Shown here piece after piece: positions 1 through 64,000 of a stretch of DNA of 64,000 nt. Positions within the stretch are counted from its first letter, which is position 1, and each line of letters opens with the position of its first letter. The DNA comes from Hahella sp. CCB-MM4. GTDB taxonomy: Bacteria > Pseudomonadota > Gammaproteobacteria > Pseudomonadales > Oleiphilaceae. The notes under the pieces are model-generated. The model saw only the letters and a program-made list of their open reading frames with translations. It ran no database searches and had not been told where the DNA came from. Position numbers and translations under genes: made by a program. The stretch is taken from contig NZ_MRYI01000001.1 in NCBI RefSeq assembly GCF_002260525.1, positions 124,001 to 188,000 of the forward strand. The letters are read 5' to 3'.

Positions 1-885
1 CAGGAATGTCTGCGCACCGGGTATTCGTACACACAAAGAGAAGCAGAGTTTTTGCTGCCGTCGGGAAGCCGGCTATCGGTGGACTATACAGTAGTCCCCA
101 TAAGCGATAACGGCTATTCATTCATCCTGATGGAGATTCAGGCACGGGACCGTCTTCTGCGTATCAGCAGGGAGGAAGAGTTACTGGCAAAGCAGGAAAC
201 CTCCCGCATTTTGGTTCGCGGTCTCGCCCATGAAATCAAGAATCCCTTAGGTGGGATTAGGGGCGCTGCCCAACTATTGGATAAAGAGCTTAAAGAAGAA
301 GGCCTGCATGACTATACCAGCATCATCATTGCGGAGGCAGACCGCCTGCGTAATCTGGTTGACCGCATGCTGGGCCCAAATCAAACCTTCAAGCAGGATC
401 CCACCAACATCCATGAAGTATTGGAAAGGGTCGTCAGTCTGATAGAAGTGGAGAGTCATGGCAAAGTTAGACTGGTCAAAGACTACGACCCAAGCCTGCC
501 GGAATTTCCCGGAGACAAGGAGCAACTTATCCAGGCATTTCTGAATATTGCTCGAAACGCTTTACAGGCACTGGAAGCTGCCGCCCCCCCTGTTGAAAGC
601 CCTGAAATTATTTTTCGCACCAGGCCATTACGACAAATCACCATTGGCCACACCCGTCATCGCCTGGTATTGCGCGTGGACATTATCGACAACGGCCCGG
701 GAATTCCTCCGGATTTCCTCAAAAACATTTTTTACCCCATGGTCAGCGGCAGGGCACAGGGGACTGGATTAGGCCTCTCCATTACTCAGAGCATCATCGG
801 CCAGCATCATGGCCTGGTGGAATGCGAAAGTGAGGCCGGACGCACTAATTTCATCATCTATATTCCATTGGAGCCAACATTATGA
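1..885 (+). CDS. glnL: Nitrogen regulation sensor histidine kinase NtrB (5' truncated)
   Basis: The kinase/phosphatase acts on NtrC in response to nitrogen status, normally through PII. The frame is open from base 1, so the gene starts left of the window and only the end of its N-terminal PAS domain is present. The H-box LAHEIKNPL carries the phosphorylated His, the N-box is NIARNALQAL, and the ATP-lid motifs are DNGPGIP and GTGLGLSI, in the usual order for NtrB. The stop overlaps the ntrC start by 4 bases (ATGA), so the two genes are translationally coupled. A TTG at 52 is only an internal codon, not a credible start. The family assignment is firm. Confidence 0.95.
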   Translation, partial: QECLRTGYSYTQREAEFLLPSGSRLSVDYTVVPISDNGYSFILMEIQARDRLLRISREEELLAKQETSRILVRGLAHEIKNPLGGIRGAAQLLDKELKEEGLHDYTSIIIAEADRLRNLVDRMLGPNQTFKQDPTNIHEVLERVVSLIEVESHGKVRLVKDYDPSLPEFPGDKEQLIQAFLNIARNALQALEAAAPPVESPEIIFRTRPLRQITIGHTRHRLVLRVDIIDNGPGIPPDFLKNIFYPMVSGRAQGTGLGLSITQSIIGQHHGLVECESEAGRTNFIIYIPLEPTL

Positions 886-2318
886 ACGCAACCCCCAACG
901 TCTGGATCATCGACGATGACCGATCTATCAGGTGGGTTCTGGAAAAGGCATTGGAGCAGGCAGAACTCAATACCCGTTCATTTGAATCCGGTGAAGGCAT
1001 CCTGAATCGACTGGAGCGCGAACAGCCAGATGCGATATTGAGCGACATCCGAATGCCTGGAATTGACGGGCTCGACCTGCTTAACCAGATACATTCCAAT
1101 TTCCCACACCTGCCGGTTATTATCATGACCGCGCATTCCGACCTGGATAGCGCCGTATCATCCTACCAGCGTGGTGCGTTTGAATATCTGCCCAAACCAT
1201 TTGATGTGGATGATGCCGTTTCATTAGTGAAGCGTGCTGTCGCCCATGCAAGGGAGCAGATGGCTGTCAGTCAGCCTGCGTCGTTGGACCCGATGACCCA
1301 AAACACGGAGATTATCGGTGAGGCTCCAGCCATGCAGGAGGTTTTCCGAGCGATCGGAAGACTCTCCCACAGCAACATCACTGTTCTGATTAATGGCGAA
1401 TCCGGTACCGGTAAAGAATTAGTTGCCAGAGCTCTGCACCAACACAGCCCACGGTCAGATAAATCGTTCATTGCCCTCAATATGGCCGCCATTCCGAAAG
1501 ACCTGATTGAGTCCGAACTCTTTGGCCATGAGAAAGGATCCTTTACCGGAGCGGGCGGTCAGCGCCAGGGCAGATTTGAGCAAGCGAATGGCGGCACGCT
1601 GTTTCTGGACGAAATCGGCGATATGCCCCCAGACACTCAGACCCGACTATTGAGGGTACTTGCTGACGGGGAATTCTATCGGGTCGGTGGAACAACCCCC
1701 ATCAAGGTAGACGTCCGGATTATCGCTGCGACTCACCAGAACCTCGAAACACTGGTGCATGAAGGAAGGTTCCGCGAAGACTTATTTCACCGGCTCAACG
1801 TAATACGGATGCACCTCCCCAAGCTCAGTGAGCGCAGGGAGGACATTCCCAGACTGGCTCGGCACTTTCTGAAGCAAGCCGCCGAGGAACTCAATGTCGA
1901 ACCTAAAATTCTCAAACCCGATACTGAAGAGTACATGTGCACGCTACTCTGGCAGGGTAACGTTCGGCAATTGGAGAATACTTGCCGCTGGCTGACCGTG
2001 ATGGCCTCCGGACGGGAAATACATATCAGCGACCTTCCGCCTGAGCTACAAGCACAGGCAACCTCCAAGAGCCCGACTCAGGATTGGCAGGAATCACTGA
2101 GAGACTGGGCAGAGCTGGAGTTGAAGAAAGGACACCAGGGTCTGCTGGATACCGCCGTGCCCACCTTCGAAAGAATCATGATTGAATCCGCTTTGAAACA
2201 GACGGCCGGGCGTAAGCGGGATGCGGCCGTGCTGTTAGGCTGGGGGCGCAATACTCTGACCCGCAAAATCAAAGAACTGGATATGGGTGGACATGATGAT
2301 GGAGAGGATGAAGACTGA
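882..2318 (+). CDS. ntrC: Nitrogen regulation response regulator NtrC
   Basis: This is a sigma-54-dependent activator of nitrogen-scavenging genes, phosphorylated by NtrB. Domains in order are a receiver (about 5-120, acidic pocket D11-D13 and phospho-acceptor D55 in LSDIRMPG), a AAA+ domain (about 140-380, Walker A GESGTGKE, Walker B GGTLFLDEIGD, arginine-rich sensor region) and a Fis-type helix-turn-helix at the C terminus (RDAAVLLGWGRNTLTRKI). At 478 aa it has normal family length. The sigma-54 contact loop reads GSFTGA at residues 219-224 instead of the usual GAFTGA, a tolerated but less common variant. It lies in one operon with glnL, and glnA is not in the window. Confidence 0.96.
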   Translation: MNATPNVWIIDDDRSIRWVLEKALEQAELNTRSFESGEGILNRLEREQPDAILSDIRMPGIDGLDLLNQIHSNFPHLPVIIMTAHSDLDSAVSSYQRGAFEYLPKPFDVDDAVSLVKRAVAHAREQMAVSQPASLDPMTQNTEIIGEAPAMQEVFRAIGRLSHSNITVLINGESGTGKELVARALHQHSPRSDKSFIALNMAAIPKDLIESELFGHEKGSFTGAGGQRQGRFEQANGGTLFLDEIGDMPPDTQTRLLRVLADGEFYRVGGTTPIKVDVRIIAATHQNLETLVHEGRFREDLFHRLNVIRMHLPKLSERREDIPRLARHFLKQAAEELNVEPKILKPDTEEYMCTLLWQGNVRQLENTCRWLTVMASGREIHISDLPPELQAQATSKSPTQDWQESLRDWAELELKKGHQGLLDTAVPTFERIMIESALKQTAGRKRDAAVLLGWGRNTLTRKIKELDMGGHDDGEDED

Positions 2319-2336
2319 TTTACCTCAGCTTCAACC

Positions 2337-5300
2337 TCAGCCCAGGGAAGACCAGAGGTTAGCCAGCGATTTTGGCCTCTCGATGTAGTAACCCTGGGCA
2401 TAATCAACACCCAGCTGCTTCAACACTTCAAATGCTTCTTTGGTTTCCACCTGAGGGGCTATCACTTCACGATTCAGGTAGTGCGCCATTTCTGTCATTG
2501 AGCGCACCATCATCTGGTCATTCTGATCCTTCTCCAACTCCCGGATAAACGTTCCGTCAATCTTGATCATATCGACGGGCAGTTGCTTGAGATACTGATA
2601 ACTGGCAACACCAGAACCATAGTTCCCTAAGCAAAAACGACAACCATACTCCTGCAGCTCCTGAATAAAGTCAGAAATATTGTGGAGATTGGAAATAGCC
2701 GAGGCTTCCGTTAGCTCGAAAGTGATCTTCTCTATGGGAGAGTCCTGTTTCGTTAAACGCTCAAAAATAAATTCCAGTAAAGACTCATCATTTAGTGAAT
2801 GACCACTCAGGTTGATACTCAAGCCCCCTATCTGGCTGATCTTACGATGGTTATTCACCATCCAATCGAGCATATGCCCGACCACCCAGCGATCCACTTC
2901 CTGCATACGCTTATAATTTTCAGCCGCCCGAATAAACTTACTGGCAGGAATCAATTGACCGTCATCATCATAGATACTAAGCAGTATTTCATGCTGGGTA
3001 CCAACGGTTGAATCCGAACGTAGCGGTATGATCTTCTGGCATCTCAACAGCAGGCGCTCATCATCGAGCTTTTTGCCCAGGCTCGCGACCTTATTGGCAA
3101 TGGCATCCCGCTGGGCAATCTGCTGTTGGTCCACAGTGAACTCTTCAATCGAGCCAGTACCTTTACGCTTGGCACTTCGACAGGCATCTTCAGCCGCTTG
3201 CACCAGATGGCGAACGTCCAGCAACCCTCCCTTGACCTCGACATACCCGGCATACATAGGAGCCTCATAGGTATGATCCATCCAGTTCAGCCGGTACCGT
3301 TTCATCTGCTCCATGAAATTCGACACCCACTTTTCTGCCGGCTCACTGATCACCACCATGAATTCGTCCCCAGAAAAGCGGGAGATCAAAGCGCCTTTCG
3401 GCATGTGCTCGTTCAGAAGGTTAGCGACTTCTTTAAGAATCTCATCACCCGCTTCAGTTCCTGCTGAGTCATTGATCAGACGGAATTGGGCCAGACTGAA
3501 CAAAATACAGCTGATGGTATCTTCCGGTGCCAGACTGGTATGCCGGACCAATACCTGACGCTCAAACTCCTTCCTGAGCATAAGCCCTGTAAGCTCATCA
3601 CGCGTGCTGGCAAAACTAAGCTGCTCATACAGATCCTTCACCATCATATCCAGACTTTGGTCAACAACCGGCAAGGAAACTCCAGGGTCGGGAACTGCAA
3701 TCCCTTTTTGCAGATAGGCGGCCAAGGTAGAAGCATCAAGGTCGATCACTTTCATTCCCTGATGATTCACGAAAACATAGCGAGTGAAGTTCTTTCCTAT
3801 CCAGACCAACCGGATGAACTCCGGCTCATTGCTGTCACGCTCAAGCCGCAGCCAGTCACCAACACTGAGTTTCTGGGCACGATTGATCCAGCGCTGCAAA
3901 CCCCGTTGACGAGCATCCTGAATAAGACTGATATCCTGTGCAGATTCCTCCTCGGCCTCATCCGCCATCTCCATCATTTCTGGCTCCACACCACCTGGTG
4001 CCTTGACCAGAAATCGCTTCAACTCGTCTCTGATCTGACCAGACGGCATGTGATTTGACGAGATGGTCGCCAAACCTTCCTGGATCATTCGAAGAAGGTC
4101 CGGGAGGTTGTACTGGTACTCCGGATCCCGGGAAATCGCCAGCAAGGTATCAATAACGCTCAAATAATCCTGCCATGCCTGGCTTTCGGGACCCTGCCGG
4201 ATATAAACCAGACTCAACAGATCTTTCCACCCTCCATTGATCAATGCCGCAATGGCCTTGGGGATCTGCCGGCCGAATACCCGGTTCCGCAAAGCATCGG
4301 TGACAGCAATTCGGGCTTCTTCAACTTTCTGCTGTCCTTCAGCTGCAGCGGTCACCCTTTCCACGTTGCGTCGATATAGCAGATTTTGGCGTTCAACCAA
4401 TTCGTCAACGTCGGCAAGCGCCTCCTCAAAGACAGCAGGATCATGTTCATGCTCCTCCTGAATCCGAGAGACTACGCGATTGATCTTTTCGACCTGATGG
4501 GCATTCATCCTCCCGCCTTTTACCCCGACCTGCGCGATCCGGTTGATCAGCTTCTGTGCAGAATTGTCCGTCTGCTCAAAGAAGGAAGGGTTACGCATTA
4601 ACAGCCTCAGCACCGGCACTTCGAGGCCTTTAATTTGCATCTTGGCAATGCTGGTTAACTTGGGATTCTTCAGCGTACTGCAAAAGAAGCGATCCACAAC
4701 ATCCAGATTCTTATCCTGCTCCTCAGTGAATGACTTGAGGCCCATATGATTACTGTTCATCATATGGTACAGACGATCCCTTAGCAGACTGTCATCCACT
4801 TGAGAATCCTGATACACAGGTGCAGTCTGAACTTGGCTCAGGTTGGCAAGCACTTCCTCATTTTTAAATGTCGGAGCCTGTTCCTGGCTTGGGAATGGAC
4901 TACCAGCCAGCGCATTACTACCAGACACACGAGGCTTTTGATGTAACACCGCCAATAAGCGGTTGACGGCTGCCACACTCTGCTCCGCTGTGGCCAGATA
5001 GGAGCTGACTTCTGAAAAGCTGCCGGCTTTGCGACTTGACCGTGAATGCAAAGTCGTCACATTATCAGGCTCTTCTTGCTCCGTTTTTTGCTCCTTTGGC
5101 GCTTCAGTCTTAGCGCTTGAAACCTGCCGCTCATTTGGCGGAGAAGCTGGAGGTTTCGCTGGAGCCGGCTTCTGAGTTTCGGGAGCTTTCAGCTTTTCTG
5201 CGACTGATTTTTCTTTGCTGTCTGCAGTCTTCTCACTCTGTTCCGGTGTCTTGATGTACTTGCTCAAGTCAAGATCAGGTAATACCCCCTGCCGTACAAG

Positions 5301-6275
5301 CAGATCATCAAGTTCTTGATAAAGGGGCTCCAGATCAGCCATCACTGATAGCTCGAATTGCTTTAGGCACAGACGCTCTGCGGACAGCGGTAGCTTCAAG
5401 CCAATCAAGGTGTCTCGGAAGGCATAACAAATTAACGCCGGCCCGACGGGATTGCTGTACCCTTTCTGACAGTGGATCCCCAGGGCATCAAAACGCATCT
5501 TCAGCTGTAACAAATGAGCGCGGTATGTGGTTTCAGCCTTAGTGACCATGACCTTGAGCGTCAGCCAATCTTCAAACTCGGCTTTATCAATCAAAGATAA
5601 ATCCGGGCCACTCGAATTCTCGTCAGACTCCTGCCCTTTGTTTCGTGGCACCAACGCCTGGGAAATATATTTGAAGAACTGTGGAGCGATCAGGGCACTC
5701 TGCTGCCTCAAAGAAATAACGGAATCAACCAGCTCGGTCTTCTGATTATCAGTCGCAGCAGAGGTTAAAGCCTCGTCGAATGCTTTAGCTAATGCGGTAA
5801 TAAAATTGCTGACGAGTGGACTAAGATGTGACTGGATAATGCGTTCACATTGCCTCATCAGCAGTGCCGCAGATTCCGGCTGCATCTGTTTTTGAGATAC
5901 TTTCAGGTTTTCGGCACCACAAATACGCAATAACGCCGTAATCGCCCCAGTATTGCCGTTGGTAAACATCCCCCCAAATGCCCCATTCATGGTGCGAACC
6001 GCTTTAACGCTCAATGAATGGTCCCGGTTAACAAAGGGATCATGGAATGTGAGCTGGACAATCTGGCCGGGCCCGAATTGGAGCTTGTTAAGCTTCTGAG
6101 TGGTAACATCACTCAGCTTGACAAAGACACCCTCTGCGCAGAAATCGGCAATTTCGCACTGCAGTCCAGGCTCGCCACGGTAATCAATTGTGGCCAGGAG
6201 TTGTATCGGACGACGCTTGCTCCCACGTCGCTCGGCACCCTGATGATCTGATGGTTGTATTGGGGGTTCAGACAT
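2337..6275 (-). CDS. PilZ-DUF1631-GGDEF-EAL protein (c-di-GMP-related, degenerate EAL)
   Basis: This is a very large 1312-aa predicted cytoplasmic protein. It has an N-terminal PilZ-like domain (RRGSKRR followed by DFCAEGVFV, about 15-115) and a long helical DUF1631-type region, whose typical end is seen in GDWLRLERD and RLVWIGKNFTRYVFVN. A Pro/Lys/Glu-rich linker lies near 345-420. The C terminus is a GGDEF domain (RFSGDEFMVV) and an EAL-like domain. The GGDEF domain keeps SGDEF but has FSLAQF where active enzymes have DxDxFK. In the EAL domain DDFG is replaced by GNYG and the AExVE glutamate is Pro (APQVE), so phosphodiesterase activity is unlikely. A receptor or scaffold role is inferred. 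It is convergent with ntrC and has a paralogue at 36414-40148. Confidence 0.85.
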   Translation of the reverse strand: MSEPPIQPSDHQGAERRGSKRRPIQLLATIDYRGEPGLQCEIADFCAEGVFVKLSDVTTQKLNKLQFGPGQIVQLTFHDPFVNRDHSLSVKAVRTMNGAFGGMFTNGNTGAITALLRICGAENLKVSQKQMQPESAALLMRQCERIIQSHLSPLVSNFITALAKAFDEALTSAATDNQKTELVDSVISLRQQSALIAPQFFKYISQALVPRNKGQESDENSSGPDLSLIDKAEFEDWLTLKVMVTKAETTYRAHLLQLKMRFDALGIHCQKGYSNPVGPALICYAFRDTLIGLKLPLSAERLCLKQFELSVMADLEPLYQELDDLLVRQGVLPDLDLSKYIKTPEQSEKTADSKEKSVAEKLKAPETQKPAPAKPPASPPNERQVSSAKTEAPKEQKTEQEEPDNVTTLHSRSSRKAGSFSEVSSYLATAEQSVAAVNRLLAVLHQKPRVSGSNALAGSPFPSQEQAPTFKNEEVLANLSQVQTAPVYQDSQVDDSLLRDRLYHMMNSNHMGLKSFTEEQDKNLDVVDRFFCSTLKNPKLTSIAKMQIKGLEVPVLRLLMRNPSFFEQTDNSAQKLINRIAQVGVKGGRMNAHQVEKINRVVSRIQEEHEHDPAVFEEALADVDELVERQNLLYRRNVERVTAAAEGQQKVEEARIAVTDALRNRVFGRQIPKAIAALINGGWKDLLSLVYIRQGPESQAWQDYLSVIDTLLAISRDPEYQYNLPDLLRMIQEGLATISSNHMPSGQIRDELKRFLVKAPGGVEPEMMEMADEAEEESAQDISLIQDARQRGLQRWINRAQKLSVGDWLRLERDSNEPEFIRLVWIGKNFTRYVFVNHQGMKVIDLDASTLAAYLQKGIAVPDPGVSLPVVDQSLDMMVKDLYEQLSFASTRDELTGLMLRKEFERQVLVRHTSLAPEDTISCILFSLAQFRLINDSAGTEAGDEILKEVANLLNEHMPKGALISRFSGDEFMVVISEPAEKWVSNFMEQMKRYRLNWMDHTYEAPMYAGYVEVKGGLLDVRHLVQAAEDACRSAKRKGTGSIEEFTVDQQQIAQRDAIANKVASLGKKLDDERLLLRCQKIIPLRSDSTVGTQHEILLSIYDDDGQLIPASKFIRAAENYKRMQEVDRWVVGHMLDWMVNNHRKISQIGGLSINLSGHSLNDESLLEFIFERLTKQDSPIEKITFELTEASAISNLHNISDFIQELQEYGCRFCLGNYGSGVASYQYLKQLPVDMIKIDGTFIRELEKDQNDQMMVRSMTEMAHYLNREVIAPQVETKEAFEVLKQLGVDYAQGYYIERPKSLANLWSSLG

Positions 6276-6382
6276 TTGTGATTAACAGTTTATTCCGTAA
6301 ACCTGGCTATTTTGAAATTCGGTGGTGGATTTGGATGTCCATATCAGTATAGTCCGTACTGAGGAAGAGGTAACTTATCGGA

Positions 6383-7558
6383 ATGCAATTCACATTTTTT
6401 TTATTTCCCCATCAATCCAGGATACTCCGCGGCCTGTTGTTTACAGTGCTCGCCTTACTTCTGAACGGTTGCCAAAGTACCGGCTACGTTTGGCAGGCAA
6501 TCAAAGGACAATGGGAGCTGCTGTCCCAACGCCAGCCTATCGATCAGTTGGTCAATGATGACCAAACTCCGGAAAAATTGGAAGAGAAGCTTCGCTATGT
6601 ACTTGAAATCAGAGAGTTTGCAGAGCAACAGTTAGGACTTCCGGTTGACCAGGCCTATAGCGAATACGTGGATCTGAATCGCCCCTATGTGGTCTGGAAT
6701 TTATTTGTCGCCCAGGAGCTTGAGATGAAATCCCAATCCTGGTGCTACCCCGTTGCCGGCTGCGTCGCTTATCAGGGATATTTTCATCAGGAGGATGCAG
6801 AGGCTGCTCAACAGATGTGGGAACAGGACAATTTCGACACTTACGTAGGCGGCGTTAGCGCTTATTCAACCCTTGGCTGGTTCGATGACCCGGTACTCAA
6901 CACGTTTATCGGCTATGATCGCACATCCCTTGCAGCCCTCCTCTTCCATGAACTCGCTCATCGTAAGTTATATATTAAAAATGACACCACATTTAATGAA
7001 AGTTGGGCCACGGCGGTAGAACAGGAAGCCATACAAAAATTCGTAGACGTTCAGAGCTCAGCCTTCCGAAGTGAAGGGAATAACAGCACGGCTTCCGAGA
7101 CGTCAGCAGAAGACATCCAACTTTATCAACATCGGTTCAGGGAAAGACAGCTATTCGTCGACATGGTACAGGCGACCGTTAAGGAGCTGAAAGACTTGTA
7201 TGCAGGCGAACTCCCAGAATCAGCAAAACGTCAAGCCAAAGCCGACATCATCAATAAGTTGCGTCACCGATATCGCCAGGAAGTCTCCGGGGGCAGAATC
7301 TCGAATGCCTATGCGGACTGGATCAACTCCCCCCTGAACAATGCCAAACTGATGACCGTCGTCAGCTACCATCAATGGGTTCCAGGATTGAGATACAAAC
7401 TTCAATCTCTCGATGGTAGCTTTACAGCATTCTACGAGTGGTCAAAGACTCTTGAAGATCTTACCAAAGAAGAGAGAACAAACATTCTGGAGGATCTCAA
7501 TCAACTGGCAAGCAATTCCCAGCAACAGAGATCTTCCAGGATCGCTACAGACTCTTGA
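6383..7558 (+). CDS. Predicted lipoprotein aminopeptidase (COG4324 family)
   Basis: This is a 391-aa putative zinc aminopeptidase on the periplasmic side. A short N-terminal hydrophobic segment ends in the lipobox-like LLNGC, consistent with a lipoprotein. The metal site is HELAH (HExxH) with a downstream NESWAT segment supplying a further acidic ligand. The family motif YVGGVSAYSTLGWFDDP precedes it, and these features match the predicted-aminopeptidase family. The C terminus is rich in Gln and Ser. The start at 6383 follows a purine-rich stretch (gaggaagagg) at a rather long distance. The gene is divergent from the PilZ/DUF1631 gene, and its 3' end overlaps the 3' end of argA by 14 bases. 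The substrate is unknown. Confidence 0.85.
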   Translation: MQFTFFLFPHQSRILRGLLFTVLALLLNGCQSTGYVWQAIKGQWELLSQRQPIDQLVNDDQTPEKLEEKLRYVLEIREFAEQQLGLPVDQAYSEYVDLNRPYVVWNLFVAQELEMKSQSWCYPVAGCVAYQGYFHQEDAEAAQQMWEQDNFDTYVGGVSAYSTLGWFDDPVLNTFIGYDRTSLAALLFHELAHRKLYIKNDTTFNESWATAVEQEAIQKFVDVQSSAFRSEGNNSTASETSAEDIQLYQHRFRERQLFVDMVQATVKELKDLYAGELPESAKRQAKADIINKLRHRYRQEVSGGRISNAYADWINSPLNNAKLMTVVSYHQWVPGLRYKLQSLDGSFTAFYEWSKTLEDLTKEERTNILEDLNQLASNSQQQRSSRIATDS

Positions 7559-8903
7559 TAAAGACTTTGGAGTTACGCTGCAGGTTATACATATTCTGCT
7601 TGGCTACAGGTAGTTGCCCCACGGTTGCAGGCTTAAACCCCCGCTCAATAAACCAGTGCGACGTCTGGGTAGTCAGCACAAACAGCTCTTTCATCCCCGC
7701 ATCCCTGGCGCGCTTCTCTGCGCCGGCAAGCAGCTTGTCCCCCCTCCCCTGGCGGGCATAGCTGGGCCGGACAGCAACACAGGCCAACTCCGCACAATTC
7801 TCTTCAGGAAAAATATAAAGTGCCGCACAGGCGATGATCGCACCATCACGATCATCCACAATAAAGTTCCCGATTTCGCGCTCCAGTAACTCCCGGGAGC
7901 GCCGAACCAGAACGCCCTGCTCTTCCAGAGGTCTGATCAACGCCAGGATTCCGCCAACATCGTCGATCGTCGCCGGACGTATTTCATCGTAGGACTCATC
8001 TGTCACCAGCGTGCCCACACCATCGCGGGTAAACAACTCGTGCAACAAGGCACCATCCTGGTGGTAACTGACTAAATGAGCCCTTGAAACACCATTCTGG
8101 ACCGCCCGGCACACGGAAAATAACCTGCGCCGCTGTTCTGAGCCTTTATCAATGAACTCAAGCTGCTGGAGAGCCTGTGCCAAAGAAATTTCCCGAAGTA
8201 ACTGACCATCAGGATTGAACACGCCCTGCTCCTGGCCGAGCAGAATCAGTTTATCTGCTTTCAAAGCCACAGCAGCCGAACTTGCAACGTCCTCACAAGA
8301 AAGATTGAAAATTTCTCCTGTTGGCGAATACCCGACCGTGGGCAACAGAACAATGTGTCCCATAGATAAATGTTTATGAATCGATTCGGCATGCACCTTC
8401 CGAACAAGGCCGGTATGACACATATCCAGACCATCCACGACCCCTACAGGTCTCGCCACAACAAAATTGCCACTGGAAACCTGTAGCGCCGCGCCATGCA
8501 TTGGAGAACTCGCCAATCCCATGGATAGACGCGCTTCAAGCTCAGAGCGCAGGCGGCCCACAACTTCCGTCACACAACTCAATTCTTCGGTGCCGGTAAT
8601 CCGCAGACCATGATGTAGTTTTACGGGCAAACCACACTGATTCAAACGCTCATCAATCTGAGGCCTCGCGCCATAGGCGACTACCAGCTTTAGACCGAGA
8701 CTGCTCAGAAGAGCGATATCCTGCACAATGGTGGACATTCGCTTCTTATCCGCAAGCACTTCCCCCGGCATAAGAATGACCACAGTTCGCCCTCGATAGG
8801 CATGTATATAGGGCGCGGAATGTCGGAACCAGTATACCTGCTGGGAGGGGTCTCTCGGCATGGTGGTTACTGGGTCTGTCTGGTTACCGTCATTCATGGT
8901 CAT
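7545..8903 (-). CDS. argA: Amino-acid N-acetyltransferase (N-acetylglutamate synthase)
   Basis: This enzyme catalyses the first step of arginine synthesis, acetyl-CoA plus glutamate to N-acetylglutamate. It has the classic two-domain ArgA layout at 452 aa. The amino-acid-kinase fold (about 20-290; VVILMPGEVLAD, VVAYGARPQID, LPTVGYSPTGE) is the arginine-binding regulatory domain. The GNAT acetyltransferase domain (about 305-450; VAVRPSYARQGRGDKLL is the acetyl-CoA loop) is catalytic. ATG codons at 8903 and 8897 are both possible starts, with a GGAGG further upstream. It is the last gene of a same-strand arginine cluster with argB and argE. Feedback inhibition by arginine is expected from the family. 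Confidence 0.95.
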   Translation of the reverse strand: MTMNDGNQTDPVTTMPRDPSQQVYWFRHSAPYIHAYRGRTVVILMPGEVLADKKRMSTIVQDIALLSSLGLKLVVAYGARPQIDERLNQCGLPVKLHHGLRITGTEELSCVTEVVGRLRSELEARLSMGLASSPMHGAALQVSSGNFVVARPVGVVDGLDMCHTGLVRKVHAESIHKHLSMGHIVLLPTVGYSPTGEIFNLSCEDVASSAAVALKADKLILLGQEQGVFNPDGQLLREISLAQALQQLEFIDKGSEQRRRLFSVCRAVQNGVSRAHLVSYHQDGALLHELFTRDGVGTLVTDESYDEIRPATIDDVGGILALIRPLEEQGVLVRRSRELLEREIGNFIVDDRDGAIIACAALYIFPEENCAELACVAVRPSYARQGRGDKLLAGAEKRARDAGMKELFVLTTQTSHWFIERGFKPATVGQLPVAKQNMYNLQRNSKVFIKSL

Positions 8904-9015
8904 TTCTCTAATTAATCCTCCGAAACAGGGTAATATAAGTGAGGCGATAAAGTATAAAAATTGGGCAAGAAATCAAGCTTCTTCAACGATAAGGCAGCTT
9001 TTTAATGCTAACAGG

Positions 9016-10182
9016 TTACCGAGCAGCCTCTGCGGTATCGACACAAAGCTTTCGAATCAACTTCCGAAGCAATTGCTGCATGGGCTGGATACGATCAAGC
9101 TTCAGGTACTCATTAGGTTGGTGAGCCTGGTCAATATCGCCCGGCCCCAGTACTACGGTTTGAGCGCCCATGCTCTTAAAGTAGGCTGCTTCAGTGGCAA
9201 AAGCGACGCTGGAGGCTTTTCGACCGGTATAGCTTTCACAGAGATTGACCAACTCCGATGCCTTTGGCTCGTGAAAGCTTTCCACACCAAATATTGGATT
9301 CAATTGGATATCAACACCATATCGCCGGGAAACCGGTTGCAATATTCCGCTGATAGATTGACGAATAAACTCTACTTCCATCCCCGGCATTAATCTCACA
9401 TCAAACTGCAACCGACAGCTCTTGCAGATCCGGTTAGGATTGTCTCCCCCATGAATACATCCCAAATTCAATGTGGGTACTGGCACTTCAAAACCAGGGT
9501 TTTGGTATAACTGCTGCCATTGCTGGCGCAAGCCACGCAGCTCAAGGATGATGTCAGTCATCGCCTCCAGGGCATTTTTCCCCAGCGCCGGATTGGAGGA
9601 ATGACCCGACAGACCTTCAACCAGGATTTCCTCCATCAGTATCCCTTTGTGCTGATGGATAGGTGCCAGCCCTGTCGGCTCACCAATTAAAACAAAATCC
9701 CCCAGACCAGATGTGGTTTTGACCAGATGGCTCGCCCCCTCCATGCCGGACTCTTCATTAGCCGTCGCAACAAGCGTTATAGGTTTATCCAGGAATGGGG
9801 CTGCCTCTTCAATCGCCAGCAATGCCAGAGGAAAAAAGGACTTCATGTCGCAGACTCCCAGCCCATACCAACAGCCATCAACCTCGGTCAGGCGAAAAGG
9901 ATCTGTCTGCCATGCTCCCTCATCATAGGGCACCGTATCTGTGTGACCGGACAAAACCAGCCCACCGTTGCCCGGTCCAGTTCGAGCGACCAGATTCCAC
10001 TTATCTTTCAGCCCCTCTACCTGGCTGATTTCCACATCCATGCCCACCAGTTCACACCAGTTAGCAAGAAGCTCGATAATAGTGCGATTACTTTGATCCA
10101 AAGCTGGCTGGGTACTACTCACTGAAGGACAACGAACGAGTTCATCCAGCATGTCCTTCAAAGCAGGCAATTTACTTGTCAT
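9016..10182 (-). CDS. argE: Acetylornithine deacetylase
   Basis: This enzyme hydrolyses N2-acetylornithine to ornithine and acetate in the linear arginine pathway. It is an M20-family metallopeptidase of 388 aa. The metal-binding motifs seen are the His of LSGHTDTVP, the Asp of LGVCDMKS and the catalytic/ligand Glu pair of ATANEESGMEG, with a dimerisation domain between them (EEILVEGLSGHSSNP). An argE beside argA suggests the linear rather than the cyclic route, although argJ elsewhere cannot be excluded. It lies 112 bases upstream of argA on the same strand. Confidence 0.95.
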   Translation of the reverse strand: MTSKLPALKDMLDELVRCPSVSSTQPALDQSNRTIIELLANWCELVGMDVEISQVEGLKDKWNLVARTGPGNGGLVLSGHTDTVPYDEGAWQTDPFRLTEVDGCWYGLGVCDMKSFFPLALLAIEEAAPFLDKPITLVATANEESGMEGASHLVKTTSGLGDFVLIGEPTGLAPIHQHKGILMEEILVEGLSGHSSNPALGKNALEAMTDIILELRGLRQQWQQLYQNPGFEVPVPTLNLGCIHGGDNPNRICKSCRLQFDVRLMPGMEVEFIRQSISGILQPVSRRYGVDIQLNPIFGVESFHEPKASELVNLCESYTGRKASSVAFATEAAYFKSMGAQTVVLGPGDIDQAHQPNEYLKLDRIQPMQQLLRKLIRKLCVDTAEAAR

Positions 10183-10256
10183 TAACAGTCTCGGGCCATT
10201 TATGGCGATATTTTGGTATCCCGGCAGTCAAGGATGAGGCCCCTATAGGCTGAAAA

Positions 10257-11543
10257 TCATTGCAGGACCTGCACTTCCTTGATGTCGCTCTTTTTGATAT
10301 GGAAACTCACAACCCCAGATTGTATCTGCTGTTCCAGAGTGACCTGATATGGCTCTACAGCAACCAGAGTACCTTCCATGACCTTGCCGGAGTGTTGTGC
10401 GATTTTGGCAGGCTGATCGAGATACAGCTCCAGTTCCGCTATATCAATTGGACGGAAAGTCGGTAGCGGGGGAGCTTTGGGTTTTGGCTCAGGCTCTTCC
10501 ACCACCGGTTCCGGGGGATACAGATAGGTAGTCAACTGCTCGATATTTATTGCGAAGGAGGCATTTGGAATACTGACTCGATTCAACTTGAGACTAAAAC
10601 CCAGTGTCTCGGCGATTGTGTCTCCTTCGATGAAAGGCAATGTCGTTACATCCAGACTTTCAGCAGGCGTGAAAGATACCTCTGCAACGCCATCCCCTTT
10701 GAGATAGGTTCGGTAGGCATTCACCAACGAAGGGCTAAGAGAAATACCAGCCTCTGCAAGCTTGGAAACCGTTTTCTCCACGGAAGCATCGATAAAGCCA
10801 GGCTCGTCCAGATTCGCTTTCTTGCCGCAAAGTAACATCACCCGCTTCATATATGAGCGATCTTCATGTACGTAGGTTATGCTTTTCAGCTCCGGCAGTG
10901 CGATGGTGCGCTCTCCCAGCTGATAGGTAGGACCACGCCCTTTGGTAATGACCAACTCACCGGAGGATCGCTGCATTCCATCGACATCTACATCGAACAG
11001 AATTCTTGTCGCATCAGGATCCCCCTGATCGCGTCTTATCTGAAACTCCTCACTCACTGTCAACACCGAATATCCCATATCCCTGAGCTCAGACAAGCCA
11101 ATGTCTTCAACATCACCGCACGCCAACCCAAAAAAGCTCGCTTCCGTTGATGTTTCCTCTTCGGAGGCATAATTCAGCCAATTATCAGTCAAGGGAACCT
11201 GAGCGTTGCGGATACTCAATGTCAATCCATGTGGATCAAAGTTTTCCTCTTCCACTCTCCAGGGGGCAGCAAATACCAGCATATCCCACAGAGAGTCGAA
11301 TTTCAGGCTGACCGCTTCAATTGGAATTGGCTCACGGAGCTGAAAGGGAAGCACCTCAACATCTTCGATCGTTACTTCACCGTTCAATGACGGAGTGATC
11401 CACCCATAAGATAAAGCCAGGTGAAGCGATGTGGCTTCCTGGAAAGCCGCTATCATACGATGAGTCTGATACCAAACACTGGCTGCAAAGGCGATATACG
11501 CTGCAAGAGGCCCCAGTATCAGGATAGTAAACAGTTTTCTCAT
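10257..11543 (-). CDS. Unknown single-span envelope protein in arginine cluster
   Basis: This is a 428-aa protein with one N-terminal membrane segment or uncleaved signal (residues 5-25, ILGPLAAYIAFAASVWY). The rest is predicted periplasmic, rich in beta-type sequence, with segments such as ITPSLNGEVTIEDVEV that faintly recall AsmA/DUF945-type beta-repeat proteins (weak inference). A Pro/Glu/Lys linker near residue 350 leads to a separate small C-terminal domain of about 65 residues (EGTLVAVEPYQVTLEQQ), which looks SH3- or Sm-like. The start at 11543 has GAGGA upstream. It sits between argB and argE on the same strand, but nothing in it points to arginine metabolism. The function is not known. 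Confidence 0.7.
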   Translation of the reverse strand: MRKLFTILILGPLAAYIAFAASVWYQTHRMIAAFQEATSLHLALSYGWITPSLNGEVTIEDVEVLPFQLREPIPIEAVSLKFDSLWDMLVFAAPWRVEEENFDPHGLTLSIRNAQVPLTDNWLNYASEEETSTEASFFGLACGDVEDIGLSELRDMGYSVLTVSEEFQIRRDQGDPDATRILFDVDVDGMQRSSGELVITKGRGPTYQLGERTIALPELKSITYVHEDRSYMKRVMLLCGKKANLDEPGFIDASVEKTVSKLAEAGISLSPSLVNAYRTYLKGDGVAEVSFTPAESLDVTTLPFIEGDTIAETLGFSLKLNRVSIPNASFAINIEQLTTYLYPPEPVVEEPEPKPKAPPLPTFRPIDIAELELYLDQPAKIAQHSGKVMEGTLVAVEPYQVTLEQQIQSGVVSFHIKKSDIKEVQVLQ

Positions 11544-11639
11544 GGTGCCATGAATCCTCGGTACTACAGTAGGTCATACGTGGGCCCGAAGTACTGTTAA
11601 ACCTTTCCCTGGGCCACATCCATTCGTCATATCTATGAA

Positions 11640-12566
<927 letters not shown>

Positions 12567-12662
12567 TCATGCCCCAACGTTGTATAGGGGTATCGATAAT
12601 TTTGTCCGCGCTGGCGTTTTACGCCAACGCTGAATTTATTCCAAGATTTCGCTTATCCTGAA

Positions 12663-15290
12663 TCAGAACGGCAGATTCAAGGCAGGATCAATTGCCAGTA
12701 GTTGCCTCTTGAAGGTTTCTTGAATTCTCTCGAGTGCATCTTCCGTTTCTGCCTCAAACCGCAAGACCAGAACCGGAGAGGTGTTGGAAGCCCGGCACAG
12801 ACCCCAGCCATCAGAATATTCCACCCTCACGCCATCAATCCCTGAAACATTGGCATCGCCCCAGTTGGCACGCTGAATAAGCTGTTCCATTATCCGGAAT
12901 TTGGCCGCTTCACCCACTTCCACATTCAGCTCTGGCGTACTGATATCTTCCGGGAATTCTTCAAACATCTCATCCGCACCGCGGTCGTCTATCCCCAGTA
13001 TTTCCAATAGCCTTGCCATGCTGTACAGACCATCATCGAAGCCTAACCAGCGTTCTTTAAAGAAAATATGGCCACTCATTTCACCGGCCAGTAACGCCCC
13101 GGTTTCTTTCATCTTGGCCTTAATCAGAGAATGGCCGGTTTTCCACATTACCGGGCGACCGCCAACACTGGAAATCAATCCATTCAACCGACGGCTGCAT
13201 TTAACGTCGAATATGACATCCGCTCCAGGATTACGGGATACCACATCTTTAGCGAAGAGCATCAACAAACGATCAGGCCAGATGATCTTACCCTGCCCTG
13301 TCACCACACCAATACGATCCCCATCACCATCGAAGGCGATACCGATGTCGGCCCCCACCTCCTTCACTTTAGAGATCAGGTCCTGCAGATTGGCAGGTTT
13401 ACCCGGGTCTGGGTGATGATTGGGAAACTGACCGTCAACGTCACAATAAAGCGGCACCACATCACAACCCAACTCTTCCACCAGCCTGGGCGCGATATCC
13501 CCGGCCACACCATTACCAGCATCAACAACCACTTTCAGAGGCGCTGCTACAGCAATATCCCCAACAATGGCATCGACATACTCTTGCTTAATATCAGCCT
13601 CACTGACACCACCCTGCCCTTTGGCATAATTCTGGGTACGAATTCTACGCATCAGGCCCTGGATATCATCCTGAGCCAGAGTGTCGCCAGCCAGCATCAT
13701 TTTGATGCCATTATAGTTGGCGGGGTTGTGACTACCGGTCACCATGGCACCGGAACCGGTATTAAAGTGATGGGCAGCAAAATACAGTACCGGAGTCGGA
13801 ACCATACCCACATTGATGACTTCCACTCCCGTAGAGATAATGCCTTTTATCAGCGCCTGGGATAGCGCAGGGCTTGAATCACGCCCGTCATAACCGACAC
13901 AGACCCGGTCAACCCCGCGTTGAACAGCTTCACTCCCATATGCTCGACCGATTTCCAGCATCACCTGAGGTGTCAGGTTCTGATTGACGACCCCTCGAAT
14001 GTCGTAAGCCCTGAAGATTTCAGCATCAACATCCACCATAGCTGTCTCGCTGACGCCGATATCGTCATCACCACCGATATTGAGATCATCATCGTTCAGT
14101 CCCAGGAGATCCTCGTCATCCCCCAGCATATCGATATCCAGGCTATCGCCCTGAAACAGAGGCTCCGCGTCAGCTAGTTCTTCAGAAGCCTGAGCCGGGA
14201 CAGGTGTGTCCACTTTCGGCTTAGCAGATTTGGCAGCAGGCTTGGCTGCTTCAGATTTCTTAGGGGCAGAGGCAGGTGGCTTCTGACTTTTTCTGGCCTG
14301 CTCGACCAACACCACCATTGAATGCAGTATATCCAGTTTGATGCGGGGGCGGGCAGGCTTCTCTCCCTGAACACAGGCCACCACATACCCAACCACCATG
14401 CCGACATCCTTTCTGAGAGACTTCAGAAATATCACCACGGCCATTGCCGCAAATGCAGCTCCGATAATGGCTCCGACGGCTGTCACAATCCAGTACATCA
14501 TCAGATCCAATAAGGCCTCACTACCGACAGCAGGAGAATAGGCTACTTTCCAGTTTGCCAGGGAGGTTCCCTGTGTAAGGCTGTCGGTAGTCTGCTGGCC
14601 TCTGGAAATAACCACCTGAGGTGTACCCGATACAGTCTGTAATAGCTGAACCCCGCCTTCAGGCATTGATTTCCAATCCGGTTCCAGCGACTTGGCATCA
14701 AACATCACCAGGGTTGTGCCGGCGACCGTTTTGTCATTACCCATGACGGGCATGACTACCTGAATATACCAGTGATTATCCAGTACAAAGGCCTCCAACC
14801 GTCCTTTGCCGGACTGCTCAACAGATCGAATCAAGTCCAGACTGGCAAAGCTGACCGGCAGAGGTTTCCGATTATCCCGGTTAGCCCTGCCTGTAGCAGA
14901 AACCACCACGCGCATCGCACCCGGCATGGCCCCCATCGCCCGCTGCTCGAGCCCACCCATGTTTTCCGCTGTCAGCAGGGATTCCGGCGAGGTATTTTCG
15001 GCGTAGTGCTTTACCATGCCCTGTATCTGTTGAAGCTTCTGGCCAAAGACTGCTGAAGAGGCTTTCAATGCAGCAGAGTTTCTCTCTTTCTCAAGACTAA
15101 TCTGAGCAGGGATAATCGTCGTTGAGTATAAAATCAGAGATGCCACCAGAACTGAAACAGCTCCCAACACTGCCGCAAGCGCAACATAGGTTGAAGGCGG
15201 TTTCATACTATCTTGGGGCTTGTTCTTAGCTGCCGTTTTGTCCGACCCCTGGCTACCGGGCTTGGATTCTTTTTTCTTTCCCAATTTCAT
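12663..15290 (-). CDS. algC: Phosphomannomutase/phosphoglucomutase with membrane-anchored N-terminal extension
   Basis: This enzyme interconverts mannose- or glucose-6-phosphate and the 1-phosphates for exopolysaccharide and LPS precursors. The C-terminal ~460 residues are the enzyme: phosphoserine loop GAMVTGSHNPANYNG, metal loop FDGDGDRIG, sugar loop LLAGEMSGH, phosphate loop at the C terminus. The first ~410 residues form an extension with a Lys/Ser-rich start, a TM helix (about 40-60), a ~200-residue periplasmic sensor-like part, a second TM (about 265-290), and an acidic Asp/Leu/Gly-rich linker before the catalytic part. The ATG at 15290 is preferred over an upstream in-frame TTG at 15383. 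Pseudomonas AlgC carries a similar long form. It sits in the order dut-algC-argB. Confidence 0.93.
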   Translation of the reverse strand: MKLGKKKESKPGSQGSDKTAAKNKPQDSMKPPSTYVALAAVLGAVSVLVASLILYSTTIIPAQISLEKERNSAALKASSAVFGQKLQQIQGMVKHYAENTSPESLLTAENMGGLEQRAMGAMPGAMRVVVSATGRANRDNRKPLPVSFASLDLIRSVEQSGKGRLEAFVLDNHWYIQVVMPVMGNDKTVAGTTLVMFDAKSLEPDWKSMPEGGVQLLQTVSGTPQVVISRGQQTTDSLTQGTSLANWKVAYSPAVGSEALLDLMMYWIVTAVGAIIGAAFAAMAVVIFLKSLRKDVGMVVGYVVACVQGEKPARPRIKLDILHSMVVLVEQARKSQKPPASAPKKSEAAKPAAKSAKPKVDTPVPAQASEELADAEPLFQGDSLDIDMLGDDEDLLGLNDDDLNIGGDDDIGVSETAMVDVDAEIFRAYDIRGVVNQNLTPQVMLEIGRAYGSEAVQRGVDRVCVGYDGRDSSPALSQALIKGIISTGVEVINVGMVPTPVLYFAAHHFNTGSGAMVTGSHNPANYNGIKMMLAGDTLAQDDIQGLMRRIRTQNYAKGQGGVSEADIKQEYVDAIVGDIAVAAPLKVVVDAGNGVAGDIAPRLVEELGCDVVPLYCDVDGQFPNHHPDPGKPANLQDLISKVKEVGADIGIAFDGDGDRIGVVTGQGKIIWPDRLLMLFAKDVVSRNPGADVIFDVKCSRRLNGLISSVGGRPVMWKTGHSLIKAKMKETGALLAGEMSGHIFFKERWLGFDDGLYSMARLLEILGIDDRGADEMFEEFPEDISTPELNVEVGEAAKFRIMEQLIQRANWGDANVSGIDGVRVEYSDGWGLCRASNTSPVLVLRFEAETEDALERIQETFKRQLLAIDPALNLPF

Positions 15291-15575
15291 GCTGGAAATA
15301 TTCTCTTTGATTCCCGTTGTTGAATACGTTTTTTGGCCAAGAGGATAAGAATAGAGGAGCTTTATCCAGAGGACATTGATCAATCAGTCTAAGCGGCTGA
15401 GCTTTCTGACAATCCGTTTAGCACCAGGGCTTGTCACCCACCATATCCCATACATTATTCTAGTCAAATTCAGCAGGCACTCCAGAAAGGTTGCCAACGG
15501 GTTCACATTATTCCCATATAAAATACCCGCTGACAACGGCTAAACCACCCGCCTGAGTCGCTCAGATGAAGATCC

Positions 15576-16034
15576 TCAGGCTGTACCCGTCGAGCCAAAT
15601 CCACCACTGCCACGTTCAGAATCAGAAAATTCTGACACAATTTCAAAACCAACCTGGACCACTGGAACAATCACCATCTGCGCAATACGCTCGCCAACCT
15701 CTATGGTGAACTCCTCTGACCCGCGGTTCCAACAGGACACCATAACCTCGCCCTGGTAGTCAGAATCAATCAGTCCTACCAGATTGCCCAACACAATACC
15801 GTGCTTATGGCCAAGACCTGAACGAGGTAACAAAACAGCAGCCATTCCAGGATTATCCAAGTGAATAGCCATCCCTGTAGGAATCAGCACCGTATCTCCA
15901 GGCTTTAATGTCAACGGCTCTTTCAGACACGCGCGCATATCGAGGCCGGCAGAACCTTCCGTGGCGTAGTGAGGCATGGGGATCTCATTACCCAGACGCG
16001 AATCCAGAATTTTCACCTGAAGGGGTTTGGTCAT
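15576..16034 (-). CDS. dut: Deoxyuridine 5'-triphosphate nucleotidohydrolase (dUTPase)
   Basis: This enzyme hydrolyses dUTP to dUMP and PPi, preventing uracil incorporation and feeding dTMP synthesis. At 152 aa it is a trimeric dUTPase with motifs in order: SAGLDMRAC (motif 1), [10 protein letters not shown] (motif 2), [11 protein letters not shown] (motif 3), [11 protein letters not shown] (motif 4), and the flexible C-terminal GSGGFGSTG (motif 5). A GGAAAG ribosome-binding site lies before the start. It is encoded between coaBC and algC on the same strand, a conserved arrangement in pseudomonads. Confidence 0.97.
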
Positions 16035-16121
16035 TGGTTGAACTTTCCTATATGTATATGTTTGTTGAATAAAGATCCCGTGACATGGCTATCTATATAG
16101 GAACATACCCGGGAAAGCTGA

Positions 16122-17345
16122 TTACAGAGTCTTCTCGTAATCGGCAATAATGTGTTTCACCAGATCCTCAGCCAAATCCTGTTTATTCAGCTTAGGAACA
16201 GGCTCAACTTTATCATGAGTAACAATGGTGACTGCATTGTGATCACTGTTGAACCCGATATCGCTTCGGGAAACATCGTTGGCAATCACCATTTTTAATT
16301 TTTTTCTGCTCAGTTTCTGCTGTGCATACTCAACGACTTTCTGGGTTTCGGCCGCAAATCCAACACAAAACGGAGGATGTTCAAGTGCAGCAACTTCACT
16401 CAGGATATCGGGGTTTTTAACCAGCTCGATGGTCATCGCGTCAGCTGACTTCTTCACTTTTTGCTCAGCGGCCGATGCAGGACGATAATCGGCAACAGCT
16501 GCGGTGGCGACAAATATATCACACCCCTCAGCCACAGCCTGCGTAGCAGACTCAAGCATTTCAGCAGCACTTTCCACCCCGTGCAGCTCAACGCCAGCGG
16601 GGGTATTGATATTCACAGGCCCACTAACCAGAACCACCTCTGCGCCACAATTTACAAATGCCTGGGCCAGTGCATATCCCATCTTTCCGGAACTGTCATT
16701 ACTAATGAATCTGACAGGATCAATTCTTTCCCGTGTCGGGCCGGCGGTTATCACCACCCGTTTTCCATGCAGCGGCTTGTCTTCGGCTAAAAATGCGACC
16801 ATTTGATCGCAAATCACCTGTGGTTCAAGCATCCTTCCAGGTCCGATATCGCCACATGCCTGATCCCCATCATCCGGCCCCCAGATATGAATCTGAGAAT
16901 CCAACTTCTGTAATCGGGAAACATTTGCCTGGGTCACTGGATTCGACCACATTGCTTGATTCATAGCAGGAGCCAGCACTAAAGGGCACCGGCGGGCCAG
17001 GGCAATGGTACTGAAAAGATCATCCGCCAATCCGGCAGAAACTTTGGCAATCACATCAGCCGTGGCAGGAGCGACCAATATCACCTCTCCCCATCGGGCC
17101 AGCTCGATATGCCCCATTCCCATTTCAGCAGCAGGATCCAGCAAACTATCTCTCACAGGCTTCCCGGACAGTGCCTGAAATGTCAGGGGTGTAATGAAGG
17201 CCTTCGCCCCCTCGGTCATCACCACCTGAACCTCAGCCCCTTGCTTAACCAGCAAACGTGTGAGTTCAGCACTCTTATACGCAGCAATACCACCGGTTAC
17301 GACCAGAACCACCCGCCTGCCAGTCAACTCTGCACCACTTGCCAT
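16122..17345 (-). CDS. coaBC: Bifunctional phosphopantothenoylcysteine decarboxylase/synthetase
   Basis: This is a bifunctional enzyme of CoA synthesis that joins cysteine to 4'-phosphopantothenate (CoaB) and decarboxylates the product (CoaC). The FMN-binding CoaC domain occupies about residues 1-190 (VLVVTGGIAAYKS, the PAMNQAMW motif, CGDIGPGRM). The CoaB domain follows (VVITAGPTRERIDPVRFIS, SGKMGYALA, NDVSRSDIGF). The start at 17345 (MASGAELTG) gives the usual ~407 aa, and an upstream in-frame extension to 17456 would overlap the radC promoter region and has no family counterpart. It is divergent from radC. Other CoA-pathway genes in the window are coaD and panP. Confidence 0.95.
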   Translation of the reverse strand: MASGAELTGRRVVLVVTGGIAAYKSAELTRLLVKQGAEVQVVMTEGAKAFITPLTFQALSGKPVRDSLLDPAAEMGMGHIELARWGEVILVAPATADVIAKVSAGLADDLFSTIALARRCPLVLAPAMNQAMWSNPVTQANVSRLQKLDSQIHIWGPDDGDQACGDIGPGRMLEPQVICDQMVAFLAEDKPLHGKRVVITAGPTRERIDPVRFISNDSSGKMGYALAQAFVNCGAEVVLVSGPVNINTPAGVELHGVESAAEMLESATQAVAEGCDIFVATAAVADYRPASAAEQKVKKSADAMTIELVKNPDILSEVAALEHPPFCVGFAAETQKVVEYAQQKLSRKKLKMVIANDVSRSDIGFNSDHNAVTIVTHDKVEPVPKLNKQDLAEDLVKHIIADYEKTL

Positions 17346-17491
17346 AGAGATTTCGCTTTTACCTGAGATTGAACTGCGGCTAAGATAGCATCTGCTTGTG
17401 GATAATGCACACGATGGCAAGGCAATCCGCCTCATCTGAGACCCTGTGTTCCGCAACGCATTGGACGAATCAATTGGAAAAGGAAATTCCT

Positions 17492-18166
17492 ATGGCAATT
17501 ACCGACTGGCCGGTCGCAGACCGCCCCCGAGAAAAACTCCTCGCGACTGGCGCTACCCACCTAACCGACGCTGAACTGCTGGCAATTTTCCTGAGAACAG
17601 GCATACAAGGAAAAAGCGCCGTGGACCTCGCCCGTGAAATACTTCAGCATTTTGATGGATTGCGTCATCTGCTGGACGCCGACCGCCAGGATTTTTGCGC
17701 TGTCCCCGGGCTCGGTCTTGCAAAATATGCTCAACTGCAGGCCGTCACAGAGTTAACCCGACGCTACCTGAAGGAATCATTAAGTAGAGAAACCGCCCTC
17801 ACCAGCCCCGATCTGACCCGAGACTATCTGAGAAGCCAATTAAGGCACTATCCCTACGAGGTGTTTGCGGCACTCTTCCTGGACAACCAACATCGCGTCA
17901 TCTGTTTTGAAAAACTGTTTCGGGGCACAATTAACAGTGCCAGCATCTACCCTCGGGAAGTAATTCGGCAAGTCATGAGATATAATGCGGCAGCCGTTAT
18001 TTTTGTTCACAACCATCCATCCGGGGTTGCGGAACCCAGCATTAGTGACCGCGACATTACGGACCTTCTGGTAAAGGCACTTAAATTAATGGATGTACGA
18101 GTGCTGGACCATTTTGTCGTCGGAGATAACGATGTTGTCTCTTTTGCTGAAAGAGGCTGGATATGA
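17492..18166 (+). CDS. radC: RadC family JAB-domain protein
   Basis: This is a 224-aa protein of the RadC/YicR family. The N-terminal part has helix-hairpin-helix-like sequence ([15 protein letters not shown]), and the C-terminal JAB1/MPN metalloprotease-like domain carries the metal motif [17 protein letters not shown]. The cellular role is unsettled, and the original link to DNA repair in E. coli was withdrawn. The start at 17492 follows a good AAGGAAA site, and an upstream in-frame start at 17396 has no such support. It is divergent from coaBC and upstream of rpmB-rpmG, the same order as in enterobacteria and pseudomonads. Confidence 0.93.
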
Positions 18167-18201
18167 TGCCAAGAAAATTATGGGCGCATGCTAGATTAAT
18201 T

Positions 18202-18230
18202 TTGCGTCAACAAAGGTTTTCTGGTATAAA
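18202..18230 (+). promoter_or_regulatory. Candidate sigma-70 promoter for rpmB-rpmG
   Basis: TTGCGT at 18202-18207 and TATAAA at 18225-18230 are separated by 17 bases. The -10 matches five of six consensus positions and the -35 three of six. A leader of about 140 bases would precede rpmB. Ribosomal-protein genes often have a strong promoter here, but this site is inferred by eye only. Confidence 0.45.
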
Positions 18231-18378
18231 GTCGTGCTCTTTTTTACGGGTCTGGGCGAAGCAGCAAAGGATCGCCCGGAAATTATGGTTTCAGTAGTAA
18301 CGAATCCGTGGGTTTGGCTGGCTTTCAGCAAAACCCTGAAGGTTCACAAGTACCAACGTTTGGTTGGAGGCGAGTCAA

Positions 18379-18615
18379 ATGTCTAGAGTTTGTCAGGTTA
18401 CAGGCAAAGGTCCTATAACCGGAAATAATGTGTCTCACGCAAACAACAAAACCAAGCGCCGTTTTCTTCCCAACCTGCAAACTCATCGTTTCTGGGTTGA
18501 GAGTGAAAAGCGCTTCGTTAAACTGCGTGTTTCTACCAAAGGTATGCGGATTATCGACAAGAAAGGTATCGATCTGGTACTGACCGATATCCGTGCACGC
18601 GGAATCAAGGTGTAA
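18379..18615 (+). CDS. rpmB: 50S ribosomal protein L28
   Basis: This is a large-subunit ribosomal protein of 78 aa, the exact usual length. It begins [12 protein letters not shown] and contains the family signature of Asn/Lys/Arg-rich RNA contacts ([13 protein letters not shown]). The start is set by GGAGG eight bases upstream of the ATG at 18379, and an in-frame TTG at 18364 is rejected. It is followed 11 bases later by rpmG. It lacks the CxxC zinc motif seen in some L28 proteins. Confidence 0.98.
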
Positions 18616-18626
18616 GGAGCTAAGAT

Positions 18627-18782
18627 ATGCGCGAGAAGATTAGATTGGTTTCTTCAGCTGGTACTGGTCACTTCTACACCACGACCAAAAACAAGCGTAC
18701 CATGCCTGAAAAAATGGAGATCAAGAAATTTGATCCCGTTGTTCGCAAGCATGTGAACTACAAAGAAGCAAAAATCAAATAA
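18627..18782 (+). CDS. rpmG: 50S ribosomal protein L33
   Basis: This is a 51-aa large-subunit protein. The translation begins [19 protein letters not shown] and ends in NYKEAKIK. It is the zinc-free form, having no cysteines. An AAGGAG ribosome-binding site overlaps the rpmB stop region. It is co-transcribed with rpmB and followed directly by a strong intrinsic terminator. Confidence 0.97.
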
Positions 18783-18803
18783 GGCTACTTATTTGATAGC
18801 TTC

Positions 18804-18832
18804 AAAAAACCCGGCTACAAGCCGGGTTTTTT
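18804..18832 (+). terminator. Intrinsic terminator after rpmG
   Basis: A GC-rich stem cccggc/gccggg (18810-18815 and 18821-18826) with loop tacaa is followed by six T (18827-18832) and preceded by six A. The A-tract makes it usable on the minus strand too, for the convergent EEP-family gene ending at 18861. Confidence 0.92.
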
Positions 18833-18860
18833 ATTGTCCGCAATATTAGATACGCACCCC

Positions 18861-19736
18861 TCAAAATACCGCCCCACTTTTTGCACACCGATCCCGATAA
18901 TCGGTTGGCAAAGCGACATCCACCGCGATGGGCAAATGGTCAGACACAGGAAAACACACCACCCCCGCATTCCGAACCTGTAAAGATGGACTCACCAGAA
19001 TATGGTCCAATGAACGCTCTGGTCGCCAACTTGGAAATGTATTCACCCTATCAGGAAGAGACACCAACCCTGATTTACCCAGCGGCGTAGATTTCAGCAA
19101 CTGCTCGGCATGGTTATTCAGATCCCCCATCAACACAACGTGCTCATACCCCTCAATGAGCTCACAAATATGCTCTAGCTGCTGACATTGCGCCTTTTCA
19201 CTGAGAGACAAATGCATCATGACCAGGACGAGCGGATTGGAAGGGTGCCCGTAGGTTGAAATAATCGCACCTCTCCCGGGAATCAGCCCAGGCAATCGGT
19301 ATTCCGCAACCGACAATGGACGATAGCGACTCAACAACCCATTGCTATGCTGGGCAAACCGCCCCAAATTGCGGTTAAGCTGTTGATACCAATATGGATG
19401 CCCACTTTTCTCTGCCAGATACTCAACCTGATTAACAAATCCACTACGGATACTGCCGCCATCGCACTCCTGCAATGCAACAACATCATATTGCCTTAAC
19501 AGCGCGGCAATTCGATCCAGATTACGGCTTCGATTTTGAGAGGGAAGAAAATGCTGCCAACTTCTAGTCAGATAGTGGCGATAGGCGGCAGTGGAAATGC
19601 CCACCTGGATATTGAAACTCAGCAGGCGGATATGGCTGTGGTGCGGAAACTCTTCCGCAGCATCCATATCCCCCTGAACGACCGGGGATCGTTTTGTTAA
19701 CAGGGAACCAAATTTTTCACGCACCCGATGATACAA
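18861..19736 (-). CDS. Endonuclease/exonuclease/phosphatase family protein
   Basis: This is a 291-aa metal-dependent hydrolase of the EEP (exonuclease III/DNase I-like) fold. Motifs in order are LSFNIQVG (Asn), ALQECDGG (catalytic Glu), MMHLSLS, MGDLNNH (Asp/Asn), SLDHILV and SDHLPIAVD (catalytic His). The substrate could be a nucleic acid, a phospholipid or an inositol-type phosphate, and the sequence does not tell. The start is a TTG at 19736, supported by a strong purine-rich GGGGGGAG eight bases upstream. The first ATG would be at codon 24 and would remove only non-conserved sequence. It is convergent with rpmG and downstream of dsbA. Confidence 0.85.
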   Translation of the reverse strand: MYHRVREKFGSLLTKRSPVVQGDMDAAEEFPHHSHIRLLSFNIQVGISTAAYRHYLTRSWQHFLPSQNRSRNLDRIAALLRQYDVVALQECDGGSIRSGFVNQVEYLAEKSGHPYWYQQLNRNLGRFAQHSNGLLSRYRPLSVAEYRLPGLIPGRGAIISTYGHPSNPLVLVMMHLSLSEKAQCQQLEHICELIEGYEHVVLMGDLNNHAEQLLKSTPLGKSGLVSLPDRVNTFPSWRPERSLDHILVSPSLQVRNAGVVCFPVSDHLPIAVDVALPTDYRDRCAKSGAVF

Positions 19737-19765
19737 ACCTTACTCCCCCCCGGGAAATTGCCAAA

Positions 19766-20410
19766 TCAGGAACCTTGCGCAGATCTCTCCTTCTCGACAA
19801 GGTAATCGGCAATCTTAAGCATCCGCTCAAAACTTCCGGCCTGACCAGGCTCAATACGGTACTTACCATTCACAATCAATACCGGCACGCCGGTTATACG
19901 ATAACTCGTGCCACGGGAAACTGCCTGCTGCACTTTGGATTTCACACTAAATGAATTATAGGCTTTCTTGAATTTTTCTTCCTCGATACCATGCTGGGCG
20001 AAAAATTCTGCCATAGCATCTTCCGAGTTCAGAGGCTTATGGTCTCTTGCCAGCGCATCAAACAAAGGCTGATGCATCTGATCAGCAACTCCCAGCGCCT
20101 CCGCGGCGTAAAATGTTTGAGCATGCAGCTTCCATGTGCGATTAAATGCAGCCGGGCTTTGCCAGAAGTCCACATCTTCAGGCAGCTTTTTCTTCCAATT
20201 GGTCACCATTGGATCGAATCGATAGCAGTGAGGGCATCCAAACCAGAACATCTCCACCACTTCTATCTTTGAGCTATCCCTTACAGGAACCTGAGCAGGC
20301 AATGACTGATAATCCTTACCATCCACAAAATCCTCAGCCATGACGCCTTTCGACACCAGACCAATACATGCCAGAACCACCCACATAACAAATGGCAGCG
20401 ACTTCCGCAT
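19766..20410 (-). CDS. dsbA: Thiol:disulfide interchange protein DsbA
   Basis: This periplasmic oxidase introduces disulfides into exported proteins and is re-oxidised by DsbB. It is 214 aa from the ATG at 20410, which has GGAG nine bases upstream; an in-frame TTG at 20422 is less likely. A signal peptide spans about residues 1-25. The thioredoxin fold has the active site WFGCPHCYRF, a helical insertion, and the cis-proline loop GVPVLIVNGKY. Length and motifs match DsbA of pseudomonads. The cytochrome c4 gene lies upstream on the same strand, and both products act in the periplasm. Confidence 0.95.
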   Translation of the reverse strand: MRKSLPFVMWVVLACIGLVSKGVMAEDFVDGKDYQSLPAQVPVRDSSKIEVVEMFWFGCPHCYRFDPMVTNWKKKLPEDVDFWQSPAAFNRTWKLHAQTFYAAEALGVADQMHQPLFDALARDHKPLNSEDAMAEFFAQHGIEEEKFKKAYNSFSVKSKVQQAVSRGTSYRITGVPVLIVNGKYRIEPGQAGSFERMLKIADYLVEKERSAQGS

Positions 20411-20580
20411 ATTCTTCTCCAACCAGTTATCCTAATATTCTTAACCGACCCGCATTTAACAGATCACACAGACTTCAGGCGTGATAATTTACCTGATCAG
20501 CACGGAATATCCACCTCCCGCCCACCAACCGGTAACATCTACCCGCCAACAAACACAGACTAACCGTTTGTTTTAAAACG

Positions 20581-20607
20581 AAAAAAGGCGGATAGATCCG
20601 CCTTTTT
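20581..20607. terminator. Intrinsic terminator downstream of cytochrome c4 gene
   Basis: A stem ggcggat/atccgcc (20587-20593 and 20596-20602) is flanked by A6 and T5, so a U-tract follows on either strand. It lies 3' of the cytochrome c4 gene on the minus strand and would separate it from dsbA. Confidence 0.85.
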
Positions 20608-20686
20608 CATAATCATGCCACATCGTTAAACTTTATTCATCCACGTAGGCATTATACGTAGGACACGATTCAAAGATCTTTTGCGA

Positions 20687-21295
20687 TTAGTACAATCCAG
20701 AGATGTAACTGGCCAGCGCCTTGATTTCAGCATCGCTCATGTTGGCAGCAATGTCTTGCATCATACGACTTTCACCATCATTGCTCCGCTCACCAGAACG
20801 AAACTTCATCAGCTGCCCTTCTATATACTGAGCATGCTGACCACCCAGTTTAGGGAAGCCGGCAGGAGGATTACCTGCACCTGCTGGGTTATGACATCCG
20901 GTACACGCCGGAATGCCTTTGGCCATATTACCAGCCCCGTAAAGCTTGGCGCCCAATTCAACCAACGCAGGGTCTGCCTTACCCACAGTGGCCGCCTGTG
21001 CGGAGAAGTATGCAGCGATATCTTCAATATCCTGCGCGGAAAGACTGTCGGTCAATCCTGTCATCTCGACAACGGTGCGTTTACCATTTTTGATATCTGT
21101 AATCTGCTTGACCAGATACCGTTCACCCTGGCCAGCCAACTTGGGAAAATTCGGCACGGCACTATTTCCATCAGCACCATGACAACCCGCACATACCGCG
21201 GCTTTTCCCTGCCCAGCCTTCGGGTCTCCTGCGGCATGTGCCAGGCCAGCCAGTCCCAAAGCAAGCACCAAACCAGTTACAAACACTCTCATCAT
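20687..21295 (-). CDS. Cytochrome c4 (dihaem)
   Basis: This is a periplasmic dihaem electron carrier that typically feeds terminal oxidases such as cbb3. Its 202 aa include a signal peptide ending near AHAAGD. Two homologous class I cytochrome domains each carry one haem motif, CAGCH (near residue 35) and CTGCH (near 130). Each is followed by the expected Met ligand region (MTGL near 80, and MMQDIA/MSDAEI near 180). There are two adjacent ATG codons at the start, and either is possible. It is divergent from engB, with a terminator downstream. Confidence 0.95.
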   Translation of the reverse strand: MMRVFVTGLVLALGLAGLAHAAGDPKAGQGKAAVCAGCHGADGNSAVPNFPKLAGQGERYLVKQITDIKNGKRTVVEMTGLTDSLSAQDIEDIAAYFSAQAATVGKADPALVELGAKLYGAGNMAKGIPACTGCHNPAGAGNPPAGFPKLGGQHAQYIEGQLMKFRSGERSNDGESRMMQDIAANMSDAEIKALASYISGLY

Positions 21296-21492
21296 TTGAC
21301 CCCGTCAGCTACCAGTTGATTCTAGTTAATTCTTTCATTTGCCAGTTCATGCAATAAATTGTTGAACCAGGCTTAATATTCACATCCTGTCGGCACAATT
21401 TATCTGAATATCTGCCGACGCCCTTAAAACGGTCTGGTATTATACATAAATCACTTCAAACATGAACGAATAAACACAGTCATTTCAAACCT

Positions 21493-22155
21493 ATGAATAA
21501 ACCTCAATCAGCCGGCCCAAAGCGCCCGGTATCCTATCAGAGCGCCCGGTTTCTCCTCAGTGCAGAGCAACTTCACCATTGCCCTCCAGATGAAGGTGTA
21601 GAAATCGCATTTGCCGGCCGATCCAACGCAGGCAAGTCGAGTGCTCTCAACACCATTACCCAAAACAGCAAGCTGGCGCGCACCTCAAAAACGCCCGGCC
21701 GAACTCAACTGATCAACTTTTTCACCCTGAATAAGGACCAGTGTCGCCTGGTAGACCTGCCCGGGTACGGTTACGCAAAAGTTCCTCGTACCATGCAGGA
21801 AAAGTGGCAACGCCATATGCAGGAATATCTAGAACGCCGCAACACACTGGCGGCCTTGGTCCTGGTGATGGATATACGACATCCACTGAGTGATTTTGAC
21901 TGCAGCATGTTGGACTGGTGTGAAACCCGCCAGTTGCCCGTACTGGTACTGCTTACAAAATCAGACAAATTAAAATTCGGCGCAGCTAAAAACACACTCC
22001 AAAAAGTAGCCCGCGACCTCGGCAAGTGGTCCACACCGATAGAAGTACAGCTATTTTCGGCTCATACCAAGACCGGCATAGATGACGTGCGCGAATATAT
22101 GGACCAGTTTTTTATCGGCAAGGATTCTGACACAGAGCAGACAGAAGAATTCTGA
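21493..22155 (+). CDS. engB: Ribosome biogenesis GTPase EngB (YihA/YsxC)
   Basis: This essential small GTPase is involved in late large-subunit assembly and cell division. At 220 aa it has the TRAFAC G-motifs in order: G1 [10 protein letters not shown]2 region [10 protein letters not shown]3 [12 protein letters not shown]4 TKSDK, and G5-like SAHTKTGID. Length is typical. It is divergent from cytochrome c4, as is usual in pseudomonads. A perfect hairpin follows and separates it from the convergent tetR gene. Confidence 0.96.
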
Positions 22156-22169
22156 CTCAAATCAAATCT

Positions 22170-22196
22170 CCAGGGCTGAGCACTCTTCAGCCCTGG
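22170..22196. terminator. Hairpin between convergent engB and tetR genes
   Basis: A perfect 10-bp stem ccagggctga/tcagccctgg (22170-22179 and 22187-22196) with a 7-base loop lies in the convergent gap. No strong T-run follows on either strand, so it is terminator-like but not certain. Confidence 0.5.
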
Positions 22197-22246
22197 CATC
22201 GCCACTGTTCAGGCGGACGCATACTTAATTCAGGCAGACATATTGA

Positions 22247-22906
22247 TTATTTTGACAAAGAATCCAGCAATGACGGCTTAAACAATTCCTGCGCTTTCAC
22301 CACATCGTCATAATAATCCGGATGCAGAAACGGCAATTCCAGGCTGATAACCTGATAAATCCCATGCTTCAGAGTTTCCTTTCGAATCAGATGTACATCC
22401 TGTCCTACTGCGGTTTTCAAAAACGACATCCAACTGGTCACCAGCAGCCACACATTCAGGGAAAATGTCCGCCGGGTTTCATCCCCTAACGACTTAAGAA
22501 TACCTGCTCGCTCAAGGCTGCCAAGGATTTTCGCGATGCTGTCAATACAACGAACAGTAAACTGACGATAATCCTCCTGAAGCCGGATATCTGAATCCAG
22601 ATAATGCTCAAGGTCACGATGGAAAAAGCGATAACTCCATAGCCCATCAAATACCGCTTCGAGATATTCGAATTGGTCTTGTATTGTCAGAGGGCGATCA
22701 TCAGGTATTTGTAAATAGTGGTCTACCAACAGCTGATATTGCAGAAAAATTTCGTAAATAATGTCCGTCTTATTTCGAAAATGATAGTAGAGGTTGCCCG
22801 GTGAAATCCCCAAATCAGCCGCAATATGATTTGTAGTCACATTGCGCTCTCCTTTTTCATTAAACAAATCCAGACTGGCGAGAATAATTCTTTCTCTGGT
22901 GTTCAT
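22247..22906 (-). CDS. TetR/AcrR family transcriptional regulator
   Basis: This is a one-component DNA-binding repressor of about 219 aa. The N-terminal helix-turn-helix is clear (ERIILASLDLFNEKGE, then HIAADLGISPGNLYYHFRNK). The C-terminal part is a TetR ligand domain. The start at 22906 (MNTRERI) fits homologues. An in-frame ATG at 22954 would add 16 residues, and neither has a strong ribosome-binding site. It is divergent from the aldehyde dehydrogenase/GMC oxidoreductase genes, and an 18-bp perfect palindrome in the shared control region is the obvious candidate operator. The inducer is unknown, and a long-chain alcohol, aldehyde or acyl-CoA is a guess from the neighbours. Confidence 0.88.
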   Translation of the reverse strand: MNTRERIILASLDLFNEKGERNVTTNHIAADLGISPGNLYYHFRNKTDIIYEIFLQYQLLVDHYLQIPDDRPLTIQDQFEYLEAVFDGLWSYRFFHRDLEHYLDSDIRLQEDYRQFTVRCIDSIAKILGSLERAGILKSLGDETRRTFSLNVWLLVTSWMSFLKTAVGQDVHLIRKETLKHGIYQVISLELPFLHPDYYDDVVKAQELFKPSLLDSLSK

Positions 22907-23067
22907 GTATAACTTTACCCCGTCACCAACGTTACTGTCCGATACGTCATCCATAACCGGACCTGGTGCTTTATTTATATAGTGGCCTAAGGCTTATTTT
23001 CATTGCGCTCATAGTGCCATTTCGCCCCAACTCATTGAATGATTTCTCCAGATCATAAAACGAGCAC

Positions 23068-23092
23068 TTGACACTTAGAGTATATACTCTAA
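23068..23092. promoter_or_regulatory. Candidate operator palindrome next to a TTGACA -35 element
   Basis: TTAGAGTATATACTCTAA at 23075-23092 is a perfect 18-bp inverted repeat, a typical size for a TetR-family operator. A consensus TTGACA sits at 23068-23073, directly beside it on the plus strand, so a bound repressor would cover the -35/-10 spacer. The -10 is not clear; the region 23090-23097 is A/T-rich. It lies 169 bases upstream of the tetR start and 222 upstream of the dehydrogenase start. Confidence 0.6.
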
Positions 23093-23227
23093 AAATATTA
23101 ATCGCGATGCAAGTGACTTTGCACTGCGCACAGAATACGGGGTCGCCTCCGTTAATGCGCTTTTGTCAGACATTTAGAACCTTTATTCAGTATGCAGAAC
23201 ACTTGCTGGCTATATTTCGGAAAATAC

Positions 23228-23249
23228 TTTGATCGCAATTTGATCGCAA
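23228..23249 (+). repeat. Tandem 11-bp direct repeat upstream of aldehyde dehydrogenase gene
   Basis: TTTGATCGCAA occurs twice back to back (23228-23238 and 23239-23249). The 11-bp period is close to one DNA turn, so both copies face the same side. It lies about 65 bases before the dehydrogenase start codon. It could be an activator site or part of the promoter. Confidence 0.55.
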
Positions 23250-23313
23250 AAAGTCACTGAGAAGAATAACAACACCCTTCCACGATAATGGCTCGTGACG
23301 TCAGGAGGAAACC

Positions 23314-24759
23314 ATGGTTGCGGATGTACTCACTATTACCGAGAGCAAGAAAGAAATTCAAAGGTTGAATCGGGCGTTCCAGGCACAGAAGAAGGCCTTC
23401 GACCATAACCCCAACCCTGGTTATGAAACCCGCCGGGAATGGTTGCTACGTTTAAAAAAGGCCATTATCAACAGCCAGGAACGAATTATCGATGCCTTGA
23501 ATGAAGATTTCTCCAACCGTTCAAGGGACGAAACCCTGCTGGCTGAGTTGATGCCTACCGTGCAAGCCATCAATTATGCGCTGAAGCATCTGAAACAGTG
23601 GATGAAGCCATCCAAGCGACATGTCGGCTTACTCTTCCTGCCGGCAGACAACGCCATCCACTATCAGCCTCTCGGGGTAATCGGCATCATTGTCCCCTGG
23701 AACTATCCAGTCAATCTGGCTCTGGGTCCGCTGGTGGCGGCTCTGGCTGCCGGAAATCGTGCCATGATCAAAATGTCGGAATTCACCCCCCGAACCTCTG
23801 AGCTAATACGGGAAATACTCTCAACAACATTTACAGAAGATCTGGTGACGGTGATCACGGGTGAGGCAGATGTCGCCGGAGAATTTTCCAAACAGCCCTT
23901 TGACCATCTGCTGTTTACAGGATCCACTGCCGTTGGCCGGCTGGTGATGAAAGCCGCGGCTGAAAACCTGACCCCGGTCACCTTGGAATTGGGCGGCAAA
24001 TCACCTGCCGTAATAGCCGAAGACGTCCCTATTTCCGATGCAGCGGAGAGAATTGCCTTTGGCAAGGCGTTCAATGCCGGACAAACCTGCATTGCACCGG
24101 ATTATGTCCTTTGCCCAGAAGGAAAAGAGGATGCCTTTGTGGATGCCTTTATCGAAAGATTCCACGATATGTACCCCACTCTGAAGGATAATCAGGACTA
24201 CACTGCCGTGATTAACGAGCGCCAGCTCCAGCGCCTTAAAGGGTATCTGGCAGATGCTGAACAGAAAGGCGCCCGGGTAATTGAAATCAATCCGGGTAAC
24301 GAGAGCTTTAGCCGTGGCACACGTAAACTCCCGGTGCATCTGATCCTGGATGCCACGCCTGACATGAAGGTGTTGCAGGAGGAGATATTCGGGCCACTAT
24401 TACCGGTCATTCCCTACAAAACCATTGATGAGGCCGTTGAATACATTAATAACCGCCCTCGCCCATTGGCACTTTACTACTTCGGCTATCGCAAATCTGA
24501 GCAGAAACGACTGCTGGAACGGACCCATGCTGGGGGAGTGTGCATCAATGACACACTTGTTCATTTCGCTCAGGATGATATGCCATTCGGAGGGGTCGGC
24601 GAATCCGGAATGGGCCACTATCACGGCAAAGAAGGCTTTCTGACGTTCTCCAACGCCAAAGGCGTTCACACCAAGCAGAGGTTCCATAGCGGTAAAATCA
24701 TCTTTCCGCCTCATGGCACCCTGTTGCATCACTTGGTATATAAGCTGTTCATAAAATAG
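23314..24759 (+). CDS. Aldehyde dehydrogenase (coniferyl/fatty aldehyde type)
   Basis: This is a 481-aa NAD(P)-dependent aldehyde dehydrogenase oxidising an aldehyde to the acid. Landmarks are PWNYP near residue 130 (cofactor site), GSTAVGR near 208, catalytic base E225 in LELGGKSP, nucleophile C259 in FNAGQTC, and EEIFGP near 360. The short length and hydrophobic C-terminal tail (LLHHLVYKLFIK) recall the class-3/AlkH/CalB group, some members of which attach to membranes and take fatty or aromatic aldehydes. The start is well supported by AGGAGG. It is the first gene of a likely unit with the Tat lipoprotein and GMC oxidoreductase, which would supply the aldehyde. Confidence 0.92.
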   Translation: MVADVLTITESKKEIQRLNRAFQAQKKAFDHNPNPGYETRREWLLRLKKAIINSQERIIDALNEDFSNRSRDETLLAELMPTVQAINYALKHLKQWMKPSKRHVGLLFLPADNAIHYQPLGVIGIIVPWNYPVNLALGPLVAALAAGNRAMIKMSEFTPRTSELIREILSTTFTEDLVTVITGEADVAGEFSKQPFDHLLFTGSTAVGRLVMKAAAENLTPVTLELGGKSPAVIAEDVPISDAAERIAFGKAFNAGQTCIAPDYVLCPEGKEDAFVDAFIERFHDMYPTLKDNQDYTAVINERQLQRLKGYLADAEQKGARVIEINPGNESFSRGTRKLPVHLILDATPDMKVLQEEIFGPLLPVIPYKTIDEAVEYINNRPRPLALYYFGYRKSEQKRLLERTHAGGVCINDTLVHFAQDDMPFGGVGESGMGHYHGKEGFLTFSNAKGVHTKQRFHSGKIIFPPHGTLLHHLVYKLFIK

Positions 24760-24786
24760 CGGTCCTTAAAAAAGCCGATCAGGCAT

Positions 24787-24820
24787 CAATCGACACCAGA
24801 AAACTCTTCGGTGTCGATTG
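24787..24820 (+). promoter_or_regulatory. Hairpin between dehydrogenase and Tat lipoprotein genes
   Basis: A perfect 11-bp stem caatcgacacc/ggtgtcgattg (24787-24797 and 24810-24820) with a 12-base loop is followed by A-rich sequence, not by a T-run. It may stabilise or process the mRNA or partly uncouple the two flanking genes. A full terminator is less likely. Confidence 0.45.
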
Positions 24821-24870
24821 AACACTAAAAATAACAAGAACAGTGCATAAATAAGAACAAAGGAAGGGTC

Positions 24871-25461
24871 ATGACAGATCTCACTCAATCCCGGCGACAG
24901 TTTTTACGACTATCGCTACTCACCCCTTTTGCGATATCTGCCAGCTCGGCTTATCTGAACGGCTGCGCGGCCACCACCAGCCAACCGGCAAAGCCAGATA
25001 GCCCTGCCCAATACTATTTCCTGGATGAAGAAGCAGCAGATTTCTGGCGTGCCGTTCTGGCGGTGATCGTCAGTAGAGAATTCCATCCCTCGACTCTTTC
25101 GAATGAAGAAATCGAGCGGAGTATCGCTCGCATCGATGACGGAATTCGTCATTTCAGCCCTGCAAATCGAGAAAAGATGGGCGATCTTTTCAATATTTTA
25201 TCCATCACTTTAACCCGTGGATTAACCACTGGAGTCTGGCGCTCCTGGCCGAACGCCGATAACGACGATATTCGCGCCTTTCTGGATTCATGGAGGGATA
25301 GCAGCTTTCAAACCTTTAATCAGGGCTTTATTGCTTTGGTGCAACTGGGCGCACTGACCTACTACGGAGCATCAGAGAACTGGGCTAAATCCGGTTATCC
25401 AGGCCCTCCACAAGCGTTAAAAGATGCTCTACCACAATTTAACCAGGAGGTCGCAGGATGA
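24871..25461 (+). CDS. Tat-signal lipoprotein, probable small partner of GMC oxidoreductase
   Basis: This is a 196-aa exported protein. The N terminus has a twin-arginine signal (SRRQFLRLSLL) followed by a hydrophobic stretch and a lipobox-like YLNGC, so a Tat-exported lipoprotein is predicted. The mature part is helical with no motif I recognise. Its size, Tat signal and position before a GMC flavoprotein resemble the gamma subunit of membrane gluconate/sorbitol-type dehydrogenases. A strong AAGGAAGGG site precedes the ATG. Its stop overlaps the GMC start by 4 bases. Since the GMC protein has no signal of its own, this subunit may carry it out. Confidence 0.8.
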   Translation: MTDLTQSRRQFLRLSLLTPFAISASSAYLNGCAATTSQPAKPDSPAQYYFLDEEAADFWRAVLAVIVSREFHPSTLSNEEIERSIARIDDGIRHFSPANREKMGDLFNILSITLTRGLTTGVWRSWPNADNDDIRAFLDSWRDSSFQTFNQGFIALVQLGALTYYGASENWAKSGYPGPPQALKDALPQFNQEVAG

Positions 25462-27050
25462 GCGTGCAGGATATATACACCTCCGGCGCAAGCACAGGTT
25501 GGAATCTGGTTGATGCGACCCGCCTGCTTCAGGATCAGGTATTAGAGACCGATGTCGTGATAATAGGTACCGGGGCCGGTGGGGGCACCACTGCAGAAAT
25601 ACTTGCGAGCTCGGGCTTGAGCGTGATTATGGTGGAAGAAGGCAAGCTCCACTCCAGCAAGGATTTCAAGATGGACGAGCTGGATGCCTATCCAAAGTTA
25701 TACCAGGAAGGCATGAGTAGGGCCACCGCAGACGGAGGTATCTCCATCATGCAAGGGCGCACAGTCGGTGGGTCCACTACCGTCAACTGGACCTCTAGTT
25801 TTCGTACGCCTGAAGCCACTCTGAATCACTGGACCAAACTCGGTTTGAAAGGGTTTACCGTCGAAAGCATGCGTCCCTGGTTTGAAAACCGGGAACAACG
25901 CCTGGGAATTGAACCCTGGGCAGTGCCTCCCAACCCTAACAACCAAGTACTCAAAACCGGCTGCGAAACACTTGGCTGGAGCTGGCATGTGATTCCGCGC
26001 AATGTTCGGGGGTGCTGGAATATCGGGTACTGCGGCATGGGCTGTCCAACCAATGCCAAACAATCAATGTTGGTCACCACCGTCCCCGGAGCTCTGAGCA
26101 AAGGGGCCAGCCTGTATTATAACCTGAGAGCCAACCGCTTGAACTTTCAGGGCACATCCACTCGAAACCTGCAATGCCAGGCTATCGATCCAGTGACACA
26201 GGAACTGTTGCCCAGAAATATTGAAATCCGGGCTCGACACTATGTCATCAGCGCAAGCGCAATTGGCTCTCCCGCGGTCCTTCTGCGCTCGGAAACGCCG
26301 GATCCCTATAAACGCATTGGCAAACGCACATTCCTACATCCGGTTAATGCCAGCCTGGCGATCATGCCCGACAAAATAGAGCCATTTAAGGGAGCTCCAC
26401 AGTCAATCTACAGCGATGAGTTCAACTGGCGCGATGGAGTCACCGGCGAGGCGGGGTTCAAAATGGAAGTGCCGCCAATGTTTCCAGCTTTATCTGCCGG
26501 AATTATTGGCGAATACGGAGAACAACTGGCACAAACCATGAGCCAGCTGCCACATATCAACGCTGTGCTTTCTCTTATCCGGGATGGTTTTCATGAGGAC
26601 TCTTACGGAGGCGAGGTCAGGCTTCGCAACGACGGAACCCCGGAATTAGACTATCCAGTCACCGACTACCTCTGGCGTGCATTGAAAGAAGCCTATCTGC
26701 GAATGGCAGAACTGCAGTTTGCCGCGGGAGCAAAAAAGGTGAAATTCCTGCACAACCAATCCCCCTATTTCAGTCGTTATTCTGATGCGAAACAGTGGAT
26801 GGAAAATAAGGAACTGAAGATCCTGCAGAGCCGATTGTTCACAGCCCACCAGATGGGAGGCTGCTCCATGGGTGAAGATCCTTCAGAATCCGTGGTTAAC
26901 AGCGACGGTCGGCATCATCATATCGACAACCTCAGCGTGATTGATGCCTCCACATTTCCCACCAGCATTGGCGCAAACCCCCAGCTAAGTATCTATGCCA
27001 TGGCGGCCAGACAAGCAACTCAACTTGCACAAAACCTCAACTCTGCGTAG
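25458..27050 (+). CDS. GMC family FAD-dependent alcohol oxidoreductase
   Basis: This is a 530-aa flavoprotein oxidising an alcohol. The FAD-binding Rossmann motif is VVIIGTGAGGGTTAE (near residue 35), and the GMC signature region GRTVGGSTTVNWTSS is near 100. The C-terminal catalytic part includes TAHQMGGCSMG and ASTFPTSIGANPQLS. Cys186, Cys192 and Cys196 form a cluster (GCWNIGYCGMGCP), as also found in fatty-alcohol-oxidase-like members. No N-terminal signal is visible. It is translationally coupled to the Tat lipoprotein upstream and paired with an aldehyde dehydrogenase, giving an alcohol-to-acid route. A long-chain or aromatic alcohol substrate is inferred only from family resemblance. Confidence 0.9.
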   Translation: MSVQDIYTSGASTGWNLVDATRLLQDQVLETDVVIIGTGAGGGTTAEILASSGLSVIMVEEGKLHSSKDFKMDELDAYPKLYQEGMSRATADGGISIMQGRTVGGSTTVNWTSSFRTPEATLNHWTKLGLKGFTVESMRPWFENREQRLGIEPWAVPPNPNNQVLKTGCETLGWSWHVIPRNVRGCWNIGYCGMGCPTNAKQSMLVTTVPGALSKGASLYYNLRANRLNFQGTSTRNLQCQAIDPVTQELLPRNIEIRARHYVISASAIGSPAVLLRSETPDPYKRIGKRTFLHPVNASLAIMPDKIEPFKGAPQSIYSDEFNWRDGVTGEAGFKMEVPPMFPALSAGIIGEYGEQLAQTMSQLPHINAVLSLIRDGFHEDSYGGEVRLRNDGTPELDYPVTDYLWRALKEAYLRMAELQFAAGAKKVKFLHNQSPYFSRYSDAKQWMENKELKILQSRLFTAHQMGGCSMGEDPSESVVNSDGRHHHIDNLSVIDASTFPTSIGANPQLSIYAMAARQATQLAQNLNSA

Positions 27051-27055
27051 CCTAG

Positions 27056-27607
<552 letters not shown>

Positions 27608-27701
27608 CGTAGCTGCTCGCTCAGGGTATTTCCGCCGGTAATAGTGAACCTGTAACGGGTTATTTGATACAATCTGGCCAAATTCAAACATTTCCAATTA
27701 G

Positions 27702-28019
<318 letters not shown>

Positions 28020-28421
28020 TCAGACGCTCCTAACTTTCCGTGCAATTCTAAGTTTGAGTTCAAACGAACTCCTGATTATGAGACAGGTGTCTGATCACTG
28101 GTAATGAAAGAGGAACAACAGGGACGTGACCAAACCAGTAATACTCATTTCACCAACGATCCTCCTTCAACGGCCTGACTTTACTCGCACTCCCCAATAA
28201 CTTGATTCCGGCCCTCTGGCTGTCACACCCATGTCACCTACAGCCGATGCTCAGTGGATCACTCGTTAATTTCACTTGAATTAACAGGTTATCACTTGAG
28301 ATTCATTCAAGTTATGAAGTTTCTGGTCTAAACTTGAACCATATAATTATATTTAGGGTCTGTTGACGTTTAGTTAGGCCCTGGACGACGACAAGATCCA
28401 GACTATATACGGGGAGACGTG
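28020..28421. other. 400-bp intergenic region with clustered ACTTGA motifs
   Basis: No credible gene is present. ACTTGA occurs at 28274, 28294 and 28332, and its reverse complement TCAAGT at 28307, all within 64 bases. The first two copies are exactly 20 bases apart, as CACTTGA. A perfect TATAAT lies at 28342-28347 but without a good -35. The stretch probably holds the control region of the downstream coiled-coil protein gene. Confidence 0.45.
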
Positions 28422-28961
28422 ATGGCAGTTAGGGAACCAGAAGACGACGGTCAAATAAGTGAAGCCCAGCGAATAAGCATGTTGGAAAGGAGCATGTCCA
28501 CCAATAGGATATTTCTCCTTCTATTGGCCGTGCTGATCATCGTGACGCTCAGCGTCTCAATCACCATTGCCATCCTCAGCACTATGGAAGGCGACGCAGA
28601 ATCCGCTTCTTCGTCCCAGATACTGGAATTACGTTCAGAAGTGAAAGACCTCAAGGCCGAACTGCTTAAAAACCAGGCTCAGCTAGCCACCTTGAGTGAT
28701 GCTCTCCCTCAGCTTCGTACAGAGCTACAGAACAGCAGTGCCCCGACATTTCAGCGCTTAATGCTACAGCAGGAAAAAAGTAATCAGGAATTTTTGAAGG
28801 CCATGAAAGAAGGGATGTACGATTTGGCCAGGATGGTTCCAGGATCCAGAACCTGGCTTGAGCTGTACAGCGAGAGAATAGACAAGGCCAACACCCTAAG
28901 CCAGGAGCGCGAACGCCTGCTCAAGCGGCTAAATACAGGGGAGCCATTAATCGAGCCCTAA
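28422..28961 (+). CDS. Single-span coiled-coil membrane protein of unknown function
   Basis: The 179-aa product has an acidic N-terminal segment and one strong transmembrane helix at about residues 30-53 (FLLLLAVLIIVTLSVSITIA). A periplasmic or cytoplasmic coiled coil follows (ILELRSEVKDLKAEL onward, about 67-110), then a helical, charged C-terminal part. I recognise no domain. The ATG at 28422 follows GGGGAG at a spacing of 5, and a GTG three bases earlier is too close to that site. It is convergent with ppk1. The sequence suggests a structural or regulatory membrane protein but proves nothing. Confidence 0.7.
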   Translation: MAVREPEDDGQISEAQRISMLERSMSTNRIFLLLLAVLIIVTLSVSITIAILSTMEGDAESASSSQILELRSEVKDLKAELLKNQAQLATLSDALPQLRTELQNSSAPTFQRLMLQQEKSNQEFLKAMKEGMYDLARMVPGSRTWLELYSERIDKANTLSQERERLLKRLNTGEPLIEP

Positions 28962-29003
28962 GTCCTTCCTCCTGTTCTTCGCCCTTAACTCGAACGTGAT
29001 TCA

Positions 29004-29030
29004 CTGGACAGGTGCTCAACGCCTGTCCAG
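29004..29030. terminator. Hairpin between convergent genes (coiled-coil protein and ppk1)
   Basis: Inverted repeat ctggacagg/cctgtccag (29004-29012 and 29022-29030) extends inward by a G-U and a G-C pair to leave a 5-base loop. It sits in the 94-base convergent gap. No clear T-run follows, so it is a probable but unproven bidirectional terminator. Confidence 0.5.
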
Positions 29031-29055
29031 CAATCGTAAAACCGACCGCTTTTGA

Positions 29056-31185
29056 TCAACCGGAAGCCAGTGTCGCCAGCAGGTGACTCTGAGCACTGAA
29101 ACGGTCCTCACCCTCAACTGGTAGCCTCTGGCAGTATGTACCGTCCGGGAGTAATTCCCATCCGCTAACGTTGTCCTTGAGGTAGTAATCCAGCTCTTCC
29201 TTGACCCTTTCAGCCAGTTCCCGATTTTCAATAGGGAAACAGGTTTCCACCCGGTTTAACAGGTTACGCACCATCCAATCCGCGCTTGAAGCATAGACAG
29301 AGCCTTTCCCATCGTTATAGAAGTAAAACACCCGGGTATGCTCCAGAAAACGCCCCACCACTGAGATCACCTGAATATTTTCGGAAACACCGGGGAGTCC
29401 GGGCCTCAAACAACAGATTCCCCTGATGATCAGGTCGATCTTCACACCTGCCTGAGAAGCTTTATATAGAGCTTCAATCACCTTAGGCTCTGTTAATGCG
29501 TTGAACTTGGCCAGTATATATCCCTTCTTACCCTGACGGCTGTGTTCTGCTTCCCTGGAAATCAACTCCAGTATTTTTTCGTGCAAGGTGAAAGGGGCGT
29601 GGAACAGCTTCTTGATCTTAAGAGCTTTCCCCATACCAGTGAGCTGCTGGAAGATACGGTGAACGTCCTCACACAAGGCGTTATCCGCTGTAAGCAGACT
29701 GTAGTCCGTATAGAGACGGGCATTCGCCGCATGGTAGTTTCCGGTTCCCAAATGCACATAACGTTTCAGACCGGACTCTTCCCGACGCACAATCAGAATC
29801 ATTTTGCTGTGGGTTTTGTAACCCACCACGCCGTACACGACAATCACGCCAGCTTCCTGCAGACGACTGGCAAGCTCCAGGTTTTCCGCTTCATCAAACC
29901 GTGCACGCAACTCTATAACGGCTGTGACTTCTTTACCTCGACGGGCCGCATCGGCCAGAGCCGCGACGATTTCCGACTGGCTGCCTGAGCGGTACAGCGT
30001 CTGCCGTATCGCCAGCACGTTCGGATCCTTCGCAGCCTGTCGTAACAGATCGATCACGGGCGTAAAACTCTGGAATGGATGCAACAACAGGATGTCCTGC
30101 TTGGCGACAACCTCAAACAGATTTTCCTTATGCCGCATCTCCTTCGGCAATCCCGGTGTAAATCCCGGATAGTGCAAGTCAGGACGATTGACGAGTTGGT
30201 TGACCTCTGTCATCCGGGTCAGGTTAACCGGCCCGGCAACCCGATAGCATTCGTATTCACTCAGGCCAAATTCCTGCAACAGGAACTGGATCAGCTCTTC
30301 CGGACAGTTGTCTGCCACTTCCAGTCTGACCGCATCACCAAATCGCCGGCTAAGAAGCTCACCTCGCAGCGCCTGAGCCAGGTCTTCCATATCATCTTCT
30401 TCCAGTACCAAGTCGGCATTTCTGGTAATACGGAATTGATACAGACCTTTAACGGTCATACCGGGAAACAGATCATCCGCATGTGCATGGATAATCGATG
30501 ATAGGAAAACCAGGTGATCTCCAGGCGGACAGACATCGTCGGGTAAACGTACCAACCGGGGTAATGATCTGGGTGCCGGTACAATGGCCAAGCCGGTCTC
30601 ACGACCGAATGCATCTTTTCCGTCCAGCTCCACGATAAAGTTCAGGCTCTTGTTCACCAGGCGCGGAAATGGGTGACTAGGATCCAGACCGATAGGGTTG
30701 ATTACGGGCAGAAGCTCCCGATCGAAATATTCTGCAATCCATTCTCGCTGCTGGGCACTCCAGTCGGCGCGACGCAGGAAATGAATATTTTCCTGCTCAA
30801 GTGCAGGAATCAACAGGTCATTAAGATGGTCGTACTGCTCCTTTACCAGCAGATGGGTCTGTTCTGATATGGCCTGCAAAGCCTGAGAAGGAGACATGCC
30901 ATCAGCGCCGACGGTCTCGCGACCGTATTTGATCTGCTGCTTCAGTCCTGCGACCCGGATCTCGAAAAACTCATCCATATTGCTGCTGAAAATACTGCTG
31001 AACATCAGCCTCATCAGCAAGGGATGGGATTCATCCAGCACCTGATTCAGAACTCTGGCGTTGAACTGAAGATGGCTCAGCTCGCGGTTAAAGTAATATT
31101 CACTTTTGCTGAGGTCGATTTCCTCAACCACCGGTTCCGAAACTTCCTGTTCCGCAACACTGATCTCCTGAGTGGACGTAGACAT
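29056..31185 (-). CDS. ppk1: Polyphosphate kinase 1
   Basis: This enzyme makes long-chain inorganic polyphosphate from ATP. At 709 aa it has normal PPK1 architecture: an N-terminal domain (YFNRELSHLQFNARVL), a head domain, and two phospholipase-D-like C-terminal domains. The autophosphorylated His lies in YKTHSKMILIVRR, and the family motif HLGTGNYHAANARLYTDY follows. The second PLD-like domain includes LIIRGICCLRPGLPG and SADWMVRNLLNRVE. The product links to stress and phosphate responses. It is followed upstream by hemB on the same strand with a 63-base gap, a common arrangement in pseudomonad relatives. Confidence 0.97.
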   Translation of the reverse strand: MSTSTQEISVAEQEVSEPVVEEIDLSKSEYYFNRELSHLQFNARVLNQVLDESHPLLMRLMFSSIFSSNMDEFFEIRVAGLKQQIKYGRETVGADGMSPSQALQAISEQTHLLVKEQYDHLNDLLIPALEQENIHFLRRADWSAQQREWIAEYFDRELLPVINPIGLDPSHPFPRLVNKSLNFIVELDGKDAFGRETGLAIVPAPRSLPRLVRLPDDVCPPGDHLVFLSSIIHAHADDLFPGMTVKGLYQFRITRNADLVLEEDDMEDLAQALRGELLSRRFGDAVRLEVADNCPEELIQFLLQEFGLSEYECYRVAGPVNLTRMTEVNQLVNRPDLHYPGFTPGLPKEMRHKENLFEVVAKQDILLLHPFQSFTPVIDLLRQAAKDPNVLAIRQTLYRSGSQSEIVAALADAARRGKEVTAVIELRARFDEAENLELASRLQEAGVIVVYGVVGYKTHSKMILIVRREESGLKRYVHLGTGNYHAANARLYTDYSLLTADNALCEDVHRIFQQLTGMGKALKIKKLFHAPFTLHEKILELISREAEHSRQGKKGYILAKFNALTEPKVIEALYKASQAGVKIDLIIRGICCLRPGLPGVSENIQVISVVGRFLEHTRVFYFYNDGKGSVYASSADWMVRNLLNRVETCFPIENRELAERVKEELDYYLKDNVSGWELLPDGTYCQRLPVEGEDRFSAQSHLLATLASG

Positions 31186-31248
31186 CTTTTCTTACCTGAA
31201 ATAAATAGTGGACTAAAGTCACCAACGCCTGAGGAACCCAGGACGCCT

Positions 31249-32295
<1,047 letters not shown>

Positions 32296-32535
32296 TCATG
32301 ATAAGCCTTTGTTTTCCATGATGCGAATAGTCTTAACGGTTATCCTTGCCAGCTCGTCCTGAATAAAAATGAACTATTCTCTGTTGAGTACTGTCTATCT
32401 ATACGCCAAGTAAACCCAGGCCACTCAGGGCAATCGATGAAAATTGCGCAGTTGATGAGTATATGAAGACTGCCCTTGGCATGGATAACACATCAGCTCA
32501 TTCTTAATAACGGTTAATTATTACGGAAATATGTC

Positions 32536-34698
32536 ATGAACCAGAAAAAAGCCGGACTGTTCGTTCTGGTCATTGCGCTAATAGGATGTTTTTTTATTTT
32601 CGATCTGGGGCAGTACCTGAGCCTGGAGTACTTTGAAACCCAGCGAGGTCAGATTATTGCCTATACCGCCGCCAACCCGATGAAAGCAGCGGCTCTATAT
32701 TTCATGATCTATGTCCTGGTCACAGGACTCTCCCTTCCCGGGGCTGCGGTGATGACGTTGATTGGCGGCGCAATTTTCGGCGTATTTGAAGGGACTATCC
32801 TGGTGTCATTTGCCAGTACTTTGGGAGCTACAACAGCCTTCCTCGTGTCCCGGCTGTTGTTACGGGACTGGGTTCAGAACAAGTTCGGTGAATCCCTTCG
32901 TGCGGTTAACCAGGGTATCCAGCGAGAGGGTTCCTTTTACTTGTTTGGAATGAGACTGGTTCCCCTGTTTCCATTTTTTGTTATCAATCTGGTCATGGGA
33001 CTTACGCCACTGAAAACCCGCACATTTTTCTGGGTGAGCCAACTTGGAATGCTGCCGGGCACGTTTGTCTACGTGAATGCGGGAACCCAATTGGGCCAGA
33101 TCGAATCGACTTCAGATATCCTCTCTCCCGGACTGCTCGGATCATTTGTGCTGCTGGGAATATTTCCTTTTATTGCCAAGCGGCTAATGGAATTCATCAA
33201 GTCCAGAAAAGTACATTACGACCGCAACCTGATCGTGATTGGAGCTGGTTCTGCCGGGTTGGTCACTTCCTACATAGCAACAGCCGTCAAAGCCAATGTG
33301 ACCCTGATTGAAAAGCATAAAATGGGTGGCGACTGTCTAAATACAGGCTGTGTCCCTAGCAAGGCTCTGCTTCGCTCGGCCAAGATGGCACATTACATCG
33401 ACCGAGCGGAAGAGTTCGGCCTGAAAGTCGACAACAGTCAAGTTGATTTCGGCGCTGTCATGGAGCGGGTTCAATCGGTCGTTAAACAGGTAGAGCCTCA
33501 CGATTCCGTAGAGCGCTACACATCACTCGGTGTTGAGTGCATCCAAGGCGAAGCCACGATTCTGGATCCTTTTCGGGTGAGAGTGGGTGACAAAGTTCTG
33601 ACCACCCGCAATATTGTCATTGCGACCGGCGCACGCCCTTTTGTGCCGCCAATTCCCGGTGTTGAAAACGTCGACTATTACACCTCTGACAATATCTGGG
33701 ATATCCGGCAAAAACCGGAACATCTCCTGATTCTAGGAGGAGGCCCCATAGGCTGTGAACTGACCCAGGCCTTTAACCGATTGGGCGTCAAAGTTACACA
33801 AGTAGATATGGCTCCACGCCTGATGCCGCGGGAAGACCCGGACGTATCAGAGATCATTGAGCGTCGCTTCCGCGAGGAAGGCATCGAGGTGTTGGTCAAT
33901 CATAGCGCCAAGGAATTTCGTAAAACGTCCGATGGAAAGGATTTCCTGATTTGCGAGCATAACGGCCAAAGTAAGGAGATCCATTTTGATAAAGTCCTGC
34001 TAGCCGTAGGTCGCAAAGCCAACACGGATAATCTCGGCCTCGAGAACATTGATCTCAAGCCCAATCCAAATGGCACGCTTCCAGTAAACGAGTACTTACA
34101 GACTCCCGTTCCCAACATTTATGCAGCGGGAGATGTAGCAGGCCCCTACCAATTTACTCATACGGCAGCCCATCAAGCCTGGTATGCGGCAGTGAACAGC
34201 CTGTTTGGCGGTTTCAAGAAATTTAAGGCGGACTATCGAGTCATTCCCTGGGCCACTTTTACAGACCCAGAGGTCGCTCGCGTTGGATTAAGCGAAGAAG
34301 AAGCCAAACAGCAGGGCATCCAATACGAAGTAACCCGGTTTGGTATTGATGACCTGGATCGCGCCATTGCTGATAATGAAGCCCACGGGTTCATCAAAGT
34401 GCTGACTGTTCCGGGTAAAGACAAGGTACTTGGCGCGACAATTGTCGGCTATCACGCCGGCGAGCTGATTACGGAATATATCTCAGCAATGAAACACGGC
34501 ATCGGCCTGAATAAAATTCTGGGAACCATTCATATCTATCCGACACTCTCTGAAACCAATAAATACGCAGCAGGAGAATGGAAGCGCGCCCATGCGCCCA
34601 ACAAAGTGCTGGAGTGGCTGGCAAAATGGCATCGGTGGCAATTGGGAAAAAAGACTAGCAAACCGGAATTGGGACAATCAGGTGAAGCGCTCAAATAA
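32536..34698 (+). CDS. TVP38/DedA-like membrane domain fused to FAD-dependent pyridine nucleotide oxidoreductase
   Basis: The 720-aa fusion has a TVP38/VTT (DedA-like) membrane domain in residues 1-220 (several TM helices; FGMRLVPLFPFFVINLVMGL and GMLPGTFVYVNAGTQLG). Residues ~230-700 form a group I pyridine nucleotide-disulfide oxidoreductase: FAD motif VIGAGSAGLV, redox pair GGDCLNTGCVPSKAL, NAD(P) motif ILGGGPIGCEL, second FAD motif YAAGDVAG. In the C-terminal dimer region the catalytic His-Pro-Thr is replaced by Tyr (HIYPTLSE), as in mercuric-reductase-like proteins, so a standard disulfide substrate is unlikely. Such fusions recur in gammaproteobacteria, with function unproven. It may pass electrons between NAD(P)H and membrane thiols or quinones. 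Confidence 0.9.
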   Translation: MNQKKAGLFVLVIALIGCFFIFDLGQYLSLEYFETQRGQIIAYTAANPMKAAALYFMIYVLVTGLSLPGAAVMTLIGGAIFGVFEGTILVSFASTLGATTAFLVSRLLLRDWVQNKFGESLRAVNQGIQREGSFYLFGMRLVPLFPFFVINLVMGLTPLKTRTFFWVSQLGMLPGTFVYVNAGTQLGQIESTSDILSPGLLGSFVLLGIFPFIAKRLMEFIKSRKVHYDRNLIVIGAGSAGLVTSYIATAVKANVTLIEKHKMGGDCLNTGCVPSKALLRSAKMAHYIDRAEEFGLKVDNSQVDFGAVMERVQSVVKQVEPHDSVERYTSLGVECIQGEATILDPFRVRVGDKVLTTRNIVIATGARPFVPPIPGVENVDYYTSDNIWDIRQKPEHLLILGGGPIGCELTQAFNRLGVKVTQVDMAPRLMPREDPDVSEIIERRFREEGIEVLVNHSAKEFRKTSDGKDFLICEHNGQSKEIHFDKVLLAVGRKANTDNLGLENIDLKPNPNGTLPVNEYLQTPVPNIYAAGDVAGPYQFTHTAAHQAWYAAVNSLFGGFKKFKADYRVIPWATFTDPEVARVGLSEEEAKQQGIQYEVTRFGIDDLDRAIADNEAHGFIKVLTVPGKDKVLGATIVGYHAGELITEYISAMKHGIGLNKILGTIHIYPTLSETNKYAAGEWKRAHAPNKVLEWLAKWHRWQLGKKTSKPELGQSGEALK

Positions 34699-34816
34699 CC
34701 CATGAAGACTTTGACCGGGAAGCGAGGATAAGCCCACTTCCCGTATCCAATCCCTGTAGGCAAAGTTTAAGTTACAGAGTCAATTAGGCACATCAATTAG
34801 TTTAAATTAGCTAACT

Positions 34817-35605
34817 TTAGTTAGCCAACAGCGTCTGCGTCGATATTTCACTGGGCGCACTGAATGACGATGACTCTGCTGTATATCCTTCGAGATTCTG
34901 GTTTGTGTAGCTGGAGTAGCCGTCATACAAGGCCATCACAAACAACATCAAACCGGACACCAGGCATCCACCACCAAACATCTTGGAGATGACGATGCGG
35001 CGCCTTTGCTTGCGGTTGGTAAACAGTCCTTTCCAATAACACACGTTGGTGGGTTCCTGCAGGAAAACGCAGTTAAGAACGGAACGACGTGCGTGTTTGT
35101 CACTGTCCACCGCAGTTTCATCCTGCTGTCGCATGTAGAGCACAATAATAAACAGACAGATTGCGAGGATGATGGACGCGAACAGTACGTGGAAGAGTTC
35201 AACTCCCTCTGTCATCACTGCAGCACCGGAAACCACACCTGCGACCAACATGGCCATCATGCATAGCATTACCGTGGCAAAGCGACCAATTCGGGTATGC
35301 TTACGCCGGGAGCGGGAGAACGAGAGTTGGACCTGGTCTCCTACCTGCAATCCACTGATGCAGCTTTCATCCAGGGAGGTAAATCGAATCTTATCGCCTT
35401 CCCAATAATACTCAATGATAGGAAAGAAATAATATGAAGAGCGTCTTTCGCCGGTATGACGGGTACTACGCGAATAACCGGGCTCCAGTGATACGACTCT
35501 GCCCTGCACCGCATATGAACAATGCAGGAAACGGGTGAATTCCCAAAGTAAAACCCACCCAGCCGATATTAGTGTGAGACCCATCAACAGAATTAGCACA
35601 TCCAT
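34817..35605 (-). CDS. DUF3592-type membrane protein
   Basis: The 262-aa membrane protein has an N-terminal TM helix (LILLMGLTLISAGWVLLW), a soluble beta-rich domain (about 30-105; VQGRVVSLEPGYSR, FFPIIEYYWEGDKI and VGDQVQLSFSRSR), then two adjacent TM helices (about 108-160) and a further TM near 215-235. The pattern 'modifiable text, whole-structure potential, conversion of parameters to velocity form' of DUF3592 proteins matches. The function is not known. It is convergent with the TVP38-flavoprotein gene, and the sutA gene lies upstream. Confidence 0.72.
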   Translation of the reverse strand: MDVLILLMGLTLISAGWVLLWEFTRFLHCSYAVQGRVVSLEPGYSRSTRHTGERRSSYYFFPIIEYYWEGDKIRFTSLDESCISGLQVGDQVQLSFSRSRRKHTRIGRFATVMLCMMAMLVAGVVSGAAVMTEGVELFHVLFASIILAICLFIIVLYMRQQDETAVDSDKHARRSVLNCVFLQEPTNVCYWKGLFTNRKQRRRIVISKMFGGGCLVSGLMLFVMALYDGYSSYTNQNLEGYTAESSSFSAPSEISTQTLLAN

Positions 35606-35699
35606 AGTAGGGCATATCCGTTTGTTATATTTATGTTTATTTATGTATACGAAAAGCAGCGACGCTCAGTATAAAGAAGGGGTTGCCTCACAGCAATAG

Positions 35700-35844
35700 T
35701 GTGAAGCCTTTCCCATTTCGGGGAAAAATCTAAAAAAAGCGGTGATATAGGAGGAATTTGTTTTAGGGGGCGATGTTAACGGTATGATTATCCAGATAAT
35801 TCATTCACCGCCCCCGAATGAGAATTCAGGCGAATTCTTTTTTT
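35700..35844 (+). other. Structured intergenic stretch ending in a T-run hairpin
   Basis: Within the 248-base gap between the DUF3592 and sutA genes are three foldable elements: tttccc/ggggaaa near 35710, a nested hairpin with outer arms GGGGGCG/CGCCCCC (about 35766-35816) around attat/ataat, and AGAATTC/GAATTCT (35821-35827 and 35832-35838) followed by seven T on the plus strand. The last is a good plus-strand intrinsic terminator although no plus-strand gene precedes it. A small RNA is possible; no clear promoter was found. Confidence 0.35.
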
Positions 35845-35853
35845 AAATCTTTG

Positions 35854-36111
35854 TTAAATCGGTCCACTACCATATTGCAGGTCGGGTTTACGGGGAGGAT
35901 CAGCCCGAACGTTGTCCTCAATATTCTGAACAGTGCCTCCGCGTTGCAGAAAGGCTTCGATATCACTTTGCAGCTGGTCCCGAATAACTTTTTTCATAGA
36001 CTGGGTTTCAGTCTGGAATACTTCCTTGGCGGGCTCATCGTTTTCCAGCAGATCAGAATCCTGCATATCATTCTGGAAATCCGGTTCAAAATTTTCGTCG
36101 CGAGTACTCAT
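35854..36111 (-). CDS. sutA: SutA-family RNA polymerase-associated regulator
   Basis: This is a small acidic 85-aa protein. The C-terminal half (FLQRGGTVQNIEDNVRADPP, then a tail RKPDLQYGSGPI) closely resembles my memory of Pseudomonas SutA, which ends in a comparable ADPPKKPD...YGSRPI tail. SutA binds RNA polymerase and supports transcription during slow growth. The N-terminal half is acidic and probably disordered, also as in SutA. The start at 36111 has GGAG eight bases upstream. The ATG at 36117 is too close to that site, and the longer frame to 36219 is not supported. A homology search would settle the assignment. Confidence 0.82.
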   Translation of the reverse strand: MSTRDENFEPDFQNDMQDSDLLENDEPAKEVFQTETQSMKKVIRDQLQSDIEAFLQRGGTVQNIEDNVRADPPRKPDLQYGSGPI

Positions 36112-36413
36112 ATTCATTTCTCCAAAAGACAATAACTTCGTTAAAAGCCCCCCTTGGCAAATGTCGTCCTCTGGTATTCTTGCGACAGGATGAACCGTGT
36201 CGCTGGTCCATAAACCCAACCATATTTTTCGATATATATAGACCAGCTTTTGCGTTGCGCCAACATCTTTATAATTTTTTTTGTTTCTTTATGTATCCTT
36301 CTGTAATAAAAGGACTTTGAGGGAGCAGACTTCACAATGCCTCGGGTTTTAGCAGACTGAGTGTGCCTTTTTCAGAAAGGGAGAGAAAGTAAGGGGTAAT
36401 AAGGGTAAATGTG

Positions 36414-39400
36414 TTAAAGATCGCTCAACAAAACAGGCTTCTCGATATAAAACCCCTGGACATATTCCACGCCGATTTCACTTAGCGCATCCAAGCCCGC
36501 CTGATCTTCCACGCATTCCGCAATGGTCGCCATCCCAAGAAAGCGGCTAAGCTCACTGATCGACTTGACCATCGCATAGTTGGTCATATTTTCGTTGATA
36601 TCCCGGACAAAGACGCCGTCTATTTTCAGAAAATCCACCGGAAGCTTCTGGAGATATGCATAGGAAGAAAAACCTGTCCCGAAATCATCCAGTGCAAAAT
36701 GACATCCGCTCCGTTTAATTTCACGCATGAAGTCAGCCGTATAATTGAGATTAAGCACAGCAGCAGTCTCTGTTACTTCAAAGCAGATTTTGGCCGCAGG
36801 AAAACCTCCCTGCCTGAACTGCTGCTCAAGAAACTCCATGAATTGATTATCACTGAGAGAGTGGCCGGAGAGATTAACCGTAAATCCGGAAATTTTTTCC
36901 AGGCTGACCGGGTTAGCCCGCATCCAATCGACCACCTGAGACACCACCCATGTGTCTACAATGACATTCTTTTTGTACTTCTCTGCCGCCAGGATAAAGG
37001 GCTCCGGTGAGGTCTGCTTACCCTTGTCATCCTGCACACCCAACAATATCTCATAGTAGGGCAGCCCACTGTCTTCCATCGGCTGGATGCGCTGTGCCCG
37101 CAGATAGAGATTACACTTATCGATACCATGATCTATCCGGGCCAGCCACCGCTCAACCTGCTGCTGTTTCAACAGCCCTTCATCTTCAGGGGTGTGCAGG
37201 CGAATCTGGTTGCCTCCCAGACGCTTCGCCTCTTTGCAACACCGGGTTCCGACCACCAACATGGAACCCGCATCGATAGTGTCGTCATTCACCAGGACGA
37301 CGCCTATACTTAACGTCGAGGAATAGGTTTGCAGCTCCGTTTCAAATTTGTGGGCAGCGAATTTGCGGAGAATACGATCAGCCAGATCCAGGGCCTGTTC
37401 TCGAATACACGACTCAATCACCAGCGCAAATTCATTACTTCCCGTACGCCCGATCTTCAACTCTTGCTGCGGCAGATCCTGCAGCCAGTGATCGATGCAG
37501 TCACGAAAATCACACAACATGCGATCGCCAATCGCACTTCCATAGGTGCTGTTAATCAAATCAAACCGGTCTATATCCATCACCAGCAAAGCCGATTCAC
37601 TAGCAGTTAATTTGGCGCGGCTAATCGAGACCTCAAGCTGTTTCTCAATTTCGTGCCGGTTCATGCATCCGGTCAAAGGATCATGTACGGCCTGAAATGC
37701 CATCTTCTGATACAACTCTTCAACAATGCCGTAAAGGCTACTGTCGACAAAGGGCACTTCGCCTTCCTCGACACGTAGAATATGACCGTCCTGCAAGCCT
37801 TTCAACAGATCCGAATAATCATAATGGACTTCGTGCAGGCCTTGTGGATTCAGAAAAACAAACTTGAATGCATTTTCCCCGACCCATACCAGCCTCATCC
37901 GCTGCTTACTGCCGTCCTGCAGACGTACTTCCAGCCATTCACCCGGCTGCAATTGATGAGCTCGCTCCTGCCAACGCTCGTCTATACCTGCCGTATCAAT
38001 TGCCTCTTGAGGCTCTTCCTCATAAGGCTCCAGCGGATAGTGCTCTACCTGAACATAGCGGGGTTCAATTTCATCAATAAATATACGGCGTAGCTCTTTG
38101 ACAACCAGACGGGCTTTGGCGCTGTCAGGGCTGACAGCCATCTCCCGTTCCACCATATCCAATAATGCCGCGCTCTCCAGTTCCCGCTCGAAAGAAACCC
38201 CATCACTGTCGCATTCCGGGTCCAACCAATTGAAAAACTGCTCCAGAACCGCGTAATAGTCAGCAACGGTCTCACTGTCTCCCCCTTCCTTGAGATATGC
38301 CAGCACCATGGCATGCTCCCAACCGGCATCCAGGAGGTCCAACAGTACCTGGGGTACCTGGTGTCCGGCGAACAGCGTATTAATACGCCGAGCGATCATG
38401 CGGCGGGCTTCCTGCAGCCGCTGTTTCCCTTCATGCGTTTTGGCTATGCGCTCAGCGTTACGGTTAAAAGCCTTTTCCTGTCGCCTGACCAGCTCTTCGA
38501 GACGTAGTGCCACACTACGCAACATATCAGGACTGATTTCTCCGGCTTCGGCCAGTTCATCAACCACCTGCTTCAACAGCTTTTCCAGGTTTTTACTGGA
38601 AACCCTGTCGGCCGACACCAGTGACATAAAGTGATTCAGCACTGTACGCGCAGGATGCTTGTTCTCTTCCAGAAAGCTCTGATCTTTCAGCAGCAAATTA
38701 ACGAGGGGAATTCGTAACTGGTTGATCACGCCTTGCAGCTCAGAGGGGATCTTACGTTGACTTACCGGTGCAAAAATCTTGTCCACCAGCTCAACAATGT
38801 CCCAATCTTCCTGTCTGACACTGGCGTTATCCATGTCCCTGAAAAAGGAGCTCTGCTGTACAGCGGAGCTTAAGGTCTGCTGTGGAGAAGATAGCGCTTT
38901 CAATAACTCGGACTGTACCGAGCGCACGACTTTGGAGAGTTCCATGAGCTCGCCATTGGACCCCTCATCGACAAATCCGGGTTTCTGTGGCGTGCTGCCG
39001 CTATTGCGATGCAACTGCACCAGATGCAGAACATTCCCTACTTTCCGACCGACCTTCAGGGCGGCAGCGTTATTTCCTTCCCCCACGCCACCTGCTGATG
39101 CCGGCTGCTTCGGCCCACCGGCCTGAATATTTTCCTTTGCAGGATCGCTATCCGACCAATTGGTTCGAATCGTCTCCAACGGTAATGCATGCAAGCCGTG
39201 CGTCTGAAAAACATCCACCATGTCATGCAGGCGGGCCTTATATCCGCTGCTCAGGGTCTTTTCAAAGGCAGCGTATATTCCCGCACGGGCAGATTCGGGA
39301 ATCTGTAGCTGGCTCAGTGCACTATGAAGAGCCTGCCCCAACACGACGGGGGCGACGGGATTGCCACGATCGTCAACTTCCCTTGCATAGATCTGGCTCA

Positions 39401-40148
39401 GAAACTGATCCAACATGAACAATTCATTGTGGCATGCCTTGCCGATCCGGCTGACGGCCATTTGCAACTCAAGCCAATCTTCGAACTGTCCCTTGTCGAC
39501 AACCTGCAGATCAGATAGGTTCACTCCGTCAGCATCGCCGGCACGTGCATCCAGAGTATTCAGATTACGTTCCCACTGTTCAATGAAGTGGCGATTGAAC
39601 TCTTCCTGCTGGGCGGTCAGACAAGCCTTTCCGTATTTCAATTCACTGGACGCATGCAGATTGATGCTGTCCACGAGTTGCTGATCAATATTCTGTACAG
39701 CCCCCTGTCTCACCTGCTCCAACAGGGGTGTAATAAATCGACGGGAAGCATCGCCAAACCATGTCTTCAGTTTGTTGCGCTTGGATTTTGTGGTGTACAG
39801 GATGTTCGAATCAGATTGGGAGTCTTTTTCCTGGACCAGGGATTCAAGTAGCTTCGGTTGCTTTTCGGCGAATTCGATACCTGCAATGTTGCCGAGCACT
39901 CGCCGCACATTCGCCAATACAGTAATGTGCTGTTCACCCTGCTGATTTCGGATGAACACATGCACTTCAACCTGTACACCAGGAGAATCAGCGAGATGGC
40001 GGCTCAGGCCAGACGAGTCTATATCCGCCAGACACATTCCGCCGGCACATATATTCAATACTCCACAGGACGCGGGGCTGAACCCCTTGGCAACGATCAG
40101 AGCGTCATGCTGAAGAGAATATCTTGGGTAGGCGCGTCGATTCTGCAT
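36414..40148 (-). CDS. PilZ-DUF1631-GGDEF-EAL protein, paralogue with intact EAL motifs
   Basis: The 1244-aa protein has the same architecture as the 2337-6275 product: PilZ-like N terminus (NRRAYPRYSL, NICAGGMCL), long DUF1631-type helical region ending in GEWLEVRLQDG and RLVWVGENAFKFVFLN, then GGDEF and EAL domains. Here the GGDEF signature is lost (GSNEF, with INS for the usual ND), so cyclase activity is unlikely. The EAL domain looks complete: Glu in YEILLGV, NLSGHSL, FEVTET, DDFGTGFSSYAYL, KIDG, AECVE and VQGFYIEKP. A c-di-GMP phosphodiesterase is therefore plausible, opposite to its paralogue. It is upstream of the divergent tetR gene. Confidence 0.86.
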   Translation of the reverse strand: MQNRRAYPRYSLQHDALIVAKGFSPASCGVLNICAGGMCLADIDSSGLSRHLADSPGVQVEVHVFIRNQQGEQHITVLANVRRVLGNIAGIEFAEKQPKLLESLVQEKDSQSDSNILYTTKSKRNKLKTWFGDASRRFITPLLEQVRQGAVQNIDQQLVDSINLHASSELKYGKACLTAQQEEFNRHFIEQWERNLNTLDARAGDADGVNLSDLQVVDKGQFEDWLELQMAVSRIGKACHNELFMLDQFLSQIYAREVDDRGNPVAPVVLGQALHSALSQLQIPESARAGIYAAFEKTLSSGYKARLHDMVDVFQTHGLHALPLETIRTNWSDSDPAKENIQAGGPKQPASAGGVGEGNNAAALKVGRKVGNVLHLVQLHRNSGSTPQKPGFVDEGSNGELMELSKVVRSVQSELLKALSSPQQTLSSAVQQSSFFRDMDNASVRQEDWDIVELVDKIFAPVSQRKIPSELQGVINQLRIPLVNLLLKDQSFLEENKHPARTVLNHFMSLVSADRVSSKNLEKLLKQVVDELAEAGEISPDMLRSVALRLEELVRRQEKAFNRNAERIAKTHEGKQRLQEARRMIARRINTLFAGHQVPQVLLDLLDAGWEHAMVLAYLKEGGDSETVADYYAVLEQFFNWLDPECDSDGVSFERELESAALLDMVEREMAVSPDSAKARLVVKELRRIFIDEIEPRYVQVEHYPLEPYEEEPQEAIDTAGIDERWQERAHQLQPGEWLEVRLQDGSKQRMRLVWVGENAFKFVFLNPQGLHEVHYDYSDLLKGLQDGHILRVEEGEVPFVDSSLYGIVEELYQKMAFQAVHDPLTGCMNRHEIEKQLEVSISRAKLTASESALLVMDIDRFDLINSTYGSAIGDRMLCDFRDCIDHWLQDLPQQELKIGRTGSNEFALVIESCIREQALDLADRILRKFAAHKFETELQTYSSTLSIGVVLVNDDTIDAGSMLVVGTRCCKEAKRLGGNQIRLHTPEDEGLLKQQQVERWLARIDHGIDKCNLYLRAQRIQPMEDSGLPYYEILLGVQDDKGKQTSPEPFILAAEKYKKNVIVDTWVVSQVVDWMRANPVSLEKISGFTVNLSGHSLSDNQFMEFLEQQFRQGGFPAAKICFEVTETAAVLNLNYTADFMREIKRSGCHFALDDFGTGFSSYAYLQKLPVDFLKIDGVFVRDINENMTNYAMVKSISELSRFLGMATIAECVEDQAGLDALSEIGVEYVQGFYIEKPVLLSDL

Positions 40149-40230
40149 ACCAAGAAAAATCCGTAATCACTCCTGTACCCAGTTTAGACTGGCATTCGCG
40201 ATAGGAAAATAAGTTAAAACGAAAATTGAC

Positions 40231-40258
40231 TTGAACCGGCAACTGGCAAGGTTACAAT
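40231..40258 (+). promoter_or_regulatory. Candidate sigma-70 promoter for the tetR gene at 40394
   Basis: TTGAAC (40231-40236) and TACAAT (40253-40258) have a 16-base spacer, each matching four or five of six consensus positions. It lies about 135 bases upstream of the tetR ATG, in the divergent gap with the PilZ/DUF1631 paralogue. Assigned by eye. Confidence 0.4.
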
Positions 40259-40393
40259 CAAGAGCTTTGACTTTGTTCATGGCGACCAGTTCCCGGGCAG
40301 GACAAACGGGTCAGTCCCTCAACAGAAAAGACGGGGTTTGGCTTAGTGGCCGGCCGGTATATCAACGATTAAAAGCAATACAAGCAACCCACT

Positions 40394-41080
40394 ATGGCCT
40401 ATCGCGAAACTCCCAAAATTGCTGCTCGCAAACAATATATACGCGAGAAGATCCTGCGTTCGGCAGCAGAACTGACTGCTGAACTCGGATTTTCAGGAAC
40501 CTCCGTCTCTGCGATTGCCGCTCGTGCCGGCGTTGCAACCGGCAGTGTTTATCGTTATTTCCCCAACAAGTCTGCATTGTGCACGGAAGTCTTTCGCGCC
40601 GCCACCACTAAAGAAGTCGAACAGGTCAGGTTGGCTCTGGAAGCTCCAGGGAATGTCAGCGGCCGCCTGCAGGCGGCTGTTTCCACCTTTGCCGATCGCG
40701 CCTTGCGGAGTCGCCGCCTGGCATACTCGTTGATAGCCGAGCCAGTGGACCCCCAATTGGATCAGGAGCGGCTGAATTACCGGGAACACTATACCAACCT
40801 GTTCGCGACCACGATCCAGGAAGGCGTAGAATCCGGAGATCTATGCCCACAAAATCCACGAGTTAGTGGCGCCGCTTTGGTAGGGGCACTTGCCGAAGCC
40901 CTGATCGGCCCATTGGCAACGCTGATCAAAGAGCATACCAGCGAAGCCTTCAGCAGCGAGCATCATTGCTCAGAGCAACAGATGATTAATGAAATCACGG
41001 CATTTTGTCTAAGGGCTGTCGGGGTCACCAACATCCCACCACAAACAGCTGCCAATGTCCCACCACAAGCAAAAGTGTGA
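40394..41080 (+). CDS. TetR/AcrR family transcriptional regulator
   Basis: The 228-aa regulator has a clear TetR helix-turn-helix at residues 15-60 (REKILRSAAELTAELGF, then IAARAGVATGSVYRYFPNKS). The ligand domain follows, with an alanine-rich helix (GAALVGALAEALIGPLATL). It is followed 52 bases later by the DsbA-like gene on the same strand, so it may control that gene. The ligand is not deducible. A longer overlapping frame starting at 40231 in another phase is not a gene. Confidence 0.88.
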   Translation: MAYRETPKIAARKQYIREKILRSAAELTAELGFSGTSVSAIAARAGVATGSVYRYFPNKSALCTEVFRAATTKEVEQVRLALEAPGNVSGRLQAAVSTFADRALRSRRLAYSLIAEPVDPQLDQERLNYREHYTNLFATTIQEGVESGDLCPQNPRVSGAALVGALAEALIGPLATLIKEHTSEAFSSEHHCSEQQMINEITAFCLRAVGVTNIPPQTAANVPPQAKV

Positions 41081-41132
41081 CGTGGCTATCAGAATTCAAA
41101 CAAAGCCTGGAAGGCGTTAGAAGAGAATATTT

Positions 41133-42185
41133 ATGGCAAAATCTAAATTATCTGTCCCGCCGATTTACGTCGGCATTATTATGTTTTCCCTTGGACTATT
41201 CGTCGCCACACTTTTGCACTCCGGCAAACTGGGATATTCCTCTGATACGCCGGATGATAACGACACGCTGTTTACCCTGATGAAACAATCATACACGGTC
41301 AAGGACCTCCCCTACCCTCAAGCCAGCGCTGTGTATGCACTTGATCAGGATAACTACGAGCAGAAAGTTCGCCAGGTACAACAGGCAGCACTCACGCTAC
41401 ATCTGGACAAACTGGCTCGTGAGAGCGGCAAGACCCGCGAAGAAGTCCGCAATGAACTGATTGATGTCGAGCCGATTTCAGACGATGAGGTTTCCAGGTT
41501 CTACGAAATTAACAAAGCACAAATCTCACAGCCATTCTATGCCATTAAAGATGCCTTGAAGAACGCATTGAATCGTGACCGCCTGGGCCGGGCTGAGCAG
41601 CGCTTGATTGACGATCTTGTCAGCCAGGGTCTGTTGACTGTAAACCTGACACCGCCAGAAGCACCGTCTGTGTCACTGGATCTGTCGGGTTATCCATCCA
41701 AAGGACCGGAAAATGCCCCTCTGACCATCGCGGAGTTTGCGGATTATCGTTGTCCACACTGCAAAGCAGCTGCGGCAACGCTGAAACAGGTTCAGGAGGA
41801 AAATACCGACCAGGTCAGGCTGGTCATGATTGATTTTCCTATTCTCGGGGATCAATCCCGAACGCTGGCCAGAGCCGCTTTCTGCGCCAACGAGCAGGAG
41901 AAATTCTGGGACTATCATGATGCCTTGTTCGCCAATCAGGCGCGTATCAGTCGCGATGTCGCTCTGGAGCTGGCAACAGAGCTGGGCATGGATGCGGAGA
42001 AACTTTCCACCTGTATTGATGCAGAAAAGAGCGAACAGCAACTTAAGCGCTCCACCGCCCAAGCCACCAAACTGGGGCTGACCGGCACTCCAGCCATTTT
42101 TATCAATGGCATTGCCTACCGTGGCGGTGATTTGGAAAATGCATTGAAAGACCATATTAAAGCAGCATTGGGCACCTCGAACTGA
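41133..42185 (+). CDS. Membrane-anchored DsbA-family thioredoxin protein with helical N-terminal domain
   Basis: The 350-aa protein has one N-terminal TM helix (about 10-28, YVGIIMFSLGLFVATLL) and is predicted to face the periplasm. Residues ~45-165 are helical and charged, recalling the SurA/PrsA-type substrate-binding part (weak inference). Residues ~190-350 form a DsbA/BdbD-like thioredoxin domain with a CPHC active site (near residue 207), the helical insertion typical of DsbA, and the cis-proline loop GTPAIFINGIAYRGG. A disulfide oxidase or isomerase acting on exported proteins is likely. It is a second DsbA-type protein besides the one at 19766-20410, and lies downstream of a TetR gene. 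Confidence 0.85.
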   Translation: MAKSKLSVPPIYVGIIMFSLGLFVATLLHSGKLGYSSDTPDDNDTLFTLMKQSYTVKDLPYPQASAVYALDQDNYEQKVRQVQQAALTLHLDKLARESGKTREEVRNELIDVEPISDDEVSRFYEINKAQISQPFYAIKDALKNALNRDRLGRAEQRLIDDLVSQGLLTVNLTPPEAPSVSLDLSGYPSKGPENAPLTIAEFADYRCPHCKAAAATLKQVQEENTDQVRLVMIDFPILGDQSRTLARAAFCANEQEKFWDYHDALFANQARISRDVALELATELGMDAEKLSTCIDAEKSEQQLKRSTAQATKLGLTGTPAIFINGIAYRGGDLENALKDHIKAALGTSN

Positions 42186-42228
42186 TCGGGGTGTCATCAC
42201 ACGCCCAATCAGAAAGTAATCTGTGACT

Positions 42229-42510
42229 ATGGAAATACGTCTGGTTCAAGTCGGACTACATTTGGAAGGCTGCCTGTCTCTTAAGGAGAAAAGGCAGCGC
42301 CTTTCAGGTCTTAAGACCCGTCTGGGCCAGTTGGCCCAGTATGCTATCTGCGAAAGCGATCATGCTGATCTGCCCCAATCTGCGGAATGGAGCATCGTTG
42401 TACTGGCTCCAAATAACGCGTCAATGTCCCGGCATCTGAGTCAGCTGGAGCAAATGATCATCGAATCTCTGGACGCTCGCATCACCCATTTCGAACAACA
42501 GCCTCTGTAG
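42229..42510 (+). CDS. DUF503 (YlxP-like) small protein
   Basis: The 93-aa protein has the DUF503 pattern: a beta-strand start (IRLVQVGLHLEGCLSLKEKR), the conserved S-L-K-x-K-R segment, and WSIVVLAPNNASMSRHLSQL. In other bacteria DUF503 proteins are linked to ribosome biogenesis and lie near nusA-rbfA. Here the gene instead follows the DsbA-like gene by 43 bases. The start is uncertain: ATG at 42229 or GTG at 42223, neither with a strong ribosome-binding site. Confidence 0.78.
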   Translation: MEIRLVQVGLHLEGCLSLKEKRQRLSGLKTRLGQLAQYAICESDHADLPQSAEWSIVVLAPNNASMSRHLSQLEQMIIESLDARITHFEQQPL

Positions 42511-42613
42511 CCTCCTCCCGCTGCCTCTGGAAGCAATCCCTGCCACTGTCTATACTTGGCGCTCGTCCTCGAGCATTACCGCAAATAAAGCGGTTCGGTA
42601 AGGAAGTCCAGAT

Positions 42614-44263
42614 ATGGGTAAAAAAGTCGCCAAAGCCAGCCTGGAGAGCATGTATCGAGTTTTCACGATACCTGAAGCACCAGAATCTACTTTAGGCCGC
42701 ATCGATAAAGAAATCTCAGAGAACCTGGCGGGTTTTCTGCAAGAGCATATTGTTGCTGTGGAAAAAGACTTGGCTGACATGCAGCTGGATTTCTCCGACT
42801 CCAGTATTCCTGAAGATCCGGTTTTTGTCTCCGAACATACGGAATTCCTGTTGGACAAGCTGGTAGCACAGTCTGTGCACACAGCTTCCCCCAGCTTTGT
42901 CGGGCATATGACGTCGGCACTCCCCTACTTCATGCTGCCGCTATCCAAAATCATGATCGCCCTGAACCAGAATCTGGTAAAGACGGAAACTTCCAAAGCC
43001 TTCACACCGCTTGAACGTCAAGTCATCGGAATGCTCCATCGTCTTGTCTATGACGAGGATGACCGTTTCTATCAGGAGAATATGCACAACAGTAATGTTG
43101 CACTGGGTAGCATGTGCTCAGGTGGTACGGTGGCCAACATCACGGCCCTATGGGTCGCCCGTAACCGCTGTTTCCCCGCCAGAGAAGGATTTAAGGGGGT
43201 TCGGCGCTCAGGCATGTTCCAGGCGCTCAAGCATTATGGCTTTGAAGATGCTGTCGTCCTGGTTTCCAGCCGCGGGCATTACTCTCTGAGCAAGTCCGCT
43301 GACCTGCTGGGGCTTGGCAGTGACAACATCATTGCCATTCCGACGGATCTGGACAATAAGATTGATCTGGAGGCACTGCGCGCCACCTGTCGTGACCTGA
43401 GCGCCAGAAAGATCAGGATTATCAGCCTGGTAGGCATTGCCGGCACCACCGAAACCGGCAATGTCGACCCTCTGGATGCTATGGCGGATATTGCTGCTGA
43501 ATTCGACACCCATTTTCATGTAGACGCCGCCTGGGGTGGACCAACCCTGTTTTCGAAAACCCATCGTCCTTTGATGAATGGTATCGAACGGGCAGATTCG
43601 GTCACCATGGATGCACACAAACAATTGTATGTTCCCATGGGAGCCGGTCTGGTGGTGTTTAAAGATCCAACATTGCCCAACGCCATTGAACATCACGCAC
43701 AATACATTATCCGCAAAGGTTCCCGTGACCTGGGCAGCAGAACCCTGGAAGGCTCTCGCCCCGGTATGGCGATGCTGATTCAGTCTGGGTTGAAGATTAT
43801 CGGCCGCACCGGCTATGAAATTCTGATCGACCAGGGAATTGCCAAAGCCCGGAAGTTTGCCGAATTAATTGAGAACGACCCGGACTTTGAACTGATCAGC
43901 GCACCGGAATTGAATATACTGACCTACCGCTATTGTCCTCCATGGACCAGGCAGGCACTACAGACCTCTACTCCTGAAAAGGCCGCAGCGATCCATGAAT
44001 GTCTGGGAAGGATTACCAAAGCTCTGCAGAAGACCCAGCGGGAAAGAGGCAAATCCTTTGTTTCGCGGACCCGCCTGAACCCGAAGAAGTATCAGGGGCA
44101 GGATTGCATTGTGTTTCGTGTCGTGCTGGCGAATCCATTGACCACTCTGGATATCCTGAAAGGCATCTTGGAAGAACAGAAACAACTGGCTGCCGAGCCC
44201 TTCTTGGCAGACCGCATGACGGAGCTTCGCTCAATTTGCGGCCAATCAGCCGAACAACTGTAA
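42614..44263 (+). CDS. panP: PLP-dependent aspartate 1-decarboxylase (PanP type)
   Basis: The 549-aa protein is a group II pyridoxal-phosphate decarboxylase. The PLP-binding region is HVDAAWGGPTLF, and the Schiff-base lysine is in MDAHKQLYVPMGAG, the form seen in PanP-type enzymes rather than classical glutamate decarboxylase. An earlier substrate/cofactor region is NSNVALGSMCSGGTVANI. PanP makes beta-alanine for pantothenate in gammaproteobacteria lacking PanD. Its presence fits with coaBC and coaD elsewhere in the window. A glutamate or other amino-acid decarboxylase is the alternative. AAGGAAG lies before the start. It is followed by an unknown small gene 119 bases later. Confidence 0.82.
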   Translation: MGKKVAKASLESMYRVFTIPEAPESTLGRIDKEISENLAGFLQEHIVAVEKDLADMQLDFSDSSIPEDPVFVSEHTEFLLDKLVAQSVHTASPSFVGHMTSALPYFMLPLSKIMIALNQNLVKTETSKAFTPLERQVIGMLHRLVYDEDDRFYQENMHNSNVALGSMCSGGTVANITALWVARNRCFPAREGFKGVRRSGMFQALKHYGFEDAVVLVSSRGHYSLSKSADLLGLGSDNIIAIPTDLDNKIDLEALRATCRDLSARKIRIISLVGIAGTTETGNVDPLDAMADIAAEFDTHFHVDAAWGGPTLFSKTHRPLMNGIERADSVTMDAHKQLYVPMGAGLVVFKDPTLPNAIEHHAQYIIRKGSRDLGSRTLEGSRPGMAMLIQSGLKIIGRTGYEILIDQGIAKARKFAELIENDPDFELISAPELNILTYRYCPPWTRQALQTSTPEKAAAIHECLGRITKALQKTQRERGKSFVSRTRLNPKKYQGQDCIVFRVVLANPLTTLDILKGILEEQKQLAAEPFLADRMTELRSICGQSAEQL

Positions 44264-44382
44264 AAACAGGTTAAATCTCCTGATATATCTGTAACATATG
44301 GGTCTGGTCGCCCTCCCGGTCCAATTTTTTCTGCTACTATGAAATCGACCTTACCCATAGTTGTATCTCCCGGGGGAAAAAT

Positions 44383-44751
44383 ATGCGTCTGGATTTTGCT
44401 GAACCGCTGTATTCCGATCCAAAGTTCTGCGCACTAATTCATAGTGACGGCAAGCGAGTGGAAGTCCACCTGGTTGCCGGAGACGAACATTTCTACCTTG
44501 TTGCCCTGTCAGGGTTGCCTAACCGTCCGGCAAGCCGCAGTAAAGTACAAGGCCCCTATATCAGCCAGCCTCAGGCCAAAGCTGCGATGAATGCTATCGT
44601 AAACTCGCTGCTGGAGAGGGGGTTTGAACAACTGGTGGCAGCAAAGCCTATCTGGACCCTGCAGGTTAAGGCTGAAATGAAAGCCATCGATCACGAGCGC
44701 AGCATGCATTTGGGTAACTATCGCTTTAACCCTGATGATGTCTATTTCTAG
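44383..44751 (+). CDS. Conserved-looking small protein of unknown function
   Basis: The 122-aa soluble protein starts MRLDFAEPLYSDPKFCALI and ends YRFNPDDVYF. It has no signal peptide, membrane segment or motif I recognise. The composition is ordinary, with a beta-rich first half and a helical middle (SQPQAKAAMNAIVNSLLERG). The start is well supported by a GGGGG-A-rich site. It is on the same strand between panP and ytoQ. The function is not known. Confidence 0.6.
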   Translation: MRLDFAEPLYSDPKFCALIHSDGKRVEVHLVAGDEHFYLVALSGLPNRPASRSKVQGPYISQPQAKAAMNAIVNSLLERGFEQLVAAKPIWTLQVKAEMKAIDHERSMHLGNYRFNPDDVYF

Positions 44752-44842
44752 GGTTTCGCACGACGACCTTCGACCAGGCCTTGCCGCTTGAAGACAACAG
44801 CGTTAAGGTGGCCCTCCTGCCAACACAACCGGAGAGCCCTAC

Positions 44843-45289
44843 ATGCACTGGAATGTTTATCTATCAGGTGAAATTCATACCGACTGGCGTGACCAGATTA
44901 TTGCGGGAGCCGAAGCAGCAGAGCTTCCTATCGATTTCTACTCCGCGGTAACCAATCATGAAGCCAGTGACGATGTTGGAGACAACATCCTGGGGCCGGA
45001 ATCACAGCCTTTCTGGAAAGATAATAAATCCGCCAAGATCAATGCCATTCGCATTCAGACGCTGATCCAGCAGGCGGATATCGTTGTCGTGCGTTTCGGT
45101 GACAAATACAAACAATGGAACGCTGCCTTTGATGCCGGTTATGCCTCTGCTCTCGGTAAACCGGTTATCACGCTGCACGACGAATCCCTGATCCACCCCC
45201 TCAAAGAGGTCAACGCTGCCGCAATGGCCTGGGCTCAGACGCCGCAGCAGGTGGTGGAAATTCTGAAATATACACTGACGCAGAAATAA
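44843..45289 (+). CDS. ytoQ: YtoQ family protein
   Basis: The 148-aa protein resembles the YtoQ family of Bacillus and many proteobacteria: MHWNVYLSGEIHTDWRD at the N terminus, FYSAVTNHEASDDVGDNIL, and a C-terminal part YASALGKPVITLHDESLIHPL. The fold is nucleoside-2-deoxyribosyltransferase-like, so a nucleotide or nucleoside ligand is plausible, but no activity is established. A CGGAGAG element lies before the ATG. It is convergent with the alpha-E gene, with a perfect hairpin between. Confidence 0.85.
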   Translation: MHWNVYLSGEIHTDWRDQIIAGAEAAELPIDFYSAVTNHEASDDVGDNILGPESQPFWKDNKSAKINAIRIQTLIQQADIVVVRFGDKYKQWNAAFDAGYASALGKPVITLHDESLIHPLKEVNAAAMAWAQTPQQVVEILKYTLTQK

Positions 45290-45312
45290 CCTATTACCAG
45301 TAACCAGTTATC

Positions 45313-45340
45313 GGTAACGGGGAATCTGTACCCCGTTACC
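45313..45340. terminator. Hairpin between convergent ytoQ and alpha-E genes
   Basis: A perfect 10-bp stem ggtaacgggg/ccccgttacc (45313-45322 and 45331-45340) with an 8-base loop lies in the 92-base convergent gap. It is very stable but followed by only a short TT, so a terminator call is probable, not certain. Confidence 0.55.
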
Positions 45341-45381
45341 TTCGCGAATTATCCTGGACTTCTGCCCTCATGCCTCTTCTC

Positions 45382-46335
45382 TTATGCCACTTCCTGACTT
45401 TGGCTTTGAGTTTGGGAGGGCGCACCGAAATAAGCGTTGGTCACTTCATCATGGATCTGGGCAAATCCTATCTGTAGCTGATCCATCGCCGTCTGCAGTT
45501 CTGCCTGCTTCAGCTTGCTGATATCCATATTATCCAACTGCCGCTTCACCCGATGCACGACCAGCAAAGTATTCTCATGGTTCGGCAGGGAATCCAGACT
45601 AAACTCCAGTTCACTCATACAGCGGGCAATGGCCCTTGGGAACACTTTGGACTGGATCAGGAAGCGCAACACATCCTGACGCTGAATGCGAACCTGCATT
45701 TCCCTTCGATACATCTGATAGCCCGTCAGGGACTTCAGCACACTCATCCACTGCAGATTGTCGTAGGTCGCTTTGGTCATGGTCGCATCCGGCACCAGGT
45801 TAGCGGACCGGGTATCGATAATCCGGCTGGTCATGTCGGCCCGCTCAAGACTGCGGCCGATTTTCAGGAAGGTGTAACCCGCATCATGGTTCAAAGTGCC
45901 GGACAGCGTTCCTGCAATGTTCTGGCACTGGGTGATGATTTCGTGCAGAAACGGATAACGACCACGCTTGGTCAATGCCTGCTGGGAATGGTCCTTGGCA
46001 TGCAGGTAAGTAGTGTTGATCGTTTCCCATACCTCCCGGGGGATCACATCCCGAATGGTCCGGGCGTTTTCCCGGGCATTAGCCAGACTGGAAAATATGG
46101 AAACATGGCTACTGGTGTCGCTGATAAGAAATTTGAGGACTGAACGCTCTTCAAGATCCCCTTCATAACCTTCACCGGCGCCGGTGATTGCAACCAACTG
46201 TCCCCAGATAGGTGACAATCCCTTGGGCAGATCGAGGGTCAGGTTGGCATTGACATTGATAAGCCGTGCCATATCTTCCGCCCGCTCAAGATACCGGGCC
46301 ATCCAGTATATATTGCCTGCTACACGCGCTAACAT
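45382..46335 (-). CDS. Alpha-E domain protein (DUF403)
   Basis: The 317-aa all-helical protein is of the alpha-E family. The family signature is at the N terminus (ARVAGNIYWMARYLERAEDMARLI), followed by long helices (FLKIGRSLERADMTSRIID). Alpha-E proteins travel with circularly permuted ATP-grasp ligases and transglutaminases and are thought to act with them on peptides, but no catalytic role is proven. The start at 46335 is set by GGAGG six bases upstream, and the longer frame to 46380 has no support. It is the last gene of the cluster, beginning one base after the ATP-grasp stop. A second copy is fused to ATP-grasp in the 48673-51180 gene. Confidence 0.92.
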   Translation of the reverse strand: MLARVAGNIYWMARYLERAEDMARLINVNANLTLDLPKGLSPIWGQLVAITGAGEGYEGDLEERSVLKFLISDTSSHVSIFSSLANARENARTIRDVIPREVWETINTTYLHAKDHSQQALTKRGRYPFLHEIITQCQNIAGTLSGTLNHDAGYTFLKIGRSLERADMTSRIIDTRSANLVPDATMTKATYDNLQWMSVLKSLTGYQMYRREMQVRIQRQDVLRFLIQSKVFPRAIARCMSELEFSLDSLPNHENTLLVVHRVKRQLDNMDISKLKQAELQTAMDQLQIGFAQIHDEVTNAYFGAPSQTQSQSQEVA

Positions 46336-46336
46336 T

Positions 46337-47788
46337 TCATGCCTCCTCGTCGATAATCCAGGTGTCCTTACTACCGCCACCCTGAGATGAATTCACCACC
46401 AGCGATCCCTTACGCAGAGCTACACGGGTTAATCCACCGGTAGTGACGTAGGTCTGGTTGCTGGAAAGAATAAAGGGCCTCATATCCACGTGGCGAGGCT
46501 CCGCATTGCCATCGATCAGAGTGGGTACGGTGCTGAGATTCAATGTCGGCTGAGCAATATAATTGCGAGGATCTGACTTGATCAGTTCGGCAAACTTCTC
46601 CCGTTCCTTCTTAGTGGAATTGGGGCCGACCAGCATTCCGTACCCACCGGATTCATTGGCAGGTTTCACCACCAGTTCCTCCAGGTGTTCCAGTACGTAC
46701 TTACGGTCATCGTCCTTCATACAGAGATAGGTGGGGACATTTGGCAATATGATCTCTTCGCCGAGGTAATACTTGATCATCTCAGGCACGAATGCGTATA
46801 CGACTTTGTCGTCTGCCACGCCGGCACCGGGTGCGTTGGCCAGCGCCACATTGCCTTTCAACCAAGCCCGCATCAGTCCGGGAACCCCCAGCACAGAGTC
46901 AGAATTAAAGGCCTCCGGATCCAGAAAAAGATCGTCGATCCGGCGATAGATGACATCGACCAGCTCCAGGCCGTATATGGTCCTCATGTATACGCAGTCG
47001 TCATCTCCCACGACCAGGTCAGAGCCTTCCACCAGCTCACAACCCATCTGTTGTGCCAGATAGGCATGCTCAAAATAGGCCGAATTATAAATTCCGGGGG
47101 TTAATACCACGACCTGGGGGTACTCAGCGGGTCTTGGGGACAAAGCTGCCAGTGTATCGAACAACTGAGAGGGGTAATCATCTACCGGCAGGATGCTGTA
47201 GTCGCTGAACAAGTCAGCAAACACCCGCTTCATGACCTGACGGTTTTCCAACAGATAGGACACTCCGGACGGTACCCGCAGATTGTCCTCCAGCACATAG
47301 ATCTGGCCATCCGCATGACGCACCAGATCGGATCCGCAAATATGCGCCCAGATACCATGGGCCGGACTCATGCCGATACATTGCTTGCGGAAGTTTTTGG
47401 ATTTGGATAGTAGTTCTTTGGGGAAAACCTTGTCCTTGACGATCTTCTGATCGTGGTACAGGTCATCAATGAACATATTGAGAGCTTTGACCCGCTGTTT
47501 CAATCCAGCGTCCACCACATCCCATTCCTTGCGGCTCATGATCCTGGGAATAATATCGAAAGGCCACTGCCGGTCGATGGATCCCCCTTCCTGATCGTAA
47601 ACGGTAAAGGTGATGCCCATTTCCTTGATGGACAATTCAGCGGTAGCCTTCAGTCGCTCCAGCTCGGCATCTTCAAGTTCCGCCATATGGGCGGCCAATA
47701 CCTTGGCAACGGATCTGGGTCGACCTTTCTCATCAATCAACTCATCATATAGTTTCGGATACTTATAATCTTTCCACTTAATGCCCAT
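46337..47788 (-). CDS. Circularly permuted ATP-grasp protein (COG2308; DUF404/DUF407)
   Basis: This is a 483-aa predicted ATP-dependent carboxylate-amine ligase. Hallmarks seen are GMSPAHGIWAHICGSDLVRHADGQIYVLEDNLRVPSG in residues ~135-175, the VDVIYRRIDD segment, and the glycine-rich nucleotide loop VVKPANESGGYGMLVGP near 375. Substrate is unknown; by family these ligases are proposed to join amino acids or peptides. The start at 47788 has GAGGAG upstream, and the upstream transglutaminase gene overlaps it by 11 bases. It is followed directly by the separate alpha-E gene. The same module occurs fused to alpha-E in 48673-51180. Confidence 0.92.
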   Translation of the reverse strand: MGIKWKDYKYPKLYDELIDEKGRPRSVAKVLAAHMAELEDAELERLKATAELSIKEMGITFTVYDQEGGSIDRQWPFDIIPRIMSRKEWDVVDAGLKQRVKALNMFIDDLYHDQKIVKDKVFPKELLSKSKNFRKQCIGMSPAHGIWAHICGSDLVRHADGQIYVLEDNLRVPSGVSYLLENRQVMKRVFADLFSDYSILPVDDYPSQLFDTLAALSPRPAEYPQVVVLTPGIYNSAYFEHAYLAQQMGCELVEGSDLVVGDDDCVYMRTIYGLELVDVIYRRIDDLFLDPEAFNSDSVLGVPGLMRAWLKGNVALANAPGAGVADDKVVYAFVPEMIKYYLGEEIILPNVPTYLCMKDDDRKYVLEHLEELVVKPANESGGYGMLVGPNSTKKEREKFAELIKSDPRNYIAQPTLNLSTVPTLIDGNAEPRHVDMRPFILSSNQTYVTTGGLTRVALRKGSLVVNSSQGGGSKDTWIIDEEA

Positions 47789-48737
47789 AGGACAGCTCCT
47801 CGCGGCTGATTCGCTCCAAAGTTACGGCTACTTCCGGTTGCTGTTGGCCAGCACCGTAGCAAACTCCCTTTAAGGGAGGCACATCACTGTAGTCGCGGCC
47901 GACGGCCACGATCACGTGTTCATCTTGCACCCACATATTGTTGGTCGGATCCACATGCATCCATCCGTAGTCGGGCACATGCAAGGCGACCCAGGCATGG
48001 GAGGCATCCGATCCCTGCCGCTTTTCTTCACCTTTTGGCGGGTAAGTCATCACATACCCGCTGACATAAGCGGCCACCAAACCCAGGCTGCGTAAACCGG
48101 AAACCGCCAGGTGCGCAAAGTCCTGACAGACTCCCTTGCGGATTTCCAGAAACTCGCCAAGCGTAGTGTCCACCTGAGTAGCTCCGGATTCGTATTTGAA
48201 GTCCTTATGTATCCTGCCGGCAAAATCCAATAGCGCTTCCGCGACTGGACGACCTGGAGTGAAACTGCTCAAGGCATAATCCCGGGCTTCATCATGGAAG
48301 GGAACCATCGGGCTTGGATAAGCAAAGGAACACAATTCCATCTGCTGGCGCCCTTGTAATGATTTATAGGTCATCTGTTCCCAGGGCTTTTCACAGGACG
48401 GGTTAAAAGGCTTCGGAGAGCGCCCGACGACTGCTTCGCTGGTCACTTTTAACTGCTGATGGGGTTTATGAACCTCAAAATAGTGGACCCTGTTACCGAA
48501 ACTATCCGTCTGCACATGCTGGAATCTGGGCTTGGGATCAATGCGAACCCGGTGTTCGAGGACCTGCTGCTCCAATCGGACCAAGGGGGCCAGCCAGGCT
48601 TTGTTATAGGCCAGCGAGGCCAGCCCCGGGTATCGATACAGGGTTTCGTGTCGCACCCGAATATAGGTAACCTCAGCGCATGAATCGGGTAATGGGCTGG
48701 GCGTGTTTGAAGTATTGGTGTTCAATGTCGAGTCCAA
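47778..48737 (-). CDS. Transglutaminase-like protein (cysteine peptidase fold)
   Basis: The ~319-aa protein has a bacterial transglutaminase N-terminal beta domain (IRVRHETLYRYPGL) and a transglutaminase core with the catalytic triad Cys (RKGVCQDFAH), His (SDASHAWVALH) and Asp (MHVDPTNN). In this context it may cleave or form amide bonds in the peptide made by the ATP-grasp/amidoligase partners. No in-frame ATG exists near the N terminus. The candidates are TTG at 48737 or 48725 and GTG at 48656, so the start is uncertain. The longest form overlaps the 3' end of the ATP-grasp/alpha-E fusion gene by 65 bases, implying coupling. Confidence 0.88.
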   Translation of the reverse strand: MDSTLNTNTSNTPSPLPDSCAEVTYIRVRHETLYRYPGLASLAYNKAWLAPLVRLEQQVLEHRVRIDPKPRFQHVQTDSFGNRVHYFEVHKPHQQLKVTSEAVVGRSPKPFNPSCEKPWEQMTYKSLQGRQQMELCSFAYPSPMVPFHDEARDYALSSFTPGRPVAEALLDFAGRIHKDFKYESGATQVDTTLGEFLEIRKGVCQDFAHLAVSGLRSLGLVAAYVSGYVMTYPPKGEEKRQGSDASHAWVALHVPDYGWMHVDPTNNMWVQDEHVIVAVGRDYSDVPPLKGVCYGAGQQQPEVAVTLERISREELSYGH

Positions 48738-51180
48738 ACTGGCTGAAAGTTGTCGTCAATTCATTGAGGAAGTCAGCCAACGCGGTTTTCGTCAGCTCCG
48801 TGTTATGCCACTCGCTGGCATCAGCCAGCCGCAGCGGTGTAAGCCCGGATAGCACCCTTTTTTCCAGCGGCATCAAGCCCCTGTGAGGGTTGGGGTTGAG
48901 ATAGCCGAGCATAGGCTCCATCGCGCTTACCGTGCTTACCAGGGATCTTGGATTGGTTGGCTCCAGCAGAAGATGCTGCCAAGTCGTGTAGTATGTCTGA
49001 TCGGTCCCAAAGCGACGTCGGTGACTGTTCAGACAATCATTGGCTTCCAGCAGCACATGCCGCAATCCACCTTCATTCTCTTCCGAGAACAGAGGACACA
49101 ACCGCTGAATACTATTGACCGTATTTTGGGAACGCTCAAGTCGCTTGCCCAATTGTAGCCAAAGCCCACCCTGGTCCAGGGCCAGGCTTTCCTGGCTGGC
49201 TCCCCAGAAGGCCAGCAAGCCAGTCAAAAATGGCTGAATAAACTGATCCAGCGCCACCCCTTTCTGATTCTTTTCGGTATAGTCGAGCAACTCTTCCAGT
49301 TCCTCTATCGCCCGCCAGCAATCGCCAGACCATAAATCCCGCAAGGTATAGGCGGTTTGAATGGCGCAACGGAGATTGAATGCCACACTGCCTGTGTGTT
49401 GACTATCGAGAATAAACCCCTGCAACACGTCCTGTCGGGGCAGGCGTTGTTGTTTACCATCCACGACACAATAAAGTTCGATCAGCGGCTTCAGGTTAAC
49501 CAATACCTGGGCATCAACCTCATCACCGTAGTCAAAGTAGTTTTCCAACTGGCGCAGATAGGCACGAATCAGGCGCAACAATGACTCTCCACGCTCCATG
49601 TATCGAGCCAGCCAGAAAAGGTTCTCTGCCGCACGGCTGGTCAGAATCGCAGAGGCCGTTCGCCGATGTCTGGCAGGATTAAGCCGCAAGACATCCCGCA
49701 TGGAGCCGTTACTTTTAATCAGCCAGGTATCCTTACTCAGCCCCCCCATTTGGCTGGATACAACAAAATTATTGGCATCCGGTGACACCCGGCTCAACCC
49801 GCCCGGCATTACGTCATATTGCTCACCATCACCGGCAGCAAAGGTCCGGATAACAAGATGGCGCGGATGCAGTGCGGAATCTGCCAGTGTCGGCACTGTG
49901 GAAAAGCTCAGCAGTTGCTGGCCCACATATAGCCAGGGTTCGGCTTTAATGCGATTGATTAAATCCGTTTTCTGAGACTTACTTAATTTGTTGCCATATA
50001 CCACACCGGTCGCGCGATCCACCCGCTTAATCACCAGCGAATCCAGTTTACTGATCACGTGCTGGCGTTCCTTATCCTGACCACACCACCAGGTTGCCAC
50101 CTCCGGCAGCTTTAGATCCTCGTTAAGGAAATGGCGGGACAATCCAGGTAAGAACGGCAACAGCGCCGGAGACTCCAGCATGCCGCTACCCAGAGGGTTA
50201 GCCATACCGACCCGCCCCAGCGCTTGGGCCTGAGCCAGCCCCGGCACGCCCAGCATGGAATCACCGCGAAAATTCAGAGGATCACTGTAGGCATCATCAA
50301 CCCGGCGAATGATGACATCTACCTGCTTCAGGTCATCAACCGTTTTCAGGTAAACCTTACCCTGTCGCACAGTCAGGTCATCACCCTCAACCAGGGTAAT
50401 CCCCAACTGGGCCACCAGATAGGCATGCTCAAAATACACCTCATTACCAATCCCGGAAGATAGCAGGACGATAGTTGGGTCACTTTGATTATCCGGGGCC
50501 AAGGCGGCGACATGGCGTTTCAGGTGGTAGAAATATTGTGCCAAGGGGGCAATGGAGTAATCGACAGCCCCCTGCCCGAGTACTCTTTTGGTAACCATCC
50601 GGGCTTCGAGCACATATCCTGCCCCAGAGGGGCCTTGTGTACGATCACTCAAAACCCACCAGGTACCGTCCGGCCCCCGCGCCAGATCGGCTGCGTACAG
50701 GGTCAATGGGGAAGGGACACCTCCCACCATGGAACGCAGGAATCCAGGGTGCTGGTACACGACCTCTGGCGGTAACAGACCATTCTTGAGGCAGGTCTGA
50801 TTGCCCATGATATCGCTCAACAATAGCGAAAACAGCCTCGCTCGTTGTTGCAGGCCAACCTCGAGCGGAGTCCAGTCCTTCTCGGAAAAAACCATGGGCA
50901 GAGGATCAAGCTGCCAGGGACGCCGCATTCCTTCAGGATCATTGTAAACGTTGTAGTTTACCCCCTGCTCTTTCAGCCGGCGCAGGCTCTCCTTATTGAG
51001 GTTATCCAGATCACTTCTCGATACACCGGAAAAGTACTCGGCGAATGGCTGCCAGTGCGGCCGAATTTTTCCCTGTGCATCCATCATCTCATCGTAGGCG
51101 GTTGCCAATGGAGAGTATGGGACGTCGCTCAAGTCCAGGTCGGTCTGAGAAGGAACCGTTAATGGAGTAGTATCAGGCAT
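48673..51180 (-). CDS. Fused circularly permuted ATP-grasp and alpha-E protein
   Basis: The 835-aa fusion joins the two activities encoded separately by the last two genes of the cluster. The first ~490 residues are a COG2308-type ATP-grasp (GMRRPWQLDPLPMVFSEKDW, YVLEARMVTKRV, VDVIIRRVDDAYSDPLNFRG, VVSSQMGGLSKDTWL). The alpha-E domain follows (ENLFWLARYMERGESLLRLI, about 510-800). In the nucleotide loop the Gly-rich stretch is VIKRVDRATGVVYGNKL rather than KPANESGGYGML, so the active site may be altered and this copy may be structural or have another substrate. It lies 29 bases after the transglutaminase-DUF2126 gene. Confidence 0.9.
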   Translation of the reverse strand: MPDTTPLTVPSQTDLDLSDVPYSPLATAYDEMMDAQGKIRPHWQPFAEYFSGVSRSDLDNLNKESLRRLKEQGVNYNVYNDPEGMRRPWQLDPLPMVFSEKDWTPLEVGLQQRARLFSLLLSDIMGNQTCLKNGLLPPEVVYQHPGFLRSMVGGVPSPLTLYAADLARGPDGTWWVLSDRTQGPSGAGYVLEARMVTKRVLGQGAVDYSIAPLAQYFYHLKRHVAALAPDNQSDPTIVLLSSGIGNEVYFEHAYLVAQLGITLVEGDDLTVRQGKVYLKTVDDLKQVDVIIRRVDDAYSDPLNFRGDSMLGVPGLAQAQALGRVGMANPLGSGMLESPALLPFLPGLSRHFLNEDLKLPEVATWWCGQDKERQHVISKLDSLVIKRVDRATGVVYGNKLSKSQKTDLINRIKAEPWLYVGQQLLSFSTVPTLADSALHPRHLVIRTFAAGDGEQYDVMPGGLSRVSPDANNFVVSSQMGGLSKDTWLIKSNGSMRDVLRLNPARHRRTASAILTSRAAENLFWLARYMERGESLLRLIRAYLRQLENYFDYGDEVDAQVLVNLKPLIELYCVVDGKQQRLPRQDVLQGFILDSQHTGSVAFNLRCAIQTAYTLRDLWSGDCWRAIEELEELLDYTEKNQKGVALDQFIQPFLTGLLAFWGASQESLALDQGGLWLQLGKRLERSQNTVNSIQRLCPLFSEENEGGLRHVLLEANDCLNSHRRRFGTDQTYYTTWQHLLLEPTNPRSLVSTVSAMEPMLGYLNPNPHRGLMPLEKRVLSGLTPLRLADASEWHNTELTKTALADFLNELTTTFSQFGLDIEHQYFKHAQPITRFMR

Positions 51181-51209
51181 CGAATGTCTTGTTAATATTT
51201 CATCTGTCC

Positions 51210-54200
51210 TTAATCGTAGCGTAGATCCAGCGTTGTTGGGTAGCTTGGATTAACCGGCGTCGGAGAAGGCACCGCCCCTTTGCGAGGCTCAGCTCCGGGG
51301 TAGAAGCGGCCCCCACCCTCCACGATCGGCTGAGCAATGCGCGTGCCATGCTGATGCCCGATATCCTCGAAACGATTAATTCTGCGAGCCTCCGCCTCCA
51401 GAGGATTGACCGGGAACTGCTCATAGCTGCGACCGCCCGGATGCACAACGTGATATGTACATCCACCGAGACTGCGGCCATTCCAGGTATCGAACAGATC
51501 AAATACCAGTGGTGAATGAACGCCAATCGTTGGATGCAGGGCTGACCAGGGCTGCCATGCCCGATAGCGGATACCAGCCACATAGCAACCTTCCTCTTCT
51601 GTCGCTACCAGAGGGATACGTTTTCCATTGCAGGTCAGAGCATATCGATCAGGTGTCGCCAGCCTCAATTTGACCTGCAAACGCTCCATGCTGGAATCCA
51701 CATAGCGCGCGGTACCGCCACCGGAAGCTTCCTCGCCCAAAACGAACCAGGGTTCCAGTGCATGATGCAACTCCAGATGCATGCCTCCCAATTCCATCCG
51801 GCCAATGCGCGGGCAGCGAAACTCAAGAAAGGCTTCGAACCAATGCTCTTTGAAGGGGAAACCGTTTTCATTGAGAAAACGGATGACATCTTTAAAGTCT
51901 TCCCACAGGAAATGAGGCAGCATAAAACGATCATGCAGCGCAGTTCCCCAGTGAGTCAGCTTATGTTTGTATGGTTTATTCCAGAACAGAGCCACAAAGG
52001 TGCGCAATAACAGCATCTGCACCAGACTCATGCGCGAGTGGGGCGGCATTTCAAATGCCCTGAACTCCAGAATGCCCAGCCTTCCGGTACTGGAGTCCGG
52101 GGAATACAGTTTATCAATACAGAATTCACTGCGATGGGTATTGCCGGTTAAGTCCGTCAACAGGTGTCTGAGCAATCGGTCTACCAGCCAAGGCTGCGAA
52201 ACATCACCTTCCGGCATTTGGGAAAAAGCGATTTCCATTTCATAAAGCCGCTCCACCCTGGCTTCATCAACCCTGGGAGCCTGACTGGTCGGTCCGATAA
52301 AAGTGCCGCTGAACAGGTAAGACAGACTGGGATGATGCTGCCAGAAAGTAATCAGGCTACGTAACAGATCTGGACGACGCAGTAACGGACTATCTGTTGG
52401 TGTAGCACCACCCAAAGTGACATGATTGCCTCCACCGGTCCCCGTATGACGGCCATCGATCATGAACTTTTCCGTGCCCAGGCGAGTATTGCGGGCATCC
52501 TCATACAGATTTTCGACGATGTCCTTTAACTCATCCCAGCTGCTGGCCGGCTGCACATTGACCTCAATGACTCCAGGATCAGGCGCTACCACCATCTTCA
52601 CCAAACGAGGATCATGAGGGGGCGGATAACCCTCAATACGAACCGGCCGATCAATCTCTTGCGCTGCATGGGAAATTGCCTCCAATATCGTGACATATTC
52701 CTCCAGAGTGCTGACGGGTGGCATGAACGCATATAGATGCCCTTCCCTGACCTCCGTACAAAGAGCTGTATGGATGGCCATTCCAGCCAATGGACGGGAC
52801 TCCGACTTATGAATCGGCAATAGCTCCTGCGGCAAGGGTGCAAATGGATCCCGTTCATGCCGTTCAAACTCATCGCTTAGCTGATGTTCCGACAAGCTGC
52901 TCAAGGGCAGACGTAAACCTATCGGTGAATTTCCTCCAACCAGGTATAACGCTCCCTGACGAAACTTCCAGAGACAGGTTTGCCAGGTTTGTGTCACCTG
53001 ATTCAGCCCCACCGGCAGGCAATATCCAGAGGCATTGTTCAGCCCTTGTTTCAGAACCTGGGCCAGTGTGCGTTTCGCCAGATTCTCGTTATCCATATCC
53101 AGCTTATCGTCTATCGGCAGGTGCCCGTTCTGCCACAGAGCGTAAAAAGGGTCCTCGTAACAGGGCAAAATCGCCTTGTCTGACAGCCCCATCTGCTTAC
53201 TGAAAGCCACCATCAACGCACGAGCGTCTTCGGGTTTGGCATTGTGATCGAGAATATCGTCCGGACCTTCCCATATTGGCTGGCCGTCTTTGCGCCAATA
53301 CAGGGCGTATTGCCATCGTGGAAGCTCTTCTCCCGGATACCATTTGCCCTGCCCAAAATGCATGAAGCCTTTAGGGGCATATCGCTGCTTTAACTTTTGG
53401 GCCAACTCAAATGACAGCTTACGTTTCTGCGGGCCATCGGCATCGGTATTCCATTGTTCCGACTCCATATCATCAATCGATACGAAGGTGGGTTCTCCCC
53501 CCATGGTCAGGCGTACATCATTCTGCTCCAGAATTTCATCCACATACTGACCAAGAGCATCAATGTCTTCCCATTCACGCTCAGTAAAGGGCTTGGTGAC
53601 ACGAGGATCTTCTTTCAGGCGCGTCACTTCATTGCTGTAGGAGAATTCAACTTCACAGGGATCCAATGCTCCTACGATAGGTGCGGCATCTGTCGGGTCG
53701 GGCGTACAGCTCAGGGGGATATGTCCCTCCGCCGCAAACAACCCGGAAGTCGGATCCAGCCCCAGCCAGCCGGCACCAGGAACATAAACTTCACACCAGG
53801 CATGCAGGTCGGTAAAGTCGCTCTCCGGACCACTGGGCCCATCCAGGGACTTTTGGTCAGAACTAAGTTGCACCAGATATCCCGAGACAAATCGCGCTGC
53901 CAGTCCCATGTGACGTAGCACCTGCACCATCAACCAGGAGGTATCGCGGCACGACCCCCAACCAATGTCCAGGGTTTCTTCCGGTGTCTGAACCCCCGGT
54001 TCCAGGCGGATGTTGTACTTGATGTCGTTACAGATTTTCTGGTTAACAAATACCAGGAAATCAACGATCGGCTTCTTATCCCGCGAGAATTCTTTCAGAT
54101 ATTTTTCAAACTTGGCCCCGAATGTTTTGGTTTCACGAAAGGGTGCCAACTGAAAGTTCAGTGCTTCAGCATATTTGAAGGGGTAGTGCTCGGCATATTC

Positions 54201-54488
54201 CTCAACAAAGAAATCGAATGGATTATATGACGTCAGGTCTGCGACCAGATCGACATCGACAACAAACTCAGCCGCTTTCTCAGGGAACACCAATCTCGCG
54301 ATGTAGTTGGAAAAAGGATCCTGTAGCCAGTTGATAAAATGTGTTTCGGGTTGAATCTTGAGGCTGTAACTGATGATGGGAGTTCGACTGTGCGGGGCAG
54401 GACGTAGCCGGATAGTGTGGGGAGAAAGATTAACCAGTCGATCAAATTTGTAGGTGGTGCGATGACGTAGGCCTACAATAATACTCAT
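51210..54488 (-). CDS. Transglutaminase-DUF2126 (putative amidoligase) fusion
   Basis: This large 1092-aa protein has two parts. Residues ~1-290 are a transglutaminase module: N-terminal beta domain (LRHRTTYKFDRLVNLSPHTI), then Cys in GWGSCRDTSWL, His in DLHAWCEVYV, Asp in LGLDPTSG. The rest is DUF2126 (GGEPTFVSIDDMESEQWN, HFGQGKWYPGEELPRWQYAL, TGTGGGNHVTLGGATP, EFRAFEMPPHSRMSLVQ, MELGGMHLELHHALEPW), annotated elsewhere as a putative amidoligase. The start at 54488 has AAGGAG eight bases upstream. It lies 223 bases after anbu and 29 bases before the ATP-grasp/alpha-E fusion. It is predicted to ligate and/or process peptides. Confidence 0.92.
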   Translation of the reverse strand: MSIIVGLRHRTTYKFDRLVNLSPHTIRLRPAPHSRTPIISYSLKIQPETHFINWLQDPFSNYIARLVFPEKAAEFVVDVDLVADLTSYNPFDFFVEEYAEHYPFKYAEALNFQLAPFRETKTFGAKFEKYLKEFSRDKKPIVDFLVFVNQKICNDIKYNIRLEPGVQTPEETLDIGWGSCRDTSWLMVQVLRHMGLAARFVSGYLVQLSSDQKSLDGPSGPESDFTDLHAWCEVYVPGAGWLGLDPTSGLFAAEGHIPLSCTPDPTDAAPIVGALDPCEVEFSYSNEVTRLKEDPRVTKPFTEREWEDIDALGQYVDEILEQNDVRLTMGGEPTFVSIDDMESEQWNTDADGPQKRKLSFELAQKLKQRYAPKGFMHFGQGKWYPGEELPRWQYALYWRKDGQPIWEGPDDILDHNAKPEDARALMVAFSKQMGLSDKAILPCYEDPFYALWQNGHLPIDDKLDMDNENLAKRTLAQVLKQGLNNASGYCLPVGLNQVTQTWQTCLWKFRQGALYLVGGNSPIGLRLPLSSLSEHQLSDEFERHERDPFAPLPQELLPIHKSESRPLAGMAIHTALCTEVREGHLYAFMPPVSTLEEYVTILEAISHAAQEIDRPVRIEGYPPPHDPRLVKMVVAPDPGVIEVNVQPASSWDELKDIVENLYEDARNTRLGTEKFMIDGRHTGTGGGNHVTLGGATPTDSPLLRRPDLLRSLITFWQHHPSLSYLFSGTFIGPTSQAPRVDEARVERLYEMEIAFSQMPEGDVSQPWLVDRLLRHLLTDLTGNTHRSEFCIDKLYSPDSSTGRLGILEFRAFEMPPHSRMSLVQMLLLRTFVALFWNKPYKHKLTHWGTALHDRFMLPHFLWEDFKDVIRFLNENGFPFKEHWFEAFLEFRCPRIGRMELGGMHLELHHALEPWFVLGEEASGGGTARYVDSSMERLQVKLRLATPDRYALTCNGKRIPLVATEEEGCYVAGIRYRAWQPWSALHPTIGVHSPLVFDLFDTWNGRSLGGCTYHVVHPGGRSYEQFPVNPLEAEARRINRFEDIGHQHGTRIAQPIVEGGGRFYPGAEPRKGAVPSPTPVNPSYPTTLDLRYD

Positions 54489-54711
54489 CCAGCGCTCCTT
54501 GATGACTCTTAACAGAGATTATTTCGACCAGCCGAACCTCAAGCTCCGGCCGGTACCATGGCTTGCACTTGCTTATCTATGATGAACCCGCAGCCGCACC
54601 TCTAGAAAGCAGTTTGGAGGCAGCAGCCTGCGCGCTCATATAATATTGCGTGAGTTTGTAAACAAATTAAATGCCAGATATCTCAATGATGCCAATGCCA
54701 GCTACAACTGA

Positions 54712-55446
54712 CTAACTATCCTTTTCCCAGTCAAACAATGGCAATTCATTGAACAGATCCATTAAACCCTCTCCCCATTTCTTCCGCAGCGATGCATAGT
54801 AGGGCGAGTTCAGCTTTAAATGCATTTCGTGATCCGGGGCAAGCGCATTGGTCTTGTACATCAACAAGTCGAATGGTGGCGCAACAGAAAGATTTGAACG
54901 CATTGTGGAATCGAGCGATACCAGCGCACTGCGTGCAGCGGCTTCGAGGGAAGTATTGTGGCGAATCACCCGATCAAGAATAGGCTTACCATATTTGGTT
55001 TCGCCGATCTGTAGAAACGGTGCATAAGGTGAACTCTGGATATAGTTCCCTTCCGGATACACCAGGAAAATTTCGTGGGGACCGTCTTTGTATTGCCCAC
55101 CCAAAATAAGGGTGCAGTCAAAATTCGCGCCCTGCTTCAGGTCCTTCTCATAGTAGTTTTTCAACTCCACGCTGGTTGCCCCCACGTAGCGGGCAGCAGC
55201 ACTCATGTCCTCGCAGGCAGCAAACCCTTTGGGCTCCTCTGATTCGAGATCCTCCTGCAATCGACGGACAATTGCCTGTGTCGTTGCCAGATTGCCGGAC
55301 GTCAGCAATACCAGATATGCCTTATCAGGAATACTGTAAGTAAACATCTTGGGATAAGTATTAACGTTATCCACTCCCGCATTGGTGCGGGAATCAGACG
55401 CAAACACCAGTCCCGAATCAACGGCAATGGCAAGGCAATAGGTCAT
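54712..55446 (-). CDS. anbu: Anbu, proteasome-type Ntn-hydrolase family protein
   Basis: The 244-aa protein starts MTYCLAIAVDSGLVFASDSR, the hallmark of Anbu (bacterial proteasome-homologue, ancestral beta-subunit). Thr2 is the presumed N-terminal nucleophile after Met removal, and SDSRTNAG and LLTSGNLATTQAI are family segments. Anbu forms ring- or helix-like assemblies but its peptidase activity and substrate are unsettled. It is found with ATP-grasp, alpha-E and transglutaminase genes in many bacteria, and here it is the first gene of that cluster on the minus strand. A protease or peptide-release role in the pathway is an inference. Confidence 0.93.
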   Translation of the reverse strand: MTYCLAIAVDSGLVFASDSRTNAGVDNVNTYPKMFTYSIPDKAYLVLLTSGNLATTQAIVRRLQEDLESEEPKGFAACEDMSAAARYVGATSVELKNYYEKDLKQGANFDCTLILGGQYKDGPHEIFLVYPEGNYIQSSPYAPFLQIGETKYGKPILDRVIRHNTSLEAAARSALVSLDSTMRSNLSVAPPFDLLMYKTNALAPDHEMHLKLNSPYYASLRKKWGEGLMDLFNELPLFDWEKDS

Positions 55447-55614
55447 ATGGAAGGCTCTACATTAAACAATGCAACAACAGGGGCTTCAAACGCGGTTACT
55501 ATGAACCGGGTTCCCGCTTCATGCAATATCCTCTCATTAAAATTCCACATAAACTTCCCCCTCTTCGCTCCAGCCCTTATGATGACAGCCTTTAACTGAT
55601 TTCCCCTTTTCGTT

Positions 55615-56367
55615 ATGCCCTCAGACGCAGCTCATTTTGACCATCTTTTTTGCCAGTTTCATGCCGTCTTTTTTAAAGTTCCGTTAGAAGCTGTAATGCC
55701 CTCCATACAAGAGGCCAATGCTCTCGGCAAAATCCCCTTGCAGCCCGCTTTTCGGATACTTGAACATACCCTGATAACCGTGGCGCTTTACCGGTATGCC
55801 GGCTCGCCCGATGATGAATACGCGGTTAATGAGTGCTGTATTGCCCTTCCCGTGACCAGTCGGGGGAGCTCTGTCATCAGCCAATGGAGCGCCTGGCTGA
55901 ATCCCTGGCACCAAAAGGGAATCAACTTCCTGCACATTGCTCAGTGGCTGCAGTCCGGTGAAGAACATTCATCTGAACAGGATCTGCTTTGCCAACATCT
56001 CGGACTGAAAGACAGCAAAGATCACAACGTCAGAATTGTGAGCAGCAGGGGGACTCTGTTCAGTCAAATACAACATCAGAACCATACCCTCTTCACCGTT
56101 ACTGGCAACCTCGGCCCCGCTTTACCTTCCCGGGCATTAAACTACACTCGCTCATGGGCCTCGCCAACCGAGCTTCGGTCTGCTCAAGTCAAGACAACAG
56201 GCTGGTGCCGGTTACACCCCCGGCCGCTGATGACGATGACGTATGGTGATCTGCAAGGCATACCTTCCAGTACACATCAGCTTATGAATCGACTCACGCT
56301 GGATGAACAAGAAGCACTCTTTGCCTGGGCGGCAGAGAGGCAAAGTCTCTCCTTCGTTAGTCAATAA
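55615..56367 (+). CDS. Unknown 250-aa protein divergent from anbu
   Basis: The soluble product has no signal peptide or membrane helix. Segments such as LYRYAGSPDDEYAVNECCIALPV and NFLHIAQWLQ are seen, and a faint resemblance to acetoacetate-decarboxylase-like beta-barrels (a Tyr-x-Glu-like motif before a strand) can be imagined but is not reliable. Two cysteines are adjacent (ECCIAL). No ribosome-binding site is apparent before the ATG at 55615. The 168-base divergent gap with anbu could hold shared control signals. The function is not known, and the reading frame is long and compositionally ordinary. Confidence 0.6.
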   Translation: MPSDAAHFDHLFCQFHAVFFKVPLEAVMPSIQEANALGKIPLQPAFRILEHTLITVALYRYAGSPDDEYAVNECCIALPVTSRGSSVISQWSAWLNPWHQKGINFLHIAQWLQSGEEHSSEQDLLCQHLGLKDSKDHNVRIVSSRGTLFSQIQHQNHTLFTVTGNLGPALPSRALNYTRSWASPTELRSAQVKTTGWCRLHPRPLMTMTYGDLQGIPSSTHQLMNRLTLDEQEALFAWAAERQSLSFVSQ

Positions 56368-56765
56368 TATTGGGCCCCGGAACTGAGCATAATTTGCCCC
56401 TTATCAATATTTTGGCTCCCAATTGGTGCAATCCTATTAATCAGAGCAGGAAGCGCTGAACCGCCGGATAAAACATAAGTCGCTTTCATAATACTGTAGC
56501 AATCTGATAATTCGGGAGTTTTCCGTCGTCGCTAAACTCACCGGCAAGCATTGGCATAGGTGATGCTTAACTACGGATTAAGTACCGATTAAAGTACGGA
56601 TAAGGAATGCAGGTAATCAGTTTGTCATTTACCAAGAGTAAATTTTTAAGTCCGAAAGACGACCTTTGACCCAGAAGATAGCGATTGTAACAGCTACCTG
56701 AAATGATGACTCAATCGTAATGAAATCACTTGAAAAGTGAGGGTATGAAGAGCTGTGGTGAGGCC

Positions 56766-56873
56766 ATGGATGGCTTATCAAAGGAACGTAGTCATGTTAC
56801 ATTAGGCAACGAGTCGACAAGGATAAAAAATAATCATTCATTGTTTTCAGAGGCTAACCGGCCTACCGGATGA
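56766..56873 (+). CDS. Possible small ORF (35 aa)
   Basis: The ATG at 56766 follows GTGAGG at close spacing. The product is hydrophilic (MDGLSKERSHVTLGNESTR...), ending RPTG, with no membrane segment. There is no comparative support, and chance is a real alternative. Confidence 0.2.
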   Translation: MDGLSKERSHVTLGNESTRIKNNHSLFSEANRPTG

Positions 56874-56956
56874 AACAACTGGAAACCTGAATATTTTACA
56901 GCTGGCTCTACAGTCAAGTTTATTAACTTAATTGAAACTTTAAGAAGGAATTTGCC

Positions 56957-57067
56957 ATGAAACCCGCCGATCAAGAAAGCATACTTTTTACTATCACTCA
57001 CCCTTACGAAGTAACATTCATGAGAGAAATGCGCGAATACTTTGAATCAATGTATTTCGCCAACTGA
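56957..57067 (+). CDS. Possible small ORF (36 aa)
   Basis: The ATG at 56957 has AAGGAA six bases before it, a good ribosome-binding site. The product begins MKPADQESILFTITHPYEVT and ends EYFESMYFAN, slightly acidic and aromatic-rich. It resembles no family I know. Upstream sequence is A/T-rich. It is the better of the two small ORFs in this gap. Confidence 0.35.
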   Translation: MKPADQESILFTITHPYEVTFMREMREYFESMYFAN

Positions 57068-57193
57068 ATTCTATTGTCCAGTCCCAAAGCACAATAGGAT
57101 ATATAACCCAAAGAGCATCTAACTTATAAATTACAAGGAAGAAAGGGACGAAGAGCATCGAAGGATGCAGCCCAGGGACGGGCGGACAAGGAA

Positions 57194-57220
57194 CCAGCGC
57201 GAACAATTCGTTCGCGCTGG
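57194..57220 (-). terminator. Hairpin downstream of ald
   Basis: A perfect 11-bp stem ccagcgcgaac/gttcgcgctgg (57194-57204 and 57210-57220) with a 5-base loop lies 16 bases after the ald stop on the minus strand. Only a short U-containing run follows, so termination may be factor-assisted. Confidence 0.6.
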
Positions 57221-57235
57221 CAATTCAAGAATCAC

Positions 57236-58357
57236 TTAAACCAGTTCAAGACCTTGTTCTGGTGTCAGCGACTCAATATTTTGAGCCACGCCTACAGACG
57301 GACAAGTCAGTTGACCTTTCACCACGTTCAGACCTTGCAGCAGATAAGGGTTATCTGTCAGGGCTTTTCTTGCGCCTTTGTTGGCCAACTCCATCACATA
57401 AGGCAGTGTGGCATTGGTCAGGGCCAGTGTAGAGGTTCTGGCAACCGCACCAGGCATGTTGGCGACACAGTAATGCACTACGTCATCCACAATAAAGGTT
57501 GGTTCTGCATGAGTCGTCGCGTGAGAGGTTTCAAAACAACCGCCCTGGTCGATGGCTACGTCAACCACCGCCGCGCCGCGCTTCATACGTTTCACCATGT
57601 CACGGGACACAAGTTTCGGTGCTGCCGCGCCGGGGATCAGAACTCCGCCAATCACCAAGTCTGCACGGGTAACCCAGTCTTCCACAGATTTGGCTGTCGA
57701 GAAGACGGTCTGCACGCGGTTACCGAAGATGCTGTCGAAACGACGCAACGCATCAATCGATTTATCCAGTACGACAACATGGGCTCCCATGCCTACAGCC
57801 ATCTGGGTCGCATTGAAGCCAACGACTCCACCACCCAAAACGACAACCGTCGCGGCATCTACACCAGGCACACCGCCCAGCAACAGACCACGACCACTTT
57901 GAGATTTTTCAAGGCAGCGTGCGCCGGCCTGAATACTCATACGTCCCGCCACCTCAGACATAGGTGCAAGCAGCGGCAGACGGCCATGCGCATCAGTGAC
58001 AGTTTCGTAGGCAATACAGGTAGCACCGCTCTTCAGCAGATCCTGGGTTTGAGGAACATCCGGTGCAAGGTGCAGGTAGGTGAACAAGGTATGCTCAGGC
58101 CTCAACATTGCACGTTCCTGGGCCTGAGGTTCCTTAACTTTCACGATCATCTCGGCAGTGGCAAATACTTCTTCTGCCGTAGAGAGAATGCGGGCTCCTG
58201 CTGCTTCATATTGGTCGTCGGTGAAATCGATTGCAGTGCCGGCATCCTTCTGCACCACCACCTGATGGCCATGTTGAACCAGCTCATGAACAGCATTGGG
58301 GGTCAGACCAACACGGTATTCATGGTTTTTGATTTCCTTGGGGACTCCAACGAGCAT
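57236..58357 (-). CDS. ald: Alanine dehydrogenase
   Basis: This enzyme catalyses NAD-linked interconversion of L-alanine with pyruvate and ammonia. At 373 aa, normal length, it starts [20 protein letters not shown]. Catalytic Lys and His lie in the region VKVKEPQ and YLHLAPD, and the NAD Rossmann motif is [17 protein letters not shown] near residue 170. GGAGG lies four bases before the ATG. It is divergent from an Lrp/AsnC regulator, a standard ald-control arrangement, with alanine or leucine the likely effector. Confidence 0.95.
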
Positions 58358-58452
58358 AGGACCTCCTATTTAGGTTGTTTGTGTTGTGGTTATTTGCTTC
58401 ATTGTTTTTTCACACGTGATAATTAAGATTATAAATAACCCCAAAAGAACAA

Positions 58453-58522
58453 TGATCTAAAGTCAGCCTTAGTGTTAGCATATTTATCTGTATTTATGAC
58501 GTTTGCGGAGTATTGATCTAAA
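58453..58522. promoter_or_regulatory. Repeated TGATCTAAA in the ald-lrp control region
   Basis: TGATCTAAA occurs at 58453-58461 and 58514-58522, 61 bases apart, the second copy ending six bases before the lrp ATG. The 170-base divergent gap is A/T-rich and is the expected site of Lrp-type control of ald and autoregulation. The motif itself is only a candidate. Confidence 0.3.
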
Positions 58523-58527
58523 CAACC

Positions 58528-59016
58528 ATGAAAAAACAGATTGACAGAATAGACGTTGCCATCCTGAACGAGTTGCAGAAAAACGCTCGCATTTCCAACA
58601 CGGATCTGTCCAGACGGGTGAATCTTAGCCCCACCCCCTGCCTGGAACGGGTCAAACGTCTGGAACGGGATGGATATATCAAGAAATTCACCTCCGTCCT
58701 GAATGCCAAGAAGCTGGGAGCGGGACTTGTTGTCTTTATTGAGATCGGACTCAACCGGACCTCCCGGGATGTATTTGCGGAATTTAAGCAGGCGGCCATT
58801 AAAGTTCCCGAAGTACAGGAGTGTCATCTGGTGTCAGGTAATTTTGATTACCTGATCAAGGCACGTGTTGCGGATATCGATCAGTACCGGGCCTTGTTGG
58901 GAGAAAAGATTCTGTCTCTGCCTGGAGTGAGAGACTCTCGTAGTTACGTGGTGATGGAAACGGTCAAAGAGACCCAGGAACTGAACCTCCGTACACAAGC
59001 AGACACTCTCAGTTGA
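58528..59016 (+). CDS. lrp: Lrp/AsnC family transcriptional regulator
   Basis: The 162-aa regulator closely follows Lrp: an N-terminal helix-turn-helix (DRIDVAILNELQKNARISNT, LSRRVNLSPTPCLERVKRLE), then an RAM ligand-binding domain with VPEVQECHLVSGNFDYLIK and VSGNFDYL, and a C terminus VMETVKETQELNL. Family members bind branched-chain amino acids or alanine. It is divergent from ald, which it probably activates. Whether it is the global Lrp or a dedicated alanine regulator cannot be told. A 20-bp degenerate tandem repeat starts within its last codons. Confidence 0.93.
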   Translation: MKKQIDRIDVAILNELQKNARISNTDLSRRVNLSPTPCLERVKRLERDGYIKKFTSVLNAKKLGAGLVVFIEIGLNRTSRDVFAEFKQAAIKVPEVQECHLVSGNFDYLIKARVADIDQYRALLGEKILSLPGVRDSRSYVVMETVKETQELNLRTQADTLS

Positions 59017-59100
59017 GACTAGACTCGAGAGGTTCAAATTAGACACAGCAGTTTAAGATTAGCCACGGCAGGCTGAGAACAGAGACTGCAGGTTTAAGGT
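59001..59100. repeat. Five-unit degenerate 20-bp tandem repeat between convergent lrp and cobC
   Basis: Units begin at 59001, 59021, 59041, 59061 and 59081, in exact 20-base register. Each starts AG and most match AGACACnGCAGGTTnAAGnT. The middle and last units are closest to the consensus and the first is weakest. The array spans the last five codons of lrp, the intergenic gap and the first bases of the cobC stop region (cobC ends at 59094). Unit-to-unit identity is about half to three quarters. Confidence 0.55.
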
Positions 59101-59657
59101 TCGGAGTCCCACTCAAAAGACATGACAGCCCCATAATCGAATGGAATTTTGAAGGTGTCACCTTGAGGCCAGGACCGGTATTCAGGATGCAGTTGCAGAC
59201 AAAGACTGCGTAATACGCCCGAATGAGCAACGACTACGACAGTTTCATCTGAGGAGTGGTCAGAGAGATATCGGCGGACAAACGCCTGTGTGCGCGCATA
59301 TAGGTCCTGGAAGCTTTCTCCACCCGGCGTTGATTGGGTTTGCCAGTTGTTTCCCCACGCTCTCGCTTCATGCTGAGGGAGGTCCTGCCAACGTTGTCCT
59401 TCCCACTCGCCAAAATCCATTTCCATCAGCAGATCACAATAGTTGGGTCTCTGTCTCAAATCGGTGGAGATGGCTTCTGCCAATATTCGGCAACGGCTCA
59501 AGGGGCTACTGTAAATATGATGGCACAGATCAGGTATCTGCTGACGAATGGCTTCTAACTCGTCAGGGTATGATGGAGCCAGAGGTACATCCAGTTGTCC
59601 ATAGACCGTCCCTTTGGCGACGCCTACACAAGTATGTCGAATCAGTACGATATGCAT
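59094..59657 (-). CDS. cobC: Alpha-ribazole phosphatase (histidine phosphatase family)
   Basis: The 187-aa phosphatase removes phosphate from alpha-ribazole-5'-phosphate or cobalamin-5'-phosphate, finishing nucleotide-loop assembly. The catalytic motif is LIRHTCVG with the phospho-His. Further histidine-phosphatase elements are SSPLSRCRILAEAI, EMDFGEWEG and VVVVAHSGVLRSL. Length and context fit CobC. It is the last gene of the cobalamin operon, six bases after the cobS stop. A general phosphoglycerate-mutase-like phosphatase is the alternative if context were ignored. Confidence 0.93.
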   Translation of the reverse strand: MHIVLIRHTCVGVAKGTVYGQLDVPLAPSYPDELEAIRQQIPDLCHHIYSSPLSRCRILAEAISTDLRQRPNYCDLLMEMDFGEWEGQRWQDLPQHEARAWGNNWQTQSTPGGESFQDLYARTQAFVRRYLSDHSSDETVVVVAHSGVLRSLCLQLHPEYRSWPQGDTFKIPFDYGAVMSFEWDSEP

Positions 59658-59663
59658 CAGAGT

Positions 59664-60479
59664 TCAACGAACCAGAATCAGTAAAACGGCCATCTCAGCC
59701 AATTGCTGCACGGCTCCCAGACAATCACCGGTATATCCGCCAAGCCGCTTCAAAAAGTAGACTTTACAGCAATATCGCAAAGCGGCCGAAACAGCGACCA
59801 CAACAACGGCGGCACCAAAAGGTACAAAAAACAGGGGCAGGACCGCAAACATCAACGCCATCCCTACATCCCCTGGTTCGATACTTTTGGCGATAGGTTT
59901 AACTTTGCTACGCTGGTCCGCTTGAACATAGGGAAGATCACCCACCAGGCTGATCGCCAGTACACGGCTGACACTATGCGCCAGCCATATGGCAGCCAAT
60001 GCCTGTGGTATTGTCATTTGTGCCAGAAAGATAATCTTTGCCACGACTGACACTGATAGGGCTAATGCTCCATAGGTGCCTATCCGGCTGTCCTTCATGA
60101 TTTCCAGTATTCGCTCAGGCGTATATCCTCCGCCAAAGCCGTCAACAGAATCAGCCAGCCCATCCTCATGAAATGCGCCAGTGACCAGAATACCGGCAAC
60201 CACCGCCAACAGTGCTGCAATCCAGGGTCCGTGCCACCAAGCCCCCAATAAATAGGCTGATGCCACTACCGCTGCCACGATCCACCCTATAAGGCCGATA
60301 TAGCGGCTCGCCCGGTTAAGGTCCGCCTCGTCATAAGGCAGGATCAAACGAGCCGGGATACGCGTATAGAACTGCAGTGCCATCAGCAGCCATTGCAGCT
60401 CCTGTCGCCACCAGCTCTCCTGACTGCCGGTATTCGTACCGTCACTCTCTGAAGCACTCGGTGTTTGATGATCTGTCAT
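59664..60479 (-). CDS. cobS: Adenosylcobinamide-GDP ribazoletransferase
   Basis: This integral membrane enzyme joins adenosylcobinamide-GDP and alpha-ribazole to give adenosylcobalamin (or its phosphate). The 271-aa protein has the N-terminal segment ALQFYTRIPA and the conserved acidic motif FHEDGLADSVDGFGGG, with SRIGTYGAL and several hydrophobic helices after. The start at 60479 is an ATG with AAGG upstream; an in-frame TTG at 60503 would overlap cobT by 4 bases. It lies between cobT and cobC. Confidence 0.94.
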   Translation of the reverse strand: MTDHQTPSASESDGTNTGSQESWWRQELQWLLMALQFYTRIPARLILPYDEADLNRASRYIGLIGWIVAAVVASAYLLGAWWHGPWIAALLAVVAGILVTGAFHEDGLADSVDGFGGGYTPERILEIMKDSRIGTYGALALSVSVVAKIIFLAQMTIPQALAAIWLAHSVSRVLAISLVGDLPYVQADQRSKVKPIAKSIEPGDVGMALMFAVLPLFFVPFGAAVVVVAVSAALRYCCKVYFLKRLGGYTGDCLGAVQQLAEMAVLLILVR

Positions 60480-60499
60480 GGTATGCGACCTTGAGGCAA

Positions 60500-61549
60500 T
60501 CAACTCTTTTCGCTGACACCGGCCTCGGCAAAACTGGCCATTTCAGTCAGCATGGCGACGGCACTTTCAATAACAGGATAGGCCACTGCACATCCAGAGC
60601 CTTCACCCAAACGCATGCCTAACTGTAACAATGGTTTGGCGTGCAACCGGGAAAGCATCAATCGATGGCCCTGCTCCTCCGAGCAATGACAGAAAACCGC
60701 ATATTGGCTAAGTTCAGGCCGTAACTGACTAGCCACCAGGAAAGCCGCGGTTGCAATAAACCCATCGACCAGAACCAAAACACCATGCGCCGCGGCTTCC
60801 AACATTGCTCCAACCATCGCAGCCACTTCATAGCCCCCCATGGCGGCCAATACCTCCATGGGCGCTTGTGCACCTGAATGTAACTCTGCAACCTGTTTCA
60901 ATATAGACAGTTTGCGCTGATACCGTTCATCATCCAGACCGGTTCCCCGGCCAACGCAATCTTCCAGGGGAATGTTCAGAAGGCGACTCATAATCAGCGA
61001 GGCAGAAGACGTATTGCCAATCCCCATCTCACCTACACCGATAACATTGGCCCCAAGATTCAATACCGCCTGGGCTTGACGTCTTCCCGCCTGAATAGCG
61101 GCAACACAGTCTTCGTCAGACATTGCAGGACCACTCAACATGCTGGCGGTTCCCGATCCGACCTTTTCCTGAATCAGGCCGGGCTCATCGCCGAAGTCAT
61201 GATTCACACCAACATCAATTACTCTGACCGAGATACCGTGCTGTCGACTGAAGACGTTGATAGCCGCACCACCTTCCAGAAAGTTCAATACCATCTGCCA
61301 GGTAACATCCTGGGGATAGGCACTGACACCTTCCCGTGCAAGACCATGATCCGCTGCAAATACCAGAATATGGGGAGCGACCAGCGTCGGTCTCAAGGTC
61401 CCCTGAATCCGACCTACCTGAAAGGCCAGTGACTCCAGCAGCCCCAGGGCCCCTAAAGGTTTTGTCTTATGGTCAATGGTGGAATGTAATCGCTCGTCCC
61501 AATCCTCACTAACAGCAGGGACTACCGGCAGTACATCAGAGGGATTCAT
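60500..61549 (-). CDS. cobT: Nicotinate-nucleotide-dimethylbenzimidazole phosphoribosyltransferase
   Basis: This enzyme activates 5,6-dimethylbenzimidazole (or another lower-ligand base) to alpha-ribazole phosphate. At 349 aa it shows FAADHGLAREGVSAYPQDVT, GEMGIGNTSSAS, and a conserved C-terminal glycine-rich region, and matches family length. The Glu of GEGSGCAVA is the expected catalytic base. It lies 33 bases after cobU. Confidence 0.95.
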   Translation of the reverse strand: MNPSDVLPVVPAVSEDWDERLHSTIDHKTKPLGALGLLESLAFQVGRIQGTLRPTLVAPHILVFAADHGLAREGVSAYPQDVTWQMVLNFLEGGAAINVFSRQHGISVRVIDVGVNHDFGDEPGLIQEKVGSGTASMLSGPAMSDEDCVAAIQAGRRQAQAVLNLGANVIGVGEMGIGNTSSASLIMSRLLNIPLEDCVGRGTGLDDERYQRKLSILKQVAELHSGAQAPMEVLAAMGGYEVAAMVGAMLEAAAHGVLVLVDGFIATAAFLVASQLRPELSQYAVFCHCSEEQGHRLMLSRLHAKPLLQLGMRLGEGSGCAVAYPVIESAVAMLTEMASFAEAGVSEKS

Positions 61550-61582
61550 GAATCGTATTTCTCCGTTTAGGTGAGTATTCAG

Positions 61583-62089
61583 TCACTTCAACTTTAATGG
61601 CAGGCCAGCCACAATCAGCTCTACCCGATCGCAAACTCCAGCCAGGCGCTGGTGAAGCATCCCCGCCTCATCACAAAACCGCCGGCTTAATTCACCAAGG
61701 GGAACAATTCCCATATTGGTTTCATTGGAGACCATGATCAAAGAGATGCGGCAGTCACTGACAGCATCTTCAAACAAGCTTACTTCCTGATGTAATAGCG
61801 CTTCATCTTCCTTGAGCAGCAGATTAGTCAGCCATAACGTCAGACAATCCACCAGAATAACGTCAGACGATGCCGCGTTCCTGATTGCTTGTGCCAACTG
61901 TAATGGTTCCTCAACAGTACACCAGGACGAATCCCGGTCTTCTCGATGACGACGAATGCGTTCAGCCATTCCCGAATCCAATGGAGTGGCGGTGGCGATA
62001 TAGGTAACCTGGCCTGAAATTGATGTTGCGAGGGTTTCAGCATACCGGCTCTTTCCGGATTTTACACCCCCTAGCACTAACGCTTTCAT
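61583..62089 (-). CDS. cobU: Adenosylcobinamide kinase/adenosylcobinamide-phosphate guanylyltransferase
   Basis: This is a bifunctional enzyme that phosphorylates adenosylcobinamide and transfers GMP to it. At 168 aa it has a P-loop LVLGGVKSGKSRYAE at the N terminus, then RIRRHREDR, DCLTLWLTNLL and VSNETNMGIVP, all typical of CobU/CobP. The stop of cobQ overlaps its start by one base. Its presence with cobQ shows late corrinoid assembly, including salvage, can be done by this operon. Confidence 0.96.
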   Translation of the reverse strand: MKALVLGGVKSGKSRYAETLATSISGQVTYIATATPLDSGMAERIRRHREDRDSSWCTVEEPLQLAQAIRNAASSDVILVDCLTLWLTNLLLKEDEALLHQEVSLFEDAVSDCRISLIMVSNETNMGIVPLGELSRRFCDEAGMLHQRLAGVCDRVELIVAGLPLKLK

Positions 62090-63585
62090 TAACGGCTCTC
62101 CGTAGTGGCCATACCATTATTTAAGGCAATGACTTCCCCAGACACCAAAGAAAGAATCTTCTCCATTGCTAACGATGATTCAATCGAATCAGCCAGGCGA
62201 TCTATCTGTTGCTCACGCATGGCGGCATAATCCAAAGCTTTCGCCTCTTTCAGTCCAGCCCACTTTAGCCAGGCATTCAATGCCGCCGGACGTTCGAACA
62301 ATCCATGCCAATAGGTTCCTGCAACTGACTGATCCTGATTGAATGCTCCATCGGCTCCATTCTCCCCCAGAATAACGGGGCTCTTCAGGTCTGCGCCGAA
62401 GGTTTCACCCACATGAATCTCGTACCCCTGAACTTCGGCATCAACAAAGGAAAGACGGCCCTGTCGGTTATGCAATTGCTTGTTTTGCTGCAACAGGGTT
62501 TCGCAGTCTAACCAGCCAAGTCCTGACGTTTCTCCTGGACATCCTTCTACACCAGCGGGATCGCGAATCACATTTCCCAGCATTTGAAATCCACCACAAA
62601 TTCCCAGAACCTTCCCTCCCAGCCGGATATGTCGCTGAATGGCCTCATCCCAGCCCTGACGTCTCAACCAGTCGAGGTCGTCCCGCACAGATTTGCTGCC
62701 CGGAAGTATGATGAGATCGGCACCTGGAATCTGATCATCCGGTCCGATGAACCGAAAATCCACTTGAGGGTGCAGGCGTAAAGGATCAAAGTCGGTATGG
62801 TTACTGATTCTGGGCAGAGCAGGAACAACCACCCTCAATGCGCCATGTTCTGAAGAATTTTGGGCCTCCCTTGGCAGAGCATCTTCAGCGTCGAGATGCA
62901 GTCCTTGAAGGTAGGGCAATACACCAAGCACAGGTTTCCCAGTGTATTCCTCCAACCAGTCCAGTCCGGGTTTAAGCAGAGAGATATCACCACGGAACCG
63001 GTTAATGACAAAGCCTTTGATACGTGCCTGCTCACTTTCGCTGAGTAATGCCAATGTCCCAACCAAGTGCGCAAATACGCCACCTTTATCGATATCAGCC
63101 ACCAGAATCACAGGACAATCTACCGCCTCGGCAAATCCCATGTTGGCAATATCATTGTCGCGCAGATTGATTTCTGCAGGGGATCCCGCCCCCTCCACCA
63201 GCATAACCTGATACTGCTGCCGCAGACGCTGGTGCGACTCTAACACCGCATCCATGGCCACAGTCTTGTATTGGTGGTAAGACGTAGCCGTCATATTGCC
63301 GCGGGCCTGACCGTGAATAATGACCTGAGCACCAATGTCCGTATTTGGCTTTAACAAAACGGGATTCATGTCCGTATGAGGCTCTAGACCGCAAGCCTGC
63401 GCCTGCAGCGCCTGAGCACGCCCGATTTCTCCTCCGTCAGAGGTGACCGCACTGTTAAGCGCCATATTCTGGGGTTTGAAAGGCGCAACCGATATCCCCC
63501 GACGCTTCAGGCACCGGCACAAGCCGGCAACCAGGGTACTTTTACCGGCGTCAGAGGTGGTGCCCTGGACCATTAGGGTTGGCAT
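62089..63585 (-). CDS. cobQ: Cobyric acid synthase
   Basis: This enzyme amidates adenosyl-cobyrinic a,c-diamide at four positions using glutamine and ATP. At 498 aa it has an N-terminal ATP-dependent synthetase domain ([27 protein letters not shown]), a middle region and a C-terminal triad glutaminase domain (Cys in [12 protein letters not shown]; His in TYWHGLFE). It is also called CbiP. The gene lies 25 bases after the TonB receptor stop, so they are probably one transcript. Confidence 0.96.
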
Positions 63586-63610
63586 ATCAATTTCCCATCA
63601 GGATATCTAT

Positions 63611-64000
63611 TTATTTGGGCTCATATCTTATGGTCAGGTAGAAACTGGTTCCCGGCTGATTATAGAAAGAAGCTGTTTCATACTCTGTATCAAATAGATT
63701 TTCTACTCTTCCCTGAAGCCACCAGGATGATGCCATTTCATACTGAGCCCGAAGATCGACGGTCTGGTATGCCCCCAACTCACGAGTATTCGCTAAATCA
63801 TCATATGACCTACCCGCGGCATATATAGATGCCCCTGCAGACCATCCAGACTGAAGATAGTCCAGATCTATTCTTCCGCTTCTCTCAGGGCGACGTACCA
63901 ATTGCTTACCTTCATTGGCCCCGTTTGATTCATTTCGAGGTGACTGAATAGTTAAATCCAGTCCAAGCTGCCAACTCTCAAGTATCCTTTGATCAACTAC
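63611..64000 (-). CDS. btuB: TonB-dependent receptor, C-terminal part (BtuB-like; 5' truncated)
   Basis: This is the end of an outer-membrane beta-barrel receptor. The frame remains open to base 64000, so the protein starts outside the window; the M at 63901 is not a true start. Segments include LESWQLGLDLTIQSPRNES, VDLRAQYEMASSWWLQGRVENLFDTEYETAS and SFYLTIRYEPK. The NLFDTEYETA block is typical of the last strands of TonB receptors. Cobalamin uptake is inferred from the adjacent cobQ and BtuB-like length of the tail, not from ligand residues. A cobalamin riboswitch would be expected further right. Confidence 0.85.
   Translation of the reverse strand, partial: VVDQRILESWQLGLDLTIQSPRNESNGANEGKQLVRRPERSGRIDLDYLQSGWSAGASIYAAGRSYDDLANTRELGAYQTVDLRAQYEMASSWWLQGRVENLFDTEYETASFYNQPGTSFYLTIRYEPK

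Follow-up and report, generated by a model that had tools for sequence, protein, structure and literature searches.

A degenerate 20-bp tandem array in the convergent lrp/cobC gap of Hahella sp. CCB-MM4, probably a decayed intergenic minisatellite

The gap between the convergent lrp and cobC genes of Hahella sp. CCB-MM4 carries a degenerate bacterial minisatellite, an element of a known kind, composed of five 20-bp units (positions 59001–59100 of the 64-kb DNA stretch analyzed in this study, referred to as the window). The array was probably generated by local tandem duplication of non-coding DNA followed by neutral decay. Taken alone it represents ordinary non-coding drift; what is surprising is how many independent arrays this lineage has compared with the sister species H. 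ganghwensis.

Results

Organization of the array

The source assembly (6,663,740 bases in 161 contigs) has the same size and scaffold number as the published genome of Hahella sp. CCB-MM4 (PMC5646410). As revealed by ORF and Pfam analysis, lrp (positions 58528–59016, + strand; TGA stop codon at 59014–59016) encodes an Lrp/AsnC-family regulator of 162 aa, while the convergent gene (59094–59657, − strand) encodes a cobC-like histidine phosphatase of 187 aa, whose name was taken from its position beside cobS and cobT-like genes.

The five units, all read on the + strand, are (i) unit 1 (59001–59020; AGACACTCTCAGTTGAGACT), whose first 16 bases constitute the last codons and the TGA stop of lrp, (ii) unit 2 (59021–59040; AGACTCGAGAGGTTCAAATT), (iii) unit 3 (59041–59060; AGACACAGCAGTTTAAGATT), which has the top score against the unit matrix, (iv) unit 4 (59061–59080; AGCCACGGCAGGCTGAGAAC), and (v) unit 5 (59081–59100; AGAGACTGCAGGTTTAAGGT), which shares its final 7 bases with the 3′ end of cobC. 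Their consensus is AGACACNGCAGGTTNAGATT. Bases matched at 48 of 80 positions at a lag of 20 and at 36 of 60 at a lag of 40 (60% identity in both cases). These coordinates and matches bear out the preliminary description of this DNA, in which five units starting with AG were reported to run in exact 20-base register from the last lrp codons through the convergent gap; the array continues into cobC.

The comparison with shuffled sequences that had been proposed there gave a clear result: the five-unit score of the array was 118, a value reached by none of 3000 dinucleotide shuffles (mean 51.0, sd 6.3). In a scan of the whole window for five-unit arrays with periods of 8–40, the array stood out most strongly (z 10.8, best start 58997), the next best period having z 6.5. 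It therefore contains the three or more head-to-tail copies beyond chance, with a unit of approximately 10–60 bp, by which minisatellites are defined. However, Tandem Repeats Finder (TRF) with standard penalties missed the array even at a minimum score of 30, and only relaxed penalties recovered it (59012–59101, period 20, 4.4 copies, 64% matches, score 86). When two-unit stretches were aligned with MAFFT, the units slipped out of register. Elsewhere in the window, TRF detected weaker tandem arrays at 48097–48172 (period 24), 50294–50351 (period 18) and 56567–56601 (period 11).

The orthologous gap in H. ganghwensis

The Lrp proteins of CCB-MM4 and H. ganghwensis DSM 17046 are 93–94% identical, and the lrp reading frames of both end at the same length. 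The array is absent from the orthologous lrp/cobC gap of H. ganghwensis, which measures 46 nt between the aligned flanks, compared with 108 nt in CCB-MM4; the difference of 62 nt corresponds to approximately three units. Copy number, which the preliminary description suggested checking in related strains, thus differs at the species level (no array in the one sister species analyzed, five units in CCB-MM4), as is typical of minisatellites. The DNA located 3′ of lrp in G001, G002, G004 and G005, four further Hahella genomes, looks unrelated, as judged by eye, and G003 lacks a close lrp (40% at best), so that the direction of change at this locus, gain or loss, could not be polarized.

Similar arrays in the CCB-MM4 genome

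The genome was scanned for intergenic arrays of 3–5 units with periods of 12–30 and z≥8. The CCB-MM4 sample was a non-random 864 kb (the window and forty 20-kb stretches, from two contigs), the stretches of other genomes were chosen by convenience, and coding and intergenic DNA were separated by a simple longest-ORF model. This analysis identified 32 intergenic arrays in CCB-MM4 and 5 in 800 kb of H. ganghwensis (odds 5.9, P 1.8e-5); the array at lrp, treated as isolated in the preliminary description, is accompanied by many unrelated arrays of like kind. Four further genomes contained 1 array in 400 kb (G001, another Hahella), 2 in 200 kb (G015), 8 in 100 kb (G012, of a related genus) and 1 in 100 kb (G029), while shuffled copies of all six genome sets yielded none.

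The excess of CCB-MM4 over H. ganghwensis varied with the threshold, from 42:16 at z≥6.5 (where shuffles gave 2 and 3 arrays, respectively) through 41:9 at z≥7 to 21:1 at z≥10. Relaxed TRF detected 50 arrays in CCB-MM4, 14 in H. ganghwensis, 1 in G001, 7 in G015, 7 in G012 and none in G029. The array density of CCB-MM4 is therefore approximately six-fold that of its sister by the z≥8 scan and three-fold by relaxed TRF. A high density is not confined to CCB-MM4, since G012 is denser still; its arrays include several that are near-perfect and some with a common unit. The near-perfect intergenic arrays of G012 lie in three of the sampled stretches (L158, L159 and L161), and two of them, both in L159, have the common core GGGAATGACAG.

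Among the CCB-MM4 arrays of 4–5 units with z≥8, the period was a multiple of three in all 13 coding arrays, and was not in 17 of the 29 intergenic ones. A single 20-kb stretch (L077; contig C74, 100001–120000) supplied 6 of these 29: it is a local hot spot of six unrelated degenerate intergenic arrays with periods of 13–27. Two of the intergenic arrays are perfect simple repeats rather than decayed ones. The first, at L087:8360 (C74), consists of at least 10 repeats of the octamer ATAGCTGA where a gene ends within a convergent gap, and is perhaps recent. The second, at L058:5433 (C1), comprises at least 8 repeats of the hexamer CAGAAA in a convergent gap that is 43 nt shorter in the sister.

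Two other places on contig C74 deserve mention. In a 21-bp array at L073:2190, units 1 and 3, as well as 2 and 4, appear by eye to be more alike, giving an apparent 42-bp higher-order pattern that suggests stepwise duplication with divergence between steps. The region L090:1835–2900 contains 27-base periodic coding repeats, which resemble the glycine/aspartate-rich, calcium-binding repeats of RTX-type proteins.

Common properties of the arrays

Seven of the 29 intergenic arrays could be mapped to sister stretches, and in each case the H. ganghwensis gap was array-free and 43–127 nt shorter. Of the 50 TRF arrays, 10 were mapped (6 of them shared with these seven), all to array-free sites; by either route 11 different arrays were placed, including the loosely mapped L059:14801 (gap of 951 vs 165). 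In the reverse direction, none of the 14 TRF arrays of the sister could be placed on the CCB-MM4 sample.

Exclusion of the two perfect simple repeats left 27 arrays for tests of identity, columns, hexamers and folding. Mean unit identity was 0.713, 0.673 and 0.598 at lags of one to three units, and 0.654 at a lag of four (11 pairs). Mismatches were distributed among the columns as evenly as expected from random placement (P>0.05) in 26 of the 27 arrays, a test of low power at 4–5 units; the single array with uneven columns was L085:11394 (P=0.039). No hexamer was common to more than three of the 27 consensus units, which equals the result for shuffled units, and a motif common across the arrays was therefore rejected. 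The G+C content of the arrays (0.42) was close to that of gaps (0.44). Nineteen of the 29 arrays lie nearer to a stop than to a start codon (null 11.4, sd 2.6, P 0.003), and nine are located in convergent gaps (P 0.003 on the basis of gap bases and 0.025 on that of gap number). This behavior (sister gaps, identity, columns, hexamers, composition and gene-end bias) points to local tandem duplication followed by decay, with arrays kept where they are least harmful.

Predicted RNA structure at the lrp 3′ end

In silico folding of the + strand of positions 59001–59100 gave a structure of −32.0 kcal/mol, with z of −4.5 to −5.1 against dinucleotide shuffles and −3.2 against permutations in which the tandem layout was kept. 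The predicted structure contains a long imperfect stem (59039–59097, + strand) in which units 2 and 3 pair with unit 5 around an inner hairpin, and no T-run follows it. In 54 array-strand tests, this strand had the lowest dinucleotide z and the second lowest z by permutation. It is thus conceivable, if unlikely, that the array acts in RNA, with two hairpins at the lrp 3′ end that would stabilize the transcript, help to end it or limit antisense transcription coming from the convergent cob genes; repeats that were partly self-complementary by luck would then have been retained. Consistent with such a role, the array directly follows the lrp stop codon between convergent genes, and positions 59037–59100 alone have a z of −5.4.

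However, the value is sensitive to the boundaries: z lay between −0.7 and −3.9 for nine stretches that were wider or shifted, and was −2.3 for positions 58995–59125. A z of −4.5 or lower was reached by 13 of 350 sampled gene ends in CCB-MM4, and folding was unremarkable for the minus strand of the array (z 0.5 and −1.3) and for the gap region of H. ganghwensis, which is unstructured (z 0.69). RNA structure as a trait of the whole class was rejected, because the mean z of the 27 arrays (−0.75) is barely lower than that of 60 control gap stretches (−0.52). The array also lacks the GC-rich hairpin followed by a T-run of an intrinsic terminator: no terminator-like site was found on either strand at 59000–59100, the two in 58000–60000 lying elsewhere. 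Rfam gave no match at the array in a search of positions 58400–59700, where the sole match was sub-threshold (59583–59621; 15.2 bits vs a gathering score of 45, E 0.61). Of the transcript-end structure considered in the preliminary description, the unusual + strand fold stands, while the T-run is missing and the signal drops over the wider stretch. The predicted fold might, with low probability, serve at the end of the lrp transcript.

Protein binding and mobile elements

A 20-bp period amounts to about two turns of the helix, and five units in exact register would place binding sites for a protein, e.g. the neighboring Lrp-family protein or a nucleoid protein, on one face of the DNA; Lrp/AsnC proteins do bind phased sites. 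This explanation, also raised in the preliminary description, is very unlikely. The units do not show the conserved core columns expected of an operator array, since their variable columns are placed as by random decay (P=0.28, a weak test with five units). Furthermore, the array is absent from the sister despite an Lrp of 93–94% identity, it is located at the end of lrp and not at its promoter, no second array of the same unit was found in the genome, and the periods of the other arrays range from 12 to 30.

Searches for relatives of the unit gave the following results. At E≤0.001 the array region matched only itself within its own genome. Positions 59017–59100 compared with 24 genomes (CCB-MM4 and 23 related ones) gave, beyond the self-match, only chance-level matches (best E 0.129), and no matches to the array were found in plasmid and phage collections. 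The pattern AGACACNGCAGNTTNAGAT, with up to 3 mismatches, had 62 matches in the genome, compared with 45 for a reversed-pattern control; these were scattered singles, and the lrp/cobC locus was the only one among the matches listed with two in tandem. Within the window the pattern matched three times, twice in the array itself. The unit matrix, applied to the 864 kb, identified one other tandem pair of weak units (L081, pair score 18 vs 38–42 for the array) and a single still weaker place. A dispersed family of the unit was therefore rejected. That the array is a remnant of an inserted mobile or satellite element (a transposed satellite or a REP/MITE-like sequence) is the least probable explanation, agreeing with the longer gap in CCB-MM4 but not with the occurrence of the unit at one locus instead of several, the empty plasmid and phage searches, the lack of a common hexamer, or the overlap of unit 1 with an lrp coding end of equal length in H. 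ganghwensis.

Discussion

Of the three options given in the preliminary description, the evidence speaks most strongly for an old expanded repeat: the sister gap has no array, the gap lengths differ by about three units, and the mismatches are decay-like. That option is retained here, whereas protein binding and the isolation of the array are not. According to the decayed-minisatellite explanation, a 20-bp stretch at the lrp end would have been tandemly duplicated in the lrp/cobC gap after the split from H. ganghwensis, with a net gain of approximately three units (62 nt). Established knowledge suggests that the copying occurred by strand slippage or by some related form of short-range tandem duplication. 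The copies would then have diverged by ordinary substitution to approximately 60% identity, the array having no dedicated function, and it probably persists because additional DNA is tolerated at a site between two stop codons. A like process probably operated at many other intergenic sites of the genome, in each case on local sequence.

Several observations do not fit this explanation easily. The identity of the focal array is flat with lag. Loss of the array in the sister may also account for the difference in gap length, no outgroup having kept the lrp/cobC order. The fold of the sense RNA beyond tandem-preserving permutations is not predicted by neutral decay. Finally, the excess over the sister is threshold-dependent and the column test has low power at 4–5 units. 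Gain rather than loss, slippage and neutrality are nevertheless the readings that we favor.

Among known systems, VNTR/MIRU typing loci are likewise tandem minisatellites. VNTRs consist of near-identical copies that vary between strains, whereas the units of the focal array are only about 60% alike and the comparison presented here is between species. The arrays also resemble the bacterial minisatellites and satellites described by Subirana and Messeguer (2019, PMC6749651), which are tandem copies of short units, unevenly distributed among species, with multiple-of-three lengths marking coding repeats. According to that survey, satellites exceed 4/Mb in only 18 of 119 bacteria. Degeneracy is greater in the CCB-MM4 arrays than in the satellites described there, the focal array being missed by TRF with standard penalties, and densities are therefore not directly comparable; the CCB-MM4 arrays also lack a common unit or any sign of transposition. 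The TAACTGA repeats of marine Beggiatoaceae (PMC4679880) are similar in being genome-wide intergenic tandem repeats of marine bacteria, some of them over stop codons. They represent one fixed heptamer at many sites, mostly towards gene starts, whereas in CCB-MM4 the unit differs from array to array and is usually longer, and gene 3′ ends are favored. No report of such arrays in Hahella was found in the literature searched. Since standard repeat-finder penalties miss the focal array, arrays of this type may be under-reported.

It may be, although we put this forward with less than even confidence, that the CCB-MM4 lineage has, or had in the past, an elevated rate of short (mostly 12–24 bp) tandem duplication in non-coding DNA. 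Such a rate would have produced perhaps 200–400 unrelated, mostly decayed arrays over the whole genome, a number extrapolated from the 32–50 found in the non-random 864 kb. As to the cause of the abundance of arrays, Ku was found in none of the 10 genomes searched, and ExoI, the ExoVII large subunit and Y-family polymerases were present in all 10, CCB-MM4 included; being uniform, none of these four families explains the array excess, and they were rejected as the cause.

If the rate was indeed elevated, the arrays would preserve the natural traces of a mutational process that is far less active in the sister species. A genome such as that of CCB-MM4, in which each Mb contains dozens of independent and mostly degenerate minisatellites, lends itself to studying what determines how often short tandem duplications arise in bacteria and why they are tolerated at gene 3′ ends.
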